Shown: positions 1 to 64,000 of the stretch, piece by piece
Layout: each line of letters begins with the position of its first letter
How positions within the stretch are numbered: the first letter of the stretch is position 1
Source: Bacteroidota bacterium
GTDB taxonomy: Bacteria > Bacteroidota > Bacteroidia > Bacteroidales > WCHB1-69
DNA: 64,000 bases
NCBI GenBank assembly: GCA_022708105.1
Contig: JAKIZI010000007.1
Location: 326 to 64,325 of the forward strand
Direction of reading: 5' to 3'
Notes under the pieces: model-generated
The model's database searches: none
Seen by the model: only the letters and a program-made list of their open reading frames with translations
Told to the model about the DNA's origin: nothing
Made by a program: the position numbers and the translations under genes

Positions 1-343
1 CAAGTTACAACTACTTTTGATACGAGCTGTGCCGCTCGATAAACCACTGTCTGCCGAATGTTTTATACACGTTATTAAACTAAACCTTCGGTAAATAAAG
101 ATCTGTGAATATGATAATTTAGCTTCAGGATTAGTTCAACGTGCAAATGTAATAAAATTTTTTAAGATATTCACTTTTATGAATATGATACCAAAAACGG
201 CATAAACAGATAAAAATGTAAAATTTACAACAAATTTCATCCAACGAATGAAACTGAAATTTCAAATTGATACAAAGACAAAATCTCTCAACTTCATAAT
301 TTACCCCCCTCATTGTAAATTATATTATCACTTATATTTCATA
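1..343. other. Gene-free mosaic left of hsdS
   Basis: I see no credible gene here. The stretch looks like debris from the same rearrangements that shaped 1-5 kb. Positions 83-122 resemble 5028-5065, including the shared string tatgataattta. Positions 278-314 nearly match the 3' end of the IS66 transposase gene (3896-3932). A 60-codon minus-strand frame across 131-313 has no protein-like features and overlaps these repeat remnants, so I do not call it. What lies beyond the window edge is unknown. Confidence 0.6.
278..314 (+). repeat. Remnant of an IS66 tnpC 3' end
   Basis: Positions 278-304 are identical to 3896-3922, inside the last codons of the intact IS66 tnpC, and the match continues with one mismatch through ccctcatt. 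No inverted repeat or other IS66 sequence accompanies it. It is best read as the scar of an earlier, mostly deleted IS66 copy, or as a product of recombination between copies. Confidence 0.6.
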
Positions 344-1513
344 TCAATTTTTCGTACCTTTCGTGGTTGAGAAACTTAACAACTTATCCCTATAATACTC
401 ATACTGCTTTTTCCGTAACTCAATCTCTTTCGGCAAACCTTCGCTAATACTCGTGGTAAGCGTATCGAATTTATCGAGAATGGAAACAATGCGCTCTTGT
501 TCTTTGATGGGTGGAATAGGGATTATTATTTTAGCCATATCACTTGCTGAAACATCAATTACTTTTGTCCCTTTAGCTAGTTTTCTTTTTTGACTTGCAA
601 ATCCTTCTATTTGTGTAAAATAAGCAAAGTACTTCCCTAAAATTTCTTTTGATGGTTTAATTATGGTTGCATGACCACCTGTAACAGCTTGTTCTTTGCC
701 TAGATAAACAACTGCTTTTCCAACATCTTCTAGGTTCTCACTAGTATTAGTAATTACAACATCACCAGTATCAACCTTTTTTAATTTCATGGCGGTTTCA
801 GGCGAAACAAAGGATTTAGTTTCTGTAGTAAAAGTTTTATAGTAAGTATAAATTTGACCATAATGAATGGCTGGGATTCCTGTTTCTGTAAAATCAGTTT
901 TAAATAATCCATTACCTCTCACTAATTCAGCCACTTCCCCCAACATCTTCCACTCCACTTCACCATCCTCAAAGCTTAACAACTGCTCCCGATAGTACTC
1001 ATACTGTTTTTTACGAGCTGTAAGCTCTGCTGTAAGCTCTGCTGTAAGCTCCGTAAAGGTATCCAAAATACGGACTATTTCGGCTTGGACGGGAAGCGGT
1101 GGAATGGGGATTTGGAGATTTGCTAAATCTTTGGGATAAACATGTGGCACACCTGACCCTTTTTGTAAATTATGAATCCATTCTTGATTATTTAATAAAA
1201 AATGGAAAACATACCTTGTATTCATAAAATCCAAATGAGGTTTAACTGAAAACGCATCAGAAACATAGATTGGCTCATTCCAATACATTACAAAACCTGC
1301 ATAAGCACCACTCCCTGCAACAGTTATTGTTTCTCCTTCACGATTAAATTCAGAATTGTAGTAAGCTGGTTTTTGACCACCACTAATTACAGGAATCTCG
1401 CCATTTGTTTTAGTTTTTGCAGTAATTGTTGCACCACGTTTTAATTCTGCTACCTCTCCCAGCGTTTTCCATTCCACTTCCACACCTTGTAATAATGTAT
1501 CTAAATAACTCAT
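344..1513 (-). CDS. hsdS: Type I restriction-modification specificity subunit HsdS
   Basis: This is the DNA-recognition subunit of a type I restriction-modification complex. It would direct HsdM and HsdR to a bipartite target through two target-recognition domains (TRDs). The 389 residues show the family layout: TRD1 at about 15-150, a spacer helix with PIPPLPVQAEIVRILD and a KKQYEYYREQLLSF tail near 137-183, TRD2 at about 187-330, then a second spacer with PIPPIKEQERIVSILD and KKQYEYYRDKLLSF. The first spacer contains tandem TEL-TAEL-TAEL units. The ATG at 1513 follows a strong purine-rich ribosome site (aggaggga). No hsdM or hsdR is in the window, and hsdM would be expected upstream, where the IS66 element and a second hsdS 5' fragment lie. 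It is therefore an orphan or part of a shuffled locus. Call certain; activity unknown. Confidence 0.93.
   Translation of the reverse strand: MSYLDTLLQGVEVEWKTLGEVAELKRGATITAKTKTNGEIPVISGGQKPAYYNSEFNREGETITVAGSGAYAGFVMYWNEPIYVSDAFSVKPHLDFMNTRYVFHFLLNNQEWIHNLQKGSGVPHVYPKDLANLQIPIPPLPVQAEIVRILDTFTELTAELTAELTARKKQYEYYREQLLSFEDGEVEWKMLGEVAELVRGNGLFKTDFTETGIPAIHYGQIYTYYKTFTTETKSFVSPETAMKLKKVDTGDVVITNTSENLEDVGKAVVYLGKEQAVTGGHATIIKPSKEILGKYFAYFTQIEGFASQKRKLAKGTKVIDVSASDMAKIIIPIPPIKEQERIVSILDKFDTLTTSISEGLPKEIELRKKQYEYYRDKLLSFSTTKGTKN
1017..1052 (-). repeat. Three tandem 12-bp units encoding TAEL repeats in hsdS
   Basis: Units starting at 1017, 1029 and 1041 read gctgtaagctc(t/c) on the plus strand. 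They encode the TEL/TAEL repeats in the HsdS central spacer. In the type IC enzymes EcoR124I and EcoR124II, a change in the number of such repeats changes the spacing between the two half-sites. The near-perfect DNA identity here makes copy-number change by slippage or unequal crossing-over plausible. Confidence 0.85.
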
Positions 1514-1554
1514 GCTTCCCTCCTGTTAGATTAAATATAACAATCCGTTTGGGT

Positions 1555-1583
1555 GTATCCACCCGACCAACCCCATATTGTAA
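1555..1583 (+). repeat. IS66 left terminal inverted repeat
   Basis: This 29-bp sequence is the exact reverse complement of 3959-3987. The flanking 8-mer gtttgggt at 1547-1554 is the left copy of the target-site duplication. Confidence 0.95.
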
Positions 1584-1600
1584 GACAAATCTCAGAGTAG

Positions 1601-1608
1601 TATTTTTG
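1601..1608 (+). promoter_or_regulatory. -7 box for the IS66 operon
   Basis: TATTTTTG matches the Bacteroidota -7 consensus TAnnTTTG and lies 11 bp before the tnpA ATG, so any leader would be only a few bases. No clear -33 TTTG at the ideal spacing was seen. Confidence 0.5.
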
Positions 1609-1619
1609 TCGGAAAAAAG

Positions 1620-1883
1620 ATGGAGAATAAACGAAGTATTATGTTTTCTTATGTAAAAGAATGGCTCAAAACAGATTTAACAAAGAAAAGATTTGCGGAA
1701 GAGCATCAATTCTCGGTTTATTCATTCCAATATTGGTGTAAAATATATGAACAAACCCATTGTACTTCTGAGCCCCATCCACAATTCATAGAAATTAAGC
1801 CAAAAAAGGAATTAGTTGACCTGTCACGTAAAGTACAAATGGAATTGACTTTACCTAGTGGAATACAAATTAAGATATACTAA
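1620..1883 (+). CDS. tnpA: IS66 accessory protein TnpA
   Basis: This is the first gene of the IS66 element, a small protein of 87 residues. IS66 TnpA-type proteins are helix-turn-helix accessory proteins needed for transposition together with TnpB and TnpC. The N-terminal half (about residues 5-40), with the segments VKEWLKTDLTKKRFAEE and FQYWCKIYEQ, has the look of a compact helical DNA-binding domain. Its 3' end overlaps an upstream GTG-initiated extension of the tnpB frame, but the likely tnpB ATG lies 4 bp beyond the tnpA stop. The assignment rests mainly on position and size, since the sequence is short. Confidence 0.85.
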   Translation: MENKRSIMFSYVKEWLKTDLTKKRFAEEHQFSVYSFQYWCKIYEQTHCTSEPHPQFIEIKPKKELVDLSRKVQMELTLPSGIQIKIY

Positions 1884-1887
1884 AAAC

Positions 1888-2235
1888 ATGTTAGGTTTCA
1901 GTAGTAATTTACACTATTATATCTGTACAAAGCCTGTAGATATACGCAATAGTTTTGATGGTTTGGCAGGGATTGTGCGTAATTTTATGCAAAAAAATCC
2001 AATAACGGAAGGTGTTTTTATCTTCATAAACAAAAGACGGACACATATAAAGCTATTATATTGGGATGAAGATGGTTTTGTATTGTATTATAAAAGATTA
2101 GAACAAGGCGTATATCAGTCTAATATCACTGTTAATGCCCCCTCTCAGGAATTGAAAAGAGAAGAGGTAATGATGCTTTTGGAAGGGTTATCCTATCAAA
2201 ATATGAAGAAAGGGAAACGCTTCAAAATAAGTTAA
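1888..2235 (+). CDS. tnpB: IS66 accessory protein TnpB (IS66 Orf2)
   Basis: The product is an IS66 Orf2-like protein of about 115 residues. The diagnostic start is MLGFSSNLHYYICTKPVD followed by RNSFDGLAGIV, which matches the family pattern (Y-x-KP-x-D-x-R-x-SFDGLxGLV). I chose the ATG at 1888 over a GTG at 1858 because the family usually begins just before this motif and the GTG extension would overlap tnpA. The middle holds FIFINKRRTHIKLLYWDEDGF, also typical (in the family, FxNRRRxxIKLLxWDxxG). The protein is essential for IS66 transposition in studied cases; its biochemical role is not settled. Confidence 0.92.
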   Translation: MLGFSSNLHYYICTKPVDIRNSFDGLAGIVRNFMQKNPITEGVFIFINKRRTHIKLLYWDEDGFVLYYKRLEQGVYQSNITVNAPSQELKREEVMMLLEGLSYQNMKKGKRFKIS

Positions 2236-2286
2236 TTTTTCAGCGATTATTTATACTAAAAACGCTTGATATATAAGTCTTTTTAG

Positions 2287-2294
2287 TATATTTG
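2287..2294 (+). promoter_or_regulatory. -7-like box just before tnpC
   Basis: TATATTTG matches TAnnTTTG and ends 4 bp before the tnpC ATG. A transcript starting at the usual distance would be leaderless. It may be a real internal promoter or chance in AT-rich DNA. Confidence 0.3.
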
Positions 2295-2298
2295 TCAC

Positions 2299-3957
2299 AT
2301 GAGAACAGAAGAAAATAATACAAATAATAATTCGATTTTCGATTCCGAAATTGAAAAGATTCTTATAGAAAAGGATCGAATTATTTCTCAACTCTCATTA
2401 AAGAATGAAGAACTCTCCGGAAAGAATGAAGAACTCTCCGGAAAGAATAAAGAACTCTCGGGAAAGAATGAAGAACTCTCCGGAAAGAATGAAGAACTCT
2501 CGGGAAAGAATGAAGAACTCTCCGGAAAGAATGAATATTTGCTCTATCAGATAGCACAATTAAAAAGGATGCTTTTTGGCAGTAAGCGTGAACGTTTTGT
2601 TCCTAATGAAAATCAAGAACAGCTAACCATTCCCTTTGAAGTTGAAGTCTCAAAGGTAAAAGAGTACATAGAGACGGAAAAAGAAAAAATCACCTATGAA
2701 CGCAGTAAAGAACGCAAAGCACATTCGGGGAGAGAGAAATTGCCGGAGCATTTACCTGTAGAAGAAATTATTTTGGAGCCGGAAGAAGATACTGAAGGAA
2801 TGACTTATATCGGAGATGAAATTACAGAAGAATTGGAATATAAACCTGCTATTTTCTACATAAAACGATATATTCGTCACAAATATATGACCCAAGAAGA
2901 TGAAAAGGGATATCAACGCCAAGTGATTGCAGAATTACAACGTTCTATCGCCAAATGTATGGCAGGAAGTAATTTATTGTCGGAGATAGTGATAAACAAA
3001 TTTGTAGATCATCTGCCGATTTATCGTCAATTACAGAGATTTATGAGGGAAGATATACATATCAAATCTTCGACGATAGAATCGTGGCTAAAGTTAACTT
3101 CTCAACTGCTTCGCCCCTTATATGGAGTCTTAAAAGCATATGTTTTAGAGGCAGGTTATTTACAAATTGATGAATCTCCCATACCGGTCTTGGACAGGGA
3201 TAAGCCCGGATCAACGCATCGGGGCTATATGTGGGTATATCATTCAGTAATGCAACAAGCAGTTTTTTTTGAATACAATAAAGGACGAGGAAAAGATTAT
3301 CCTAATAAGAATTTAGCAAATTTTAAAGGCTACTTGCAAACAGATGGGTACGTGGTTTATGATCAATATGCTCATCAACAAAATATAACTCATCTAAGTT
3401 GTTGGGCACATGCTCGTCGATATTTTGAGAAGGCTTTGGATAATGACAAAACTCGTGCGACTGCCATCTTATTGCTTATACAAGAATTATATGCCGTAGA
3501 GCAAAAAGCTCGAGATGAAAATCTTTCAAATATAGCCTTATCTGAACGTCGACTCGATGAATCTTTGCCAATATTAAATAAAATAGGAAAATATATTGCG
3601 GAAAACAGAAAGAATGTACTCCCCAAAAGCCCTATAGGAAAAGCGTTTGATTATTGTCTTGCACGATGGGATTCTTTACTTAATTATCTTAAAGATGGAA
3701 ATTTACTAATAGACAATAATCTCATAGAAAATGCTATTCGTCCCTTGGCATTAGGAAGAAAAAACTATTTGTTTGCCGGTTCACATGATGCAGCCGAAGA
3801 TATTGCCATGTATTATAGTTTTTTTGCTACTTGTAAAAAAAACGACCTCAATCCTAAAAAATGGTTGACCTATGTCATTGAGCACATAAACAATTACAAA
3901 ATCTCTCAACTTCATAATTTACTCCCTCATTTTTTTGACAAATCTTTATTGAATTAA
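2299..3957 (+). CDS. tnpC: IS66 transposase TnpC (DDE)
   Basis: This is the catalytic transposase of the element, 552 residues, a normal size for the family. The likely DDE triad is D291 (YLQIDESPIPVLD), D349 (YLQTDGYVVYDQY) and E477 (IDNNLIENAIRPLALGRKN), with the conserved CWAHARRYF zinc/insertion region near 368. The N terminus is a coiled coil ending in LKRMLFGSKRERF, as in other IS66 transposases. Unusually, residues about 35-80 are a tandem array of the 7-residue unit LSGKNEE. The gene ends 2 bp before the right inverted repeat. All motifs are intact, so the protein is probably functional. Confidence 0.97.
   Translation: MRTEENNTNNNSIFDSEIEKILIEKDRIISQLSLKNEELSGKNEELSGKNKELSGKNEELSGKNEELSGKNEELSGKNEYLLYQIAQLKRMLFGSKRERFVPNENQEQLTIPFEVEVSKVKEYIETEKEKITYERSKERKAHSGREKLPEHLPVEEIILEPEEDTEGMTYIGDEITEELEYKPAIFYIKRYIRHKYMTQEDEKGYQRQVIAELQRSIAKCMAGSNLLSEIVINKFVDHLPIYRQLQRFMREDIHIKSSTIESWLKLTSQLLRPLYGVLKAYVLEAGYLQIDESPIPVLDRDKPGSTHRGYMWVYHSVMQQAVFFEYNKGRGKDYPNKNLANFKGYLQTDGYVVYDQYAHQQNITHLSCWAHARRYFEKALDNDKTRATAILLLIQELYAVEQKARDENLSNIALSERRLDESLPILNKIGKYIAENRKNVLPKSPIGKAFDYCLARWDSLLNYLKDGNLLIDNNLIENAIRPLALGRKNYLFAGSHDAAEDIAMYYSFFATCKKNDLNPKKWLTYVIEHINNYKISQLHNLLPHFFDKSLLN
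2401..2533 (+). repeat. 21-bp tandem repeat inside tnpC
   Basis: About six near-identical 21-bp units (aagaatgaagaactctccgg plus one base) encode the heptad LSGKNEE. Units differ only at one or two positions, such as aataaa for aatgaa and tcgg for tccg. As heptads they extend the N-terminal coiled coil. Such repeats can gain or lose copies without a frameshift. Confidence 0.9.
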
Positions 3958-3958
3958 T

Positions 3959-3987
3959 TTACAATATGGGGTTGGTCGGGTGGATAC
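3959..3987 (-). repeat. IS66 right terminal inverted repeat
   Basis: Exact reverse complement of 1555-1583. The 8-mer gtttgggt at 3988-3995 is the right copy of the target-site duplication. Confidence 0.95.
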
Positions 3988-4025
3988 GTTTGGGTTACTT
4001 CTGTTATATGATATCACATATATCA

Positions 4026-4043
4026 GCAATCCGTTAGGATTGC
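4026..4043 (+). repeat. REP-like hairpin 1, plus orientation
   Basis: gcaatcc-gtta-ggattgc forms a 7-bp stem with a 4-nt loop and is followed by atcgctcggtag. That tail resembles the one after the hairpin at 4636 on the opposite strand (aacgctcggtaa). It lies downstream of the Y1 transposase gene. Confidence 0.75.
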
Positions 4044-4080
4044 ATCGCTCGGTAGCCATTATTTGGCACCCCAAAAACCC

Positions 4081-4098
4081 ACATTCCGATAGGAATGT
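4081..4098 (+). repeat. REP-like hairpin 2, plus orientation
   Basis: acattcc-gata-ggaatgt forms a 7-bp stem with a 4-nt loop immediately downstream of the transposase stop codon. It could also act as a transcript end structure. Confidence 0.7.
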
Positions 4099-4102
4099 GT
4101 CC

Positions 4103-4564
4103 TTATTGAATTTCCGAAAAAATATATTTTTCATTGTATTCTATTTCAAATTTTTGCAAAATATCTAAATATTCTTCTCTGAATGTTTTCTTCTTATGAT
4201 GCTGCTCTTGTGTTTCAATATAATTACAAACGGCCGGGATTTCTGATTTTGCATACGAAAATGCACCATACCCCTCTTGCCAAGAAAATTTACCCATTAC
4301 CAATTTTTCTTTGTTAATCCATTCCGAACTATCGCGTTTCACTTCTTGCATCAATGCAGATAAAGCTTGTGTGGGACGAAAACCTATCAAAATATGAATG
4401 TGGTCGGGCATTCCTCCAATGCACAATACTTTATGTCCATGCTTTTGGATAATGGCAATGATGTATAAATACAAACGCTCTTGCCAAGATGGTTGAATGC
4501 AAGAAATCCGATTTTGAACTGCAAAAACTGCGTGAATATGTATCTGCGTATAGGTATTTGCCAT
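4103..4564 (-). CDS. Y1 single-strand transposase, RAYT-like (IS200-like fold)
   Basis: This is a 153-residue HUH-superfamily nuclease of the Y1 transposase fold. It contains the metal-binding HUH motif as HIH (H55, H57, in GMPDHIHILIG) and the probable catalytic tyrosine Y115 in AVCNYIETQEQHH. These enzymes cut and join single-stranded DNA at hairpins. I start at the ATG at 4564 (MANTYTQIHIHAVFAVQ); the frame is open to 4588, but that extension lies inside a hairpin. The gene is bracketed by two REP-like hairpins on each side, in opposite orientations. This is the arrangement of REP-associated tyrosine transposases, which are usually domesticated single-copy genes that mobilise REPs. There are no IS200 ends. 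Whether it is RAYT proper or an IS200 relative cannot be decided without a tree. Confidence 0.9.
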   Translation of the reverse strand: MANTYTQIHIHAVFAVQNRISCIQPSWQERLYLYIIAIIQKHGHKVLCIGGMPDHIHILIGFRPTQALSALMQEVKRDSSEWINKEKLVMGKFSWQEGYGAFSYAKSEIPAVCNYIETQEQHHKKKTFREEYLDILQKFEIEYNEKYIFSEIQ

Positions 4565-4584
4565 AATCTTTCTGCTTTTAGGAT

Positions 4585-4602
4585 GCATTCCTAACGGAAT
4601 GC
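4585..4602 (-). repeat. REP-like hairpin 3, minus orientation
   Basis: Read on the minus strand this is gcattcc-gtta-ggaatgc, a 7-bp stem with the same gtta loop as hairpin 1. It lies immediately upstream of the Y1 transposase. Confidence 0.75.
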
Positions 4603-4635
4603 AATTTGATCGTTATTTGTTTTTTACCGAGCGTT

Positions 4636-4653
4636 ACATTCCTAACGGAATGT
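4636..4653 (-). repeat. REP-like hairpin 4, minus orientation
   Basis: On the minus strand, acattcc-gtta-ggaatgt is followed by aacgctcggtaa. Stem, loop and tail match hairpin 1 in inverted orientation, completing a symmetrical pair around the transposase. A half copy (aacggaatgttgttct) recurs at 4803. Confidence 0.75.
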
Positions 4654-4925
4654 TGTTCTAAATCCAACACCTGACAACACATCACCTTTTCACTGGAGTA
4701 TATATCACGAATACGATGGAGCAACTTTTTTCCATAGTTACCGCCTCCCAGCGTTTTCCATTCCACGATATGTCCGCTGAGCGTAGTCGAAGTGGGGCAT
4801 ACAACGGAATGTTGTTCTAAACTCAACACCTGACGATACATCACCTTTTCACTGGAGTATATATCACGAATACGATGGAGCAACTTTTTCGAATAGTTAC
4901 CACCGCCCAATGTTTTCCATTCCAC
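4645..4925 (-). repeat. Two direct copies of a 122-bp repeat
   Basis: Positions 4645-4766 and 4803-4925 are near-identical direct repeats. Each ends with the hsdS-like string gttttccattccac, which also occurs at the start of the intact hsdS. The 36-bp spacer contains cttcgactacgctcagcgg-like sequence, here in inverse orientation. The repeat may be an extended REP-type unit that recombined with hsdS. Confidence 0.75.
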
Positions 4926-5189
4926 CTCAACACCTTGTAATAATGTATCTAAATAGCTCATACTTCAATCTTCCTTACAATTTATTTACGCAACAAATAT
5001 AAAACTTTCGTAAATACACATCTTATAACATTCGTAAATAAAATTCTGTATTTATGATAATTTAATGAACATAAATAATTTGCTTTCAATATTTGAACAA
5101 GGATTGCGTTTGCAACGGTATAGCGATGCATATATACGTAATTACAAATCACCGCAAAGGCGCTAAGACGCAAATATTTTGCCATCCGC

Positions 5190-5346
5190 GGGGTGAGGGC
5201 GTAGGCGGAAAGCCCGCAAAGACGGGAGGCGATGTGGACGCTGCTGCAAAAGAGCGACCGGAGGAAGCTCCTTTTGCAGCTTTGCGGCCACACGACTACC
5301 GGCTGCGGACTTGGAGCCGGAGACCGACGGCGAAGCCGGCACCCCA
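5190..5346 (+). repeat. GC-rich dispersed repeat, full copy A
   Basis: This GC-rich block of about 155 bp stands out from AT-rich surroundings. It is highly similar to 11921-12081. Shared landmarks are gcggaaagcccgcaaag, a hairpin with arms gctgcaaaag and cttttgcagc, and ggctgcggacttggagcc. The two copies open the same peptide frame, but the differences include amino-acid changes with no synonymous bias that I can see. I therefore treat it as a non-coding repeat and not as a gene. Confidence 0.8.
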
Positions 5347-5360
5347 AAATAAAAAACATA

Positions 5361-5394
5361 AAAAAAAGGAGACTCCTAAAAGCCTCCTTTTTTG
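5361..5394 (-). terminator. Rho-independent terminator (bidirectional)
   Basis: The arms aaaaaaaggag and ctccttttttt enclose a short loop, giving a stem with a T-run on either strand. It lies 22 bp after the stop of the minus-strand sorting-domain protein gene at 5416. Confidence 0.8.
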
Positions 5395-5415
5395 AAAAAT
5401 CCGTAAACGGAATAA

Positions 5416-6285
5416 TTATTCTTTTACGAATTTTTTGGTTACGGTATTGTCTCCGCTCAAACGTACAAAATAAACACCTGCCGTTAAATCAGCCGTGTTG
5501 ATTTGGAAATCGGTTGCGGTAACTTGGTTGCTGTATACCACTTGGCCAAGAAAGTTTACGATTTCAACTTTATCGAAACCGGCTGCATTTACATTCAATA
5601 CGTCATTTACGGGATTCGGATAAATAGATACTTTGTTGCTTGCTGCTTCGTTAATGCCAACACCACCACCGGTTTGAATGGTAACATCATCTAAAAATAA
5701 AATAAATGCATCTTGAGATACACAATTTAAAGCGATGTATTTAGCTCCAACAGGGAAAGAATAGGTGAATTCAGTCCAGATTGAATCTACTTCTACATAA
5801 TTTCCCGTTTGAATGAAAGTAAAAGCAGAAACATCATTAGTGGTAGTAGAATAACCTACTTTAAATCTTTCCATTCCATAATTGGTAACATAAGATCTTG
5901 CCCAGAAATTAATAGAATAAGTTTCCGTTTCGGAAAGTGCCGGACTAATCATCCAATCGTCATTATAGCTTACAAAGTTATCTTCGTCATAAGGAACTGC
6001 ATTAAAAAAAGCAAGCACTTTATCGCCTGATTGAGGAACAATTGATGTTAATGCAGGAGAACAGGTAGTAACATTAAATACAATCGCAGCCATTGTGTCA
6101 TAAGAATTTGTAAAAGTAACATCTGTAATCCCATAAGTCGGACGTTGGTCAACATCAACAAATGTCCACACTCCTGTGGGATTCATCGTAAAATCGGCAT
6201 AACTTTCGAAGTCATCCGTAATCGTTTGTGCATTCATCGCAGCAACTGCGAAAAACATGGATAAAATTGTAAAGATTTTTTTCAT
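5416..6285 (-). CDS. Secreted cleaved-adhesin-type protein with T9SS type A sorting domain
   Basis: This is an exported protein of 289 residues. It has a signal peptide (MKKIFTILSMFFAVAAMNAQ), an adhesin/carbohydrate-binding-like beta domain at about 21-205, and a C-terminal type A sorting domain at about 215-289. The adhesin domain contains DDWMISPAL, typical of cleaved-adhesin or choice-of-anchor J domains. The sorting domain contains VSIYPNPVNDVLNV, VEIVNFLGQVVY and GVYFVRLSGDNTVTKKFVKE. Type A domains send proteins through the outer-membrane T9SS and are then removed. There is no catalytic domain, so binding or surface attachment is the likely role. It is a single-gene unit with its own promoter box and terminator, next to porX. 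Confidence 0.9.
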   Translation of the reverse strand: MKKIFTILSMFFAVAAMNAQTITDDFESYADFTMNPTGVWTFVDVDQRPTYGITDVTFTNSYDTMAAIVFNVTTCSPALTSIVPQSGDKVLAFFNAVPYDEDNFVSYNDDWMISPALSETETYSINFWARSYVTNYGMERFKVGYSTTTNDVSAFTFIQTGNYVEVDSIWTEFTYSFPVGAKYIALNCVSQDAFILFLDDVTIQTGGGVGINEAASNKVSIYPNPVNDVLNVNAAGFDKVEIVNFLGQVVYSNQVTATDFQINTADLTAGVYFVRLSGDNTVTKKFVKE

Positions 6286-6609
6286 AACTTTTTGGTTTTA
6301 AATTAATAAATTGAACAATTATTGTCTTTTTTAATAAAAAGGATTTCTATTTCTTTTCAATTTGCAAATATAAATATATTTTTTAAATATGCAATACAAA
6401 ATCTAACTATTTCACAAAAAATTATAGCAAACAATCTGAATTTTTTTTTATGTACATCAAAAAGAATTTTCCGGCTTCTGATTTTTCACATCCGGCTTTG
6501 ATCTATTTTCTAAGATTTACTGATAATTAAAATTGTTTTTTTAATTCTTTGGAATGTTAATAAATAATATGTAGGAACTTAAAAAAAAGTACAAATAAAT
6601 AGAAAAAAA
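6286..6609. other. AT-rich intergenic region
   Basis: This stretch lies between two minus-strand genes. It contains the promoter box of the 5416 gene (6365-6372) and otherwise only AT-rich sequence with homopolymer runs. I found no ORF, hairpin terminator or RNA-like structure for the upstream porX gene. Confidence 0.6.
6365..6372 (-). promoter_or_regulatory. -7 box for the type A sorting-domain gene
   Basis: On the minus strand the sequence is TATATTTG, matching TAnnTTTG. It predicts a leader of about 75 bases before the ATG at 6285. Confidence 0.55.
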
Positions 6610-8160
6610 TTACTTGGGAAGCAGTTTTACACAGGGAACCATCATCTCTTCCATAGAAATTCCGCCGTGTTGGAAGGTGTTTTTGTAGTAGCTGACGTAG
6701 TAGTTATAGTTATTGGGATATGCGAAGAAGTCATTGCGGGTAGCAAATACAAATTGGGAGGTAATTCCCTCTTTGGGTAAATAGGCATCCGCCGGATTTT
6801 TAATTTCAAAGACCTCTTTTGCCGGATAATCCATATTTTTCCCCACCTTATAACGTAAATTGGTGTTCACATTTCTGTCTCCAATCATCTTGAGGGGACG
6901 GTCAATTTTAATGGCACCGTGATCGGTGGTAATGAACACCGGAATTTTCTTCGCAGAAAGGAATTTCAACATATCTAATAACAACGAATTCTCGAACCAC
7001 GAAGCTGTCACGCTGCGATACGATTTTTCATCCTGAGCCAATTCCCGAATCAAATCCACATCGGTACGGGCATGGGAAAGCATGTCCACAAAATTGAAAA
7101 TAATAACGTTGAACGGATTGTTCAGGAGTTGATGAAAAGCGTCAAACACCTTTTTCCCGAATTCAAGATTAAGAATTTTATAGAAGGAAAATTTTACATT
7201 TTTTCCGTGTCTTTTGAGGTACTCGGCAAGCAACTCTTGTTCGTGCTGGTTCTTTCCTCCTTCATCATTTTCATTGAGCCAAAGTCCGGGGTATTTTTTT
7301 TCAATTTCGGAAGGTAATAATCCCGAAAAGAGGGAATTGCGGGCATAATGAGTTGCCGTAGGCAAAATACTGTAGTGAATATCCTCATTTTCGACATAAA
7401 AGTAGTTGTGAATGAACGGCTGTATGCTCTTCCACTGGTCGTATCGTAAATTGTCGATTACAAAAAGGAATACAGGTTGCTTTTCGGAAATAGAGGGGAA
7501 CACTTTTTCTTTGAGTGCCGTATGGGAAAGAATCGGTTTATCATCTCCTTTGCCGTTGAGCCAATTGATATAATTTTTCATAATAAAACGAGCAAATTGG
7601 GTATTGGCTTCCTCTTTTTGCTGCGCCAAGATTTCGGAGATCCCCGGATCTTCAATATTCTCCAACGCCAATTCCCAATAGACCAACTCTTTATACAATT
7701 CCTCCCACTCATTCACAGAGAGATGGTCTGAAATTCTCATGGATATATTACGGAAAGCTTGTTGATAATCCATGGTTTTCTTCTCGGAGACAATCTTCAC
7801 ATTTTCCGTGTTCTTTTTCAAACAAATCCATATCTGATTCGGGTTCACCGGCTTGATAAGATAATCGGCAATATTGGAGCCGATGGCATCTTCCATAATG
7901 TGTTCTTCTTCACTTTTGGTAATCATTACCACCGGAATATTGCTGTTCAGGGCTTTCATTCTTTTCACGGTTTCAATACCGGTTAATCCGGGCATATTCT
8001 CGTCCAATAAGACAATGTCAATGTGTTCCTTTTTCATCACTTCAAGAGCATCGTCACCACTCACTACGGGGATAACTTCGTAACCTTTGCTTTCCAAAAA
8101 AAGAATATGGGGTTTTAACAAATCTATTTCATCGTCGGCCCAAAGAACTTTAATATTCAT
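6610..8160 (-). CDS. porX: T9SS response regulator PorX (receiver + PglZ domain)
   Basis: PorX is the response regulator that controls T9SS gene expression with the kinase PorY and sigma factor SigP in Porphyromonas. The protein starts MNIKVLWADDEIDLLKPH. The receiver domain spans about 1-120, with acidic D9/D10, phospho-acceptor D53 (VLLDENMPG), T81 and K103. A PglZ/alkaline-phosphatase-like domain follows at about 205-515, with metal-site candidates FVIDNLRYD, DMLSHARTD, TTDHG and FQHGG. At 516 residues it matches the known PorX length. I use the ATG at 8160, because an upstream ATG at 8211 adds 17 residues not seen in the family. The regulator is unusual in having an enzymatic rather than DNA-binding output domain. 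No PorY is in the window. Confidence 0.93.
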   Translation of the reverse strand: MNIKVLWADDEIDLLKPHILFLESKGYEVIPVVSGDDALEVMKKEHIDIVLLDENMPGLTGIETVKRMKALNSNIPVVMITKSEEEHIMEDAIGSNIADYLIKPVNPNQIWICLKKNTENVKIVSEKKTMDYQQAFRNISMRISDHLSVNEWEELYKELVYWELALENIEDPGISEILAQQKEEANTQFARFIMKNYINWLNGKGDDKPILSHTALKEKVFPSISEKQPVFLFVIDNLRYDQWKSIQPFIHNYFYVENEDIHYSILPTATHYARNSLFSGLLPSEIEKKYPGLWLNENDEGGKNQHEQELLAEYLKRHGKNVKFSFYKILNLEFGKKVFDAFHQLLNNPFNVIIFNFVDMLSHARTDVDLIRELAQDEKSYRSVTASWFENSLLLDMLKFLSAKKIPVFITTDHGAIKIDRPLKMIGDRNVNTNLRYKVGKNMDYPAKEVFEIKNPADAYLPKEGITSQFVFATRNDFFAYPNNYNYYVSYYKNTFQHGGISMEEMMVPCVKLLPK

Positions 8161-8243
8161 ATATTTAATTTTATTGATGTTTTCCATTAATAAAAACGAA
8201 TCCGGCGGCATATTGTTTTATCGGACAAAAGATTTTGAGCGGT

Positions 8244-9980
8244 TTAGAAATTCAGGGCCAATCCGAAATGAATTTTTCCGGTTTTGAAGGAGATCGGATT
8301 GTCTAATTGTTTGCCCAAAGCATAGCTCAGATAAAAGAGTCCTGCTTTCGTATCGAACGCCACGCCCAGACCGAAACCGAAGGGAAAATCCGAAAAATAC
8401 TTTGCGGAGAGGTTTTTCTCATACCAGGCCCCATCGAAAAAGAGGTTAAAATAGGCCTTGGGGGCAAACAGGAAACGCAATTCGGCCGTGCCAATCAAGT
8501 AAGTCGAAGCCGTAATTTCATCCTCATTGAATCCTCTGAGACTGTTCATTCCTCCTATTTTAAACAGTTCATTTTCAACCATGGAGGGAGCGATCAATGT
8601 TCCCCCGCGAGCCCCCAACTTAAAAACCCAACGTTTATGCAAAGGCATATAGCCCTGAAGCTGTCCCAACACCCGATAATGGACTGTTTGTAATAACATT
8701 CCCTCATACAATGATTCCGGCAATTTATTATTGGCCATAATCTTGCGCGTCCCTGCTCCCAGATTGAAATGCAATACGATTCCTTTCGTCGGATTGTACA
8801 AATAATCCAAACGACGATAATAAAGCTCCACTCCGTACAAAGCGCGCGAGTAGTCAGCCAACAGCAAAGCCGTTTCGGAAGCAGCCGATGCTACCGACAA
8901 TAAACTTGAGGTGGTATAATCGAAAAAGCCTTTTACAAAAGAGGCATTGGCAAAAGTATATTGTACCCCGAGCAGATAGTTCATGGAGAGATAGGCCGTA
9001 TCGGTTTTATCCAGCATAAAATCCCCGCTTATCCCTATTGGCGTTCGGAAGAGGAAGGGAAAATCGGCATGAACTTTAAGATATTGAGAATGTCGGCCGG
9101 GACTTCGCCAGAGCAAATCAAAAGACTCCCCTACTCCGAAAAGATTCTTTAAATTGAGTTGCAACTCACCCGCCAACGCAATTTTACCTGTCCGTTCATC
9201 CACCGGCACCAAGCCGATATAGCCGTCAAAACGATTCATTTTTTTCTTATTCAAAAAGAGATAAAGATAAGCACGGTCTTCCACAAATTCAACGCCGGCC
9301 GGGAGGAGTTCTGTCGCAAACTGAATCTCTCGGCTCTTTTGGGGAACTCTCGAAATAATGCGTTCATTATACGGTCGATCTTTTCTTATCCCAAAATAGG
9401 GATAGAGAAATCCCTTTTTCAATTTGGCATCTCCTTTCAGCACAATAGAATCAAAGGTTATATAGCGGTTTTTTTCTACTTTAAGAGATGCAGAAAAACG
9501 ATTTTCTTCCATCATCACACTATCGAGAGAAACCACAGCAAATGGATAGCCGTGTTCTTCTAAATATGTTAATAGTTTTTCAGACACTTCCGAAAAATCC
9601 GAAAGGGGAATTTGATTCTGCTTCATACGTGAAGATAGTCGTGCTTCCTGAAGAAGAATTTGCTCCGGTTGCAACACTTCGATATGGGCATTGGGAATTT
9701 TCGTTCCTTCCCAAAGCAATAAGCGATAATGCGCTGAATCCACTATCACGGAATCCACTGAAAAAGAGAGATAGCCGACACGTCGGCACGCTTGAACAAA
9801 TTGTTCTATTTTTCGTTCCAGCTCCTCCCGCGATTTAATCTTTTTTTGCAATCCATTGCTCCGTGCAAGTTGAAGAATTTCACTATTTTGCGAAGTAAAA
9901 AGCACCTCTTTTTGTGCTTCAGCAGTAAGTGAAAAAGCAATTAACAAACAGAGAAATAAAATTAACTTGTTTATTTTCAA
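8244..9980 (-). CDS. Omp85/BamA-TamA-family outer membrane protein
   Basis: This is a 578-residue outer-membrane beta-barrel of the Omp85 superfamily. It has a signal peptide (about 1-22, ending LTAEAQ), POTRA-like periplasmic segments at about 25-250, and a 16-strand-type barrel from about 255 to the end. The superfamily signature GGMNSLRGF is at 476-484, and the C terminus ends in aromatic F (FGLALNF), as expected for barrel proteins. It is shorter than BamA, so it resembles TamA or TpsB-type members that insert or translocate proteins. No upstream ATG supports the signal peptide, so the start is a TTG at 9980. It lies upstream of porX with an 83-bp gap and divergent from the small lipoprotein gene. 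Confidence 0.88.
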   Translation of the reverse strand: MKINKLILFLCLLIAFSLTAEAQKEVLFTSQNSEILQLARSNGLQKKIKSREELERKIEQFVQACRRVGYLSFSVDSVIVDSAHYRLLLWEGTKIPNAHIEVLQPEQILLQEARLSSRMKQNQIPLSDFSEVSEKLLTYLEEHGYPFAVVSLDSVMMEENRFSASLKVEKNRYITFDSIVLKGDAKLKKGFLYPYFGIRKDRPYNERIISRVPQKSREIQFATELLPAGVEFVEDRAYLYLFLNKKKMNRFDGYIGLVPVDERTGKIALAGELQLNLKNLFGVGESFDLLWRSPGRHSQYLKVHADFPFLFRTPIGISGDFMLDKTDTAYLSMNYLLGVQYTFANASFVKGFFDYTTSSLLSVASAASETALLLADYSRALYGVELYYRRLDYLYNPTKGIVLHFNLGAGTRKIMANNKLPESLYEGMLLQTVHYRVLGQLQGYMPLHKRWVFKLGARGGTLIAPSMVENELFKIGGMNSLRGFNEDEITASTYLIGTAELRFLFAPKAYFNLFFDGAWYEKNLSAKYFSDFPFGFGLGVAFDTKAGLFYLSYALGKQLDNPISFKTGKIHFGLALNF

Positions 9981-10041
9981 TTATTTATATATTATTTATT
10001 TCAAAAGCTTTAAAAATCAAATTTTTAATATGAATTTTCAT

Positions 10042-10049
10042 TACTTTTG
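10042..10049 (+). promoter_or_regulatory. -7 box for the small lipoprotein/PorG-like operon
   Basis: TACTTTTG matches TAnnTTTG. Transcription would start about 7 bases downstream, giving a 15-base leader to the ATG at 10072. This placement rules out the longer upstream ORF start at 9967. Confidence 0.6.
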
Positions 10050-10071
10050 CAAAGTTAAAATAATAACGGAA

Positions 10072-10212
10072 ATGAAGAAAATTATTGTTTTTATCATCAG
10101 TATAATTGTATTTACAGCCCTATTTTCATCATGTGCAAGTTACGCCAAATGTCCGGCTTACGGTCATTACTCTCAGGTGCAACCCGTTGCTGTGGATGAA
10201 AACAGTCTGTAG
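10072..10212 (+). CDS. Very small lipoprotein upstream of the PorG-like barrel
   Basis: The product is 46 residues: a signal peptide MKKIIVFIISIIVFTALF, a lipobox ending at C20 (SSCAS), and a 27-residue mature peptide with a second cysteine (YAKCPAYGHYSQV). The open frame extends back to 9967, but the promoter box at 10042-10049 lies inside that extension. It is 16 bp upstream of the PorG-like gene and probably co-transcribed. Mature lipoproteins this short are rare; it may be an accessory or assembly factor for the barrel. I do not recognise a named family. Confidence 0.8.
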   Translation: MKKIIVFIISIIVFTALFSSCASYAKCPAYGHYSQVQPVAVDENSL

Positions 10213-10228
10213 TTAACAAAATGCTTCA

Positions 10229-11008
10229 ATGATGGGCATTAACGAAAAACTGTATTTCAATTTTTCAAAAGCATGTTTTTTCATGCTTTTTTTATTTATG
10301 CCTTTTTGGGTGGAGGCGCAGGAGCGTGGGGAGGCACAAGGGGAGCGTGTTTACATAAAAGAGTGGAATTTCTCGCTCATCCTGAACACCTCGGGAGGCG
10401 GTATCGGGTTTCAGCACGGGCGCACGCCCAACTATTTCGACAAACATTTTTGGGAAATTGATTTTTTATACAACATTCATCAGAAGTCGGTTCGGGCAAG
10501 AAATCCTTATTATTCAGGTGTTTCGGCATACACGTATGGCAAATTAGCGGACCTGTTTTTTTTGCGTGGCGGTTACGGATATCAGCGCACTATTCATCAG
10601 AAGCCTTATTGGGGCGGGGTTCGGGTGCGATACACACTTTCGGGTGGTTTTTCCCTCGGAATGGCTATGCCGGTTTATCTCTACATAAGCTATATCACTC
10701 CGACAGGATTTCAACAGGTGGCTGAACGCTACGACCCTTCGATTCATAATATTGATAACATTATTCAGCGGGGACCTATTCTGAAAGGAATTTTCGAAAC
10801 CAAACTCCATCCCGGGTTTTATTTCAAGACCGGATTTAATTTTGACTTCAGTAAAGACGAAGCCACCATCCATATTATTGAAATCGGGGGCAGCATTGAC
10901 ATGATTTTCCCTTTCGTAGAGCAAATGGCTTACAACAAAACAAAGCCCTTTTATCTGTGTGCCTATTTATCCTATAACTTCGGCAAGAAAAAAGGGCATT
11001 ACGAATAG
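10229..11008 (+). CDS. Outer membrane beta-barrel protein, PorG-like (T9SS) candidate
   Basis: The 259-residue protein has a signal peptide ending VEAQ (about residue 30) and a mature part made of alternating short amphipathic strands. Conserved-looking segments are HGRTPNYFDKHFWEIDFLY, YTYGKLADLFFLRGGYGYQR and GGVRVRYTLSGGFSLG, followed by PVYLYISYI. This pattern is that of a widespread Bacteroidota barrel family that I associate with PorG, a partner of the PorK/PorN ring of the T9SS. The family link is from memory of conserved motifs and needs a profile search. The proximity to porX and to T9SS cargo supports it, as does the co-transcribed small lipoprotein. Alternative: a generic outer-membrane protein of unknown role. 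Confidence 0.6.
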   Translation: MMGINEKLYFNFSKACFFMLFLFMPFWVEAQERGEAQGERVYIKEWNFSLILNTSGGGIGFQHGRTPNYFDKHFWEIDFLYNIHQKSVRARNPYYSGVSAYTYGKLADLFFLRGGYGYQRTIHQKPYWGGVRVRYTLSGGFSLGMAMPVYLYISYITPTGFQQVAERYDPSIHNIDNIIQRGPILKGIFETKLHPGFYFKTGFNFDFSKDEATIHIIEIGGSIDMIFPFVEQMAYNKTKPFYLCAYLSYNFGKKKGHYE

Positions 11009-11022
11009 ATATAATTCATTAT

Positions 11023-11170
11023 TGGGGTCCGAAAATAAGTACCGGGAAAAAAATGATTATTATTGGTGTCCGGGAAAATAAGTACCGAGAAAATAATAAT
11101 ATCTAAATTTACTTTTTTCTCTTTCGTACTTTTGTCTTGATACAAAAGTACCAAAAAATCAAGGCAAAAA
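11023..11170 (+). repeat. ggtgtccg-type dispersed repeat with hairpin, copy 1
   Basis: A unit of the form ttggNgtccg..aaaataagtaccg occurs twice in tandem (from 11023 and from 11070). It is followed by a conserved tail of about 70 bp. The tail contains a perfect inverted repeat at 11126-11151, with 10-bp arms gtacttttgt/acaaaagtac and loop cttgat. A near-identical tail is at 62183-62291 and a head-only copy lies at 21456. Confidence 0.8.
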
Positions 11171-11330
11171 GAATGCCGCCCGCTCTGCCAAGCAGCTAAG
11201 CGGTTTTATCAAAACAAGGAAACGACAAGCGGTTTTGCAAGAACCGCTAAGCTGTTTGTCATTCACAGCACCGCCGCTTCTGCTTTTTGCCAGGCCGACG
11301 CGCGTGCTTCGTGGCGAATGATATGGGAAT

Positions 11331-11500
11331 TTGCTCCTACGGAGCTCATAATGTTTATTTAATAATGATGTTTGTAAAAAAATAACCAGAAAAATTCTAT
11401 GATGATGAAAGAATCAACATGGAACGGACTGGAGCTCCGTAGGAGCGAGATATTGGTAGAAAAAAGAGGAACAAATAAATCCAAAAGCTCCGTAGGAGCG
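11331..11500. repeat. Cluster of three ctccgtaggag REP-like hairpins
   Basis: Self-complementary gctcc-tac/gta-ggagc units occur at about 11333-11345 (inverted), 11434-11446 and 11488-11500. The one at 11434 is followed by gatattggtagaaaa, resembling the hairpin-plus-ggtag layout of the REP-like units at 4.0-4.7 kb. No transposase gene is adjacent, so they may be non-autonomous REPs. Confidence 0.65.
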
Positions 11501-11920
11501 GCACAATTCCACATATTTACCATATCATCACACCGTTTCACGGCAGATTGTATGGTCATTTGTTGGAGGTTGAGAATTATCGAAAAAAAAAGGAAATTGC
11601 GATAATTTCTTTTAGGAACTTTTGGTTGCAAGCCTTCCTCGAGGTCGTACATTATGTTTCTCGACACTTATTTTCCCGAACACGAATAATATTCTATAAA
11701 ACATTTCCAAACATTCCAAATATCACGATATGGACAATGTTGCGGAGCAACAATTTTTGTCTGACGTCCCTGACCGGGACGCAGGGAAGATGGTTTCTTC
11801 TTTCATTTCTACCGGGCTTCAGCCCCTAATCGGGGCTGAGCTGAAATACGAAATAATATTCCCTATTCGGGTCTGAGAGGAAAATTGAAATAATCCCACG
11901 AAGGACGGTCGGTGCAAGTT

Positions 11921-12081
11921 GCGGCGTGAGGCGCTTAGGCGGAAAGCCCGCAAAGACGGGAGGCGATGTGGCCGCTGCTGCAAAAGAGCGACCGGAGGAA
12001 GCTCCTTTTGCAGCATTGCGAGCACACGACTACCGGCTGCGGACTTGGAGCCGGGCGCCGGCGGCGAAGCCGACACGCCCT
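11921..12081 (+). repeat. GC-rich dispersed repeat, full copy B
   Basis: Second full copy of the element at 5190-5346, in the same orientation. About 110 bp in the core are almost identical, including the gctgcaaaag/cttttgcagc hairpin. It ends 24 bp before the stop of the DUF4293 gene, which is in the convergent orientation. Confidence 0.8.
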
Positions 12082-12104
12082 GATTATTAATAAAATAAAT
12101 ATTT

Positions 12105-12581
12105 CTATCGCAATCTGTCCGCAGAACGAACCAAATTTTCATCTTTTTTAATAGCCCGATTAGCTAAAAAGATAAAAAAAGGCGGAAGCACGCCAAGCAT
12201 AATCCAATAATTGAACCTAAATTCTTCGGGATTCAAAATATAACCTTCACGGGAAAAAAGGACATCCGGAAAAATATATAACATTAACACCAAAACCACA
12301 AAAAGAAGTATCATATTGAAGTTATTGATTTTGGTCTGTTTTCTGCGATTTTTATAATTAAATAAGGTATAAATCGAAGTGGCGGCAGAAACAAATAAAA
12401 TTATGGCAATATATAATGTCTGCATCTTGATAGCGCCATTGGGAACATCTTCTTTCAACACAAAGGAGGTGAACACTAAGGATGCCTCATCGGTATAAAT
12501 ATATCCGATTGGGATAAAGACAACAACAACAGTAATTATTGCGGCCAGCAATAAATAGAGAGATTGGATTCTTTGAATCAT
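12105..12581 (-). CDS. DUF4293 family membrane protein
   Basis: This is a 158-residue integral membrane protein of a Bacteroidota-restricted family of unknown function. The start MIQRIQSLYLLLAAII is the family hallmark. Four hydrophobic segments are visible, near residues 8-28, 55-75, 88-105 and 125-143, with a basic linker (YKNRRKQTK) between the second and third. The last residues are charged and probably cytoplasmic. It lies 19 bp downstream of the lipoprotein gene at 12601, so co-transcription is likely. The dispersed GC-rich repeat follows its stop codon. Confidence 0.85.
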   Translation of the reverse strand: MIQRIQSLYLLLAAIITVVVVFIPIGYIYTDEASLVFTSFVLKEDVPNGAIKMQTLYIAIILFVSAATSIYTLFNYKNRRKQTKINNFNMILLFVVLVLMLYIFPDVLFSREGYILNPEEFRFNYWIMLGVLPPFFIFLANRAIKKDENLVRSADRLR

Positions 12582-12600
12582 AATAATAAAAATTAAATGG

Positions 12601-13176
12601 TTATTGAAGTGTTTTATTGAGTGTAATGTAGGACAATTTTACCGGAGAATCCCCTACTTTGATATAAGGACGAAACTTAACGGCCACATTGGAAGGACGT
12701 CCGGAGCCATATTCGGTCATTTGTTTGGCAAAGTTGACGATACTTTCAAGAGTTTGTTGTTTCAGGACATCTCCCATGTTCACTCTTACCGGAATCGGAA
12801 TTATCTGACGACCTCCGTTGGCAGGCACATTGATGTTTATTTTGGGATTACTTCCTTCCACAATTGTACGTCCGTCGAGCAGCATCTGATAATCAAAGCC
12901 GTGGAGTGCGGCGGGCACGGTGGTGCTATTTTTCGCCAACACATTAATCGTAAACGTAATGTTATAATCTTTCCTTAAAAGGGCAGCAGTTGCTTTCGCC
13001 GCATCGCCAACGGATATATCTTGCACGCTTTTGATATTAGAGAGATTGATGCCAGCCCAAGAGATGTTTGCAAAGTCCGACATTTGATACTTGAGATTTG
13101 CCATATTTAAAGCTTGTTGTAGCGCACAACCCGAAAGCAGAAGTCCCAAAACAAGAACTGCAACTATTTTTTTCAT
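12601..13176 (-). CDS. Lipoprotein with LEA type 2/WHy-like domain
   Basis: The product is 191 residues with a lipoprotein signal (MKKIVAVLVLGLLLSGC; acylated C17). After a short linker, the region at about 65-160 alternates strands with NVLAKNSTTVPAALHGFDYQ, LLDGRTIVEGS and NVPANGGRQIIPIPVRVN. This is the layout of LEA14/WHy beta-sandwich domains, including the NP-rich strand and a stated binding region. These domains occur in stress proteins, and their bacterial role is unclear. It sits 17 bp downstream of the DPP III-like gene and 19 bp upstream of the DUF4293 gene, suggesting a three-gene operon at the cell envelope. Confidence 0.7.
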   Translation of the reverse strand: MKKIVAVLVLGLLLSGCALQQALNMANLKYQMSDFANISWAGINLSNIKSVQDISVGDAAKATAALLRKDYNITFTINVLAKNSTTVPAALHGFDYQMLLDGRTIVEGSNPKININVPANGGRQIIPIPVRVNMGDVLKQQTLESIVNFAKQMTEYGSGRPSNVAVKFRPYIKVGDSPVKLSYITLNKTLQ

Positions 13177-13193
13177 GATGTTTATTTTTATGG

Positions 13194-15260
13194 TTAATTA
13201 ATAGGTAAGTAGCTGTATTTTTTTGCATAATCCAACATTTGTCGGGTATAATCTCTGGGATATTGTACTTGGATGTCGGTAATTTTTTCTCCGTCTTTCT
13301 TCAGTACAAAAACCGGATTGATAAATCCGCCGTAAGGAGCTATATTCAATGGTTTGAAACGTTCTTTCACTTGTTTGTGTAAATCAGGATCTATTTTTAC
13401 TCCGTAATTTTCGACCAATGTTTTTGCAGCTTCGTAGTCTCCGGTAGATTTAATTTTTTGAACTTCGGCAAGCAAACGGGCAAACAATTTTCTCAACTCT
13501 TGATAATCATTAATTTTGATATAGGTTTTGCCGTTTCGTTCGATTTTCTCGATGACATTTTTCTCTACACCCTGTTCATAGCACCAATTTGCGATGATGG
13601 CACGATTTCTCATGTGGGCTTGTTTTATATCTTCGCCCAATTCAATCCGATTCAATTGAAGCATCATTCCATTAAGAATATATTTGTAATAGGTAGCTTT
13701 AAAAGCTTCGGCATCGGGCAACAGACCAAGTTCCACCATTTTGGGGTCTGCAATATAATAGAGGGAAAAGAGATCTGCGCGTGTTTCTTCGATGGCGGAA
13801 TGGTAATTTTTCAACATCCCGTCGCTGATTCCGGGAAGCATTTGGCCGGAGCCGTGTCCCAAACACTCATGCAAGTCCACTTGAAGATTATCGGCATCGT
13901 AGCCGTACTTTTGCACCAATTGGATTTCCTTCTCCGAAAAATAGAACTCTTCAGCGGTTCCGTTTTTCATACGGGCACGGTCGTATGCATACATAATATT
14001 CTCCATGGTTACCGATTTGGAACCATGTTGTTTGCGTATCCAATTGGCATTGGGCAAATTGATACCGATGGGCGTCGCGGGATAACATTCGCCTCCGAGA
14101 TGTGCCACGGTAATCACTTTTGCCACAACACCTTTCACCTCTTTCTTTTTGTATAAAATATCTACCGGAGAATTATCCTCGAACCATTGGGCATTTTCAC
14201 TAATCAACTCCGTACGTTTACTATTATCCAGGTCTTTGTAATTCACCACCGCTTCCCATGTTGCTTTTTGTCCGAGCGGGTCGGTATAGACTTCAATAAA
14301 ACCATTTACATAATCAACCCGAGACTTCACATCCTGCACCCAAAGCACATTGTAGTCGTCCCAAATTTTCAAATCTCCTGTTTGATAATATTCTATCAAT
14401 TTCAGAATATGCGTCTTTTGAGCTTTATTTTCAGCTACGGCAGCTGCTTTTTCTAACCAATAGACCACCTTTTCGATTGCTTGGCCGTATAAGCCGCCCA
14501 CTTTCCAAGGCAACTCCACTACTTCCCCCTTTTCGTTTTTAACCACCTTGGTATTTAATCCAAACGAAATAGGTGTTTCTTTCAAAACAAGATCACTATT
14601 TTTCTTCTGTTTGGCATAAAACTGTTCTACCTCTTTTTGGGTAACTCCCTCGTAGAAATTAACAGCCGAGTTGGCAACCAAATCTTTCTTCACATCTTGA
14701 CAGATTTTGACGGGTTCAATCTTAGGACTGAAAATAATTTCCGTAATTCTTTTTTTAAAGTCGGCAAATGACTTGTCATTTTCGATAGGGAAGCCCTTTT
14801 CGGGAGTATTGTCAAGCAGTTCTTCAAAATAATCTTGTGTAATTTCAGGATAGAACTTGTCGTTGGAATAGTGGTGGTGCATCCCGTTAGAGAACCAAAA
14901 TCGCTTTACATAATCCATAAATTGATGCCACTCTTCGGTAGTGGTATCTCCCGAATATGAATTCACGATATGTTCAAGGGTATGCTTTACCAACAAATTA
15001 TACTTTCCGTTTTGATCGAAAATAATGTCTCGCCCGCAAAGTGCCGCTTCGCTTAGATAGTAAATTAACTCTTTCTGTTTCAGGGAGAGCTCGTCCCAAT
15101 CATCCAATCGATAGCGCATAATCTCCACATCGCCGAAACGATCGACTACAAATTCAAAATTCTCATTTTTGGGAATACTTTCCTCTTGCGATTTCTTTCC
15201 GGAGTTGCAAGACACCCCGAGAATTATTAGCGACATCATACCAATTACAATATTTCTCAT
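13194..15260 (-). CDS. Dipeptidyl-peptidase III-type (M49) lipoprotein
   Basis: This is a zinc metallopeptidase of the M49 family, which removes dipeptides from the N termini of oligopeptides. The zinc motif HECLGH is at 464-469 (the M49 HExxxH variant), with the second zinc/glutamate motif EETRADLFSLYY at 491-502. The 688-residue length fits bacterial DPP III. The N terminus is a lipoprotein signal (MRNIVIGMMSLIILGVSC, C18), so the enzyme should be membrane-anchored in the periplasm or outer membrane. That fits periplasmic digestion of peptides in an amino-acid-using organism. It heads a likely operon with 12601 and 12105. Automated pipelines sometimes mislabel this family as dihydrofolate reductase. 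Confidence 0.92.
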   Translation of the reverse strand: MRNIVIGMMSLIILGVSCNSGKKSQEESIPKNENFEFVVDRFGDVEIMRYRLDDWDELSLKQKELIYYLSEAALCGRDIIFDQNGKYNLLVKHTLEHIVNSYSGDTTTEEWHQFMDYVKRFWFSNGMHHHYSNDKFYPEITQDYFEELLDNTPEKGFPIENDKSFADFKKRITEIIFSPKIEPVKICQDVKKDLVANSAVNFYEGVTQKEVEQFYAKQKKNSDLVLKETPISFGLNTKVVKNEKGEVVELPWKVGGLYGQAIEKVVYWLEKAAAVAENKAQKTHILKLIEYYQTGDLKIWDDYNVLWVQDVKSRVDYVNGFIEVYTDPLGQKATWEAVVNYKDLDNSKRTELISENAQWFEDNSPVDILYKKKEVKGVVAKVITVAHLGGECYPATPIGINLPNANWIRKQHGSKSVTMENIMYAYDRARMKNGTAEEFYFSEKEIQLVQKYGYDADNLQVDLHECLGHGSGQMLPGISDGMLKNYHSAIEETRADLFSLYYIADPKMVELGLLPDAEAFKATYYKYILNGMMLQLNRIELGEDIKQAHMRNRAIIANWCYEQGVEKNVIEKIERNGKTYIKINDYQELRKLFARLLAEVQKIKSTGDYEAAKTLVENYGVKIDPDLHKQVKERFKPLNIAPYGGFINPVFVLKKDGEKITDIQVQYPRDYTRQMLDYAKKYSYLPIN

Positions 15261-15296
15261 AAATTACACTTTTTTATTCTTTAATTTTAATAAGTG

Positions 15297-15304
15297 CAAA
15301 GTTA
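15297..15304 (-). promoter_or_regulatory. -7 box for the DPP III operon
   Basis: On the minus strand the box reads TAACTTTG, matching TAnnTTTG, about 37 bp before the ATG at 15260. Confidence 0.55.
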
Positions 15305-15351
15305 CAAAAAAATGTAATTTACATCTCTTATGAAACCGATTTCTACAAAAA

Positions 15352-15386
15352 AAGAAAGGGCACTCCGATAAAAAGTGTCCTTTCTT
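15352..15386 (-). terminator. Rho-independent terminator after the 15462 lipoprotein gene
   Basis: Arms aagaaaggg-cact and agtg-tcctttctt enclose a short A-rich loop. It lies 76 bp beyond the stop of the upstream lipoprotein gene and before the DPP III promoter. Confidence 0.75.
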
Positions 15387-15461
15387 CTATTTTGATTCAC
15401 TCAAATTCTAACCGTAAAACTTTGCTTAGATTAAAACTTAAATGTCTATAATGATGGCTCA

Positions 15462-16325
15462 TTATTTATATTCATAGAAATTTGTTCCTCCGGTATAAGC
15501 TTGTGTAATATAAGTAACCGTTCTTTCCACAGGATAACCTCCGTCATAAACATAAGTGAATTCGGTTTCGCTGGTTTCTCCGTCCGAATTGGTAGCCACA
15601 ACATTTACAACATTATTTTTTGAGAATTCCAAATCAGTGTAGCTGTCGCCACCATACAATAAATAATAGAAAGGATTTTTTTCCTTATCATAAGTATAGG
15701 TATAAGTCTGTGAATAAGTTCCTTGAGTATATTTTTCTTCAACAATATTCCCATCTTCATAAGTATAATCTACCGTATATTGATAAGAAGATTTAGCTCC
15801 TTTAGCATCCATTTTTTTATGAAAATCACCCATATTTTCAGTCGTACTTTCCGGAATTACAATTCCTCTTAATGCAGTAAACATTTTATTCTGTTTTCCT
15901 GATTTTATAGCAGATTCATACTCCGTAAATTCCATTTTTATAATCTTCCCCTTTTCAGTAGTCACAACAGCAGACATTTCCAAATTATTGCCACTCCACA
16001 TTTCAACTTTCACCAATTTAGAGCCGTCATAGGTAAATTTTACTACATCTCCGTCCACATTAACTTCGATAAGCCGTTTTCCGTCATATTTGTAAATATT
16101 TGAATGAGAATAAGTACCCCCGTAGTAATATTGAATTTTGCTAAGCAGATTTCCGTCCCAAGTCCATTGTTCCTCCAACAACTTAGCGGTTCCGGGGTAT
16201 TGGTAATAAATTGCGGTAATTTTTTTCTTCGGGTTATACACCCCCACTTTTTTGCAAGAGGTAAAACTCAGTGATACAGCTAATGCTAAAATCACACATA
16301 AACTTAGCGAAATAATTTTTTTCAT
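15462..16325 (-). CDS. Lipoprotein, tandem paralogue 1
   Basis: This is a 287-residue lipoprotein (signal ending LSFTSC, C24). The body is rich in Tyr, Asp and Gly beta-strand units such as YKYDGKRLIEVNVDG, FTYDGSKLVKVEMW and YTYEDGNIVEEKY. Such YD-type strand repeats are seen in Bacteroidota lipoproteins of unknown function (DUF4595-like). It is a clear paralogue of the next gene upstream (16638-17507): same length, same YDG units and a shared LEEQWTWDGNLLSKI/LTEQWTWKDNLLSKI block. Each has its own terminator and a conserved 5' leader. Function unknown; surface-exposed binding protein is a guess. Confidence 0.8.
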   Translation of the reverse strand: MKKIISLSLCVILALAVSLSFTSCKKVGVYNPKKKITAIYYQYPGTAKLLEEQWTWDGNLLSKIQYYYGGTYSHSNIYKYDGKRLIEVNVDGDVVKFTYDGSKLVKVEMWSGNNLEMSAVVTTEKGKIIKMEFTEYESAIKSGKQNKMFTALRGIVIPESTTENMGDFHKKMDAKGAKSSYQYTVDYTYEDGNIVEEKYTQGTYSQTYTYTYDKEKNPFYYLLYGGDSYTDLEFSKNNVVNVVATNSDGETSETEFTYVYDGGYPVERTVTYITQAYTGGTNFYEYK

Positions 16326-16589
16326 ATTATGGTTGTTCAGTTATAACCCATTGAACTCGTCGGGCTTAATTATATTATATTTTAAACATCATCTGACAAA
16401 ATTAAATAAAAAAAATTAATAAAATACACTTTTTGAATAATATTTTTTAATTTACTTATAATGAGTGAGTTATTTTTCAAATATTCCCTAATTTGTTTTA
16501 TTTTCCTCTATAATAATAAATATTTGAAACACATTCAATTTGTTAATATTAACGCTAATTTTAACTTTCCTCCACCATGATAAGCAAAA
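16326..16589. other. AT-rich spacer with conserved leader element
   Basis: Apart from the 30-bp leader element at 16335-16364, only AT-rich sequence is present. I see no ORF or clear -7 consensus box. Confidence 0.5.
16335..16364 (-). promoter_or_regulatory. Conserved leader element, copy 1
   Basis: The sequence gttcagttataacccattg plus aactcNtcggg is identical at 29 of 30 positions to 17517-17546. Both copies lie about 10 bp upstream of the ATG of paralogous lipoprotein genes. The ends gttca and tgaac could pair. It may be a shared translational element or simply a remnant of the gene duplication. Confidence 0.5.
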
Positions 16590-16618
16590 CAAAAAAGACC
16601 TCCCGAAAGAGGTCTTTT
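16590..16618 (-). terminator. Rho-independent terminator after the 16638 lipoprotein gene
   Basis: Arms aaaagacctc and gaggtctttt surround a 6-base loop ccgaaa, with A/T runs on both sides, 20 bp beyond the stop codon. Confidence 0.85.
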
Positions 16619-16637
16619 CGTAATATTTCATAGTCTA

Positions 16638-17507
16638 TTATTCATATTCATAATAATCTGTTGCTCCGAAAGAACTATTGGACACATTATAAGTTGTTCT
16701 TTCAACCGGATAACTTTTTTCATATACATAACTAAATTCTGTTTCTGCATAATCTCCATCATAATTATTGGTATAGACCACATTGATGATATTATTTTTC
16801 GAAAATTCATAATCACTGTAACTTTGTCCTCCTACCAATAAATTAAAAAACGGATTGAGTTCTTTATCATAAGTGTAAGTATATTTATCCTCTTCTCCCG
16901 ATACAACATAACGTTCTTCTTTAATGTTATTCCCATCATATGTATAGTACAAATTCCAAACTTCAACGCCGGTTTTTGCACTTTTTGCAGCCCTTTTCTT
17001 GCTTAATTCTGCAATATGCGCACATGAACTTTCGGGGAGCACACCTTTTAGGGCATCGTAAGCCGAAGAACGACTCGATTTCATCACTGTGTACACATCA
17101 TACTCCGTAAATTCGATTTCGACAATCTTTTTTCCATCGTGCTTCACTTCTGCTTTCCATAACAAACTTCCCCTGTACCACATCTCCATTTTTTCGAGTT
17201 TCGAACCGTCGTAAGTAAATCTAATTTTGCCTTCTTCAATCAACACTTCGGTCAATTGCTTCCCGTCATACTGATACCGATTGGTATGACTGTATGTTCC
17301 GTTATAATAATAATCAATTTTCGACAACAGATTGTCTTTCCATGTCCATTGTTCGGTCAACATTTTGGCCTGACCGGAAATTTGGGTATAAATCCGACTG
17401 ATTTTTTTCTTGGGCGTGTATACTCCGTCTTTATGACAGGAGGTAAAACTAAATAAAACTGCTGAAACCAGTAAAAGACTCACAACGATTGAAAACATTT
17501 TTTTCAT
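16638..17507 (-). CDS. Lipoprotein, tandem paralogue 2
   Basis: This is a 289-residue lipoprotein (signal ending LFSFTSC) and the sister of the gene at 15462. It has matching beta-type YDG units (YQYDGKQLTEVLIEEG, FTYDGSKLEKMEMW, YTYDGNNIKEERY) and the same C-terminal pattern (FSKNNIINVVYTN, PVERTTYNVS). Divergence is spread along the protein, so the duplication is not very recent, although the 5' leader is nearly identical. No catalytic motif is visible. It has its own leader and terminator, so it is probably transcribed alone. Confidence 0.8.
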   Translation of the reverse strand: MKKMFSIVVSLLLVSAVLFSFTSCHKDGVYTPKKKISRIYTQISGQAKMLTEQWTWKDNLLSKIDYYYNGTYSHTNRYQYDGKQLTEVLIEEGKIRFTYDGSKLEKMEMWYRGSLLWKAEVKHDGKKIVEIEFTEYDVYTVMKSSRSSAYDALKGVLPESSCAHIAELSKKRAAKSAKTGVEVWNLYYTYDGNNIKEERYVVSGEEDKYTYTYDKELNPFFNLLVGGQSYSDYEFSKNNIINVVYTNNYDGDYAETEFSYVYEKSYPVERTTYNVSNSSFGATDYYEYE

Positions 17508-17516
17508 AATAACCGT

Positions 17517-17546
17517 GTTCAGTTATAACCCATTGAACTCTTCGGG
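17517..17546 (-). promoter_or_regulatory. Conserved leader element, copy 2
   Basis: Same 30-bp element as at 16335-16364, 9 bp upstream of the second paralogue's ATG. Conservation here exceeds that of the coding sequences nearby. Confidence 0.5.
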
Positions 17547-17627
17547 ATTAAAATTAAAAATGTGAATTATTTCGGGTATAAAAGTACAAATTATTTTCAA
17601 ATATGTACTATTTCCAAATATTTTTGG

Positions 17628-17680
17628 GCGTACCGGCTTCGCCGTCGGTATCCGGCTGCAAGTCCACGTCCAAAAGCCGT
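17628..17680 (-). repeat. Partial copy C of the GC-rich dispersed repeat (inverted)
   Basis: Read on the minus strand, the stretch includes ggacttgcagccgg and accgacggcgaagccgg and ends in cccaaaaa. This matches the 3' third of the full copies at 5190 and 11921. The 5' two-thirds are missing. Confidence 0.65.
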
Positions 17681-17765
17681 ATTCCCTCAAATCCACGATA
17701 AGCAATTCGTAACGTGGATTTACAGAGATAATTTTCAGCTATCGTCTAATTATAATCTAAAAACT

Positions 17766-19100
17766 TTAGAAACGTATTGATTCTTCATCAACCAGTTTTA
17801 CAACTTCGTTTTGAAAACTATATAGTTTAACTAAGGTTTGAGTATTTATATAAGCATTCTGAGGCGAAATAACCACAAAATTCATATTTGTGGAAGATAT
17901 TGGATTCTCATCTATCCAAGTTCCTGAATTGGCATAAATAGTTTTTTGTCCTAAATGGTTAGTGGAAGTTTCCATTTTAGCAACATGTGTATGGCCAAAA
18001 ATGACAATTCTTTTATTTGAATTAGGATTCATAAAATATTGAATTTTTGCCTGCTCACTTGATTCCACTTCATCAGCCGACTTCGATATTGCCCGAACAA
18101 CGGGAATATGAACAGCTACCCCATTGCGTGTTTGTCTTTCTTCCCAAGTGTCTTGAATGCTGTTATATAAGTTAACCTCAATTAATCCACCCGGAGTAGT
18201 TTGATACGGAAGAATATCATTTACAGAAAAAGAACCGGTAAATCCATCAAAATTGGTCACAATAATATCCTCATCAAATCTATTGTTTATACTGAATTTG
18301 AGCAAAGTTTTTTCCCAAACTTTCCAATATGCATATAATAAATCTTGACTAATATCGCCGTTAGTATTAGGTGTTACATTCGGAAGAATATCAATTGCCG
18401 CGGGATATCCTTGTGCAACATGAAGTGCCGCAATTCTGGTAAAAAAGTAGCCGGGAGGAGATATTGTTCCAGGAGCAATATCCTGATTTGAAATAGGATC
18501 AGGTGCACAGAAGAAATTGTAACGATGACCATGTTCAATAGCAATTTGAGGATAGCCCACAGGGGAATAGGTCCCTAAACCCAACATAGGATCACGTGCT
18601 TGGTTAATTCCCGGAAGTAGACTTTCAATACTTTCTTCGGTAACTGTTAAGTCATGATTGCCGGGCACATAAGTAACCCGAATCTTTCCTTCTTGAATAA
18701 TATTGTTGATCAAATCAAAGACGCCTTTGTTGGTTGTTGCAACACGCTGTATAAAATTCACCTGATCCTGCCCTTGATAAGGATCTATGGTCGCTGGTAT
18801 AAACCATTCATCTATCAAGTCTCCTGCAATAACAAGCTCTTTAACATTAGGCGATTCTTTTATCTGACGCAACAATTTTTCAAGGGCCGGTAAATTTTCC
18901 TCACATTCCGCATAAGCAAGGTCTGCGCCAAGGTGAATATCACTAATTATAACAATCATATTCCGCTCATCCCTATCATTGACAAATGGGTTAATTTTGG
19001 TATCTGTAGGATTTGCCTTCTCGCATGATGCAAAAAACCCCAAGAATATTAACACAAATAATGCACTTAATAATTTCATAATATTTTTCATAATACTCAT
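17766..19100 (-). CDS. Calcineurin-like metallophosphoesterase lipoprotein
   Basis: This is a phosphoesterase of the calcineurin-like fold with a full two-metal motif set: SDIHLG (about 53-58), GDLIDEW (about 94-100), GNHD (about 148-151), HGH (about 190-192) and FGHTH (about 372-376). The N terminus carries a lipoprotein signal (FLGFFASC). At 444 residues it is longer than minimal members. The extra middle section (about 195-340) lies between HGH and GHTH and probably shapes the substrate pocket. The substrate is unknown. Start choice between ATG 19100 and ATG 19091 is uncertain; both precede the same signal. Confidence 0.85.
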   Translation of the reverse strand: MSIMKNIMKLLSALFVLIFLGFFASCEKANPTDTKINPFVNDRDERNMIVIISDIHLGADLAYAECEENLPALEKLLRQIKESPNVKELVIAGDLIDEWFIPATIDPYQGQDQVNFIQRVATTNKGVFDLINNIIQEGKIRVTYVPGNHDLTVTEESIESLLPGINQARDPMLGLGTYSPVGYPQIAIEHGHRYNFFCAPDPISNQDIAPGTISPPGYFFTRIAALHVAQGYPAAIDILPNVTPNTNGDISQDLLYAYWKVWEKTLLKFSINNRFDEDIIVTNFDGFTGSFSVNDILPYQTTPGGLIEVNLYNSIQDTWEERQTRNGVAVHIPVVRAISKSADEVESSEQAKIQYFMNPNSNKRIVIFGHTHVAKMETSTNHLGQKTIYANSGTWIDENPISSTNMNFVVISPQNAYINTQTLVKLYSFQNEVVKLVDEESIRF

Positions 19101-19715
19101 TTTTTAATTTTTCCTACTCTTAAAGCTTTTCGGAATACGCTCGGTTTTATAATTATTTTTATTTTTTATTGAGTAGGAAATTCTTATTTGTTCTATTGAG
19201 AGATTCACCTATTTTGGTTCCGATTTTAATTTTTGAAGAGAATCAAGGTTTGTTTTTTACAATTTATATGAGATAAATATTTCAATTCCAAGGAATCGCA
19301 AATACAAAGAATCAGTTATTTCCTCATTATTATTAAATGCGTTATAAATTAAATATTCGGACAGCTATAAGTATATATGAAATGGGTTCATCTTCACTAA
19401 AAATCAATTTACAAAAATAACTTTATTTTTTAAATATTCATTTTTTTTATTCTAAATCTAAAAATCGAAGAATTTCACCTGAATTACTTTCCAATCAACT
19501 GTTTAACAACGTTATCAATCTATAAATTCAGATTTATTTTTGATTAAGGGAATCGGTTTCCATTTTTCTGCAACATGAGAAAGCTCTTTTTGTGGTTTTT
19601 CGGCAAACACGTCCCGAGCTGCAGACTTGCAGAAGAATATTGACGGTGCAGCTGGCATGCCCCAATAAAAATCTTAATCATTCAAAAAAATAGGCAACTC
19701 CGAAAGGGAATCATG
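19101..19715. other. AT-rich intergenic region with degenerate repeat
   Basis: No coding signal is visible. Positions about 19610-19675 are a strongly degenerate copy of the 3' part of the GC-rich repeat (ctgcagacttgcag, then gacggtgcagctggca, then ccccaataaaa). The rest is AT-rich, with no terminator hairpin or RNA-like structure that I could recognise. Confidence 0.5.
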
Positions 19716-20225
19716 TTATCTTTTTTTGACTATAAACTCATGCGTTTGAATCGTATTACTTTTATTTAATGAACGATCAACTATATAACAGTGGAGTTTA
19801 AGGGTGTCGTAAATAGAACTATAGTCGTAGGTATTGATGTACAAGACCACAGAAATATCGCCTTCGATCGATTCGGGAAGATCGTCGCTCAATCTCGGGA
19901 AACGGGCATTTCGTGAATTTTCGAGTTGTTCGAGGAGTACAAAAGTGCCATTCTGTTTTTTATAATAATCCACAAAAAAATTGTAATAATAGACAGAAGA
20001 TGTATCGAAAGGAGCTTGTGTATCTTCCTCATTGAGACCAAGGTCGCCGTCACCGTCTTGAAAATGGATGGTTAATTTCCCCTGATTATCGACTCCGGTA
20101 CCATCGACCAGCTTTTCGAAGCTAACAAAAGATATATGGGGAATTTCGGAAAATTTCTCCTCTTTTTTACAGGCAGTAAAGAAGACGCCTAAAATTACGA
20201 TAGACGTTATTAATTTCGTTTTCAT
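19716..20225 (-). CDS. Conserved Bacteroidota lipoprotein of unknown function
   Basis: This 169-residue lipoprotein has a signal peptide and lipobox (VFFTAC, C19) followed by KKEE. The mature part contains an acidic turn DGDGDLG (about 57-63), similar to calcium-binding or Ig-like loops, and ends in beta strands with YIVDRSLNKSN. It looks like a small Ig-like or beta-sandwich domain. It lies 4 bp downstream of the PatB-type gene and is probably co-transcribed, though no functional link is apparent. Confidence 0.75.
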   Translation of the reverse strand: MKTKLITSIVILGVFFTACKKEEKFSEIPHISFVSFEKLVDGTGVDNQGKLTIHFQDGDGDLGLNEEDTQAPFDTSSVYYYNFFVDYYKKQNGTFVLLEQLENSRNARFPRLSDDLPESIEGDISVVLYINTYDYSSIYDTLKLHCYIVDRSLNKSNTIQTHEFIVKKR

Positions 20226-20229
20226 TATC

Positions 20230-21402
20230 TTAACTTTTAAAAATCGAATACAATCTATTCATGGCCTCTGTAATCGTAGTTTTGGGGCATGCCAAATTAA
20301 TACGAAAATGTTGTTTACCACCGGCACCAAAAATCGCTCCATCGTTGAAGGCCAATTTAGCTTCCCGAATCAATTTTTGGGACAATTCATCATGCGAAAG
20401 TCCGTAGCCACTAAAATCCACCCAGAGCAGATAGGTTGCTTCATGGTGATAGGTTGCGATTTTCGGAAGTTTGGTTTTCAAAAAATCCTTACAATAATGC
20501 ACATTGTTCGTGAGGTAATCGAGCAGTTGTTCGAGCCATTCTTCGCCAAGCGTGTAGGCCGCTTCGAGGGCCACATCTCCGAAAATATTACCCGCAGCAA
20601 GGTGCCATTTCTTATTCATCAGTTGCACAAATTGTTTTCTAAGTGTCAGGTCCGGGATAATAATTTCGGACGTGGAAAGTCCTGCCAGATTGAAAGTTTT
20701 GCTCGGGGACATACAGGTAATCGTATTGGCAGCAATTTCGGGAGAGAGGTTTGCAGTAACGGCATGTTGGGAACCGCGCATCATGAGGTCGGCATGAATT
20801 TCGTCGGACACCAATAGAGTTTTATATTTGAGGCATAAATCCCCTATTTTTGTCAGTTCTTCGGGTGTCCAGCAACGTCCCACGGGATTGTGCGGGTTGC
20901 TGATAATCATCATCTTCACTCCTGCCTTCAATTTCTGTTCCAGGTCGGGGAAGTCTATTTCGTAAGCACCATTTTCCACCATCAATGGATTTTCGACCAA
21001 AGTACGATTTTGGTTTTGCACCGCGTAGAAGAAAGGATGATATACAGGAGTTTGCACAAGCACGCGGTCATTTTCGGAGGTAAATGCAGCCACCAGGGCA
21101 GACAGGCCGGTTACAATTCCGGGGGAGAAGACAATCCACTCTTTTTGAATTTCCCAATGGTGTCGTTTGGCCATCCAGCCGATAATTGATTCATAGAAGC
21201 CGTCGGAATGTTCAAAGTAGCCCAATATCGGGTGTTCCAAGCGATTTCGGATAGCATTTAACACCACATCAGGGGTTCGAAAATCCATATCGGCCACCCA
21301 CATGGGCAGCAAATCGGATGCCCCGTAAATAGACTCATAGCCGTCATATTTCAGACATCCGCTATTGTGACGGGGAATTATTTCATCAAAATCGTATTTC
21401 AT
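20230..21402 (-). CDS. patB: MalY/PatB-type PLP-dependent cystathionine beta-lyase/aminotransferase
   Basis: This is a fold-type I PLP enzyme of the MalY/PatB subfamily. Members split C-S bonds of cystathionine or cysteine to give pyruvate, ammonia and a thiol. The 390-residue protein shows LPMWVADMDF (30s), SNPHNPVGR (168-176), SDEIHADL (199-206) and the PLP lysine K235 in SPSKTFNLAGLS. I use the ATG at 21402 because a -7 promoter box overlaps the codons between it and an upstream ATG at 21417. The mRNA is then nearly leaderless. True substrate and whether it also transaminates cannot be told from sequence. Confidence 0.9.
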   Translation of the reverse strand: MKYDFDEIIPRHNSGCLKYDGYESIYGASDLLPMWVADMDFRTPDVVLNAIRNRLEHPILGYFEHSDGFYESIIGWMAKRHHWEIQKEWIVFSPGIVTGLSALVAAFTSENDRVLVQTPVYHPFFYAVQNQNRTLVENPLMVENGAYEIDFPDLEQKLKAGVKMMIISNPHNPVGRCWTPEELTKIGDLCLKYKTLLVSDEIHADLMMRGSQHAVTANLSPEIAANTITCMSPSKTFNLAGLSTSEIIIPDLTLRKQFVQLMNKKWHLAAGNIFGDVALEAAYTLGEEWLEQLLDYLTNNVHYCKDFLKTKLPKIATYHHEATYLLWVDFSGYGLSHDELSQKLIREAKLAFNDGAIFGAGGKQHFRINLACPKTTITEAMNRLYSIFKS

Positions 21403-21406
21403 GATG

Positions 21407-21414
21407 CAAATGTA
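21407..21414 (-). promoter_or_regulatory. -7 box of the patB gene, implies leaderless mRNA
   Basis: On the minus strand TACATTTG matches TAnnTTTG and ends 4 bp before the ATG at 21402. The transcript should begin at or next to the start codon. Confidence 0.5.
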
Positions 21415-21417
21415 CAA

Positions 21418-21838
21418 TAATAATCGTCAATTTAATTACGGTTTTAAATATTTTTATTGGTGTCCGATAAAAAATAAAAACAGAGAAAAATCAATTAAAA
21501 GTCCTTGATAATCAAGTATACGATTTTGTTTTTAAAAAAGTAAGCCCCCTAATCAAAAAGAATTAGCTCTGTTGGTCTACAAATACAATCTACCACGAAG
21601 CTCGGATATTATCCTAAATTGTTGTACAGCAGGAAAAACGTGATTTAGGGTGTGAAACTTGGGTGCAGGGGTAAAAGTTGTTGATACTATCCCAAAAAGA
21701 ATATTCACTTGATCGATAAATTTGATTTTTAGATCATTTAAGATTTATAATCAAATAAATATTTTTATTGTTTAAAAAAAATTATTTTTGTAGCGAAAAA
21801 ACGAAATAATTAATCACAATTTCAAAACAAAAAAGCAG
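21418..21838. other. Intergenic region with head fragment of the ggtgtccg repeat
   Basis: Between divergent genes. Positions 21456-21490 (attggtgtccgataaaaa, then acagagaaaa) match the head of the repeat at 11023/11070, without the hairpin tail. A TATTTTTG box at 21783 serves the gene at 21839. No further features are recognised. Confidence 0.55.
21783..21790 (+). promoter_or_regulatory. -7 box for the 21839 gene
   Basis: TATTTTTG matches TAnnTTTG, predicting a leader of about 43 bases. Confidence 0.5.
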
Positions 21839-23425
21839 ATGAATAGACCTTTTGCAATACTAATTTTATCAATTACTATTTTTGCTTCTTATAGTGCAAA
21901 AAGTCAGTACAAGACAGATTCCATAAATTTGGATAGTGGTTTTTCTCTTATTCGGGACACGATTTCAATAAGTGTTCATGGTAAAATGACACACGCGCTT
22001 GAATTCAATGACAAATATTACGTACTTTTTGAAAAACCACTAATAAAATATGGTGGTTACGAGAAAAGATATCTTTATATTTTTTCAAATAATCAATTAG
22101 AAAGAGTGGTTGATCTGCTTGATGAAATGATAAAAGTTACTTATTTGGATTTTTATGTCCAAAACGACAACATTATTTTTAAGCCATACATGAATAGACA
22201 GAGTTATAGTTTTGATACTAAAAATTATATTTGGGAAAAGATTTTCAAAACCGATGACTTAATATTCGAAGATGCAGACTATTATATTTGCTCTTTGGAT
22301 TTTGGCGAATGGGGTGGCAAAACGTGGTTTATTCAGAAGAAAACAGGCAATCAATATGTGTTAGAATGCACAACCCCATTGATTAATAAAGTTGATAATA
22401 CTTATTATTTGACTAAAGCATTTGAAATCCTAAAAATTAAAAATCCAATGGAATTGACAAAATGTTCAAGTGATGTTACTTATGAAAACATAGAAAAAAC
22501 GGGCTTGTGTTACTCTTGGTATAGTCAGCCAAAAGGGCAAGAAGTGGTTTATAAGAATGAAGATGTGAATTATTTTGATTATTTTACATATTATCCCAAG
22601 ATTGTCAGTTCTTTTGTTTTGAACAATGAACTTCTACATGTTTATGAGACTGACACAGCAACCTATTTGGCACGAATAGTAAACAATAAAATAGAACCAT
22701 TTGAAAAGATTCTGGACGATGCCCGTTTTTTTAATGGGCACCTTTCCTATCGTTGTAAAAACATAAATGGTACGAATAAATTGCTTACTTTCAAGACAAA
22801 AAATGACCAAGTGTTTGGACTGACAACAATTAAGGGAAATAAAATTCATGTAACTTATTTCGTAAACAACACTGAATTAAAACCCCGATTATTAGGAACA
22901 GAAAAGTCAGACGAAATTTTTGAACATAGACTTGAATCAATCCTTGCTGATTTTAAAAAGCTAACCCTTACAGCGATGGAATCAAAGGAAAAGGAATGGG
23001 GAACTTTTGACATTACCCCAAATCACACAATAGGCATTTGGGAAAAATGGAATCCTAATGAATATGACATTGACTTAATCAAAGCTTACCTAGTAGTAGA
23101 AGATTCAATTATTTCAAATTCAATTATATATTTTGCCAATAAAAACAATGATTTGGTCAGAGCTGTAACAATTGATTGGGAAAAAACAAATATATTGACT
23201 CCTAAATTTGATATAGATAAGTCCGTAAATGATGTTTTTTTGAGAAGATTTAATGAACTTGTATCAATTCTAACCAATAAATTAGGCAAATCAAATCCGG
23301 CAAATGCAGAAACCCAAAATCCATCATTTTCTTGGACAATAGAAAACAATATAAATATTATAATTGAACTTTTTTCATGGGAAGACTATAACAACATATT
23401 TCTGGTAATTTATGAGAAAAAATAA
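21839..23425 (+). CDS. Secreted protein of unknown function
   Basis: I do not recognise this 528-residue protein. It has a clear signal peptide (MNRPFAILILSITIFASYSAKSQ) and no lipobox, membrane helix or sorting domain at the C terminus, which ends IFLVIYEKK. The body is rich in Tyr, Asn and Lys and predicted beta strands, with KYYVLFEKPL, WGGKTWFIQKK and YLARIVNNK segments. That could suggest a propeller-like repeat without a clear motif. It is AT-richer than most neighbours and stands alone between a divergent gene and a tRNA. These are signs of an accessory gene or recent acquisition, though the evidence is weak. Confidence 0.75.
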   Translation: MNRPFAILILSITIFASYSAKSQYKTDSINLDSGFSLIRDTISISVHGKMTHALEFNDKYYVLFEKPLIKYGGYEKRYLYIFSNNQLERVVDLLDEMIKVTYLDFYVQNDNIIFKPYMNRQSYSFDTKNYIWEKIFKTDDLIFEDADYYICSLDFGEWGGKTWFIQKKTGNQYVLECTTPLINKVDNTYYLTKAFEILKIKNPMELTKCSSDVTYENIEKTGLCYSWYSQPKGQEVVYKNEDVNYFDYFTYYPKIVSSFVLNNELLHVYETDTATYLARIVNNKIEPFEKILDDARFFNGHLSYRCKNINGTNKLLTFKTKNDQVFGLTTIKGNKIHVTYFVNNTELKPRLLGTEKSDEIFEHRLESILADFKKLTLTAMESKEKEWGTFDITPNHTIGIWEKWNPNEYDIDLIKAYLVVEDSIISNSIIYFANKNNDLVRAVTIDWEKTNILTPKFDIDKSVNDVFLRRFNELVSILTNKLGKSNPANAETQNPSFSWTIENNINIIIELFSWEDYNNIFLVIYEKK

Positions 23426-23456
23426 AGATTACCGACACGCCCAAATAAATATTCAT

Positions 23457-23490
23457 AAAAAAAACACCTACTAAAGAAATAGTAAGTGCT
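23457..23490 (-). terminator. Terminator of tRNA-Lys
   Basis: On the minus strand cacttacta and tagtaggtg form a 9-bp stem with a 6-base loop, followed by a run of eight T. Confidence 0.85.
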
Positions 23491-23500
23491 TGATTTTTTG

Positions 23501-23573
23501 TGTCCTCGCAGGGACTCGAACCCTGGACCCATTGATTAAGAGTCAATTGCTCTACCAACTGAGCTACGAAGAC
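23501..23573 (-). tRNA. tRNA-Lys (anticodon CUU)
   Basis: Read on the minus strand, the gene begins gtcttcgtagctcag and ends gttcgagtccctgcgaggac plus a discriminator base. The acceptor stem pairs over 7 bp with one G-T. The D-loop motif agctcagttggtagagc and T-loop ggttcgagtcc are canonical. The anticodon loop is CTCTTAA, giving anticodon CTT. CCA is not encoded. Length 73 nt. Confidence 0.95.
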
Positions 23574-23674
23574 TTTTAAGGCGGCAAAAATACAAAAAAT
23601 ATGTAAACTTTTCCGCTTTTACTTTCGGAATTTGTATTTTTTTTGAGGCAACGACCAAGCAAACCCCAATATCA

Positions 23675-24358
23675 TTATTCCCCGGGCGTTGGTGAATTGG
23701 TTGGTGAACGCAAGGCCTGTGCTTTGAGGAATGAAACGTAGGGCAACAAACTGTGATAGATCATCTCCTCTACTCCTCTGCTGGTAATGGTTCCGCCGGT
23801 GATGGCATCTACCCCGTGCTCCGGAGCAACCCGACTATTGAGCACACCTCCTTTGACTACTTTGATGGAAACAAAATTGCCATTATCATCGAAAAGGAGT
23901 TTTCCACGGAAGGCGGAAGAGAAATTTGATGTTGAAATTTGGGCTCCGAGACCGGGAGTTTCGGATTTATGAGCAAAGACAGCGCCCACAAGCGTTTTTC
24001 CGTCATCGGCCACCGCAATATATCCCCAAATCGGGCCCCACAAGCCTTTACCGGAAAGAGGAATCACAAAAGCCGTTTCTTTTTGAGAAGTTTTCACCGT
24101 GTAGTAAAGCAACGACGAATTATTTTCCTTCGATGACAAGGTATCAACGTTGGCCACTTGTAAAAACAGGTCCGCCACATTCACAGATTTGTCCAACTCG
24201 TAACCGGCTGCTTGCAGCACCTGTTTTTTTTGTTCGTTATCGCGATTTGCCTTTTGGAAAGGTTGCAACCATAAGGAAGCCATTCCAAGAAGCAACGCAA
24301 CCAAAATCACAACAATAGAGATGTAGAGAAATATATACCGATTGCTAAATTTTTTCAT
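23675..24358 (-). CDS. nqrC: Na+-translocating NADH:quinone reductase subunit C
   Basis: NqrC is the FMN-carrying subunit of the Na+-pumping NADH dehydrogenase. The 227-residue protein has one N-terminal membrane helix (about 10-30) and a periplasmic FMN-binding domain. That domain contains GKGLWGPIWGYIAVADDGK and HKSETPGLGAQIS. The covalent FMN site is DAITGGTITSRGV, where the conserved threonine attaches FMN. It is not next to nqrB or nqrD here. It lies 111 bp downstream of an unrelated gene and has its own promoter box, so it is a separate transcription unit. The C terminus is a little shorter than in many homologues. Confidence 0.93.
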   Translation of the reverse strand: MKKFSNRYIFLYISIVVILVALLLGMASLWLQPFQKANRDNEQKKQVLQAAGYELDKSVNVADLFLQVANVDTLSSKENNSSLLYYTVKTSQKETAFVIPLSGKGLWGPIWGYIAVADDGKTLVGAVFAHKSETPGLGAQISTSNFSSAFRGKLLFDDNGNFVSIKVVKGGVLNSRVAPEHGVDAITGGTITSRGVEEMIYHSLLPYVSFLKAQALRSPTNSPTPGE

Positions 24359-24412
24359 AGTGGGGTTCTTTCATTGTGGGCACGAATTTACAATTTTTAT
24401 GAAATTCAGATG

Positions 24413-24420
24413 CAAAAATA
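24413..24420 (-). promoter_or_regulatory. -7 box for nqrC
   Basis: On the minus strand TATTTTTG matches TAnnTTTG, with a predicted leader of about 48 bases to the ATG at 24358. It separates nqrC from the upstream nqrF-linked gene. Confidence 0.5.
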
Positions 24421-24469
24421 GGTTATTTATTCATAACGGGATTAGCGGATTTTAATTTTGTGGAGCAAT

Positions 24470-25807
24470 TTATCTAAAATTAGTACGGGCAAACTGTTCA
24501 TATTGAGGCAATCCTGACTTATAGACGAGCCAATAAGCATTGTAGAGCAACATATAATCGAGCATATTGAACTCTCCTTCGCTTCGGAGTTGCCAAGGGC
24601 AAAAGAGCGACAGACTATGCCACGGAGGTTGAGAATTGAAGGTCGTATCTTGTTGGGGATAGCGAAAAGCACCAGCGCGGGGGGCCGTGCTGAGATAGGA
24701 TACATAAGCAGCAGCGGGAAGGGGTTGATTGCTATCGTAGCCGTGGAGAATGACATTTACTAACGGCAAATGAGGAAATATCAATGTTTGTTGTAAGTCG
24801 GGACGTTTTTTGACGATTCGGTCGGAGCTATACACCAGCCAATCGTAGCAATTTTTTTTACCGCCTCCAACCTCATTCAAAACCGCAGATATAGACATCA
24901 CCCCGTACCAATTAAAGTGTCCGTACTTATCAATCAGAAAGTTATTTTGAAGCAGTTTCCAAATATTTTTCCAAAAGCGGCTTTGGGCATTGCCGAAAGT
25001 CATCTCTTGTCCGGTAAGGTAAGTCCCTATCGCGGCATGTGCATAGCGGAGCCATTGGATGTCCTCTTTCTTCTGAATTCCGGAACCGGTTATCGGATTC
25101 ACGATTTCCCAAGTTTCCTTTTTATCTTGAATATGCTGCATCACGGTAACCAAGGCAAGTGCCGTTTCCCGTGAAAGTCGGAGAATAGTCGTATCGCCGA
25201 CCAACTTATTGACAAGTGCGAGCCCCATATAACAAGCCCACGCCTGGTCTTGAGAGGGGGCATTTCCTTTTGTCTCTATTTTACCGCAACAACGTACATA
25301 ATCACTACTGATGATTTCTGCAGAATATTCTTTATTCATATTTGCGGAGACATCGTCACGGAGATAGAAACCATTGGGCTTGGGGTCTGCGGTCGTATCA
25401 CCCCAACAGTACTCCGCATTCAGGTCAAGTCGTTTAAAGGTCATCAAGGCCGAGTAGAGACGGCGGATGGTGGTTGACGTATCTTGACCGGTTATTTTGA
25501 GTCGTTCGTATTCCAAGGCCAGCACTGCTACATAATGTCCGAGCCACCATACACCGTCTGCCCAATAAACCACCGTTTTTCCGTCGGTACGGTATTTTCT
25601 GTATTCGACAGGCAGAAAAGAACCTTGAGTCATGGGATCACCTGATTCGTAAATAAAATAATGGTAAAACCGAGACTGATAATCCTGATAAGTACGCAAA
25701 AAAGTCTCTTCAGATTGAGCGGAGAGCCTCAAAGAAGAGAGAAAGAGCGATAGGAGCATTCCTACAAGTAAGAAGGATTGTTTATATAACATTCTTTTCC
25801 TGTTCAT
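24470..25807 (-). CDS. Secreted protein of unknown function inside the nqr cluster, possible alpha/alpha-toroid
   Basis: I do not recognise this 445-residue exported protein. It has a signal peptide (to about residue 31, LRLSAQ). The mature part is helical and regularly spaced, with Trp- and Tyr-rich stretches (TVVYWADGVWWLGHYVAVL, DLNAEYCWGD, APSQDQAWACYMGLALVNK, LRYAHAAIGTYLTG). This recalls the alpha/alpha-barrel of glycoside hydrolases or lyases, but I see no catalytic motif I can name. Several cysteines may form disulfides. It lies 9 bp downstream of nqrF in what seems to be the same operon, and upstream of nqrC. Its place between two nqr genes is unexpected. Confidence 0.75.
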   Translation of the reverse strand: MNRKRMLYKQSFLLVGMLLSLFLSSLRLSAQSEETFLRTYQDYQSRFYHYFIYESGDPMTQGSFLPVEYRKYRTDGKTVVYWADGVWWLGHYVAVLALEYERLKITGQDTSTTIRRLYSALMTFKRLDLNAEYCWGDTTADPKPNGFYLRDDVSANMNKEYSAEIISSDYVRCCGKIETKGNAPSQDQAWACYMGLALVNKLVGDTTILRLSRETALALVTVMQHIQDKKETWEIVNPITGSGIQKKEDIQWLRYAHAAIGTYLTGQEMTFGNAQSRFWKNIWKLLQNNFLIDKYGHFNWYGVMSISAVLNEVGGGKKNCYDWLVYSSDRIVKKRPDLQQTLIFPHLPLVNVILHGYDSNQPLPAAAYVSYLSTAPRAGAFRYPQQDTTFNSQPPWHSLSLFCPWQLRSEGEFNMLDYMLLYNAYWLVYKSGLPQYEQFARTNFR

Positions 25808-25816
25808 TTTGGTCTG

Positions 25817-27058
25817 TCAACTGCCGAAATCATCGAATAGAATCATATTTTCGGGGACACCGAGTCGGTCGAGCATTGTTCTGACTGCTTGCAGCATGAG
25901 AGGCGGACCGCAGATATAGTATTCAATATCTTCGGGGTTGGGGTGATTTTTAAGATATTGTTCAAAAATCACTTGATGGATAAAGCCGGTATTTCCGTTC
26001 CATTGGTCTTCCGGTTTCGGTTCAGAGAGTGCCACATGAAAAGAGAAATTCTCAACATCACGTTGAAGAGCATCAAATTCCTCCCGATAGAAGAGCTCAC
26101 GAAGGGAACGTCCTCCGTACCAAAAGGTTGTTTTTCCTTGAAAGTGAAGTGTTTTAAAAAGGTAAAAAATATGAGATCTGAGGGGAGCCATGCCGGCGCC
26201 ACCGCCGATAAACATCTTTTCATTGTTGGTATCGCGGAGAAAAAAGTCCCCATACGGACCGGAAAGCATCACTTTATCACCCGGGTTCAAGGCAAAAATA
26301 TAAGAAGAAACAATTCCCGGGTTTACGCTTTTAAACTTCTGTTTTTTAGGATTGAAGGGAGGCAGTGCAATTCGGACATTCAGGACAAGGTTATCGTTAT
26401 CGGCGGGAGGATTGGCGAGTGAGTAGGCTCTCGTAGTGGGATCTGAATTTTTCATCACTTGGTCAAATATTCCGAGTTCTTCCCATTCCCGGCGGAATTG
26501 CTCTTCCACCTGAAAGTTTTTAAAATCTATTTTTGTTTTAGGGGCATCAATCTGAATATAGCTACCAGAGCGGAAATTCAGTTTTTCATTATCGGGCAGT
26601 TTCAACACCAACTCTTTAATATAAGTGGCCACATTTTTATTATGCACCACTTCGCACTCCCACTTTTTCACCCCAAGAATTTCGGGAGGGAGTTCCACCT
26701 CCATTTCATTTTTCACTTTCACCTGGCAGAACAGACGATAGTGCTCTTTTTCCAATTTATGGTCAATATGTGTTTTTTCCGTGGGCAGGATATCGCCGCC
26801 GCCGGAAAGGATAATCCCCTTACACGTACCGCAAGTGCCACCACCGCCGCATGCAGAAGGGACATAAATTTTTTGATCAGAGAGGGATTGCAACAACGTT
26901 GTTCCATAATCAGCGTCACAAGATTTTTCTTTATTAACATGCACCTTTACTTTTTTCTCCGGTACCAATTTCTTACGAGCATAAAGGAGTACTGCCACTA
27001 ATATCCAGATAACAGCCAAAAAGACGATAATAGCAATGATAACAGTTAGTAGATTCAT
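25817..27058 (-). CDS. nqrF: Na+-translocating NADH:quinone reductase subunit F
   Basis: NqrF takes electrons from NADH into the Na+-pumping complex. Domains in order: an N-terminal membrane helix (about 5-27); a 2Fe-2S ferredoxin domain with C70, C76, C79 and C111 (SACGGGGTCGTC...RLFC); an FAD-binding domain with RAYSLANPP (about 211-219); and an NADH-binding domain with GGGAGMAPLRSH (about 280-291), CGPPLMLQ and the C-terminal DDFG. At 413 residues it is full length and all cofactor motifs are intact. It lies 21 bp downstream of nqrE and 9 bp upstream of an unrelated secreted protein gene. Confidence 0.97.
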   Translation of the reverse strand: MNLLTVIIAIIVFLAVIWILVAVLLYARKKLVPEKKVKVHVNKEKSCDADYGTTLLQSLSDQKIYVPSACGGGGTCGTCKGIILSGGGDILPTEKTHIDHKLEKEHYRLFCQVKVKNEMEVELPPEILGVKKWECEVVHNKNVATYIKELVLKLPDNEKLNFRSGSYIQIDAPKTKIDFKNFQVEEQFRREWEELGIFDQVMKNSDPTTRAYSLANPPADNDNLVLNVRIALPPFNPKKQKFKSVNPGIVSSYIFALNPGDKVMLSGPYGDFFLRDTNNEKMFIGGGAGMAPLRSHIFYLFKTLHFQGKTTFWYGGRSLRELFYREEFDALQRDVENFSFHVALSEPKPEDQWNGNTGFIHQVIFEQYLKNHPNPEDIEYYICGPPLMLQAVRTMLDRLGVPENMILFDDFGS

Positions 27059-27079
27059 GAATAAGATAAGATAATATTA

Positions 27080-27691
27080 TTACATACCCAAAAAAGACAT
27101 AAAGCCGATTCCCATCAATCCGGTAATGATATAGGCAATTCCAAGTCCTTCCAAAGGCTTGGGAATTTCAGAAAAACGGATTCGTTCGCGAATAGCGGCA
27201 AAGGCAACAATTGCCAGTAGCCATCCCACGCCGGAGCCCGCCGCATAGACAAAACTATGACCGACAGACGGAAAATTCTTTTCTTGCATAAAAAGTGAGG
27301 CCCCGAGAATGGCACAATTAACGGCGATAAGCGGTAAAAATATACCCAATGAATTATAGAGCGGAGTTGAATATCGCTCAATAATCATCTCAAGCAGTTG
27401 CACTATCGCAGCAATAACAGCAATAAAAACAATCAGCGAAATAAAAGAGAGGTTCATGAGGGAAAAAGAGTCTGAAATCCAGCCCAAAGCACCTTCAGCC
27501 AAAAGAAACTTATTCAGGAGATAATTGACAGGAACCGTAATAATCAATACAAAACAGACGGCCACTCCCAATCCGAAAGCAGTTTTCACATTCTTGGAAA
27601 CGGCAAGGTAAGAGCACATCCCCAAGAAATAGGCGAAGATCATATTGTCGATAAAGACCGAACGTATAAAGATTGAAAAGAGAGATTCCAT
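27080..27691 (-). CDS. nqrE: Na+-translocating NADH:quinone reductase subunit E
   Basis: NqrE is an integral membrane subunit of Na+-NQR with about six helices; it pairs with NqrD to hold a 2Fe-2S site. Family motifs are present: FIDNMIFAYFLGMCSYLAV, LGIFLPLIAVNCAILG and FVYAAGSGVGWLLAIVAF. I use the ATG at 27691 (MESLFSIF) rather than a TTG two codons upstream. It lies 21 bp from nqrF downstream and 27 bp from the DUF7935 gene upstream. NqrD, its normal operon partner immediately before it, is replaced by the DUF7935 gene here. Confidence 0.95.
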   Translation of the reverse strand: MESLFSIFIRSVFIDNMIFAYFLGMCSYLAVSKNVKTAFGLGVAVCFVLIITVPVNYLLNKFLLAEGALGWISDSFSLMNLSFISLIVFIAVIAAIVQLLEMIIERYSTPLYNSLGIFLPLIAVNCAILGASLFMQEKNFPSVGHSFVYAAGSGVGWLLAIVAFAAIRERIRFSEIPKPLEGLGIAYIITGLMGIGFMSFLGM

Positions 27692-27718
27692 CGTCAAACC
27701 GAATTAAAAAAACTGAGT

Positions 27719-28234
27719 TTAGAATACCTTTTCGATTTCCATTTTCAACACATTCATAGCCTCTTCGATGGGAGACTTGCCGGAAATTTGTTCCAAAATT
27801 GCAGTAGCCAGGTCAGTTGCCGTATTTTCAGCTGATAACTTTCCTGCGCAGAGATTAATAATCTTAATCGTTTCCTCTTTCGCCATTTTAATATGATTCC
27901 AAACATTTGCCGAGAGATATACTTGTTGCGACAAGTTGTGATCAAATTCACTTCTGATAGAAGCGACCAGCAAGACTTGAAATTGGTAGGCCGTAAGTTG
28001 AGGATTATTTAATCTGAGAATGAGTTGGTTGGGATCCATTCTTTCCAAAAACATAGCCATACGTTCATAGGCCTGAAGGCGAACGGGCGTAATGACCGAT
28101 TTGGCGTTATAGCGAAGTTCCAACAATTTCTTTTTTTGATCATTTTCAATAAAAAATTTAATGGAAAAGAAAGCTGTGAGGAAAACCACCAACGAAGGCA
28201 GTAATATTTTTACAATTTCAAGTAAAATTTCCAT
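27719..28234 (-). CDS. DUF7935-like membrane-anchored protein
   Basis: This is a 171-residue protein with one N-terminal membrane helix (about 8-28) and a cytoplasmic helical domain. The segment VRLQAYERMAMFLERMDPNQLILRL resembles a conserved Bacteroidota family (DUF7935) that is often near respiratory or glutamine synthetase genes. The rest is rich in helices with Asn and Gln. It lies 47 bp downstream of the glutamine synthetase and 27 bp upstream of nqrE. No function is known. Confidence 0.7.
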   Translation of the reverse strand: MEILLEIVKILLPSLVVFLTAFFSIKFFIENDQKKKLLELRYNAKSVITPVRLQAYERMAMFLERMDPNQLILRLNNPQLTAYQFQVLLVASIRSEFDHNLSQQVYLSANVWNHIKMAKEETIKIINLCAGKLSAENTATDLATAILEQISGKSPIEEAMNVLKMEIEKVF

Positions 28235-28281
28235 AATTATATCTTATAAGAGTTAATTAAAAAGCAGATAACTAAATAGAC

Positions 28282-29787
28282 TCAGCCGCAGTGGAAATAA
28301 GCATTTACCATTTCCATCATTTTATCAGGATCTTTAGCCACCTCTTCTCTAATATTTTTATCATTGAATGATTTAAGATATTTGATCATATCATCAATCA
28401 TTTCTGCATTGAAAACGCCGTGTTTTTCGAAGATATCACGATGGGCTGATAGTTCGTTGGCAGATTCCCAACAAGAGCCGGGGAGCTGATTGAGAGTCAT
28501 CAATTTCTCTTTATTTTCGGCTTTATGTATATTCACATCCACGTACGTTTTACTTGCATAGTCAAGAGCTCCCTGCATTTCAAATCCATGACGTGCAGCA
28601 ATAACGAGACCAGCGAGAAGCAAATAGATATCAGCGGAGCCGTCCGGACAACGGAACTCAACGGTTTGTTTTTGGGAATGGTCATCATCAGTTGGTTTTT
28701 CGAGTGGGTTGGCTTCGGCAACCATATCATTTTCAGTTGTCCAGCCAAGGGGAACTCTAACCAGTACCGAACGGTTACGGTCTCCCCAGCAAATAGAGGT
28801 CGGAGCTTCTTGATGGGGGACCAATCTAAAGTAAGAAGTAGGGTTCATATTTCCGAATGCCGTAAGAGACGAAGCACAGGTCATGTATCCGGCAATGGCA
28901 GTTTTGGCAATGGAGTTTAATTTCCCTTTTTCCACCATTTGGTTTACGCCGTCTTTCACGATACGGGTATGAATATGCAATCCGCTACCGGCTTTGCCCG
29001 CCGTAATTTTGGGAGCAAAGGTTACATTGAGTCCGTATTGATAAGCAAGTCCACGGATAATCCATTTGGCAATGACCAATTGGTCTGCAGCTTCTTGAAC
29101 GTCTGTTACAAGAAACTCAATTTCATTTTGTTCGTAAATATAATCACCCAAGGTAAAATTTCCCACTTCAGAATGGCCGTACTTAATCAATCCGCCGGTT
29201 TTGGCAATTTGATACATACATTCCGTTCTGAAATGTTCAAATTTGGCAAAAGGAGCTGACTCATGATATCCTTTTTGGTCGGGGATCAGAAAGAGATCTT
29301 CTTTTTCACCAATCACGTAATATTCCAATTCCCCCATTGCCTGAAACGACATATTGGTTACTTTTTTAAAGGATGCAACTGCTTTTTTCAGAATATATTC
29401 GGGAGAATTTTCCATCGGTTGACCATCTTTATTAAAATAGGAACAGAGGAAAGAGATGGTTGGAATTTCGCTGAACGGATCCATAAAAGCGGTATTGAAG
29501 CGAGGTATCACATAAAGATCGCTGGAGCCGGCATGCATAAATGCAGGGAAAATATTAGAGCCGTCAACTCTTTCTCCGCAAGAGAGAATTTGCTCCAGAT
29601 GTTCGCGGTTGGTAATCACGAAATTAAGTGATTTCAGCTTCCCATCACCCGCCACATATCGAAAAGCGAGCATTTTAATCTCTTTTTCTTCAATAAATTT
29701 AATAATATCTGCTTTCGTAAACTCATTTTTTGGTTTTTTCAAATAACTAACCAACGGATTAATGTTTAATGCGATGTCGTCTTTCAT
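28282..29787 (-). CDS. glnA: Glutamine synthetase
   Basis: This enzyme makes glutamine from glutamate, ammonia and ATP, the main ammonia-assimilation step. It is 501 residues. Active-site segments include MGELEYYV (glutamate site), GSGLHIHTR (ATP loop), NRSVLVRVPLGW and VEFRCPDGSADIYLL. The beta-grasp domain occupies about 20-130. The length is near the GSI class and well below the about 700-residue GSIII typical of many Bacteroidota. The upstream promoter matches the full Bacteroidota consensus, so strong constitutive or nitrogen-responsive transcription is likely. A GlnB/GlnK gene is not in the window. Downstream it may run into the DUF7935-nqr genes. Confidence 0.93.
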   Translation of the reverse strand: MKDDIALNINPLVSYLKKPKNEFTKADIIKFIEEKEIKMLAFRYVAGDGKLKSLNFVITNREHLEQILSCGERVDGSNIFPAFMHAGSSDLYVIPRFNTAFMDPFSEIPTISFLCSYFNKDGQPMENSPEYILKKAVASFKKVTNMSFQAMGELEYYVIGEKEDLFLIPDQKGYHESAPFAKFEHFRTECMYQIAKTGGLIKYGHSEVGNFTLGDYIYEQNEIEFLVTDVQEAADQLVIAKWIIRGLAYQYGLNVTFAPKITAGKAGSGLHIHTRIVKDGVNQMVEKGKLNSIAKTAIAGYMTCASSLTAFGNMNPTSYFRLVPHQEAPTSICWGDRNRSVLVRVPLGWTTENDMVAEANPLEKPTDDDHSQKQTVEFRCPDGSADIYLLLAGLVIAARHGFEMQGALDYASKTYVDVNIHKAENKEKLMTLNQLPGSCWESANELSAHRDIFEKHGVFNAEMIDDMIKYLKSFNDKNIREEVAKDPDKMMEMVNAYFHCG

Positions 29788-29870
29788 AAAATTTATTTTT
29801 TATATAATTAATTGATTTATTTAGCAATAGCGATATATTTCTTCTTAAAACACTTTTTATACAAACGGCA

Positions 29871-29901
29871 CAAAGATACTATAAATTCGGGGATTCTCAA
29901 A
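29871..29901 (-). promoter_or_regulatory. Full consensus promoter of glnA
   Basis: On the minus strand the sequence has TTTG at 29901-29898, a spacer of exactly 19 bp, then TATCTTTG at 29878-29871. This equals the Bacteroidota consensus TTTG-N19-TAnnTTTG. The predicted leader is about 77 bases. Confidence 0.85.
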
Positions 29902-29910
29902 GATAAAAAA

Positions 29911-30888
29911 TCATGGATTCATCAATTTAAAATATCTTTTAATTTCAATTTTCATTCGTTCTTCGCTGCCGAAATTTACATTTTTAGGTTCTTTTCCGTT
30001 TTGCATCAGTACCATACCTGCCGAAAAATCTTCTGTATAGGGTGAAATATCAACCGGAATAATATCATTAAGTTTAAAATCGCGAATATAGGCATCTTGA
30101 AAATTGTTATATTTCTCATCAAAATAGATATTTTGCTCTTCACAAAAAGATTGTACTATTTCCATCACCTCATCCCAATTTTCCGGTTTTTGGTCTTCAT
30201 GAAAATAGAAAATGACCGCTTGAAAATCAGGGATTGTTTCTGCTTCAATAAAATCGAATCTTCCCATTTCGTTCAGTGTATACTTGTCTGCTACATACTT
30301 TTTTTTACCAAAATCTTCAGGATTTGCCGCAATTTCTTCCTTTGTGGCATTTCCGACTGATTTAACCCATTCATAAGTTTTTTCAATAGTAAAAGAGCCG
30401 TCTTCTTCGCGTTTAGTAGTCCACACTTCTGTTTCGAGTATATCTTGATTTTGGACTGCGACATTTACCGCGACGGGCAAAATATCAAGAATTCGTTGTG
30501 TCCCGGAGCCGGAGGTGGTTACCAAATAAATCCATTCGCGAGATTTGGATTGGAGCATCCAGAGTTCTTTTCCTTCGGGAAGTCTTTCAATACAGCGCAC
30601 GCCCCAATCGGTCGGAAAATCCATTCGAACCGTCACTTGAGCTCCTTGATACCGGTCAAATAAAATCATAAAATCTCTTAAAAAATCTTCCGACACCGGA
30701 TATAGGCTATCCTTATCCGACAAGTTCGTCTTAATATCCGCCGGAATTAGAGCAACGGGATACTCAACGATGGCAGGAGTTACTTCTTCGACTTCGGTGT
30801 TCGCTTGTCTTTTACATGAGACTAATAAAATGGTCATCAAGGCAACAAGGAAGAAGCCTACTTTAAAATTTATGACATTTTTTTTCAT
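29911..30888 (-). CDS. Lipoprotein of unknown function downstream of murD
   Basis: This is a 325-residue lipoprotein (signal ending ILLVSC, C25). I see no catalytic motif. The mature part mixes acidic and aromatic stretches (DFMILFDRYQGAQVTVRMD, FPTDWGVRCIERLPEGKELW, VIFYFHEDQKPENWDEVME), suggestive of an alpha/beta fold. It is 5 bp downstream of murD and so is translationally linked to it. A role in the envelope or peptidoglycan is an inference from context only. Confidence 0.75.
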   Translation of the reverse strand: MKKNVINFKVGFFLVALMTILLVSCKRQANTEVEEVTPAIVEYPVALIPADIKTNLSDKDSLYPVSEDFLRDFMILFDRYQGAQVTVRMDFPTDWGVRCIERLPEGKELWMLQSKSREWIYLVTTSGSGTQRILDILPVAVNVAVQNQDILETEVWTTKREEDGSFTIEKTYEWVKSVGNATKEEIAANPEDFGKKKYVADKYTLNEMGRFDFIEAETIPDFQAVIFYFHEDQKPENWDEVMEIVQSFCEEQNIYFDEKYNNFQDAYIRDFKLNDIIPVDISPYTEDFSAGMVLMQNGKEPKNVNFGSEERMKIEIKRYFKLMNP

Positions 30889-30893
30889 AATCC

Positions 30894-32297
30894 CTATAAA
30901 TTTGAATCATTAACTTTTAATATACTATTGATTACAAGAGACTTATAAAAATCTCCACGTTCCGTAAAATTCTTAAATTGATCATAACTTGCTGCCGCAG
31001 GGGAAAGAAGACATATTTTTCCTTTTTGAGTATATTTGTATGCAAACAACACAATTTCATGAAAATCATTTTCGAGAATAAAATGATTTGGAAGCGGGTA
31101 CTTTTCTTTCCACTCATCAAAAATTCGCTTTCCTGCGGGGCCAGTGAATGCCACATTGGAAAGCGGATATTCTTGGAGGTATTCAATGAGGGAATCATAC
31201 TCAATTCCTCTGTCAAAACCTCCCAAAATCAAGGTATCCACTTTTCGCAATGTTTTCAATGCCGCTATAGCCGCTTCGGGAATTGTAGAAATACTATCAT
31301 TGTAAAATAAAATATCGTTATGAGTTCCAATATATTCCAATCGATGAGGTAATCCTTTAAAGGTTTTCAAATACTTAAGAATTGATTCATCATCGATATT
31401 CTTTGTTTTACAAGCCAAAATTGCAGCCATAATATTGTAATAATTATGTCTTCCGGGCAAATTTGAAAATTCACTCAATTCAAATTCAGAGACCACCTCT
31501 TTCTGCTCGGCAATCACAATCTTTGATTCATAGCTGTAAGCTCCGTTAAATAGGGTATTTTTGCGGCTGTAAGGCAAAACATTTCGTTCATAACGATGAC
31601 TTCTGAGAAGGGCTTGAATATGTTCATCGTCTGCATTATAGATAAGATAATCTTTATTGTCTTGAAATTGAGTAATATTCAACTTTGCCAATTGATAATT
31701 ACTAAAAGAATTAAAATGGTCTAAATGCTCTTGAAAAAGATTTAGAAAAACAGCCACTTTCGGCGAATGATTGGTATATTCCAATTGATGTGCAGACAAT
31801 TCCGCAACTACAATCGTATGTTCATTAATAGCGTCAATTATATCAAAAAATGGAATTCCGATATTTCCTGACAGAATAGCATTATCGGTAACATTTTTTA
31901 GAATATGATAGATTAATGAAGCTGTAGTACTTTTTCCCTTAGTGCCGGTAACTCCGATAATTTGGTCGCGATATGCTTTTATAAAAAGGTCTGTTTGAGA
32001 AGAGATCTTTGAGGGGGGAATGAAATAGGGCAAATGGTTGAGATTAACGCCGGGGGTTTTAAGAATCAAGTCAAAATCATTCAAATTTTTATCATAATCT
32101 TCACCCAGTATGAAAGATAAATATTCATCATCGCTAAATTTCGAAATATCCAATGTTCTGTTTCTATCGGCCACCACAAGAGGCATATCGGGAAAGTGTT
32201 TGCGAATAAATCGATAAGAGGAGATTCCCTCCTTTCCAAATCCAAGAATCACAATTGTGTTATTATGTAGAAATTCCGTAATGCTCTCTTTTTTCAT
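30894..32297 (-). CDS. murD: UDP-N-acetylmuramoyl-alanine-D-glutamate ligase, MurD-type
   Basis: This is a Mur ligase adding glutamate to UDP-MurNAc-L-Ala, a cytoplasmic step of peptidoglycan synthesis. It is 467 residues. An N-terminal Rossmann-like domain holds VILGFGKEGISSY (about 15-27). The ATP loop VTGTKGKST is at 116-124, followed by LSGNIGIP, GLPHRLEYIG and FYNDSISTIPEAAIAALKTL, which contains the conserved ND-S-ATNP-like block. The motif AELSAHQLEY replaces the ELSSFQLE usual in MurD, which may mark a divergent subgroup. It lies outside a division/cell-wall cluster. Another MurD elsewhere in the genome cannot be excluded. It forms an operon with the downstream lipoprotein. Confidence 0.85.
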   Translation of the reverse strand: MKKESITEFLHNNTIVILGFGKEGISSYRFIRKHFPDMPLVVADRNRTLDISKFSDDEYLSFILGEDYDKNLNDFDLILKTPGVNLNHLPYFIPPSKISSQTDLFIKAYRDQIIGVTGTKGKSTTASLIYHILKNVTDNAILSGNIGIPFFDIIDAINEHTIVVAELSAHQLEYTNHSPKVAVFLNLFQEHLDHFNSFSNYQLAKLNITQFQDNKDYLIYNADDEHIQALLRSHRYERNVLPYSRKNTLFNGAYSYESKIVIAEQKEVVSEFELSEFSNLPGRHNYYNIMAAILACKTKNIDDESILKYLKTFKGLPHRLEYIGTHNDILFYNDSISTIPEAAIAALKTLRKVDTLILGGFDRGIEYDSLIEYLQEYPLSNVAFTGPAGKRIFDEWKEKYPLPNHFILENDFHEIVLFAYKYTQKGKICLLSPAAASYDQFKNFTERGDFYKSLVINSILKVNDSNL

Positions 32298-32315
32298 TCT
32301 TTCAAATTTTAGCTA

Positions 32316-32323
32316 CAAAAATA
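32316..32323 (-). promoter_or_regulatory. -7 box for murD
   Basis: On the minus strand TATTTTTG matches TAnnTTTG, 18 bp before the ATG at 32297. Confidence 0.5.
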
Positions 32324-32469
32324 TAGATTTATTAGATACAAAGGATAAAAAATATTAGTTTTCCAAACATTTTTATTCTACGAAAGAGGAGATTGAATAC
32401 AACTTTCGGATTAAAAATAATTATTATCTCAAAAAGCAAAAAAATCCTTTTTCAGATTGTTTTTTTTTA

Positions 32470-32477
32470 TAATTTTG
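32470..32477 (+). promoter_or_regulatory. -7 box for the kor operon
   Basis: TAATTTTG matches TAnnTTTG. It predicts a leader of about 143 bases before korA. Confidence 0.45.
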
Positions 32478-32626
32478 AAACGTATTAAAGTAGCAATGTT
32501 TTTTACTCTAACTAACTCAAATACAAAGTATAAGAACCTCATCTCCCACTTTTACCACCCACTTTAATTTCAATTTGATTAATAAAAATTCCAATATATA
32601 TTAATAAAAACAAATAAATACACGAC

Positions 32627-34462
32627 ATGGCAGTAAAAAAGCAAATTTTAGAAAGAGACAGTGTGGTCATCAAGTTTGCAGGAGATTGTGGTGACGGGAT
32701 GCAACTTTCGGGGACACTCTTTTCAGACACAGCGGCGTTTTCAGGCAAAGACATCGCAACATTTCCTGATTATCCTGCTGAAATCAGAGCACCGCACGAT
32801 ACGGTAGCAGGAGTATCGGGATATCAAGTTCACATTGGGAAAGAAACAAGAATTATCGGAGATGAATGTGATGTATTGGTAGCAATGAATCCGGCCTCTT
32901 TAAAAGCCAATTTAAAATGGGTAAAAAAAGGAGGATTAATTATCACCGATGAAAACAGCTACAACGAAAGAGCATTGGAAAAAGCAGGTTATGAAAATAA
33001 TCCTTTGGAAGATGAATCTTTAAGTTCATATCAGGTTATTCACCCCCAGATTACTACAATGGCAAGTGAAACCGCAAAAGCTTTAGGGTTGGATCCCAAA
33101 GGAGCTGCCCGGACGAAGAATATGTTTTGTTTGGGTATGGTATATGCCATTTTTGATTTTAGTTTAGAAACTCCCTTCAAACTTTTGGATAAAAAATTCA
33201 AAAGCAACAAAGATATGGCCGACATTAACAAGAAAGTAATGGAACAGGGATATATTTTTGCTGAAAATTTGGAATTACTTGAATCAACGGTTCAAGTATC
33301 ACAAGTACAATTGGAAAAGGGACGTTATCGTAATATCACAGGAAATTTAGCCACAGCTTGGGGGTTGATTGCAGCTTCCGAACGTTCAGGACGTAAATTA
33401 TTTTTGGGTTCTTATCCCATCACCCCGGCTACTGACATATTAATTGAATTAGCCAAACATAAATCTTTAGGTGTAAAAGTTTTTCAAGCCGAAGATGAAA
33501 TTGCCGGAATCTGTTCTGCCATTGGAGCTTCTTTTGCAGGAGCAATGGCTTGTACATCCACTTCCGGTCCTGGTTTATCTCTTAAAACCGAAGCATTGGG
33601 TTTGGCAGTAATGACAGAACTTCCTTTGGTTGTAGTAGATGTACAACGAGGAGGTCCTTCCACCGGATTACCGACCAAGTCGGAACAATCTGATTTAAAT
33701 ATGGCACTTTTCGGACGTAACGGAGAAGCTCCGTGTATTATTATTGCGGCTGCATCCCCGGGAGATTGTTTTTATCAGGCTTACAACGCGGCCAAGTATG
33801 CAATGGAGACAATGACTCCTTGTATCTTACTTACAGACGGATATATTGGTCAGGGAAGTGAACTCTTCAGAATACCCAAGGTTGCAGACCTGCCATCAAT
33901 AACTCCACCTGTTGCCACTCCCAACGATCCAAATTACAAACCCTACCGAAGAGATCCAGAAACACTGGTTCGTCAATGGGCAATTCCCGGAATGGAAGGG
34001 TTGAGACATCGTGTAGGCGGTTTGGAAAAAAGCGATGGAGTGGGCGCTGTATCCACTGACCCGTTGAATCATGAAAAAATGGTTAAATACAGAAAAGATA
34101 AAGTTGAAAGATTAGCCGACAGAATTCCTCTTCAATATGTTGACGGAGACGACAGCGGCGAACTTTTATTAGTAAGTTGGGGTGGAACCAAAGGATCCAT
34201 ATTAACCGCCATTAAAGAGGTAAGAAAATCAGGGAAAAAAGTCAGCCATGCCCACTTTACTAACATAATGCCATTACCCAAAAATACGGCTGATCTATTG
34301 GGTAAATTCAAGAAAATATTAGTATGTGAATTAAATTCAGGACAATTCGTCAATTATTTAAGGATGCAATTCCCTCAATACCAATACTTACAATATAACA
34401 AGGTTCAGGGACTTCCTTTTACTGTTCAGGAAATAGTTAAAGAAATCAACAATTTAATTTAA
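32627..34462 (+). CDS. korA: 2-oxoglutarate (2-oxoacid):ferredoxin oxidoreductase, fused gamma-alpha subunit
   Basis: This is the large subunit of a ferredoxin-linked 2-oxoacid oxidoreductase, which turns 2-oxoglutarate (or another 2-oxoacid) and CoA into acyl-CoA, CO2 and reduced ferredoxin. The 611 residues hold a gamma domain (about 1-200: GDCGDGMQLSGTLFSDTA, PDYPAEIRAPHDT) fused to the alpha domain (GSYPITPATDILIELA, FQAEDEIAGICSAIGASFAGA, TSTSGPGLSLKTEALG, DVQRGGPSTGLPTKSEQSD). That fused form with YPITP/TSGPG is typical of KorA. It is 17 bp upstream of korB. Exact 2-oxoacid preference cannot be read from sequence. Confidence 0.93.
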   Translation: MAVKKQILERDSVVIKFAGDCGDGMQLSGTLFSDTAAFSGKDIATFPDYPAEIRAPHDTVAGVSGYQVHIGKETRIIGDECDVLVAMNPASLKANLKWVKKGGLIITDENSYNERALEKAGYENNPLEDESLSSYQVIHPQITTMASETAKALGLDPKGAARTKNMFCLGMVYAIFDFSLETPFKLLDKKFKSNKDMADINKKVMEQGYIFAENLELLESTVQVSQVQLEKGRYRNITGNLATAWGLIAASERSGRKLFLGSYPITPATDILIELAKHKSLGVKVFQAEDEIAGICSAIGASFAGAMACTSTSGPGLSLKTEALGLAVMTELPLVVVDVQRGGPSTGLPTKSEQSDLNMALFGRNGEAPCIIIAAASPGDCFYQAYNAAKYAMETMTPCILLTDGYIGQGSELFRIPKVADLPSITPPVATPNDPNYKPYRRDPETLVRQWAIPGMEGLRHRVGGLEKSDGVGAVSTDPLNHEKMVKYRKDKVERLADRIPLQYVDGDDSGELLLVSWGGTKGSILTAIKEVRKSGKKVSHAHFTNIMPLPKNTADLLGKFKKILVCELNSGQFVNYLRMQFPQYQYLQYNKVQGLPFTVQEIVKEINNLI

Positions 34463-34479
34463 TATAAGGAGATCATAAC

Positions 34480-35511
34480 ATGAGTTACAAAACAATAGAA
34501 AGAACAACGGAACAATTGTCAAAAGAAGATTTTGCAAGTGATCAGATGGTCAGATGGTGCCCGGGTTGTGGAAATCATGCCATCTTATTAGCCGTTGAAA
34601 ACGTATTTCCCATGATTGGGTATAAAAAAGAGAATTTCTGTGTTGTTTCCGGTATCGGCTGTTCTTCAAGATTTCCTTATTACATGAATACGTATGGATT
34701 TCATAGTATTCACGGAAGAGCCAATGCCATCGCAACCGGTATTCGTCTGTTCAACAGAGGATTAAGTGTTTGGATTGCCACCGGAGACGGAGATTCATTG
34801 GCCATCGGAGGAAATCATTTCATCCATATTATCAGAAGAAATCTTGATGTGAACATCATGCTTTTCAATAATGAAATATATGGGTTGACAAAAGGTCAAT
34901 ACTCTCCTACTTCCAAAATGGGAAAGATTACGAAATCTTCTCCTCAAGGAACCATAGAACACCCATTCACAATTGGAGAGTTAGTTTTGGGAGCCCAAGG
35001 AACATTCTTTGCCCGCGTTATTGACAACAACCCCAAATTTATCAGTGAAGTAATGCTGGAAGCTGCAAAACATGACGGGACATCCGTGGTAGAGATGCTG
35101 CAAAATTGTGTTATCTTTAACGACGGAACCCATGAGGAAGTTACCGCAAAAGATAAACGTGATGACAATCAATTAATTCTCAAACACGGAGAAAAAATGA
35201 TTTTCGGAAAAGAGAAAAACAAGGGAATTAAACTTGGAGTCCACGGGCTTGAAGTGATTACGATTGGAGAAGATGGCAATACCATTGATGATGTTTTGGT
35301 ACATGATATGTATCGCAAGGATCCGGGTATTCACCTTATGCTGGCTAAAATGAAACCTTCTCGTTTCCCTATTGCCTTAGGAGTTATTCGTTCCGTAGAT
35401 TATAATACTTATGATGAATTATTGGAAAAACAAATTAAGGATGCACAAGAAAATAGCAAAATTAAGTGTGCCGATGATTTATTAAACAGCGGAGATACTT
35501 GGGAAGTATAA
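34480..35511 (+). CDS. korB: 2-oxoglutarate (2-oxoacid):ferredoxin oxidoreductase beta subunit
   Basis: KorB carries thiamine pyrophosphate and an Fe-S centre and forms the active enzyme with KorA. It is 343 residues. Signature segments are RWCPGCGNHAILLAV (about 25-39), SGIGCSSRFPYYMNTYGFH, HGRANAIATG, and the TPP motif ATGDGDSLAIGGNHFIH with FNNEIYGLTKGQYSPTS. Further Cys (CVIFNDG) complete the set. It follows korA by 17 bp and precedes fabG by 35 bp. Confidence 0.95.
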   Translation: MSYKTIERTTEQLSKEDFASDQMVRWCPGCGNHAILLAVENVFPMIGYKKENFCVVSGIGCSSRFPYYMNTYGFHSIHGRANAIATGIRLFNRGLSVWIATGDGDSLAIGGNHFIHIIRRNLDVNIMLFNNEIYGLTKGQYSPTSKMGKITKSSPQGTIEHPFTIGELVLGAQGTFFARVIDNNPKFISEVMLEAAKHDGTSVVEMLQNCVIFNDGTHEEVTAKDKRDDNQLILKHGEKMIFGKEKNKGIKLGVHGLEVITIGEDGNTIDDVLVHDMYRKDPGIHLMLAKMKPSRFPIALGVIRSVDYNTYDELLEKQIKDAQENSKIKCADDLLNSGDTWEV

Positions 35512-35546
35512 CACAAGCTCTTTAACTCACTTTCACTAATATCATT

Positions 35547-36290
35547 ATGAAAATATTACAAGAAAAAACAGCTTTGATTACCGGAGCAGCAAGAGGAATC
35601 GGTAAAGAAATCGCATTGACTATGGCTGAGCAAGGTGCCAATATCGCTTTTACGGATATTGCACCCGGCCCTCATGCCGATGCATTGGTTACAGAATTAG
35701 AAAATCTTGGAGTTACAGCTCGTTTTTACGTTTCTGATGCTTCTTCATTATCGGATACCGAAAATACTGTTCAGAAAATAATTGAAGATTTCGGAAAAAT
35801 TGACATTTTAGTTAATAATGCCGGAATTACACGAGATACTCTTCTGATGCGAATGAATGAAAAAGATTGGGATGCCGTGATTCAGGTAAATCTAAAATCG
35901 GTATTTAATCTGACCAAATCCGTTCAACCCTATATGCTGAAACAACGTTCCGGCTCTATAATCAATATGAGTTCTATCGTTGGAATAGGCGGTAATATTG
36001 GACAAGCCAATTACGCAGCTTCAAAAGCCGGCATTATTGGTTTTACTAAATCGGTAGCCCAAGAAATTGGTAGCCGCAATATTAGATGCAATGCCATCGC
36101 CCCCGGATTTATCGCTACGGAAATGACAGATAAAGTCCCCGCAGAGATGAGAGAGAATTGGTTGAAAATGATTGCCCTTCGAAGGATTGGCTCCCCTAAG
36201 GATGTTGCCAACATTGCTCTTTTCCTTGCATCGGATTTATCGACTTATGTGACCGGTCAAGTAATTCGCTGCGACGGAGGAATGAACTAG
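35547..36290 (+). CDS. fabG: 3-oxoacyl-[acyl-carrier-protein] reductase
   Basis: This is a short-chain dehydrogenase of 247 residues that reduces 3-oxoacyl-ACP with NADPH in fatty-acid synthesis. It has the Rossmann motif TGAARGIGKEIA (about 10-21), DIAPG, NNAGITRDTLLMRM (about 90-103), the catalytic set S-Y-K (SSIVGIGGNIGQANYAASKAG, about 140-160) and NAIAPGFIATEMTDKVP, all as in FabG. It is 35 bp downstream of korB; functional linkage is unclear and other short-chain dehydrogenase activities are possible, though sequence agreement with FabG is high. Confidence 0.93.
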   Translation: MKILQEKTALITGAARGIGKEIALTMAEQGANIAFTDIAPGPHADALVTELENLGVTARFYVSDASSLSDTENTVQKIIEDFGKIDILVNNAGITRDTLLMRMNEKDWDAVIQVNLKSVFNLTKSVQPYMLKQRSGSIINMSSIVGIGGNIGQANYAASKAGIIGFTKSVAQEIGSRNIRCNAIAPGFIATEMTDKVPAEMRENWLKMIALRRIGSPKDVANIALFLASDLSTYVTGQVIRCDGGMN

Positions 36291-36296
36291 TTTTTG

Positions 36297-37757
36297 ATGA
36301 AGTATATTATCGCTTTCTGGTGTATTCTGCTCTCTTTTGCTGTTCAAGCACAAAGGGATTTGCCGTTACGTATAGAATTTGAAACTGCTAAAGATGCCTC
36401 CGATTACCATTTTGAGCAAGTCGGCAAACAAGGTTGTTTCATTTTTTATGAAGGACAATCTATCAATAAAGATACCACCTCTTGGCTTTTTATGTATTAT
36501 GATACAAATCTGATTAAAAAAAGGAATATATCTCAACCGTTACCTGCTTCTGCCTCTTACATTACAGGAGATTTTTCTGACAATTTTTTATTTCTGCTTT
36601 TTCAAGAAAAAAAACAAAAAAAACAACCAAATGAATATCATTTAGTTACGATTGATCTTCTTTCTAAAACGACAATCTCTACAGAAATTCCAAATCTCAC
36701 CAATTCTAATATCTATAAACTGATAAATATTGGGGATAATTTTCTTATAAACGCTTATACAGAGGGACAAGAGTATCTCTATTTTTTTCATCCTTCTACC
36801 CAACAATTAACTGAATTATCGGCTAATAAAGGCATTATTTCATCAGTTGAATTTATTGAAGAGGATACTTTTTCACACATTTTATATTTGGGTTTATCAA
36901 TTACAGAAGACAAAAACAGCTCTTTTTTCCTTTATAAAACAGATTATTCCGGAAATATTATAAACATCTTATCATTCCCCGCTATTGAAGATTATATATA
37001 TCATTCTGCCCGTATGTCGATTCTTGACAGCAATTCAGCTTTAATTATCGGCACTTACAATATGATACAAGATAAGTATACTGATAATCTGCATTCCGGT
37101 CTCTACACCCTTCAATTTCAGGAAGGGGAAATGCAGTCTCCCACCTTTTTCAATTTTACTCAATTGAGGACTCGCGACTCAAGTTCCATTCAGAGCACTA
37201 AGCCCTTCAATCTGAATTTACAATTGCTGGTTGGAAGTTTATCAACCAATAATCTTCAATACACATTAACCACAGAAGTATATTATCCGGAATATACTCA
37301 ATCCGGATACAGTTCCTACGATCCTTACGGCTATAATATGCCTTCTTCTCCTGTGTTTACAGGATATAGATATGTCAATGCTTATGTAACCACTTTTGAT
37401 AAAGACGGACAATTGCTGTGGCACCACTATATCCCGTTTGAGAATATGCTCACACCAAGATTAATCACAAGAGTACAACTCTTTTTTGAGAATGAAAATG
37501 CCGTTATTTTCTACCCATATAATTCAGATATAACATATACCAGAGTTCATGGAAATCGTGTACTTGATAAAACGACCACTATTTTCATAGAAACTTCCCA
37601 GAAAAATGATATTATTGAATACAGCAAAAAATTGCAAATGGAAAATTGGTACGAAAATAATTTTCTTATTCACGGCTATCAATACTTAAAAAACAATTCC
37701 AAAAATAACAAGGGAAAGCGATATGTCTTTTTTGTCAATAAATTAAGATACCAATAA
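36297..37757 (+). CDS. Secreted protein of unknown function
   Basis: I do not recognise this 486-residue protein. The start is at the ATG at 36297, six bases after the fabG stop; a TTG just before it is less likely. A signal peptide ends VQAQ (about residue 19). The body is beta-rich with repeated strand-turn-strand elements and aromatic Tyr/Phe, compatible with a beta-propeller, but no motif repeats cleanly. Sequence PSSPVFTGYRYVNAY and YDPYGYNMP is unusually rich in Tyr and Pro. The gene converges on the DUF5683 gene, with 3 bp between stops. Confidence 0.7.
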   Translation: MKYIIAFWCILLSFAVQAQRDLPLRIEFETAKDASDYHFEQVGKQGCFIFYEGQSINKDTTSWLFMYYDTNLIKKRNISQPLPASASYITGDFSDNFLFLLFQEKKQKKQPNEYHLVTIDLLSKTTISTEIPNLTNSNIYKLINIGDNFLINAYTEGQEYLYFFHPSTQQLTELSANKGIISSVEFIEEDTFSHILYLGLSITEDKNSSFFLYKTDYSGNIINILSFPAIEDYIYHSARMSILDSNSALIIGTYNMIQDKYTDNLHSGLYTLQFQEGEMQSPTFFNFTQLRTRDSSSIQSTKPFNLNLQLLVGSLSTNNLQYTLTTEVYYPEYTQSGYSSYDPYGYNMPSSPVFTGYRYVNAYVTTFDKDGQLLWHHYIPFENMLTPRLITRVQLFFENENAVIFYPYNSDITYTRVHGNRVLDKTTTIFIETSQKNDIIEYSKKLQMENWYENNFLIHGYQYLKNNSKNNKGKRYVFFVNKLRYQ

Positions 37758-37760
37758 AAA

Positions 37761-38342
37761 TCAAAATTTAATGGCAAGCGTCATCCCTTTATTCCACGAT
37801 GAAGATGCAATATTGGGAGCTACAAAGGGTTGCATAGACATAGATAATTCATCTGAAATATCGAAATAAAAAAGATGAGCATCTACTGCTGCATCCACAA
37901 TATTGAGCAGATATATAATTGCAAATGCCGCAATACTTATTTCCATATTTCTTCTATAATAATTTTTTAAGGCGAGCACATTTTCATCCGTATAAATACT
38001 ATACTTTGGATTCAAATTGTCAAGTTGCCCATTAATTCTGTATTTATATTCATTTTGATATGATTTTGTTTTAACGGCAAAATCATAAATCAAATAAGAC
38101 GAAACTCCTAATCCGGCATAAATGATGGGAACTTTCCACCATTTTTTGTTATAAATCTGTCCGCTTCCGGGAATAACGGCTGATAGGGCTATGGCAACTT
38201 TGGGATTATGTTTTTTTAAAAGTTGTTCCGTGGTTGTAGGCTGTTTTTCCTTTGTAGATAAAATTGTGTCCGTTTGTTGGGCAGAAAGATTCCATATCAA
38301 CAAAAAAGACAAAAGGAAGAAGCACAACTGCCGCCATTTCAT
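37761..38342 (-). CDS. DUF5683 family protein
   Basis: This 193-residue protein has an N-terminal signal or membrane segment (MKWRQLCFFLLSFLLIWNL), then a conserved region with KVAIALSAVIPGSGQIYNKK and WWKVPIIYAGLG, followed by a second hydrophobic stretch and a third (IAAFAIIYLLNIVDAAVDAHLF). The PGxGQxYN-W-KxPxxYxG pattern is the mark of DUF5683. I start at the ATG at 38342, 7 bp after the parB stop; the longer frame to 38429 runs inside parB. Its co-occurrence with ParB is a common Bacteroidota arrangement. Function unknown. Confidence 0.88.
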   Translation of the reverse strand: MKWRQLCFFLLSFLLIWNLSAQQTDTILSTKEKQPTTTEQLLKKHNPKVAIALSAVIPGSGQIYNKKWWKVPIIYAGLGVSSYLIYDFAVKTKSYQNEYKYRINGQLDNLNPKYSIYTDENVLALKNYYRRNMEISIAAFAIIYLLNIVDAAVDAHLFYFDISDELSMSMQPFVAPNIASSSWNKGMTLAIKF

Positions 38343-38349
38343 TGGATAT

Positions 38350-39234
38350 TTATTTAAGAATATTGATAATTCTTTCCAACTCTTCTTCTGAAGTGAATGG
38401 AATAGAGATCTTTCCCTTTCCTGACACATCCTTCACCACAGAAATTTTGGTATTTAATTTTTTGGATAATCCGTTTTTAAAGTCAGTCACATGAGCAGAT
38501 AATGAAACTTTCATTTTCTTTTTAGCAACACCTTGTTCGGATAAATATTTTTTTACAAGAACTTCTGTCTGTCTAACGGAGAGTCCATTTTTAAGAATAT
38601 CCTCTACTACTTTATTTTGAAGTTGGGGATCTTCGAGAGTTACCATCGCTCTGGCATGTCCCATGGAAATTTTATTATCGCGGACGGCAATTTGAGCTTG
38701 GAGAGATAATTTCAGCAATCGGAGGTAGTTGGCAATTGTACTTCTATCTTTCCCAACTTTTTGGCTAAGTTCTTCTTGATTTAAACTGCATTCTTCGATT
38801 AATCTTTGAAATGAGACGGCGATTTCTATAGCATTCAGATCTTCACGTTGAATATTTTCAACTAATGCCATTTGAATGGATTGCAAATCATCGGCAGTTC
38901 TAATAAAGGCGGGAATTTCTGTCAATCCTGCCAATTTAGAAGCACGAAGCCGTCGTTCCCCCGAAATCAACTGATATTTTCCATTATCGATAGGGCGTAC
39001 AGTAACCGGTTGAATTAACCCATAAGATTTAATAGAAGAAGCCAATTCTTCAATGGCGGTTTGTTCAAAATCACTTCTTGGTTGGTAAGGATTTGCCTCA
39101 ATCAAGTCTATTTTTATAAACCCATTCACATCGGATTTGATTCTTGCAACCGAATTGGGTGAAATGACTGTATATTCAGCATCTCCAAGCAACGCTCCTA
39201 AGCCTTTTCCCAGCTTACTCTTATTTTTTTCCAT
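38350..39234 (-). CDS. parB: Chromosome-partitioning protein ParB
   Basis: ParB is the CTPase and parS-binding partner of ParA in chromosome segregation. It is 294 residues. The N-terminal domain (about 35-130) has IEANPYQPR, SGERRLRASKLAG and LVENIQREDLNAIE. The central helix-turn-helix (about 140-210) includes EELSQKVGKDRSTIANYLRL and SMGHARAM. The C-terminal dimerisation domain ends IPFTSEEELERIINILK. It lies 15 bp downstream of parA and 7 bp upstream of the DUF5683 gene. I saw no 16-bp parS palindrome (tgttncacgtgaaaca) in this window. Confidence 0.95.
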   Translation of the reverse strand: MEKNKSKLGKGLGALLGDAEYTVISPNSVARIKSDVNGFIKIDLIEANPYQPRSDFEQTAIEELASSIKSYGLIQPVTVRPIDNGKYQLISGERRLRASKLAGLTEIPAFIRTADDLQSIQMALVENIQREDLNAIEIAVSFQRLIEECSLNQEELSQKVGKDRSTIANYLRLLKLSLQAQIAVRDNKISMGHARAMVTLEDPQLQNKVVEDILKNGLSVRQTEVLVKKYLSEQGVAKKKMKVSLSAHVTDFKNGLSKKLNTKISVVKDVSGKGKISIPFTSEEELERIINILK

Positions 39235-39249
39235 GGCACAAAGCTTAAA

Positions 39250-40023
39250 TTATAATGTATATCCGTTATTCTGCAAAATTTCTTTTGCCAGATTAAAGTG
39301 GTTGGTAGTTCCTTTCGATTGAACATCATACAGGACAATAGGTTTTCCGTAACTTGGAGCTTCGCTTAATCTGATATTTCTACTGATTACCGTATCAAAA
39401 ACAATATTTCTACAATGTTGTCGAACATCTTCCACAACTGCATTCGCTAGCTTAAGCCGAGAATCGTACATTGTCAATAAAATTCCTTCAATAGTTAAAT
39501 TGGGATTCATTCCGGATTGAATCAAACGTATGGTATTCAAAAGTTTTCCAAGACCTTCGAGTGCAAAATATTCACATTGAACCGGAATAATAACAGAATC
39601 CGAAGCCACAAGGGCGTTTAATGTTATCAATCCGAGAGAAGGGGCGCAATCAATAAAAATAAACTCATAATCATCTTTCAGAGATTGCAGCGCTTTTCTC
39701 AATCTATACTCCCGTTCTTCCAAAGAAATCATTTCAATTTCAGCTCCCACCAAGTCAATTTTGGCCGGTAACAGATCAAGATTCGGCGTATTGGTCGTCA
39801 ATATAGTTTGCTTGGCATCATAATCACCAATCATGCAATCATATATACTATATTGTATTTCATTTTGATCGAAACCGACTCCTGCGGTAGCATTGGCTTG
39901 CGGATCGGCATCTATTAAAAGGGTCTTATGTTCTAAAACAGCCAATGAAGCAGCCAAATTAACAGATGTTGTGGTCTTCCCTACTCCTCCCTTTTGATTA
40001 ACAACAGCAATAATTTTTCCCAT
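39250..40023 (-). CDS. parA: Chromosome-partitioning ATPase ParA (Soj)
   Basis: This is a Walker-type ATPase of 257 residues. The deviant Walker A is KGGVGKTTTSVNLA (about 11-24), Walker A' contains LIDADPQANATAG, and the switch region is FIDCAPSLGLITLNAL. It segregates chromosomes with ParB. It overlaps the upstream PUR-like gene by 1 bp (TAATG), so translation is probably coupled, and lies 15 bp upstream of parB. Confidence 0.96.
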   Translation of the reverse strand: MGKIIAVVNQKGGVGKTTTSVNLAASLAVLEHKTLLIDADPQANATAGVGFDQNEIQYSIYDCMIGDYDAKQTILTTNTPNLDLLPAKIDLVGAEIEMISLEEREYRLRKALQSLKDDYEFIFIDCAPSLGLITLNALVASDSVIIPVQCEYFALEGLGKLLNTIRLIQSGMNPNLTIEGILLTMYDSRLKLANAVVEDVRQHCRNIVFDTVISRNIRLSEAPSYGKPIVLYDVQSKGTTNHFNLAKEILQNNGYTL

Positions 40024-40349
40024 TATGATTGCAAATCTTCAAAACTCAAATCACTGGATTCTCTCTGAGATTCTGTATCAAATAAGATATCATCCGGAAT
40101 TTTACCCGTTTCTATAAATTCCAATACCCCGGACAATGCATTCTTAAATTTTTCAAAATCTTCTTTATATAAAAATAATTTATGTTTTTCATAGAAGAAG
40201 TTTCCACTCTCTGCATTGAATTTTCTTTTACTTTCCGTAATAGTTAAGTATTTTTCTTCACTTTTAGTGGTTTTAACATCAAAAAAGTATGTACGTTTTC
40301 CAGCTCTAACCGCTCTTGACAAAACTTCGTTTTTTTCTAAATTTTCCAT
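40023..40349 (-). CDS. PUR-alpha-like nucleic-acid-binding protein (DUF3276)
   Basis: This 108-residue protein belongs to the bacterial PUR-alpha-like family (DUF3276), small single-domain proteins that bind nucleic acid. The PUR repeat runs over about 12-75 with RAGKRTYFFDVKTTKSEEKY, YLTITESKRKF and HKLFLYKEDFEKF. The tail is acidic (DILFDTESQRESSDLSFEDLQS). Its stop codon overlaps the parA start, so it probably shares the parAB transcript. The link to chromosome segregation is an inference. Confidence 0.85.
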   Translation of the reverse strand: MENLEKNEVLSRAVRAGKRTYFFDVKTTKSEEKYLTITESKRKFNAESGNFFYEKHKLFLYKEDFEKFKNALSGVLEFIETGKIPDDILFDTESQRESSDLSFEDLQS

Positions 40350-40393
40350 CTATACAACTTTTACTATAAAGATTAATATTATTTTTTAATTTG

Positions 40394-40401
40394 CAAAAAT
40401 A
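40394..40401 (-). promoter_or_regulatory. -7 box for the PUR-parA-parB operon
   Basis: On the minus strand TATTTTTG matches TAnnTTTG, with a leader of about 38 bases to the ATG at 40349. Confidence 0.5.
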
Positions 40402-40499
40402 TAAAAAAAAACAATAACTACTGATGAATTGAAATAAATAATTTTAGGGAGGAAAATAGAAGCAAACATCACAAAACCCAATCCATCAGAGAGATAAAA

Positions 40500-40934
40500 T
40501 TATAATAGCCCACTGCTTCCAAAACCTTTTTCCCCGCGATCACTCTCCTTGAGTTCTGACACTTCCTGCCACTCAATTCGTTCATACTTCGCTAACACCA
40601 ATTGAGCAATACGTTCTCCATTTTGAATAACATATTCTTCCTCCGAAAGATTTATCAAAATCACTTGAATCTCGCCGCGATAATCGGCATCGATTGTTCC
40701 CGGAGAATTTAGGACTGTAATCCCAGATTTGATGGCTAATCCGCTTCGTGGACGGATTTGTCCTTCGTAGCCTTGAGGAATTTCCACAATAATGCCCGTT
40801 GGTATCAATATTCTCTGAAGGGGGCGCAATAAAACAGTTTCTTTAAGATTGGCTCTTAAATCCATTCCCGCTGAAAAGAGTGTCGCGTAATCCGGCAAAG
40901 GGTGTGCCGATTTATTAATAACTTTTACAACCAT
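40500..40934 (-). CDS. dut: dUTP diphosphatase
   Basis: Dut cleaves dUTP to dUMP and pyrophosphate, keeping uracil out of DNA and supplying thymidylate precursor. The 144 residues include all five trimeric dUTPase motifs: AGMDLRANL (about 22-30), [11 protein letters not shown] (about 62-72), [26 protein letters not shown] and a C-terminal [10 protein letters not shown]. It lies 7 bp downstream of the flippase and shares its transcript. Confidence 0.96.
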
Positions 40935-40941
40935 CTGATTT

Positions 40942-42417
40942 TTATGAATTGGTGAACATTTGTTTCAAAATCTTTCTTTCCGTAAGAAATAATACAGAAA
41001 AATAAATTAACAATAACGCCGTGTTAACAAGAAGATGAATTGATTTTGAAGGTGCAGGAATGAACGTAGACACCAGATAAATGGCAACCGCAAAAAGGAT
41101 GTAGTATATCATTCTTCCTGTTTTGTATTCAACTCTATAATGTTTTTGTCCCAAAATATAGGATAATACCATCATCACAAAATAGCAGACAAATGTTGCC
41201 CATGCAGAGCCGTAATAACCTATAATTGGAATAAGAACAAAATTAAGAGTTAACGTAATAACTGCACCAATAAGTGTAATATATGCTCCGTATTTAGTTT
41301 TATCGGTAAGTTTATACCAAATAGACAAGTTGTAGAAAATACCCAAAAAGAGATTGGCCAATAATAAAACGGGAACTACTTTCAATCCGACATGATATTC
41401 CGGTCCGACAAAATATTTGACAATGTCTATATACAACATAATTCCAATAAACATGACGGAACAAATCAAAACAAAAAAAGTCATCACTTGCGAATAGGTA
41501 TCCTTTGCATCTTTGTCTTTTGATTTACTAAAAAAGAAGGGCTCCGCAGCATATTTAAACGCCTGAATAAAAATAGTCATCATAATGGAAATCTTGTAGC
41601 AGGCACTATAAATTCCAACTTGACTTTGCGCAATATCAGAAGGGGATAAATATTTTATAAGCACTCGATCCATAGTCTCATTCACAATACCGGCCAATCC
41701 CAAAACCAATAAAGGCAGGGCGTAGCGCATCATTTTTTTCCACAATATAAAATCGAAATTCCATTTTATCTTAAAAATTTCGGGAAGCAGCAGCAACAAT
41801 GTAATCATTGATGCAGCAACATTTGCAATAAACACATAACCGACTCCGACACTCGGGTCGTATATAACTTTCATTATATCAGGAGCAAAACCAATATTAT
41901 AAAGATAGGGGCATAATGCCAAATAAAACAAATTAAGCAGAATATTAACCCCGATGTTTGCGAATTTGACAATGGCAAATTTTACCGAACGCATCTGCAA
42001 ACGAAGACGAGCAAATGAAATGGAAGTAAATGCATCTAAACTCACAATCAGCCCCATCCAACGAATATATTCCGGATTATCGCCATAATTCATCAACGAA
42101 GCAATCCCATTATCAAAAATCAAACAAATCAAGAGAAAGAGCAAGGAGGTGGAAAGCAGCGAAATAAGGGCCGTGGAATATGATTTTTTTTGATACTCAT
42201 CAATTTGGGAAAAGCGGAAAAACGCCGTTTCCATTCCATAAGTCAGGATAACCAACAACAAACTCATCCATGCATACATTTCTCCAATAATTCCGTATTG
42301 GGCTGTCGCAAAGACGTATGTCTGAAGAGGCACCAACAGATAATTCAGTAATCTGCCTAAAATTGTAGGCATTCCATATATGATTGTTTGTCCTGCTAAT
42401 TTTTTTATTGAAGCCAA
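40942..42417 (-). CDS. Oligosaccharide flippase / polysaccharide export membrane protein
   Basis: This is a multi-pass transporter of the MOP (Wzx/MATE-like) superfamily, 491 residues with about 14 hydrophobic segments, likely moving lipid-linked sugars across the inner membrane. The N-terminal block [20 protein letters not shown] is typical, with [29 protein letters not shown] following (about 40-70). Other helices carry [19 protein letters not shown] near 250. The first in-frame codon is TTG at 42417, as supported by a promoter box at 42453-42460. No glycosyltransferases lie next to it, and it shares an operon with dut. Confidence 0.85.
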
Positions 42418-42452
42418 TGGTAATTCTTTATTATTTTATAGTTTATAAAATG

Positions 42453-42460
42453 CAAAAGTA
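42453..42460 (-). promoter_or_regulatory. -7 box for the flippase-dut operon
   Basis: On the minus strand TACTTTTG matches TAnnTTTG, with a predicted leader of about 29 bases to the TTG start at 42417. Confidence 0.5.
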
Positions 42461-42523
42461 CATCATTATTTTTTAAAAGAAAATGAAAATCAAAAGAAAA
42501 AAACAAAATGAATATCGAAATAA

Positions 42524-43666
42524 TTATTCAGAAAAGAAATTCTGAATCAGACGACACAACAATTCAACGGTAACGGGACCAATTTCATCCGGAAAATCAT
42601 AGTTGGAGTTATGTAACGATGGTTGCGTCTCCCCTGCTCCAATGCCAAACATGGCGCCAGAATACTTTTGAGTGAAAAACCCAAAATCTTCTCCCCATGT
42701 AAAAGGGGTTTGTTTTATCATATATTGCACCCCTAACTCTTTTGACGCAGAAGTAATTTCAGCAACCGCTGAAGGATTATTCCGGACAGAAACAAAGTGT
42801 TCCAGCCAATCAATGCTCATCCTTAATCCTGATGTTTGACTTTCGATGTGAGAAATTAATTGTTCAATGGAATGTTTTATAAAATTCAGTTGTTTTTCGT
42901 TGTTGGTTCTAATCGTCAGGCGAATTACACCATTTCCTGCGGCCACTCCGTATGCTTTTTCGCCAAGATGTACTTCAATAGGAGTAACTAAGCAATAATT
43001 CTCTTGTTCCAAATCAGGTTGATTAAAATGAGCGACCGATTCCAGAAGTTGGAATGCTGCCGGAATAGGCGATATTCCATTTTCGGGTTCTGCTGCATGC
43101 GCACTCTTTCCTTCGATAGTAATATCACAACTAATTACGGAACATGTAAAAGACTCTTCTCGACAAATAATACTATTTGTGGGAAATCCCGGAATATTAT
43201 GAAACCCAAAAATTCTGACAATATCATAATGAGCAAGCAAAGGTTGGTGCAATAATTTGCGGGCACCTTGTCCCGACTCTTCTTCTGCCTGAAAAAAAAG
43301 GAGCACTCTCCCAAAAGGCAGATACATTTCAGATAATTTCCTTGCCAATTCTAACAAAATTGCAATATGACCATCGTGACCGCATTTATGGGAAACATCT
43401 TCTCTGAAAGAAGCATAAGGAAGTGAAAGAGTCTCTTTAACTTTGACGGCATCTATATCTCCGCGAATCAAAATAGTACGCAGATCATCGGAAAAACGCC
43501 ATTCTGCCAGCACACTATAAGAATCATGAAATGTATGAATTTTATAGGGATTGTATTTTTCAAGCTCATCACAAATCAAACTTGCGGTCCCCTTCTCTAA
43601 ACCGGAGGGTTCCGCAAGTTGATGAAATTTTTTTCTTAATTCTTTAAACCTATTTAGCTCTCTCAC
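42524..43666 (-). CDS. M20-family amidohydrolase/peptidase
   Basis: This is a two-zinc amidohydrolase of the M20D group, 380 residues. Metal-site motifs include RGDIDAVKV (about 68), the CGHDGH block (about 93-98), FFQAEEESGQGA (about 128-139) and FGFHNIPGFP. A dimerisation insert (GKSAHAAEPENGISP, about 190-204) follows. Members cleave amides such as N-acyl amino acids, including hippurate and indole-acetyl conjugates. Substrate unknown. It starts with GTG at 43666, overlapping the preceding gene's stop by 4 bp (GTGA), so it is coupled to the ECF sigma operon. Confidence 0.88.
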   Translation of the reverse strand: MRELNRFKELRKKFHQLAEPSGLEKGTASLICDELEKYNPYKIHTFHDSYSVLAEWRFSDDLRTILIRGDIDAVKVKETLSLPYASFREDVSHKCGHDGHIAILLELARKLSEMYLPFGRVLLFFQAEEESGQGARKLLHQPLLAHYDIVRIFGFHNIPGFPTNSIICREESFTCSVISCDITIEGKSAHAAEPENGISPIPAAFQLLESVAHFNQPDLEQENYCLVTPIEVHLGEKAYGVAAGNGVIRLTIRTNNEKQLNFIKHSIEQLISHIESQTSGLRMSIDWLEHFVSVRNNPSAVAEITSASKELGVQYMIKQTPFTWGEDFGFFTQKYSGAMFGIGAGETQPSLHNSNYDFPDEIGPVTVELLCRLIQNFFSE

Positions 43667-44220
43667 CTTCTGCGTTTCGTAGGAATCGTACCGCTATTTT
43701 CTTTTTCTTTTCTTTCCAACCTTGATTTCTGAACCATCTCTTTTCTAAAATTTCTTTCCAGTTGATAGAATCGAACAAGGGTTTCAGGATCTAATATTTG
43801 CTTAAGTTCAAGAAATAATTCTTGTTCTATATTAGACAATTCCGTTTTCATGCGTGTTTTCTTTTCAAGAAAGATTACCTTTTGCTCGTCCGATAAATTC
43901 TTATATTGTACTCTTTCTTGGCCATTGGGAGACATCTGTTCTTTTTTAAACTTATGAAATTCATCATGTATGTCTTGTTCTTTTTGTTCATATTTATCAT
44001 ATACTGCCCAAAATTTCTTTGCTTGAACTGCATCAAGTTGAAGACTATCCTGTATATACTGTCTTTTCAAAACACTGACATTACGACAGTTAGTTTCTTC
44101 CTGATCTATATTCTGTACTATATTTTCATTTCCTTGGGTTTGCGGTGATTGCTTGGGCTGAGCTTGAACCTGAAACGCAACGGCCAATATGATGATGGCA
44201 CTTAGCATAATTTTTTTCAT
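43663..44220 (-). CDS. Spy/CpxP-like periplasmic protein
   Basis: This is a 185-residue secreted helical protein. A signal peptide ends VQAQ (about residue 21). The mature part is almost entirely charged helix: LKRQYIQDSLQLDAVQAKK, FWAVYDKYEQKEQDIHDEFHK, LSDEQKVIFLEKKTRMKTEL and DPETLVRFYQLERNFRKEMV. LTxxQ-like phrases near residues 110 and 140 recall the Spy/CpxP or DUF-type stress chaperone fold. Position third in an ECF sigma operon suggests that it senses or buffers periplasmic stress. The family call is tentative. Confidence 0.7.
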   Translation of the reverse strand: MKKIMLSAIIILAVAFQVQAQPKQSPQTQGNENIVQNIDQEETNCRNVSVLKRQYIQDSLQLDAVQAKKFWAVYDKYEQKEQDIHDEFHKFKKEQMSPNGQERVQYKNLSDEQKVIFLEKKTRMKTELSNIEQELFLELKQILDPETLVRFYQLERNFRKEMVQKSRLERKEKENSGTIPTKRRR

Positions 44221-44226
44221 AACTTT

Positions 44227-44706
44227 TTATTTTAATTCATTATATTCATTACTAACAATATCCTCGGAATAATATTCTATAATTTGCATATCAAGATTAC
44301 AGAAATCTGGTTCTTCGGTTGAAGGTTTAACTATTTTTTCAACTGGAGTGGACATAGAAGTCGTCCCCCGTTCTTGCTTCACCGAAGAAGATTCTTCATC
44401 AACCATATCAGGAAAAGAAACATCTTCAGATTTAGCCAGTTCAACTGCAGAGGGAAGAGAATCGACTTCAACCTTTTCTACTTCTAAAGAAATATTATCA
44501 TCGTTATTCGGATTGGTCAAGAAAAATGACACTCCCAAAAGCACAATCATCACAGCAGCAACAGATGAAGATATCATCCACAATCTTTTTCTAAGCACAT
44601 ATTTTTTCTCTTGATGAATGGCATTAAGCACCTTATTGGGGAGTTCATCAAAATAATGCTCAGGGACTTCAAAAAATTCTTTTTTGGGATACTGATCTAA
44701 ATTCAC
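44227..44706 (-). CDS. Putative anti-sigma factor
   Basis: This is a 159-residue protein encoded directly after an ECF sigma factor gene. The cytoplasmic N terminus contains PKKEFFEVPEHYFDELPNKV (about 8-27), which is typical of Bacteroidota proteins paired with ECF sigma factors. It is followed by one membrane helix (about 45-65) and an acidic, Ser/Glu-rich periplasmic tail. The start codon is GTG. It probably holds its sigma factor inactive until an envelope signal is received. No zinc-binding ZAS motif (HxxxCxxC) is seen. Confidence 0.75.
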   Translation of the reverse strand: MNLDQYPKKEFFEVPEHYFDELPNKVLNAIHQEKKYVLRKRLWMISSSVAAVMIVLLGVSFFLTNPNNDDNISLEVEKVEVDSLPSAVELAKSEDVSFPDMVDEESSSVKQERGTTSMSTPVEKIVKPSTEEPDFCNLDMQIIEYYSEDIVSNEYNELK

Positions 44707-44763
44707 TGCTATTTTTATTTAATAAACATCATTTTGACTATTATAAAAAAAAGAAGTTTAATA

Positions 44764-45321
44764 TCAAAGTTCGGAATTTTTTGAGAGAAAAGCTTCTACT
44801 TTTTGAACTGCAAAATGGTATGAAGCTTTGAGTGCTCCCACAGAAGTATTGAGTATTTGAGCCATTTCTTCGTAGGGAGTTTCATCATAATAGCGCATAG
44901 AAAAGACTATTCGTTGTTTTTCGGGCAACTGAATAATGGCTTCTTGTATTAAATGTTGAATTTTATCCGGAGAAAAGTATTGTTCTTCTTTTACTGTTTT
45001 CAACATATAAGAAGTGTAGGAATCATCGTAAAGATTAAGAAGTTTTTTCTTTTTTTCTATAAACGAGAGAGATTCGTTGACACAAATTCTTACAAGCCAT
45101 GTTTTTAAAGATGAATCTCCTCGGAATCCATCTAAATGTCTCCATATTTTAATAAAGACATTTTGAGTTACATCATTGGCATCATCGTGAAGATATACGA
45201 TTCTTCTCACAGCATAATAAATATCTCGTTGATATTTATCTATCAATAATTTAAAAGCTTTCTCTTTTGTTTTTTCTTCTTTAAAAAGGGAAAGAATCTT
45301 CTCGTCGGATTCTACCATCAT
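44764..45321 (-). CDS. ECF-type RNA polymerase sigma factor
   Basis: This is a group IV (ECF) sigma factor of 185 residues. Sigma-70 region 2 spans about 20-90, with IYYAVRRIVYLHDDANDVTQNVFIKIWRHL. Region 4 spans about 125-180 with LPEKQRIVFSMRYYDETPYEEMAQILNTS and KASYHFAVQKVEAFL. It is the first gene of an operon with an anti-sigma-like gene, a Spy-like gene and an M20 peptidase. It probably directs transcription of its own operon plus stress genes. No clear ECF promoter was identified. Confidence 0.93.
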   Translation of the reverse strand: MMVESDEKILSLFKEEKTKEKAFKLLIDKYQRDIYYAVRRIVYLHDDANDVTQNVFIKIWRHLDGFRGDSSLKTWLVRICVNESLSFIEKKKKLLNLYDDSYTSYMLKTVKEEQYFSPDKIQHLIQEAIIQLPEKQRIVFSMRYYDETPYEEMAQILNTSVGALKASYHFAVQKVEAFLSKNSEL

Positions 45322-45352
45322 AAATAATAACTAACAATACCTCAATCTAAAA

Positions 45353-46306
45353 CTATTTCCTCGCAATCACACGTAGAGCGGCTTGAAGAACCGCATTGGT
45401 ATCCAACCCAAACATTTTCATCAACTCTTTAGGTTTTCCACTTTCGCCAAAAACATCATCCACTCCGACCATTTCAACGGGAGCCGGATAATTCCTGCTC
45501 AATAATTGACAAACAGAATCGCCCATACCTCCATTAAGCAAATGTTCTTCTGCGGTAACCACACATTTGGTTTTCGTAACACTATTAATAATTGCCGCTT
45601 TGTCTAAAGGTTTGATTGTATGAATATCGATAACTTCTGCCGAAACTCCTTGTTGAGAAAGCAGATAAGCCGCTTCGAGTGCATGATAAACCAAGTGTCC
45701 GGTTGCAAAAATCGAAACATCCGTCCCTTCATTCATCATCAAAGCTTTTCCGATAACAAAGGGTTGATCTATTGGGGTAAAGTTAGGAACTGCAGGTCGG
45801 CCGAATCGAAGATATACCGGACCGCAATATTCAGCAGCGGCAAGAGTCGCCATGCGTGTTTGGTTATAATCACATGGATTAAGCACTACCATTCCCGGCA
45901 ATGCTTTCATAAGAGCAATATCCTCCATCATTTGATGTGTGGCCCCATCCTCTCCTACTGTAATACCAGCATGGGAAGCGGCAATTTTTACATTCAGATT
46001 GGAATACGCTACCGACACACGAATTTGATCATAAACTCTTCCCGACATAAAGCCGGCAAATCCGCCTGCGAAGGGAATTTTTCCACTCAATGCCAATCCG
46101 GCTGCAATACCAATCATATTGGCTTCTGCAATGCCCGTTTGAATAAACCTTTCCGGAAATTCTTTAATAAAATCTGCCATTTTCAAACTTCCAATCAAGT
46201 CGGCACATAAAGCAAACACAGAAGGATTTTCTCTTCCGGCTTCCAGTAATCCTTGTCCGAATCCGGAACGCGTATCCTTATAATCTTTAGATATAATAGG
46301 CTCCAT
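45353..46306 (-). CDS. Transketolase-like C-terminal (beta) subunit
   Basis: This 317-residue protein carries the pyrimidine-binding and C-terminal domains of transketolase, as in split two-subunit transketolases. Segments include GFGQGLLEAGRENPSVFALCADLIGS, QTGIAEANMIGIAAGLALSGKIPFAGGF, IAASHAGITVGEDGATHQMMEDIALM and YLRFGRP. The TPP-pyrophosphate half (with GDGxxxEG) is normally encoded just upstream, but that position is taken by an alcohol dehydrogenase. The partner must lie elsewhere. It has its own promoter box. Function as a transketolase in the pentose phosphate route is likely, but related 1-deoxyxylulose or other transketolase-like activities are possible. Confidence 0.85.
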   Translation of the reverse strand: MEPIISKDYKDTRSGFGQGLLEAGRENPSVFALCADLIGSLKMADFIKEFPERFIQTGIAEANMIGIAAGLALSGKIPFAGGFAGFMSGRVYDQIRVSVAYSNLNVKIAASHAGITVGEDGATHQMMEDIALMKALPGMVVLNPCDYNQTRMATLAAAEYCGPVYLRFGRPAVPNFTPIDQPFVIGKALMMNEGTDVSIFATGHLVYHALEAAYLLSQQGVSAEVIDIHTIKPLDKAAIINSVTKTKCVVTAEEHLLNGGMGDSVCQLLSRNYPAPVEMVGVDDVFGESGKPKELMKMFGLDTNAVLQAALRVIARK

Positions 46307-46321
46307 CTATTTTATTTTTTG

Positions 46322-46329
46322 CAAAAATA
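46322..46329 (-). promoter_or_regulatory. -7 box for the transketolase beta gene
   Basis: On the minus strand TATTTTTG matches TAnnTTTG, with a leader of only about 9 bases before the ATG at 46306. Confidence 0.5.
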
Positions 46330-46358
46330 CAAATAAATCAGACGCTGCTCCGAAAAAA

Positions 46359-47510
46359 CTATATTCTCGAACGCAATATTTTTTCAATCATTTCATAATC
46401 AATATTTCCGGCTTCTCCAAGCTGCCATTTTCTCTCTTTAAAACGCTCAACGATAGGAGCAATAGCATCAATTCCGAGCCCATATTCGGACAACTTCGTT
46501 TTTATGCCAATTGAGCGAAAAAATTGATCTATTTGATTAATAGTCATATCAATCCTCTCATCTATCGTACCTGAATCAATGCCAAAGACATTTTTTCCTA
46601 ACTGGAGAATTTTTTCTTCTTTTTGGGCTCTTAACAAGTGCATCACTCCGGGTAGTACGATTGCAAGGGTTTGGCCGTGATCGATTCCATAAAATGCGGT
46701 CAATTCATGTCCAATCATGTGGGTAGCCCAATCTTCCGAAACCCCTTGAGCAATCCATTCATTAAGTGCCCATGTGGATGCCCACATCAAATTGGCGCGG
46801 ATATCATAATCATAGGGAGATTGAAATACTTGTACTCCTTTTTCAAGTAAAACCTTTATAATACTTTCGGCAAAATAATCTTGTATAAATGCCTCTTGAT
46901 GTGCAGTCAAATATTGTTCAAGCACATGTATAAAAGCGTCTGCAATACCATTGGCGGTTTGTTTTGCCGGAAGCGAATAGGTTGTTTCCGGATCCAACAC
47001 AGAAAACTTTGGAAAAACAAACGGAGAAGAACAAGCCAACTTTTCTTTGGTCGATGCCTTTGTTACAACAAAATTCTTATTCATTTCCGAGCCGGTAGCA
47101 GGCAACGTAAGAACTGTTCCAAAGGGCATTGCATCTCTAATTGGAATCTCGCCAGTCATCAACTTCCACGGGTCATATTCACAACAAGCTGCCGCAACAA
47201 TGAATTTCGTTGCATCAATCACAGAGCCGCCACCTACAGCCAATAAAAAATCTACCTTATCCTGCTTGATCTTATTGACTGCTTCCATACAAGTTTCATA
47301 ATGTGGATTTGGCTCTATCCCTCCAAATTCTGTCACCTGATGATTCTGAAGAGCCGACATCACTTGCTCATAAACACCATTGCTTTTAATACTCCCCCCA
47401 CCATATAAAATCATCACCTTTTTATTTATAGAAATTTCTTTGGATAATTCTTTAATCATCCCTTTTCCAAAAATGATTTTAACTGGATTTGAAAATTTAA
47501 AATTTTCCAT
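46359..47510 (-). CDS. Iron-containing alcohol dehydrogenase
   Basis: This is a group III (iron-type) NAD(P)-dependent alcohol dehydrogenase of 383 residues, similar to BdhA/YqhD enzymes that reduce aldehydes. The nucleotide-binding segment includes LAVGGGSVIDATKFI (about 90-104), followed by VLTLPATGSEMNKNFVV. The iron-binding motif is DAFIHVLEQYL (about 195-205) and MIGHELTAFYGIDHGQTLA (about 255-275), with three metal histidines visible. Directly upstream is the divergent SulP gene; downstream is transketolase. Cofactor and alcohol substrate are unknown. Confidence 0.9.
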   Translation of the reverse strand: MENFKFSNPVKIIFGKGMIKELSKEISINKKVMILYGGGSIKSNGVYEQVMSALQNHQVTEFGGIEPNPHYETCMEAVNKIKQDKVDFLLAVGGGSVIDATKFIVAAACCEYDPWKLMTGEIPIRDAMPFGTVLTLPATGSEMNKNFVVTKASTKEKLACSSPFVFPKFSVLDPETTYSLPAKQTANGIADAFIHVLEQYLTAHQEAFIQDYFAESIIKVLLEKGVQVFQSPYDYDIRANLMWASTWALNEWIAQGVSEDWATHMIGHELTAFYGIDHGQTLAIVLPGVMHLLRAQKEEKILQLGKNVFGIDSGTIDERIDMTINQIDQFFRSIGIKTKLSEYGLGIDAIAPIVERFKERKWQLGEAGNIDYEMIEKILRSRI

Positions 47511-47647
47511 AATTAATTCTGAGATAATTTGTTAAACAAAAAAAGTCTTAACCTTATTAAATTATAAAACGCAACTATAGGAAGTATATTGTTACTGAAT
47601 ATTGTTTCGTCATATATAAAGATTCGTATTTTCTTATACATTTTTTG

Positions 47648-47655
47648 TATATTTG
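47648..47655 (+). promoter_or_regulatory. -7 box for the SulP gene
   Basis: TATATTTG matches TAnnTTTG, with a predicted leader of about 90 bases. Confidence 0.5.
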
Positions 47656-47751
47656 CAGATTCAATTATCGAATTAATAAAATATTATCAATCAATATTTT
47701 AAAAATTTAAAGATACCAATAACTGATTTATTTTTTTCTAAATTAAAAACA

Positions 47752-49455
47752 ATGAAAAATTCATTAACTAAAAATTTAAGAGGTGATATTTTTGGAGGAA
47801 TAACTGCAGGGATTGTTGCGCTTCCATTGGCTTTAGCTTTTGGGATACAAGCATTCGGCGTTATTGACAGTCAGGATGTAGCCAACATTGGGGCAATTGG
47901 TGCATTAGCAGGTTTAGTTGGAGCGATTATGGTCGGTTTTTTTGCCTCGTTATTTGGAGGCACTCCATCCCAAGTCAGTGGCCCGACCGGTCCCATGACG
48001 GTAATTTCAGCAACGTTAATATCCGGGATTTGGGCGACAAGTACCACGCACGATATGGGAACCGTTTTAATTACCCTCTCCATAACCGGTATGTTATGCG
48101 GATTATTTCAAATTCTATTTGGGATTATCAAACTTGGAAAATATATTCGATACATTCCCTATCCTGTTTTATCCGGATTTATGAGTGGGATTGGCATTAT
48201 CATCATTGTTCAGCAAATTTATCCGTTATTGGGAATGAAATCTCCTGTGCTTATTGTAGATATGATTAGTCAATTACCCTCAAAAATTGCAAGTTTTGAC
48301 CCATACGCTTTATTATTCGGAGGAGTAACCATTCTTATTATTTATCTTTTTCCATTGATTACCAAAAAAATACCGGCAACGTTAACCGCATTGATTTTAG
48401 TTACACTTTTTTCTCTATTTTTCAAAGATTTCAATAAAATCATCGGAGAAATACCTTCGGGTTTTCCTCTTCCATTTTTTACCAATTCATCTTTTTCTCT
48501 ATCAGGCATAGAATGGGGGAATGTTCTTAAGATGTCTTTCATTCCTGCTTTAACTTTAGCGGGGTTAGGTTCGATCGATACTTTATTAACTTCTGTTGTT
48601 GCAGACAATATTACCAAAACAAAGCATAATAGCAACCGTGAACTTATCGGGCAAGGGATTGGGAACCTCTTTGCAGGCATTTTTTCCGGAATTGCAGGAG
48701 CCGGAGCTACGATGAGAACCGTTGTTAATGTTAAAAGCGGTGGGCGTACAAAACTCTCCGGAATGATTCACTCATTGTTTCTTTTGGCAATTCTTCTAGG
48801 GTTGGGACGGTTTGTAAAATTTGTTCCTCTGTCTGTACTTTCCGGAATTTTAATTACAGTTGGTATAGGGATTATTGATTTTAAAGGATTAAAAGATCTA
48901 TTCAAAATTCCCCGCGCCGATGCCGTTGTATTGGTTTCTGTACTTCTCTTAACCGTTTTTGTTGACCTACTTATTGCCGTGGGTATAGGAATGGTTATTG
49001 CAAGTGTTTTATTTATGAAAAGAGCCGGCGATTTAGTTGAAAGCGGTTATCACTCTGCCGAGATTTCAACTTTCGACAAAGAGTTGCCATGGGAAGATGA
49101 AAAGACTCTCCCTGCAGAAACAAGAAAAAAAATATATGTTCAACGACTTAATGGACCAATTTTCTTTGGCTCCATTACACGATTCCAAGAAATTATGCAG
49201 AGTATTCCCGAACATGCAGAAATCGTTATTATTCGAATGAAACTTGTCTCTTTTATGGATCAATCCGGACTTTATGCAATGGAAACTGCTATTAAAGATT
49301 TACAAGCCAAAGGAATTACTGTGTTGATGACCATTATACAACCTCAACCATTGTATATGCTTCAATCCATGAATGTAATTCCGGATTTGATTCCGGAAAA
49401 CAATACGTTCAAAACATTTGAGGAATGTGCACAATATTTGCAAGAAAACATTTAA
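47752..49455 (+). CDS. SulP-family anion transporter with STAS domain
   Basis: This is a 567-residue SLC26/SulP transporter, inner membrane. The transport domain (about 1-440, 10-14 helices) starts GITAGIVALPLALAFGIQA and contains SGPTGPMTVISATLI and the TGIVAG-like segment AGIFSGIAGAGATMRTVVNV. A cytoplasmic STAS domain follows at about 455-565 (IYVQRLNGPIFFGSITRF, VIIRMKLVSFMDQSGLYAME). Substrates of the family are sulfate, bicarbonate or dicarboxylates; specificity here is unknown. It sits 27 bp upstream of cdaA, but cdaA has its own -7 box. Confidence 0.93.
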   Translation: MKNSLTKNLRGDIFGGITAGIVALPLALAFGIQAFGVIDSQDVANIGAIGALAGLVGAIMVGFFASLFGGTPSQVSGPTGPMTVISATLISGIWATSTTHDMGTVLITLSITGMLCGLFQILFGIIKLGKYIRYIPYPVLSGFMSGIGIIIIVQQIYPLLGMKSPVLIVDMISQLPSKIASFDPYALLFGGVTILIIYLFPLITKKIPATLTALILVTLFSLFFKDFNKIIGEIPSGFPLPFFTNSSFSLSGIEWGNVLKMSFIPALTLAGLGSIDTLLTSVVADNITKTKHNSNRELIGQGIGNLFAGIFSGIAGAGATMRTVVNVKSGGRTKLSGMIHSLFLLAILLGLGRFVKFVPLSVLSGILITVGIGIIDFKGLKDLFKIPRADAVVLVSVLLLTVFVDLLIAVGIGMVIASVLFMKRAGDLVESGYHSAEISTFDKELPWEDEKTLPAETRKKIYVQRLNGPIFFGSITRFQEIMQSIPEHAEIVIIRMKLVSFMDQSGLYAMETAIKDLQAKGITVLMTIIQPQPLYMLQSMNVIPDLIPENNTFKTFEECAQYLQENI

Positions 49456-49460
49456 TTTTG

Positions 49461-49468
49461 TATATTTG
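49461..49468 (+). promoter_or_regulatory. -7 box for cdaA
   Basis: TATATTTG matches TAnnTTTG 14 bp before the ATG at 49483. A second match, TAATTTTG at 49453-49460, is adjacent. Confidence 0.45.
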
Positions 49469-49482
49469 CAAAAAATAATACG

Positions 49483-50277
49483 ATGACTATTTTAGCTGCA
49501 TTAGATTTCATAAAATTTACCATTAACGATTTTATTGATATTCTCTTGGTCGGCATTATTTTATTTGAGCTCTATAATCTTTTAAAAGGAACGGCTGCTT
49601 TACGAATTTTATGGGCCATCGTAATTATTTATATCATTTGGAAATTAACTACTTTTTTCCAACTCACTATATTATCTCAAATATTAGGGCAAGTCATCAG
49701 TGTGGGGGTTATTGCCCTTATTATTGTTTTTCAACCTGAAATAAGAAAATTTTTACTCTATTTCGGAAACAATAAATTTATCAAAATGTTGAGCGGAAAA
49801 TTCCACAAAAAAGCCGGTTCTGATACTTACAAACCAGAGATCAATGCTGTAGTGAGGGCTTGTCGTCGAATGTCCAATTCCAAAACCGGCGCTTTAATTG
49901 TTTTTGCAGGGCAGGCACCGTTGGTGGATATCATTGAAACCGGAGAACGCCTTGATGCAATTGTTTCCAGAGATTTAATTGAGAATATATTTTTTAAGAA
50001 CAGTCCTTTGCATGATGGAGCGATTATTATTGATAATCATAAGATTGTGGCAGCTCGGTGCATTCTTCCGGTATCCAAAGACGAACATTTGCCAACAGAT
50101 TTAGGTTTAAGGCATCGAGCCGCTATTGGAGCTACTATTTTGACAGATGCCGTTGCCGTTATCGTTTCGGAACAAACAGGGCAAATTTCTTATTGTAAAG
50201 ATGGAGAAATAACCCGCGATATTTCTCCTACTGTATTGGAACAAATTCTTTCCGACGCATTATTGTTAAAAAATTAA
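49483..50277 (+). CDS. cdaA: Diadenylate cyclase CdaA
   Basis: CdaA makes the second messenger c-di-AMP from two ATP. The 264-residue protein has three membrane helices at the N terminus (about 15-95) and a DAC domain (about 110-255). That domain carries the active-site motifs SPLHDGAIII (DGA) and GLRHRAAIG (RHR). c-di-AMP commonly controls osmolyte and cell-wall homeostasis. Downstream is an HsdR-N-like gene that begins directly after the stop. No phosphodiesterase (GdpP or Pde) is in the window. Confidence 0.95.
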   Translation: MTILAALDFIKFTINDFIDILLVGIILFELYNLLKGTAALRILWAIVIIYIIWKLTTFFQLTILSQILGQVISVGVIALIIVFQPEIRKFLLYFGNNKFIKMLSGKFHKKAGSDTYKPEINAVVRACRRMSNSKTGALIVFAGQAPLVDIIETGERLDAIVSRDLIENIFFKNSPLHDGAIIIDNHKIVAARCILPVSKDEHLPTDLGLRHRAAIGATILTDAVAVIVSEQTGQISYCKDGEITRDISPTVLEQILSDALLLKN

Positions 50278-50283
50278 TTGAAC

Positions 50284-50703
50284 ATGATGCTTAAGCAAAG
50301 ACAATTTGAAGGGCGAACCGAAATTTTTGATCCCATTCGCAGGAAATGGGTACTCCTGACCGAAGAAGAAAAAGTTCGTCAATTTTTTATTCATTTTATT
50401 ATTGATGAAAAAAAAATTCCCGCATCTCATATTTCTGTTGAAAAACAAATATCAGTCAATCAATTAACAAAACGATACGATATTGTAGTACATGATCGTC
50501 AAGGTAAAGCAGCGTTGGTGGTTGAGTGCAAAGCCCCTTCCGTAGCACTCACACAAGAGGTTCTGGCTCAGGTCGGTCGCTACAACCAAACGCTTCAAGC
50601 TCCGGTTATCGGAGTTACCAATGGCAAAGAACACCTATTTTTTTCCATTGATTTTTCAACTTCTCAAATCACTCTTCTTCCTGATTTTCCAAAGATTAAT
50701 TAA
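50284..50703 (+). CDS. Small HsdR N-terminal (PD-(D/E)XK-like) protein
   Basis: This 139-residue protein matches the nuclease-fold domain found at the N terminus of type I restriction HsdR subunits, but stands alone. The putative catalytic region is KRYDIVVHDRQGKAALVVECKAP, showing D-x(n)-E-x-K (RYDIVV...VVECKA). I use the ATG at 50284; the frame starts with a TTG at 50278, one base after the cdaA stop. No helicase or methylase domain is present. Stand-alone members are common in Bacteroidota and of unknown role; it may act in DNA repair or be a nuclease remnant. Confidence 0.82.
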   Translation: MMLKQRQFEGRTEIFDPIRRKWVLLTEEEKVRQFFIHFIIDEKKIPASHISVEKQISVNQLTKRYDIVVHDRQGKAALVVECKAPSVALTQEVLAQVGRYNQTLQAPVIGVTNGKEHLFFSIDFSTSQITLLPDFPKIN

Positions 50704-50716
50704 TTCTATATTTTTA

Positions 50717-50724
50717 TAATTTTG
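50717..50724 (+). promoter_or_regulatory. -7 box for the acyl-CoA synthetase gene
   Basis: TAATTTTG matches TAnnTTTG, with a predicted leader of about 23 bases to the ATG at 50754. Confidence 0.5.
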
Positions 50725-50753
50725 CATATATAAATCAATAAATATTAATTTCT

Positions 50754-52817
50754 ATGATTAATCCTAAATTATTAAATCCCAAAAGCATTGTAGTTATTGG
50801 AGCGTCTCAAGATATTCAAAAACCGGGAGGTAAAGTCTTGAAAAATTTGTTGGAAAGCAATTTCGGAGGCACCGTCTTTGCCGTTAACCCGAAAGAGACT
50901 ACCGTACAAGGCATTCAATGTTATTCCAAAGTGGAAGATTTACCGCAAGTAGATTGTGCTATTTTAGCGATTGCGGCAAAATATTGTCCATCCACGGTCA
51001 AGGTGCTTGCGCATGAGAAAAATACGGGAGGTTTTATTATTCTTTCTGCCGGCTTTTCTGAAGAAAATTCGATTGGAGCACAATTCGAAAAAGAGATTGC
51101 AGAAACCATTAATGCTGTCAATGGGAGTTTAATAGGTCCTAATTGTACCGGATTTCTAAATATGAATTATTGTGGAGCTTTTGACACCCCCATACCTCCG
51201 CTCAATCCCAAAGGAGTAGATTTTATAACCGGTTCGGGGGCAACTGCGGTGTTCATTAAAGAATACGGGATGACCAACGGATTATCTTTCAATAGTGTTT
51301 GGGCTGTCGGAAATTCTGCACAAATGGGAATTGAAGAAGTGTTGGAACATTTAGACAATAGTTTTGACCCGATTACAAGTTCTCGTGTCATCATGATGTA
51401 TATGGAAAATGTTCGCAACCCTAAGAAACTGCTTCAACACGCAACCAGTCTCATCAACAAAGGTTGTAAGATTGCAGCCATCAAGTCCGGTGGCTCTAGT
51501 GCCGGAAGCAGGGCAGCCTCTTCCCATACCGGAGCTCTTGCCACTTCCGACGTAGCGGTGAATGCACTCTTTCGCAAAGCCGGAATTGTTCGTTGTCACA
51601 ACCGCGAAGAACTGACAACCGTTTGCTCTATTTTTATGCACCCCGAAGTGAAAGGCCGCAATATTGCCATCATCACTCATGCCGGAGGTCCTGCCGTTAT
51701 GCTTACAGATGTACTTTCCAATAATGGATTGGAAGTTCCTCATTTGGAAGGACCGGCAGCAGAGAAATTATTAAGTAAGCTCTTCCCAGGTTCTTCCGTA
51801 GGAAATCCTATTGATTTTTTGGCTACCGGAACAGCAGCGCAATTGGGAGAAATTATCGATGCCTGTGAAAATAATTTTGATAATATTGATGCCATGGCCG
51901 TCATCTTTGGCTCTCCCGGACTATTCGCCAATTGGGAAGTTTATGAAGTATTGGATCAAAAAATGAAAACCTGCCGTAAACCCATTTTCCCCATATTGCC
52001 TTCCATTATTAATGTTAAAGACGAAATTGACGATTTTATTAATACTAAAAAAAGAATCAATTTTCCGGAAGAGTGTGTTTTTGGAAATGCATTGGCTAAA
52101 ATATTGAACACGCCCCTTCCGCAGCCGACTTCTCCGAAACTTCCCATTATTGATACCAAAGCCATTCGTGAAGTGATTGATCAAGCTGAAAACGGCTATT
52201 TATCTTTACAAGAAATCCAGTTATTGCTCAATGCTGCCGGTATTGACAGAAAAAGAGAAATTGAAGTCAAGACGGAAAAAGATGCCATCACTTTTGCTGA
52301 AGAAGTAGGATTTCCATTGGTTATGAAAGTGGTTGGCCCCTTGCATAAATCGGATGTAGGCGGCGTTGTTCTGAACGTAAAAGACAAAGAGACTGTGGCC
52401 CGCGAATTCAACCGACTAATCAAAATCCCTGAAACCTATGCCGTTGAGATATATCCGATGTTATTCGGAACTGAAATATTTATTGGCGCATCCAAAGAAG
52501 AAAAATTTGGACATCAAGTCCTTTTCGGATTAGGAGGTATTTTTGTGGAGGTATTGAAAGATGTTCAAGCTGCATTGGCTCCCGTTAATCATGAAGAAGC
52601 ACTATCTTTAATTCGTCAACTTCGGGGTTATAAGATTATTCAAGGAGTTAGAGGACAACAGCCCGTGAATGAAGAACTGTTTGCAGATGCCATAACCAGA
52701 GTATCCGCATTAGTTACCGTAGCTCCCGAAATTGCAGAGATGGACCTCAATCCTCTGTTAGGAACTCCTTCTGCAATTACGGCAGTAGATGCAAGAATCA
52801 GAATCGAAAAAAGTTAA
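50754..52817 (+). CDS. ADP-forming acetate/acyl-CoA synthetase (fused alpha-beta)
   Basis: This enzyme converts acyl-CoA, ADP and phosphate to acid, CoA and ATP, a substrate-level phosphorylation step in peptide- or sugar-fermenting anaerobes. It is 687 residues. A CoA-binding domain (about 5-130: VVIGASQDIQKPGGKVLKNL, SLIGPNCTGFLNM) is followed by a ligase domain with the phosphohistidine segment ASSHTGALATS (about 253-263). An ATP-grasp domain lies at the C terminus (about 470-687: PLVMKVVGPLHKSDVGGVVLNV, LFGLGGIFVEVLKDV). All domains are fused. It works naturally after KorAB-type oxidoreductases. It overlaps the convergent nuclease gene by 4 bp at its stop. Confidence 0.93.
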   Translation: MINPKLLNPKSIVVIGASQDIQKPGGKVLKNLLESNFGGTVFAVNPKETTVQGIQCYSKVEDLPQVDCAILAIAAKYCPSTVKVLAHEKNTGGFIILSAGFSEENSIGAQFEKEIAETINAVNGSLIGPNCTGFLNMNYCGAFDTPIPPLNPKGVDFITGSGATAVFIKEYGMTNGLSFNSVWAVGNSAQMGIEEVLEHLDNSFDPITSSRVIMMYMENVRNPKKLLQHATSLINKGCKIAAIKSGGSSAGSRAASSHTGALATSDVAVNALFRKAGIVRCHNREELTTVCSIFMHPEVKGRNIAIITHAGGPAVMLTDVLSNNGLEVPHLEGPAAEKLLSKLFPGSSVGNPIDFLATGTAAQLGEIIDACENNFDNIDAMAVIFGSPGLFANWEVYEVLDQKMKTCRKPIFPILPSIINVKDEIDDFINTKKRINFPEECVFGNALAKILNTPLPQPTSPKLPIIDTKAIREVIDQAENGYLSLQEIQLLLNAAGIDRKREIEVKTEKDAITFAEEVGFPLVMKVVGPLHKSDVGGVVLNVKDKETVAREFNRLIKIPETYAVEIYPMLFGTEIFIGASKEEKFGHQVLFGLGGIFVEVLKDVQAALAPVNHEEALSLIRQLRGYKIIQGVRGQQPVNEELFADAITRVSALVTVAPEIAEMDLNPLLGTPSAITAVDARIRIEKS

Positions 52818-55639
52818 GCAAAATCAACATTTTGTCTTTTACAAATCGATTGATAATCACAATATTTACAATGATCGAGATTTTCAGTTTGATGAAAATC
52901 CATTTTCGCATCGAAGAGATTCCTAAACAGATCTATTAATTGGGCTTCAAACTCCCCAAGTATTTTTGTTGTAATCTCCGATGAAGTGGTTTTATTGTTT
53001 TCCTCAATTTTTAGGAGATGAATATAATTAGGATTATTCGAAACCAAAGATTGAAGACTCGCAATGCCACATTCGTAGGTATCGGTCTTTATATGAGCAT
53101 ATTCGGAACTCTCTTTATGATATAAAAATGCGTATGAAAGTAATTGAAAAGCTTGTTTATAGGAGCTGTCTTCAAAGATATCTTCCAGATCATAAAGAAC
53201 CTTCAATTTATCACTTTCCACTTTGCCGGTTTTAAAATCTAATATCAAAACTTTTTTCTCGCACAAATCCACTCTGTCTATTTTTCCATGATAAACCACC
53301 GTAATATCATCCACCATCAGCGTTGTCGCCACATCCACTTCTGTCCCAAGAAATACTACTGGAGCGTCCTTAAATTCCTCACGCAATTTCTTTAAATAGG
53401 AAGTCAGATATTTTTTGGCAACTTCAAAAGCAAGATAAAGTTTGCCTTTTTTCAACTCATTCGAACTTATTTTATTATTTATAAAAGCGGATTCAATATG
53501 TTGCTCTATATTTTTTTCATACGATGAAATAATGTCGGAAACACTATTTTTTGCATTAATAATTTCATTTGCAAATTCTTCAAGCACCTGATGGATTACC
53601 AAACCCAAAATGGAAGCTTCTATTTTCTCCGAAATTTCTTCTAAAGGTTTAATCTTAGCAACATACCTAAAATAAAACTGAAGCGGGCAATTGATGTACT
53701 GAATCAGCCCCGAAGGAGAATAACGAATCTTATAAAGATCGTTTAAAACAGATTCATCTTTCTGAATAGAAATCTTCGCACTTGTCTCATTTTGATTCGG
53801 AGGTAAGGATATTTGTCTTTGTTCTATTTTGATAACATCCTGCAATTGTTGAGATTGTACTTCAAATTGAAGTTGCCGTACAAATCTGCTTGGTTCTGCC
53901 ACTGATTTTTGAGAATCACAATCATAAATCAGATGAACTGTTTTCGCTCGCTGAAGAAGTCTAAAAAAGTGATAAGCATATATGGCATCTTTTTCTTTAA
54001 AGGTCGGCATTTTAAAATATTTCTTTATTTCGTATAACAATAAAGAATTTTGAGATTTCCCCATCGGGATAATTCCCTCATTTACCGAAAGCATAATCAC
54101 ATGGTCAAAATCCAAAGACCTGGTTTCAAGCAATCCCATTACTTGCAGTCCTTTATCAAAATCTCCCCGCATTGAAATGGTTTTTCCGGCAAGTGCATCT
54201 CGAATAAAATAATCCATAATATCCATGTTTATTTCATCCTGAATCGGGAACTCATGCAGTAAATCTATTACATTTTTTAATTCTTTAATAATCAGATTAA
54301 TAAAGCACAATCCACGCGTTAAAACCTCCTTTTCTATCAAAAGGAAAAAATGAATCCATTCATCAAGCAATGCTTCTCCGTTCAGTCCTAAATTCGGCAG
54401 GGGAAGTGTGTGAATCTTAGGAATTTCCTCATAGGTCATGAAGACTTTATTTTTTTGTATCAATTCATTAATGAATGAATCAAAAGCATCTTCATTTTCA
54501 AAAAAAGAGGTTCTTATTAATGGATTTTGATACAAAGCCATCACATCTTTATGATAGAAAATTCTTTCTGCATTCTTATCAGCCGCCAAAAAACGATTGC
54601 TATTTTTGACCAAATTGATCAATGTTTCGAGCAGATGATATTCGGGCAAAGCTTTTAAAGGATAGCCCATGGTCAGATTGGCCTTAGAACAATCATACGC
54701 ATGGAGGAAAGGCAGCAACAGATTTTCATCGGCAAACACCACTGCCGTGGAATTAAGTTCTTCGGGAGGCATCGAATTCAAAATTTCAGCCGCATACATT
54801 ACTTGATTGACTTGTTGCGACGCCCCTGAGATATAGATCTGCTTTGGGATAGTCGCATAATGACTGTTCACTATTTGAATAGGATTAACATGTAACTCTT
54901 TTACAATGTGATCTATAAATAGAGAAATATGATTTTTTTTATCTTTTCCATAATAAAAAAGGTCTAAATCAAAAAATATTTCCGCTGAAAAATGATCACG
55001 AAAATAGCGAATTACCTCGATTTCAGAAGGAGAAAGCGCATTAAATCCCACAAAGAAATAGCGGGTATATTCTAATTTTCCGGCATATTGACCGATATGT
55101 TCCGCAGCATCCCGATAAATCAATCCTTCATAACCAATTTTATGTTCATAGAGTAATGAGATAAATTGTTCATAAATCTCTTTCAGAATGGTGTAAAACT
55201 GAATATAATTTAACTGATTTTCAGACAATTGAGATTTAAGAAATGAGGTGTCTATCTCTTTTACTTCCGACAAATTGGTAAAGATATTTTCCGCTTTTGC
55301 CAACTGCATATCAATTTCATTAATATCTTGAAGAAAAAGAGAACCCCAGGAGAGGAACGAATTAAAACTCTTTCCTTGCGCATGCTCAAACTGCCGATAG
55401 ACTTGATATAAAAGCAACAACAACTTATTTTTATCTTGTTTCCGTAAAGGACTCAATAATCCCATCAAATCGCTGATTGTATAAATCTGCGGTAAAAAAG
55501 AGGTTTTCCCGATTCCTTGAACCAACTCTTTTTGCAAAACTCTTTTCGCACGTTGGTTCGGAAGAATAATCGCAGTCCGCTCATAATCGATATTTTCTTG
55601 TTGAAGTAAAATTTGGGCAAATTCTGATAAAAAAGACAT
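52814..55639 (-). CDS. AddB-like PD-(D/E)XK nuclease/helicase-related repair protein
   Basis: This is a protein of about 941 residues resembling AddB, the inactive helicase-like nuclease subunit of AddAB recombination-repair complexes. The N terminus has helicase-like material (TAIILPNQRAKRVLQKELV), and the C-terminal nuclease domain includes YHGKIDRVDLCEKKVLILDFKTGK and a C-terminal cysteine cluster HCKYCDYQSICKR. Together with an upstream C (NCPLQFYFRYV) this suggests an Fe-S site as in AddB. I use the ATG at 55639, not 55678, because a -7 box (55667-55674) lies between the two. AddA is not in the window. Confidence 0.85.
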   Translation of the reverse strand: MSFLSEFAQILLQQENIDYERTAIILPNQRAKRVLQKELVQGIGKTSFLPQIYTISDLMGLLSPLRKQDKNKLLLLLYQVYRQFEHAQGKSFNSFLSWGSLFLQDINEIDMQLAKAENIFTNLSEVKEIDTSFLKSQLSENQLNYIQFYTILKEIYEQFISLLYEHKIGYEGLIYRDAAEHIGQYAGKLEYTRYFFVGFNALSPSEIEVIRYFRDHFSAEIFFDLDLFYYGKDKKNHISLFIDHIVKELHVNPIQIVNSHYATIPKQIYISGASQQVNQVMYAAEILNSMPPEELNSTAVVFADENLLLPFLHAYDCSKANLTMGYPLKALPEYHLLETLINLVKNSNRFLAADKNAERIFYHKDVMALYQNPLIRTSFFENEDAFDSFINELIQKNKVFMTYEEIPKIHTLPLPNLGLNGEALLDEWIHFFLLIEKEVLTRGLCFINLIIKELKNVIDLLHEFPIQDEINMDIMDYFIRDALAGKTISMRGDFDKGLQVMGLLETRSLDFDHVIMLSVNEGIIPMGKSQNSLLLYEIKKYFKMPTFKEKDAIYAYHFFRLLQRAKTVHLIYDCDSQKSVAEPSRFVRQLQFEVQSQQLQDVIKIEQRQISLPPNQNETSAKISIQKDESVLNDLYKIRYSPSGLIQYINCPLQFYFRYVAKIKPLEEISEKIEASILGLVIHQVLEEFANEIINAKNSVSDIISSYEKNIEQHIESAFINNKISSNELKKGKLYLAFEVAKKYLTSYLKKLREEFKDAPVVFLGTEVDVATTLMVDDITVVYHGKIDRVDLCEKKVLILDFKTGKVESDKLKVLYDLEDIFEDSSYKQAFQLLSYAFLYHKESSEYAHIKTDTYECGIASLQSLVSNNPNYIHLLKIEENNKTTSSEITTKILGEFEAQLIDLFRNLFDAKMDFHQTENLDHCKYCDYQSICKRQNVDFA

Positions 55640-55666
55640 ACCTATATTTTTAGATGGATAAACATG

Positions 55667-55674
55667 CAAAGATA
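55667..55674 (-). promoter_or_regulatory. -7 box for the addB-like gene
   Basis: On the minus strand TATCTTTG matches TAnnTTTG. It lies between the ATGs at 55678 and 55639, so only the latter can be used on this transcript. Confidence 0.55.
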
Positions 55675-55708
55675 TCAAATTAAAAAAACAAAGAAAAAAG
55701 AAAATGAG

Positions 55709-55716
55709 TATCTTTG
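55709..55716 (+). promoter_or_regulatory. -7 box for rlmB
   Basis: TATCTTTG matches TAnnTTTG, 19 bp before the ATG at 55735. The longer ORF beginning with TTG at 55714 would start inside this box and is rejected. Confidence 0.6.
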
Positions 55717-55734
55717 CCGAAATTTAACAATCAG

Positions 55735-56478
55735 ATGATTCAAGACAACTTTATATACGGAATTCGGGCTGCTTTAGAGGCCATTGAAAGTGGCAAAGAG
55801 ATAGACAAAATATTGATTCAAAAGGGCTTGGGTGGAGATTTGTTTAAGGATTTTTTTATCAAAGTACGCCATAATAAAATTCCGTTTCAATATGTTCCTG
55901 TTGAAAAACTTAATAAATACACTCGCGGAAATCATCAAGGAGTAGTAGCTTTTTTATCTTCCATTGAATACCAAAGTATATACGACATTTTACCTGCAGT
56001 ATATGAAGCCGGGAAAGTTCCTTTTCTGCTCATTCTGGATAAAATTACAGATGTACGAAATATCGGAGCCATTGCCCGTTCTGCCGAATGTGCGGGCGTT
56101 GATGCCATTATCCTTCCATTGAAAGGCGGAGCATTGCTCAATGAAGATGCCGTAAAAACTTCCGCCGGTGCCCTCCATAAAATACCTGTATGCAGACATT
56201 CTAATCTGGGAGAAGTGATTACCTTCCTTCAAGAATCCGGGGTTGAAGTGGTGGCCGTGACTGAAAAAGCAAGTAAATATCACTTTGAAAAAAATTATTC
56301 CGCTCCTCTCTGCTTTGTGATGGGGAATGAATATGAAGGCATTGCATACGATTATCTAAAAAAATGTAATGATCGGGTGCAAATTCCGATGACTGGCACG
56401 ATTGAATCCTTAAACGTCTCCGTAGCGACAGGAATTGTACTTTTTGAAACCGTTAAGCAACGTTTAAAACAATCATAA
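55735..56478 (+). CDS. rlmB: 23S rRNA (guanosine-2'-O-)-methyltransferase RlmB
   Basis: RlmB methylates G2251 in the P-loop of 23S rRNA. The 247-residue protein has the N-terminal substrate-binding domain (about 1-75: YGIRAALEAIESGKEIDKILIQ, GVVAFLSSIEYQ). The SpoU methyltransferase domain contains LILDKITDVRNIGAIARSAECAGVDAIILP, the trefoil-knot VMGNEYEGIAYDYLKKCN and IPMTGTIESLNVSVATGI. It is divergent from the AddB-like gene with a 95-bp gap containing both promoters. Confidence 0.94.
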   Translation: MIQDNFIYGIRAALEAIESGKEIDKILIQKGLGGDLFKDFFIKVRHNKIPFQYVPVEKLNKYTRGNHQGVVAFLSSIEYQSIYDILPAVYEAGKVPFLLILDKITDVRNIGAIARSAECAGVDAIILPLKGGALLNEDAVKTSAGALHKIPVCRHSNLGEVITFLQESGVEVVAVTEKASKYHFEKNYSAPLCFVMGNEYEGIAYDYLKKCNDRVQIPMTGTIESLNVSVATGIVLFETVKQRLKQS

Positions 56479-56522
56479 TATACATTTCTTTACGTTATAT
56501 ATCATTTGTATTAAAAAAAGTG

Positions 56523-56530
56523 TAATTTTG
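56523..56530 (+). promoter_or_regulatory. -7 box for the large T9SS type B protein
   Basis: TAATTTTG matches TAnnTTTG, with a predicted leader of about 57 bases to the ATG at 56594. Confidence 0.5.
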
Positions 56531-56593
56531 TGGCAACAAAAAATATTTTTTTTGGTCTAAAGTTAAGATTTATGCATTTTTCTTAATAATTAT

Positions 56594-59212
56594 ATGATAC
56601 GTAAACTATTTTATCAGCCCATCGGAAAGAGTTTATCTCACGTCGGAATATTCATATTCTTCTTTTTTATGTTGATTTCGGCAAAAGCTCAGGTTCCCTC
56701 GACAGAAGGAGTAGATTTTTGGCTCACCTTTTTATATAATCACTCTACCAGTTCCACAACAAACTTAATCATCTCGGCTCAACGTGCATGCACGGGGACC
56801 ATCAGCAACCCCAATACCGGATGGTCAACTACATTTTCCGTTCCGGCACAAGGACGTACCGAAGTGTCGATTCCCAATGCTCAAGGATATTGCACGGGTA
56901 ATGGGAGTGTTGAAAACAAAGGAATCTGGGTTACTTCAACCGATACCATTTCTTTGTACGCCGCCAACTATATTGCATACACTTTTGACGCAACGAATGT
57001 ATTACCTACCCCCGCTTTAGGTAACGAATATTTAATTCAAACCTATTCGGGTGTTTTTGATGGCAGTAACGTTGCTTTTGTAGCAACACAAAACAATACA
57101 ATATTAGATATTACCCCCTCTACTACTGCAGGTGGACACGCAGCGGGGACACCCTTTTCGGTTACACTCAACAGAGGACAAGCTTATCAGATGGTTACCT
57201 CCTCTTCCACCGGAGATCTTTCCGGAACACGCGTAGTAGCAAGAGATTGTAAGACATTTGCCGTTTTTGCCGGTTGTCGCTGTACACAAGTTCCTTACGG
57301 CTACGGCTACTGTGACCACATCGTAGAACAAACATGGCCCACAACTTCCTGGGGAAAAGAGTTTGTTGTAACAAACTCTATGAGTAGAACCCGCGACCGC
57401 GTTCGGGTGACCGCTTCAGATAACAATACTCAGGTTTATCGTGATGGCAGTCTGCTTACAACACTGAATTCCGGCGGCATGTACGAATTTGAAGTAACAT
57501 CTTCTCAACCGGCGGTTTATATCAATGCCACTAATCCTATTTCCATTTATCTTTATTTTACCGGATCGACTTATGGAGGGCCGGGAGACCCTTCAATGGT
57601 TTGGATTAGCCCCGTTGAACAGCGTATCGGCAAAATCACTTTCGGCACATTCTCCCCCGGTCAAACGCTTACCCAATATATTAATATTATCTCTCCTACA
57701 TTAAGCGTTCCGAGCATGACACTTGACGGAAGCAATATTTCAGCTCAATTTACTACTGTACCGGGAAATATAAATTATTCTTACGCTAGAAGAACTATCA
57801 CTCATGGCACGCATACCCTTGAAGGAGATTCCGGTTTCGTAGCGCATGTTTACGGATTAGGACAAGATGAATCTTACGCATTCTCTGTTGGATCAAGTGC
57901 CGCAAATCTAAAAAATAAATTGTATGTCAATGGCGTTGCCAGTGTGGATATTTCAGCGAATCAAGAATATTGTATGAACGACACCATCATTTTCCGCAGT
58001 TATGTAGAAACCGATTATGATGCTATTCTCTGGGAATTTGGCGATGGGTCCACCGGAACAGGTGATACAGCCAGCCACGTCTTTCCGACATACGGATACT
58101 ATACGGTAAATATGATTATTGACCGACGTTCATCAAACAACAACTGCGGCGGTTATGATACGATTAGCACGTTTGTTCGCATTTTGGAAAATGAAAGTTC
58201 TATCTATGATACCATCTGCGCGGGATTCCACTACACAGAAAATGGGTTGAACTTGATTGGCACACATGATACTTCCGTAACAACTATTTATCCCAGCTTC
58301 TGGGGGTGTGACAGTATCGTTAATGTCTATTTGCACGTTTTCCCTATCGATCCTATCCCTGTGACGGCCTCAATTTGTATGGGAGAAACTTATAACGATA
58401 ACGGATTTAATATCTATGCAGATCGGGTAGGTCTTATTACAGATACCCTTTATCTATTGTCCAGCTTCGGCTGTGATAGTACTGTCATTCTATACTTGAA
58501 CGTCAGTCCGTTACCAAACGTATTTTTGGGAAATGACCGAATCCTTTGTTCCGAAAGCCAATTTCCACTGGCTTTAGATGCCGGCAGCGGAATGGTTTCT
58601 TACGAATGGAGCACGGGTGAAACAAGTCAAACCATATCCGTAATGCAAGAAGGCACCTATTCTGTTACGATTTCTACGGGAGAAAATTGTACCGCTACTG
58701 ATGAAATTACTATTGAACTTCACAATGTGACCGTCACCATATCCCAAGACCCTGAAGATTTCTGCGCTAACTCAATGGCAGTCCTGACCGCCAATACAGA
58801 AGCTCCTTCCATTCTGTGGAATACCGGCGAAACAACACCTTCCATCATCGTTACCCAATACGGAAGCTATTATGTAACCGTTTCAGACGGCTATTGTGAA
58901 GCTACCGATAGAGTAGGCATCTCCGAATGTCCTGCCTATATTTTTATCCCGAATACCATTACGCCCTATCTGAACGATGGAATTAACGACTATTTTGAGA
59001 TTTTGGGAGATACGCGAAATATTAGAGAATTAGAAATATTTATTTATGACCGCTGGGGACAATTGGTATTCGAATCCAAAGAAGTTAACTTCAAATGGGA
59101 TGGAAAAGTAAACGGCGTATGGATTCCGAATCACGTATTCAGTTATGCATTAAGAATCACTACGTTGTTAGGAAAAAGAGAAGTTTATAAGGGTGTCATC
59201 AATGTACTTTAA
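56594..59212 (+). CDS. Large surface protein with IgGFc-binding-like, PKD and T9SS type B sorting domains
   Basis: This is an exported multi-domain protein of 872 residues. A signal peptide ends SAKAQ (about residue 33). The N-terminal half (about 35-440) looks like an IgGFc-binding-like beta domain (STEGVDFWLTFLYNHSTSS, WVTSTDTISLYAANYIAYTFDAT). A PKD domain follows (WEFGDGSTGTGDTASHVF, about 478-495), then two GCDS-type repeats and Ig-like units (YEWSTGETSQTISV, ILWNTGETTPSIIV). The C terminus (about 785-872) has FIPNTITPYLNDGINDYFEI and RWGQLVFESKEVNFKWDG, typical of gliding-motility/CHU_C type B sorting domains. It is probably a cell-surface adhesin secreted by the T9SS. Confidence 0.9.
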   Translation: MIRKLFYQPIGKSLSHVGIFIFFFFMLISAKAQVPSTEGVDFWLTFLYNHSTSSTTNLIISAQRACTGTISNPNTGWSTTFSVPAQGRTEVSIPNAQGYCTGNGSVENKGIWVTSTDTISLYAANYIAYTFDATNVLPTPALGNEYLIQTYSGVFDGSNVAFVATQNNTILDITPSTTAGGHAAGTPFSVTLNRGQAYQMVTSSSTGDLSGTRVVARDCKTFAVFAGCRCTQVPYGYGYCDHIVEQTWPTTSWGKEFVVTNSMSRTRDRVRVTASDNNTQVYRDGSLLTTLNSGGMYEFEVTSSQPAVYINATNPISIYLYFTGSTYGGPGDPSMVWISPVEQRIGKITFGTFSPGQTLTQYINIISPTLSVPSMTLDGSNISAQFTTVPGNINYSYARRTITHGTHTLEGDSGFVAHVYGLGQDESYAFSVGSSAANLKNKLYVNGVASVDISANQEYCMNDTIIFRSYVETDYDAILWEFGDGSTGTGDTASHVFPTYGYYTVNMIIDRRSSNNNCGGYDTISTFVRILENESSIYDTICAGFHYTENGLNLIGTHDTSVTTIYPSFWGCDSIVNVYLHVFPIDPIPVTASICMGETYNDNGFNIYADRVGLITDTLYLLSSFGCDSTVILYLNVSPLPNVFLGNDRILCSESQFPLALDAGSGMVSYEWSTGETSQTISVMQEGTYSVTISTGENCTATDEITIELHNVTVTISQDPEDFCANSMAVLTANTEAPSILWNTGETTPSIIVTQYGSYYVTVSDGYCEATDRVGISECPAYIFIPNTITPYLNDGINDYFEILGDTRNIRELEIFIYDRWGQLVFESKEVNFKWDGKVNGVWIPNHVFSYALRITTLLGKREVYKGVINVL

Positions 59213-59265
59213 AAACATTCATTTCTACTTATTCGATCTTCCAATTCTCAATTACGCATATTTTT

Positions 59266-59775
59266 ATGAAAAAAATCGGTATTCTCTCTGATACACACGG
59301 ATACGTTCATCCTAATCTGTTTACATTTTTTAAAGATTGTCATGAAATATGGCATGTTGGTGATATCGGCGGCGAAGAGGTGTTGTCGGAATTAAATCTA
59401 ATTGCTCCGGTGAAAGCCGTCTTTGGAAATTGCGACGATTGGGCTATCCGAAAAGAGACTTCCGAACAACTTGTATTTGATTGCGAAGAACACAAAGTAG
59501 CCATGATACACATCGGAGGAAGACCGAAAGCATATAGCCCCGAAGCACAACTATTAATTGCCAAAGAAAAGCCTACAATCTTCGTTTCGGGTCATTCCCA
59601 CATTCTTCGAGTTCTCAACGACCCACAGCATCAGCTCCTGTTTATCAATCCCGGTGCCGCCGGACGATACGGCATTCACACTCGCCTCACTTTCCTGAGA
59701 TTTACTATCGACGGCAAAGAAATTGAGAATTTAGAAGTGTATGACGAACCCAAACAAAAAAAAGTACAGATTTAA
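59266..59775 (+). CDS. YfcE/MJ0936-type metallophosphoesterase
   Basis: This is a small cytoplasmic phosphodiesterase of the calcineurin-like fold, 169 residues, full length. Motifs: LSDTHGYVH (about 7-15), WHVGDIGGEE, FGNCDDW (the N in the GNxD position), MIHIGG, and VSGHSHILR. These are the five blocks of the YfcE/MJ0936 family, which cleaves phosphodiesters in vitro and has no fixed biological substrate. It is 53 bp downstream of the large surface protein and 48 bp upstream of the DUF4831 start. Confidence 0.9.
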   Translation: MKKIGILSDTHGYVHPNLFTFFKDCHEIWHVGDIGGEEVLSELNLIAPVKAVFGNCDDWAIRKETSEQLVFDCEEHKVAMIHIGGRPKAYSPEAQLLIAKEKPTIFVSGHSHILRVLNDPQHQLLFINPGAAGRYGIHTRLTFLRFTIDGKEIENLEVYDEPKQKKVQI

Positions 59776-59786
59776 AAAAAATGATG

Positions 59787-59794
59787 TATTTTTG
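59787..59794 (+). promoter_or_regulatory. -7 box for the DUF4831 gene
   Basis: TATTTTTG matches TAnnTTTG. Transcription from here would begin near 59801, supporting the ATG at 59824 rather than the ATG at 59803. Confidence 0.5.
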
Positions 59795-59823
59795 CATATT
59801 TAATGCAAAAAATAAGATTCCTT

Positions 59824-60945
59824 ATGAAAAAAATTATCGGTATTATCATAATAATGGCTGTATGTCTTTCCATTTCAGCCCAAAATAGAGTTATTCAACT
59901 TCCCGCGGACTCTGGATTGCTCCCAAAAACCAACGGCTTTTTCTATCGGCTTCCCAAAACCGCTTTTAAAGTGGACGTAACAATTTCCCGCACCAATCTC
60001 ATTAAAGGTTACTACACTGATTATGCCGAAAAACTCTTAGGTCTAAGCAATGTCATTCAAAATAATGAGACTTCTTATGCTCTTAAAAATGTCACAATTT
60101 CTCCTGTAACTATCCCTGATTCAACACATTTGTTCTATGTTGAGCTTTCTCCACGACAAATTAAAAAACAATTCTTAAGCCAACTATATCAAAATGCGAC
60201 TCCATACAATAATCAGGTTTTTGATTCTTCATTTACCATAAGACCTACACAATTACCGGATTTCTTTAAAAACTATTCTGCAATTACATACATAGAAAAA
60301 GAAGATCATTACGTTGAAACACAAATTATTGAGGGAGTTGTGACAGAAGTACCTGTAAGCAAAACTAAAATGGTTACCAAATCAGTGGAACAAAAAGCGC
60401 AGGAAGCCGCAGACTTTATCATCCAAATCCGTAAAGATAAGTACGACCTCACCGCAGGGGTTCAGGAAGTCCCTTACTCCAAAGAAGCATTAGCACTCAT
60501 GATAGCAGAACTCAATCAATGGGAAACAAATTACTTAGACCTTTTTACAGGTATCTCAATTGAAGATGAATTACATTTCACCTTTATGGTAATTCCAAAA
60601 GATGAAGAGGATACCTTCATTCCCCTCTTTTCAATTGACCCCCAAAACGGACTGCTTCAAGGAGATGCAGCTCAACCCGAGCATGCTTATTTTCTAAAAA
60701 TTACCCCACAGTTATCCCATAACAAATGGATGCAACTGATGTCAGAAAAGGCAAAAGAAGAAAAATATAAACCCAACAACGGTTATTCCTTTCGAAAGGC
60801 TGCTCCCGCCCTACTCTCTTTAGTCCATCACCGAAAAGAAATCCAAATATGGGGTATTTATAATATTTTCCAACTGGGAATCATCGAAACCCTCCCTGCC
60901 AAAACAGACGAATTTGATATCTCTAAATTTGTTTATATTTATTAA
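59824..60945 (+). CDS. DUF4831 family secreted protein
   Basis: This is a Bacteroidota-specific exported protein of 373 residues. It has a signal peptide (MKKIIGIIIIMAVCLSISAQ) and a mature part with FYRLPKTAFKVDVTISRTNLIKGYYTDYAEKLLG, typical of DUF4831, then QAQEAADFIIQIRKDKYDLTAG-like helix and an ELNQWETNYLDLFTGISIED region that recurs in the family. I use the ATG at 59824. Function unknown. It is 2 bp upstream of the lipoprotein gene, so the three genes 59824-62112 form a short operon. Confidence 0.85.
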   Translation: MKKIIGIIIIMAVCLSISAQNRVIQLPADSGLLPKTNGFFYRLPKTAFKVDVTISRTNLIKGYYTDYAEKLLGLSNVIQNNETSYALKNVTISPVTIPDSTHLFYVELSPRQIKKQFLSQLYQNATPYNNQVFDSSFTIRPTQLPDFFKNYSAITYIEKEDHYVETQIIEGVVTEVPVSKTKMVTKSVEQKAQEAADFIIQIRKDKYDLTAGVQEVPYSKEALALMIAELNQWETNYLDLFTGISIEDELHFTFMVIPKDEEDTFIPLFSIDPQNGLLQGDAAQPEHAYFLKITPQLSHNKWMQLMSEKAKEEKYKPNNGYSFRKAAPALLSLVHHRKEIQIWGIYNIFQLGIIETLPAKTDEFDISKFVYIY

Positions 60946-60947
60946 TC

Positions 60948-61436
60948 ATGAATCATCTTAGATCGTTTTTTTTCGTTTCTATCATCTCTTTGGGCATGGT
61001 AGCACAATCCTGCCAAAGCAAACAAGAGCAACTTGAAAAAAAGATTATCAAGACCATTCTCACCGAAGAAAAGGAAAATACAGAAATTGATTCCGTTAAG
61101 ATTGTGGAAATTGACTCGCTTACCCGATATGGCTATGTCAAAGTTATTTTGGAACAACTCGAATATATGGAATCTGATTATGAGTCAAGATTGGCTTATG
61201 ACGATTCCCTCTCCGAAACTGAAAGAAGCGAAATAGAGCTTATGATCGAGGAAATTCGCACGACCACCGAACATTTAAGACTCAAATCGGAGGAAAATAC
61301 CGACAACAAAGCTTTTTTCTGCTACTTTGTTCTCACTGAATTGTGGCATGCCGGCGAGTCGCAACAATTTTATTACATAATGTCTCCTGATTTTGACATA
61401 TTAGATGACCCCTTCTCCGATAATCTTATTGATTGA
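60948..61436 (+). CDS. Small lipoprotein of unknown function
   Basis: This is a 162-residue lipoprotein (signal ending MVAQSC, C23). The mature part is highly charged and helical (EKKIIKTILTEEKENTEID, YESRLAYDDSLSETERSEIELM). The C-terminal part contains AFFCYFVLTELWHAGESQQFYYI. It overlaps the downstream M50 peptidase gene by 32 bp in another frame, and follows the DUF4831 gene by 2 bp. Tight packing indicates co-translation. I do not recognise a family. Confidence 0.75.
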   Translation: MNHLRSFFFVSIISLGMVAQSCQSKQEQLEKKIIKTILTEEKENTEIDSVKIVEIDSLTRYGYVKVILEQLEYMESDYESRLAYDDSLSETERSEIELMIEEIRTTTEHLRLKSEENTDNKAFFCYFVLTELWHAGESQQFYYIMSPDFDILDDPFSDNLID

Positions 61437-62112
61437 CAAGCTGCAAGCATTTTCCTTCGCAGAAATTCCCCTTGTCTATTACTTCATCGGGTTGTCTTTA
61501 ATTTTGCCCAAAATTCCCTACATCGGAAAGGTCTTCAACATCATCAATACGTTGATTCATGAGTTTGGGCATGCCTTCATGAGTCTCTTACTGCAAGGCA
61601 CCGTCCATTCCATTGAAATTTTCGGAGACACCTCCGGAAATGCCACCACCCAAACCAAAAGTAAATTTTCGGCTTTTCTTGTTTCCGTAAGCGGTTATCT
61701 GTTCGCCTCCTCCTTTGCGTGGCTTAGCTTTTACCTGTATTATGCCGGTTTGGGTTATTATTTCATCGCAGGACTATCCATTCTCTTTTTCGTCATACTG
61801 CTCCTATGGGTTCGGAATCTCTTCGGATTAATCTGGATTCTTCTCTTTTGCGGACTCAATGCATTGTTGCTCTATTACGGAACTTCCGAATGGATTGACC
61901 GCGTTGCACTCTTTTATGCCACCGTCTTGCTCACCGAATCAGTCATGTCCACGCTGGTACTCTTCTATCTGTCGCTGTTCAAACATAAAGAGTCGGGTGA
62001 TGCCTATAACCTTCAGAAATTCACACACATCCCCGCTTTTATTTGGGCATGCGGCTTCGTAGCTTATGCAGGACTGGTTGCCTATCAAGTATTTCTCAAT
62101 TTTATTTTATAG
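61405..62112 (+). CDS. M50-type membrane metallopeptidase
   Basis: This is a 235-residue integral membrane protein with an HExxH zinc motif (HEFGHAF, about 52-58) in the second hydrophobic segment and about six membrane helices. The presence of HEFGHA and small size match M50B-like site-2 proteases. I see no PDZ domain and no obvious NPDG-type second motif, so activity is not proven. The start is ATG 61405, inside the lipoprotein reading frame. Such proteases often cut membrane-bound regulators, but no partner is indicated. The dispersed repeat follows its stop. Confidence 0.78.
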   Translation: MTPSPIILLIDKLQAFSFAEIPLVYYFIGLSLILPKIPYIGKVFNIINTLIHEFGHAFMSLLLQGTVHSIEIFGDTSGNATTQTKSKFSAFLVSVSGYLFASSFAWLSFYLYYAGLGYYFIAGLSILFFVILLLWVRNLFGLIWILLFCGLNALLLYYGTSEWIDRVALFYATVLLTESVMSTLVLFYLSLFKHKESGDAYNLQKFTHIPAFIWACGFVAYAGLVAYQVFLNFIL

Positions 62113-62182
62113 CAGAGAAATCGTTTCTATTCATCAGAAAAAGACGAGAAAAAAGAAGGAATTCCACTATTTAATCAAAAAT

Positions 62183-62291
62183 TATTGATATCCGCGAAAA
62201 TAAGTACCGAGAAAATAATAATATCGAAATTTACTTTTTTTCTTTCGTACTTTTGTCTTGATACAAAAGTCCCAAAAAATCAAGGCAAAAA
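62183..62291 (+). repeat. ggtgtccg-type dispersed repeat, copy 2
   Basis: This matches the 3' part of the copy at 11023-11170 (aaaataagtaccgagaaaat, then tttcgtacttttgtcttgat and aaatcaaggcaaaaag). One arm base has changed (acaaaagtcc), so the hairpin is weaker here. It separates the M50 peptidase gene from the convergent right-edge gene. Confidence 0.8.
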
Positions 62292-62306
62292 GAGCCGAAA
62301 AACCTC

Positions 62307-64000
62307 CTATTCTTCGTCGCCCTCTTCAGCCACAAAATTGTAGAATTTCTTTACGAACTTATTTTTCTGAGAACGATTGCCCCATTTATAGGTAAACGAT
62401 GGTTGTCCCTCGCCCGACTTGATGGTTCGCTTTTTGGCATCCACCGCCATGATGGCATCCATAAATTTTTTCTCAGACGAATATCCGTACATACTGTTAT
62501 TTTCAAATTGGAAGAAGTAGAATGCGTCATCAAATTCAAAATAAATGTATAGTTTGTTACGGGAGCCGCGTTTTTCAATCACAATGCGTCCCGGAACCAC
62601 TTTGTTAATTTCTTTGGAACCGCAAATGATGAGTGGCAGCAAGGTTTGGGAAACAAACGCTTTGTTGGTTTTGTCCCAAATAAAATCAATATTAGAGAAA
62701 AGGAACTGCACCTGCAATTTTTTGGGCAATTTCTTGACTTGCCCACTCATCACCACCTGTTTTTGATATTTCAAATACTCGTCTTCGCCCATCATGTTGA
62801 TAAGCGCCATTTCGTAGCTGTCGTCATTGGAGTAGTCGAAGAAGTCGAGCGAATAGGAAGCGGTGAGGGCATTAGATAGGATACCCATAGCTTTATCGTT
62901 AAAGAAAAAGTCGATGGAGGTGGTCAGATTCATCTCCGCAGAATCGGCTTTCATATAATTGATAATGGTTCCGTTGGTCACAAAATCGACACGTCCCAGC
63001 TTGGCGCCCATATCGATGGTTCCGGTACCCCTGGAGATACAATCTCTCTTGTTAAGAACAATCATATTTCCCGGCAGGGAAGGATTTTGCAGCTTTTCGA
63101 GGGAGGCGGCTCTAAACTCCTGTGAGGCCTTATCGAACATGATATAGCCGAAGGCGGAGATATACTCGGAGTCATTAAACTGGTCTTTTGCGCCGCCAAA
63201 GCAAGTATAAATTCGTCCTTCCTTGTTGGTCGAAGCAATGGCATTTACTACTTTTCGGTCATTCACATCTTTGGTCTTCTCAGACACTTCAATGAGGATG
63301 TAGTTAGGATCGATGCGGCCATTGATGCGCATGCGGGCATATTTCACCTCATCACACTCATGAATAAGTTCCACTCCCCCTACGAAATTAAGGAATTGAT
63401 ATTGGCTGCTCAATTCTGCTCTCCCGTTGAAGCCAAATTCGGGACTGAATTTAAAATTAGCCTCCATCGGAATTTGAGCAATTCCTTTAGTTTCCTTATA
63501 ATACCACAAAGTGTCAAAGTGGATTTTCTGAATCGTTTGATTTTCATCGATATAATCATAATCGCCCGACCCTCTAAAGTCTGCACCGGAATTGATGGTT
63601 GCGATGACATTGTACAGTTCGTGGTATTTATTCTCTCTGCCGGCGACAAGACGGGCATAATTCAGTTTTTCGATTTCGGCTTTTTCGCGAATGGTTACCT
63701 TGCCGTCGTAGGGAATGAGTGCCGCATCGCCCACGTTGATAAAGCGCACTCCTTCGGCATGGATGATGTTGTCGGAAAAATTGAATGAAGCGTTGAGGGC
63801 ATTGAATTTCAATCCTTTCTTTTCGGGATTGGTGGCAATAAGTTCGTTGCCGGTGGTGGTCATATCCACCAACTCACGTGCGGGTGTTTTGTTGATGTCG
63901 GTACCGGCGTAAGGATCATCCCATTTCATGCGGATGATATCTTTATCTATCGGATCCCAATAGAAATCGGAAGCTTCGGTCTTAAATTCGTTTTTCACAA
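62307..64000 (-). CDS. C-terminal part of a large protein of unknown function (partial)
   Basis: The frame runs off the right window edge, so only the last 563 or so residues are visible; the GTG at 63998 is not taken as a real start. I do not recognise the protein. The visible part has a regular mix of strands and turns (FNFSDNIIHAEGVRFINVGD, RIDPNYILIEVSEKTK, KQVVMSGQVKKLPKKLQVQF) and an acidic end (FVAEEGDEE). There is no membrane helix, sorting domain or lipobox in this part. It resembles long Bacteroidota proteins of unknown function, possibly surface-located. Read the missing N terminus before assigning anything. Confidence 0.7.
   Translation of the reverse strand, partial: VKNEFKTEASDFYWDPIDKDIIRMKWDDPYAGTDINKTPARELVDMTTTGNELIATNPEKKGLKFNALNASFNFSDNIIHAEGVRFINVGDAALIPYDGKVTIREKAEIEKLNYARLVAGRENKYHELYNVIATINSGADFRGSGDYDYIDENQTIQKIHFDTLWYYKETKGIAQIPMEANFKFSPEFGFNGRAELSSQYQFLNFVGGVELIHECDEVKYARMRINGRIDPNYILIEVSEKTKDVNDRKVVNAIASTNKEGRIYTCFGGAKDQFNDSEYISAFGYIMFDKASQEFRAASLEKLQNPSLPGNMIVLNKRDCISRGTGTIDMGAKLGRVDFVTNGTIINYMKADSAEMNLTTSIDFFFNDKAMGILSNALTASYSLDFFDYSNDDSYEMALINMMGEDEYLKYQKQVVMSGQVKKLPKKLQVQFLFSNIDFIWDKTNKAFVSQTLLPLIICGSKEINKVVPGRIVIEKRGSRNKLYIYFEFDDAFYFFQFENNSMYGYSSEKKFMDAIMAVDAKKRTIKSGEGQPSFTYKWGNRSQKNKFVKKFYNFVAEEGDEE

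Follow-up and report, generated by a model that had tools for sequence, protein, structure and literature searches.

An EcoR124-type specificity subunit gene with a two-repeat TAEL array as a plausible latent spacing switch in a Bacteroidota bacterium

The window, i.e. the whole 64-kb stretch of DNA analyzed here (64,000 nt), carries an intact hsdS gene (344..1513, minus strand; 389 aa) that, according to Pfam, structure matching, modeling and PADLOC, encodes a specificity subunit of type IC (EcoR124-type). The best explanation of our data, which we consider very probable as a whole, is that this is an ordinary DNA-specificity subunit of a known kind, in which an array of TAEL tetrapeptides sets the spacing between the two DNA half-sites and the gain of a repeat unit would lengthen the gap. 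This spacing mechanism is already established for type IC enzymes and is not new. By analogy with these enzymes, the gene is a plausible latent spacing switch, and its product may at present be an orphan, unexpressed or without partners.

The predicted protein contains two Methylase_S domains (PF01420, E 9e-45), its top PADLOC matches are Specificity_I models, and an AGGAGG just 5' of the ATG provides a plausible ribosome-binding site; the partial ORF downstream of hsdS yielded nothing from PADLOC. In the AlphaFold model (mean pLDDT 88, pTM 0.65, the relative placement of the domains being less certain), we found two long helices, residues 140-178 and 336-379. The best Foldseek matches of this model are S subunits of restriction systems, with EcoR124I HsdS (PDB 7bst) within the top three, and Pfam, AlphaFold and Foldseek all point to the architecture of type I HsdS proteins, two target recognition domains (TRDs) joined by conserved helices. 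The N-terminal TRD runs to ILDTF (residues 1-153; 1055..1513, minus strand) and shares 72% identity with its counterpart in L061, the closest full-length relative. The C-terminal TRD (482..964, minus strand; limits approximate) is of a type shared by relatives, with 71-85% identity in at least ten loci from several phyla, and by inspection it is recognizable in Klebsiella plasmid loci. The second spacer helix, ILDKFDTLTTSISEGLPKEIELRKKQYEYY (392..481, minus strand), is without a tandem repeat and, in homologues, is constant in length at 19 residues.

The repeat array lies inside the first long helix, in a part modeled with a pLDDT of 82-94. TRF delimits it at 1017..1051 (minus strand) as 2.9 copies of a 12-bp unit with 100% matches, encoding EL-TAEL-TAEL at residues about 155-166. 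The initial annotation had described 12-bp units at 1017-1052 that encode TEL-TAEL-TAEL in the first spacer helix; TRF and AlphaFold agree with it, except that the array ends one base earlier, at 1051. On the coding strand the sequence reads ACG GAG CTT ACA GCA GAG CTT ACA GCA GAG CTT ACA GCT CGT, which translates to T E L T A E L T A E L T A R. The first unit amounts to (F)TEL only, and functionally the array counts as two TAELs, like that of EcoR124I. When shifted by 12, the array matches itself over 23 bases, compared to a maximum of 12 at this period and of 15 at any period of 7-60 in 200 first-order Markov versions of the 64-kb window; it is therefore far above chance expectation. Moreover, equal residues use the same codon in seven of eight pairs, where local codon usage predicts 2.9 (p about 0.007), so the DNA of the array is more repetitive than its peptide demands.

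Among solved S subunits, EcoR124I HsdS (7bst) is the nearest in sequence (E 4e-55; next best 2e-12). Both proteins share the same architecture and a first spacer of 15 residues (ILD to RKKQY), and at about 33% identity in the structure alignment they align without a gap across LTAELTAEL-xx-RKKQY, which implies that the window protein has the two-TAEL (N6-like) length. Together with TRF and AlphaFold, this alignment places a tetrapeptide tandem repeat in the first spacer helix, as is typical of type IC. The TRDs of the two proteins differ, so their half-sites are expected to differ as well, and EcoR124I, unlike the window gene, is encoded on a plasmid with hsdM and hsdR. With two TAELs, EcoR124I targets GAA-N6-RTCG, whereas EcoR124II, with three, targets GAA-N7-RTCG (PMC3874165); the parallel to this pair that had been drawn in the initial annotation is thus correct. 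More generally, type IC enzymes change specificity through a short repeat within the first helix, with a domain shift of ~1 bp per repeat, and according to a 2013 review three repeats are apparently optimal (PMC3874165). EcoR124II, EcoDXXI and EcoprrI carry the same unit at the same position as the window gene, but with three TAELs instead of two and a gap longer by one base. A tetrapeptide array is also found in NgoAV HsdS of Neisseria gonorrhoeae, where the repeat is LEAT rather than TAEL and its number, together with a frameshift truncation, alters the motif between strains (PMC6789123).

Applied to the window gene, the mechanism would work as follows. The two TRDs would be spaced by an antiparallel pair of helices, and each copy of TAEL would add about one helical turn and about one bp between the DNA half-sites, as inferred from published EcoR124 work. 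With its two TAELs, the subunit would be EcoR124I-like, with a predicted N6-like interval of 7 nt between the methylated bases. Slippage or unequal crossing-over that adds one 12-bp unit would keep the half-sites and widen the gap by 1 bp; if the system is active, a single slip of this kind would re-address all of it to new DNA sites. At 35 bp the array is short, and slippage should be slow compared to phase-variable tracts of many units.

The reading that competes most closely is compatible with the EcoR124-type assignment and differs on present activity only. It holds that the subunit is a stranded orphan, with hsdM and hsdR lost or moved, an IS66 element cutting it off, and a TAEL repeat that is inherited and without current function; we rate its chances at slightly below even. 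The gene order in relatives is hsdM, hsdS, hsdR, sometimes with an extra gene on either side of hsdS, and at the window locus no hsdM was found upstream of hsdS. A search of the whole bin (75.8% complete) with PF02384, PF04313 and the L061 HsdM and HsdR as queries returned other type I families only and no type IC HsdM or HsdR. The best matches in the bin reach 38% (HsdM) and 36% (HsdR) identity; among loci that carry EcoR124-type systems the values are 53-90% and 42-91%. Given the completeness of the bin, the absence of partners is unproven. On different contigs of the bin we found five or more HsdM genes from other type I-like families (L027, L028, L029, L030, L031), and an HsdM on contig C218, located with a Fic-family gene at the contig end, was rejected as the cognate partner (25-29% identity to L061 HsdM).

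The surroundings of the gene also bear on this reading. Using Pfam and a repeat search, we found a complete IS66-type element with perfect 29-bp terminal inverted repeats (1555..3987, plus strand) inserted 41 bp upstream of the hsdS start codon. By direct reading it is flanked by an 8-bp target duplication, GTTTGGGT, with the hsdS-side copy at 1547..1554, 33 bp before the start codon, and the far copy at 3988..3995. The element, which is present as a single copy in the assembly, cuts hsdS off from anything upstream and counts against an active system. Beyond it follow a Y1 (IS200-like) transposase gene (4103-4588), surrounded by short palindromes of the type CATTCCTAACGGAATG (4019-4660) and together with these resembling a REP-associated tyrosine transposase (RAYT-like), and then a second, truncated hsdS 5' end (4905..4961, minus strand; about 20 codons, 95% identity; Pfam, repeat search) that runs into RhuM-like fragments. 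In this stretch (4644-4961), the broken hsdS start is fused to two 123-nt copies of a RhuM-like fragment with 91% identity. On the other side, about 36 bp past the hsdS stop, is a 37-nt relic (272-308) that matches the IS66 transposase gene at its 3' end with 92% identity. As a minor observation, the IS66 transposase gene itself contains a 21-bp repeat (2400-2535; 6.5 copies, 94% matches) that encodes KNEELSG near the transposase N terminus, directly before the leucine-zipper domain.

Partners that were not found in the assembled 76%, together with IS66 just upstream of the start, thus suggest that the subunit may be an orphan, in line with the transposase, the broken hsdS start and the IS66-like relic around it. 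Against this stand the intact ORF of 389 codons with its plausible ribosome-binding site, the about 24% by which the bin is incomplete, and a scaffold that is interrupted by a gap and breaks off a short way downstream, where hsdR would normally be expected: the window begins directly behind a stretch of ten N, beyond which 315 further bases lead to the scaffold end. The gene is known from one assembly and in one allele.

A second alternative, that specificity changes mainly through exchange of TRDs or recombination with the hsdS start at 4905-4961 and not through the number of TAELs, appears improbable to us. Ten or so homologues do pair the shared C-terminal TRD (71-85% identity) with unrelated N-terminal TRDs, and the repeat of the hsdS 5' end, 61 nt at 90% identity, lies 3.4 kb from the gene. 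However, with its about 20 codons this second copy lacks a TRD, so that recombination there could not install a new domain, and a non-systematic look identified no recombinase near it.

That arrays of the window's kind vary in length is supported by their relatives. A scan of contigs for homologues of the window HsdS gave 80 loci, with 57 homologous ORFs in which both spacers were recognized. The first spacer has 15 residues in 35 of these and 19 in 22, corresponding to two and three tetrapeptides, whereas the second has 19 residues in 56 and is read as 39 by the pattern in the remaining ORF. A wider pattern search yielded a first spacer of 11 residues in two cases and of 23 in none. The excess of two-repeat over three-repeat arrays bears on the view that three is optimal, but because a two-repeat query was used to pick the homologues by similarity, the ratio of 35:22 may be biased and is not an unbiased frequency.

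If selection acted on the peptide only, codon agreement between units should be no higher than codon usage predicts. In 69 spacers (the window and 68 from related loci, including one spacer of the second type and one locus taken twice), we instead observed the same codon in 533 of 591 pairs of equal residues, with 218 expected. Units of 60 distinct arrays are 95.5% identical within an array compared to 76.6% between arrays, and shuffling units among arrays gave a within-array identity of 80.3% at most, a permutation result that is descriptive because the loci are phylogenetically non-independent. Among units that encode the same peptide, agreement at wobble positions is 96.6% within and 64.5% between arrays. 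Such homogenization within arrays is what recurrent gain and loss of units should produce; gene conversion would look similar.

Full-length relatives differ in repeat number as well. L061, from a Flavobacterium MAG (VEQT01000014.1), is 73% identical to the window protein overall and has both TRDs of equal type (the C-terminal one at 71% identity), but it carries three TAELs and, unlike the window gene, sits in a full hsdM-hsdS-hsdR locus. Two Klebsiella plasmid loci (L148, NZ_CP102995; L149, NZ_CP132738) differ over 1.6 kb by one 12-bp TAEL unit only; the compared stretch takes in the end of hsdM and the first bases of hsdR. In PLSDB, lengths taken from the match span correspond to three units in 7 records, to two in 13 and to one base less in 2; sequences were read for L148, L149 and L150, the last of which has TAKL as its middle unit. 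The E. coli hsdS searches returned few full-length matches, since the TRDs differ, and some rows with spans longer by 12 bp over shared halves, judged by span only, were not counted as evidence. For a comparison closer to the species level, a genus-mate (G001) offered a weak HsdS match only.

L061 and the Klebsiella pair show that repeat number changes in genes of the window's kind, and support for the switching mechanism in the family is good. The least probable alternative, that protein-level selection maintains the TAEL helix at a constant copy number while codon bias makes the DNA repetitive, could draw on a TAEL-like peptide conserved across phyla and on recurring units such as ACAGCAGAGCTT (28 times), but at the family level it is already contradicted by the likeness of units within arrays, also at the wobble positions of same-peptide units, by codon identity above the codon-usage expectation, and by the exact one-unit difference between otherwise identical plasmid loci.

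A broader proposal, which we put forward tentatively and regard as rather unlikely in its full form, is that TAEL-type arrays act as a two-state spacing switch, long-lived and kept active across phyla, with units renewed by turnover, a first helix of 15 or 19 residues and a second fixed at 19, and that the window gene is a live member in the short state. Apart from this proposal, the family survey provides a resource of natural loci that are exactly one TAEL unit apart.

Elsewhere in the window, an interspersed GC-rich repeat about 160-210 bp long occurs at 5140-5350 and about 11921-12079. In the 2.0-Mb bin it has 41 matches, which show 82-100% identity, lie in both orientations and are spread over many contigs. 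The repeat has no Rfam match; one copy folds better than shuffled sequences (z -3.0). Rfam gave no credible match over positions 1-13000 of the window. Finally, a gene at 6610-8211 encodes a response regulator with a fused PglZ domain, an arrangement that we take to be that of PorX, which regulates type IX secretion.
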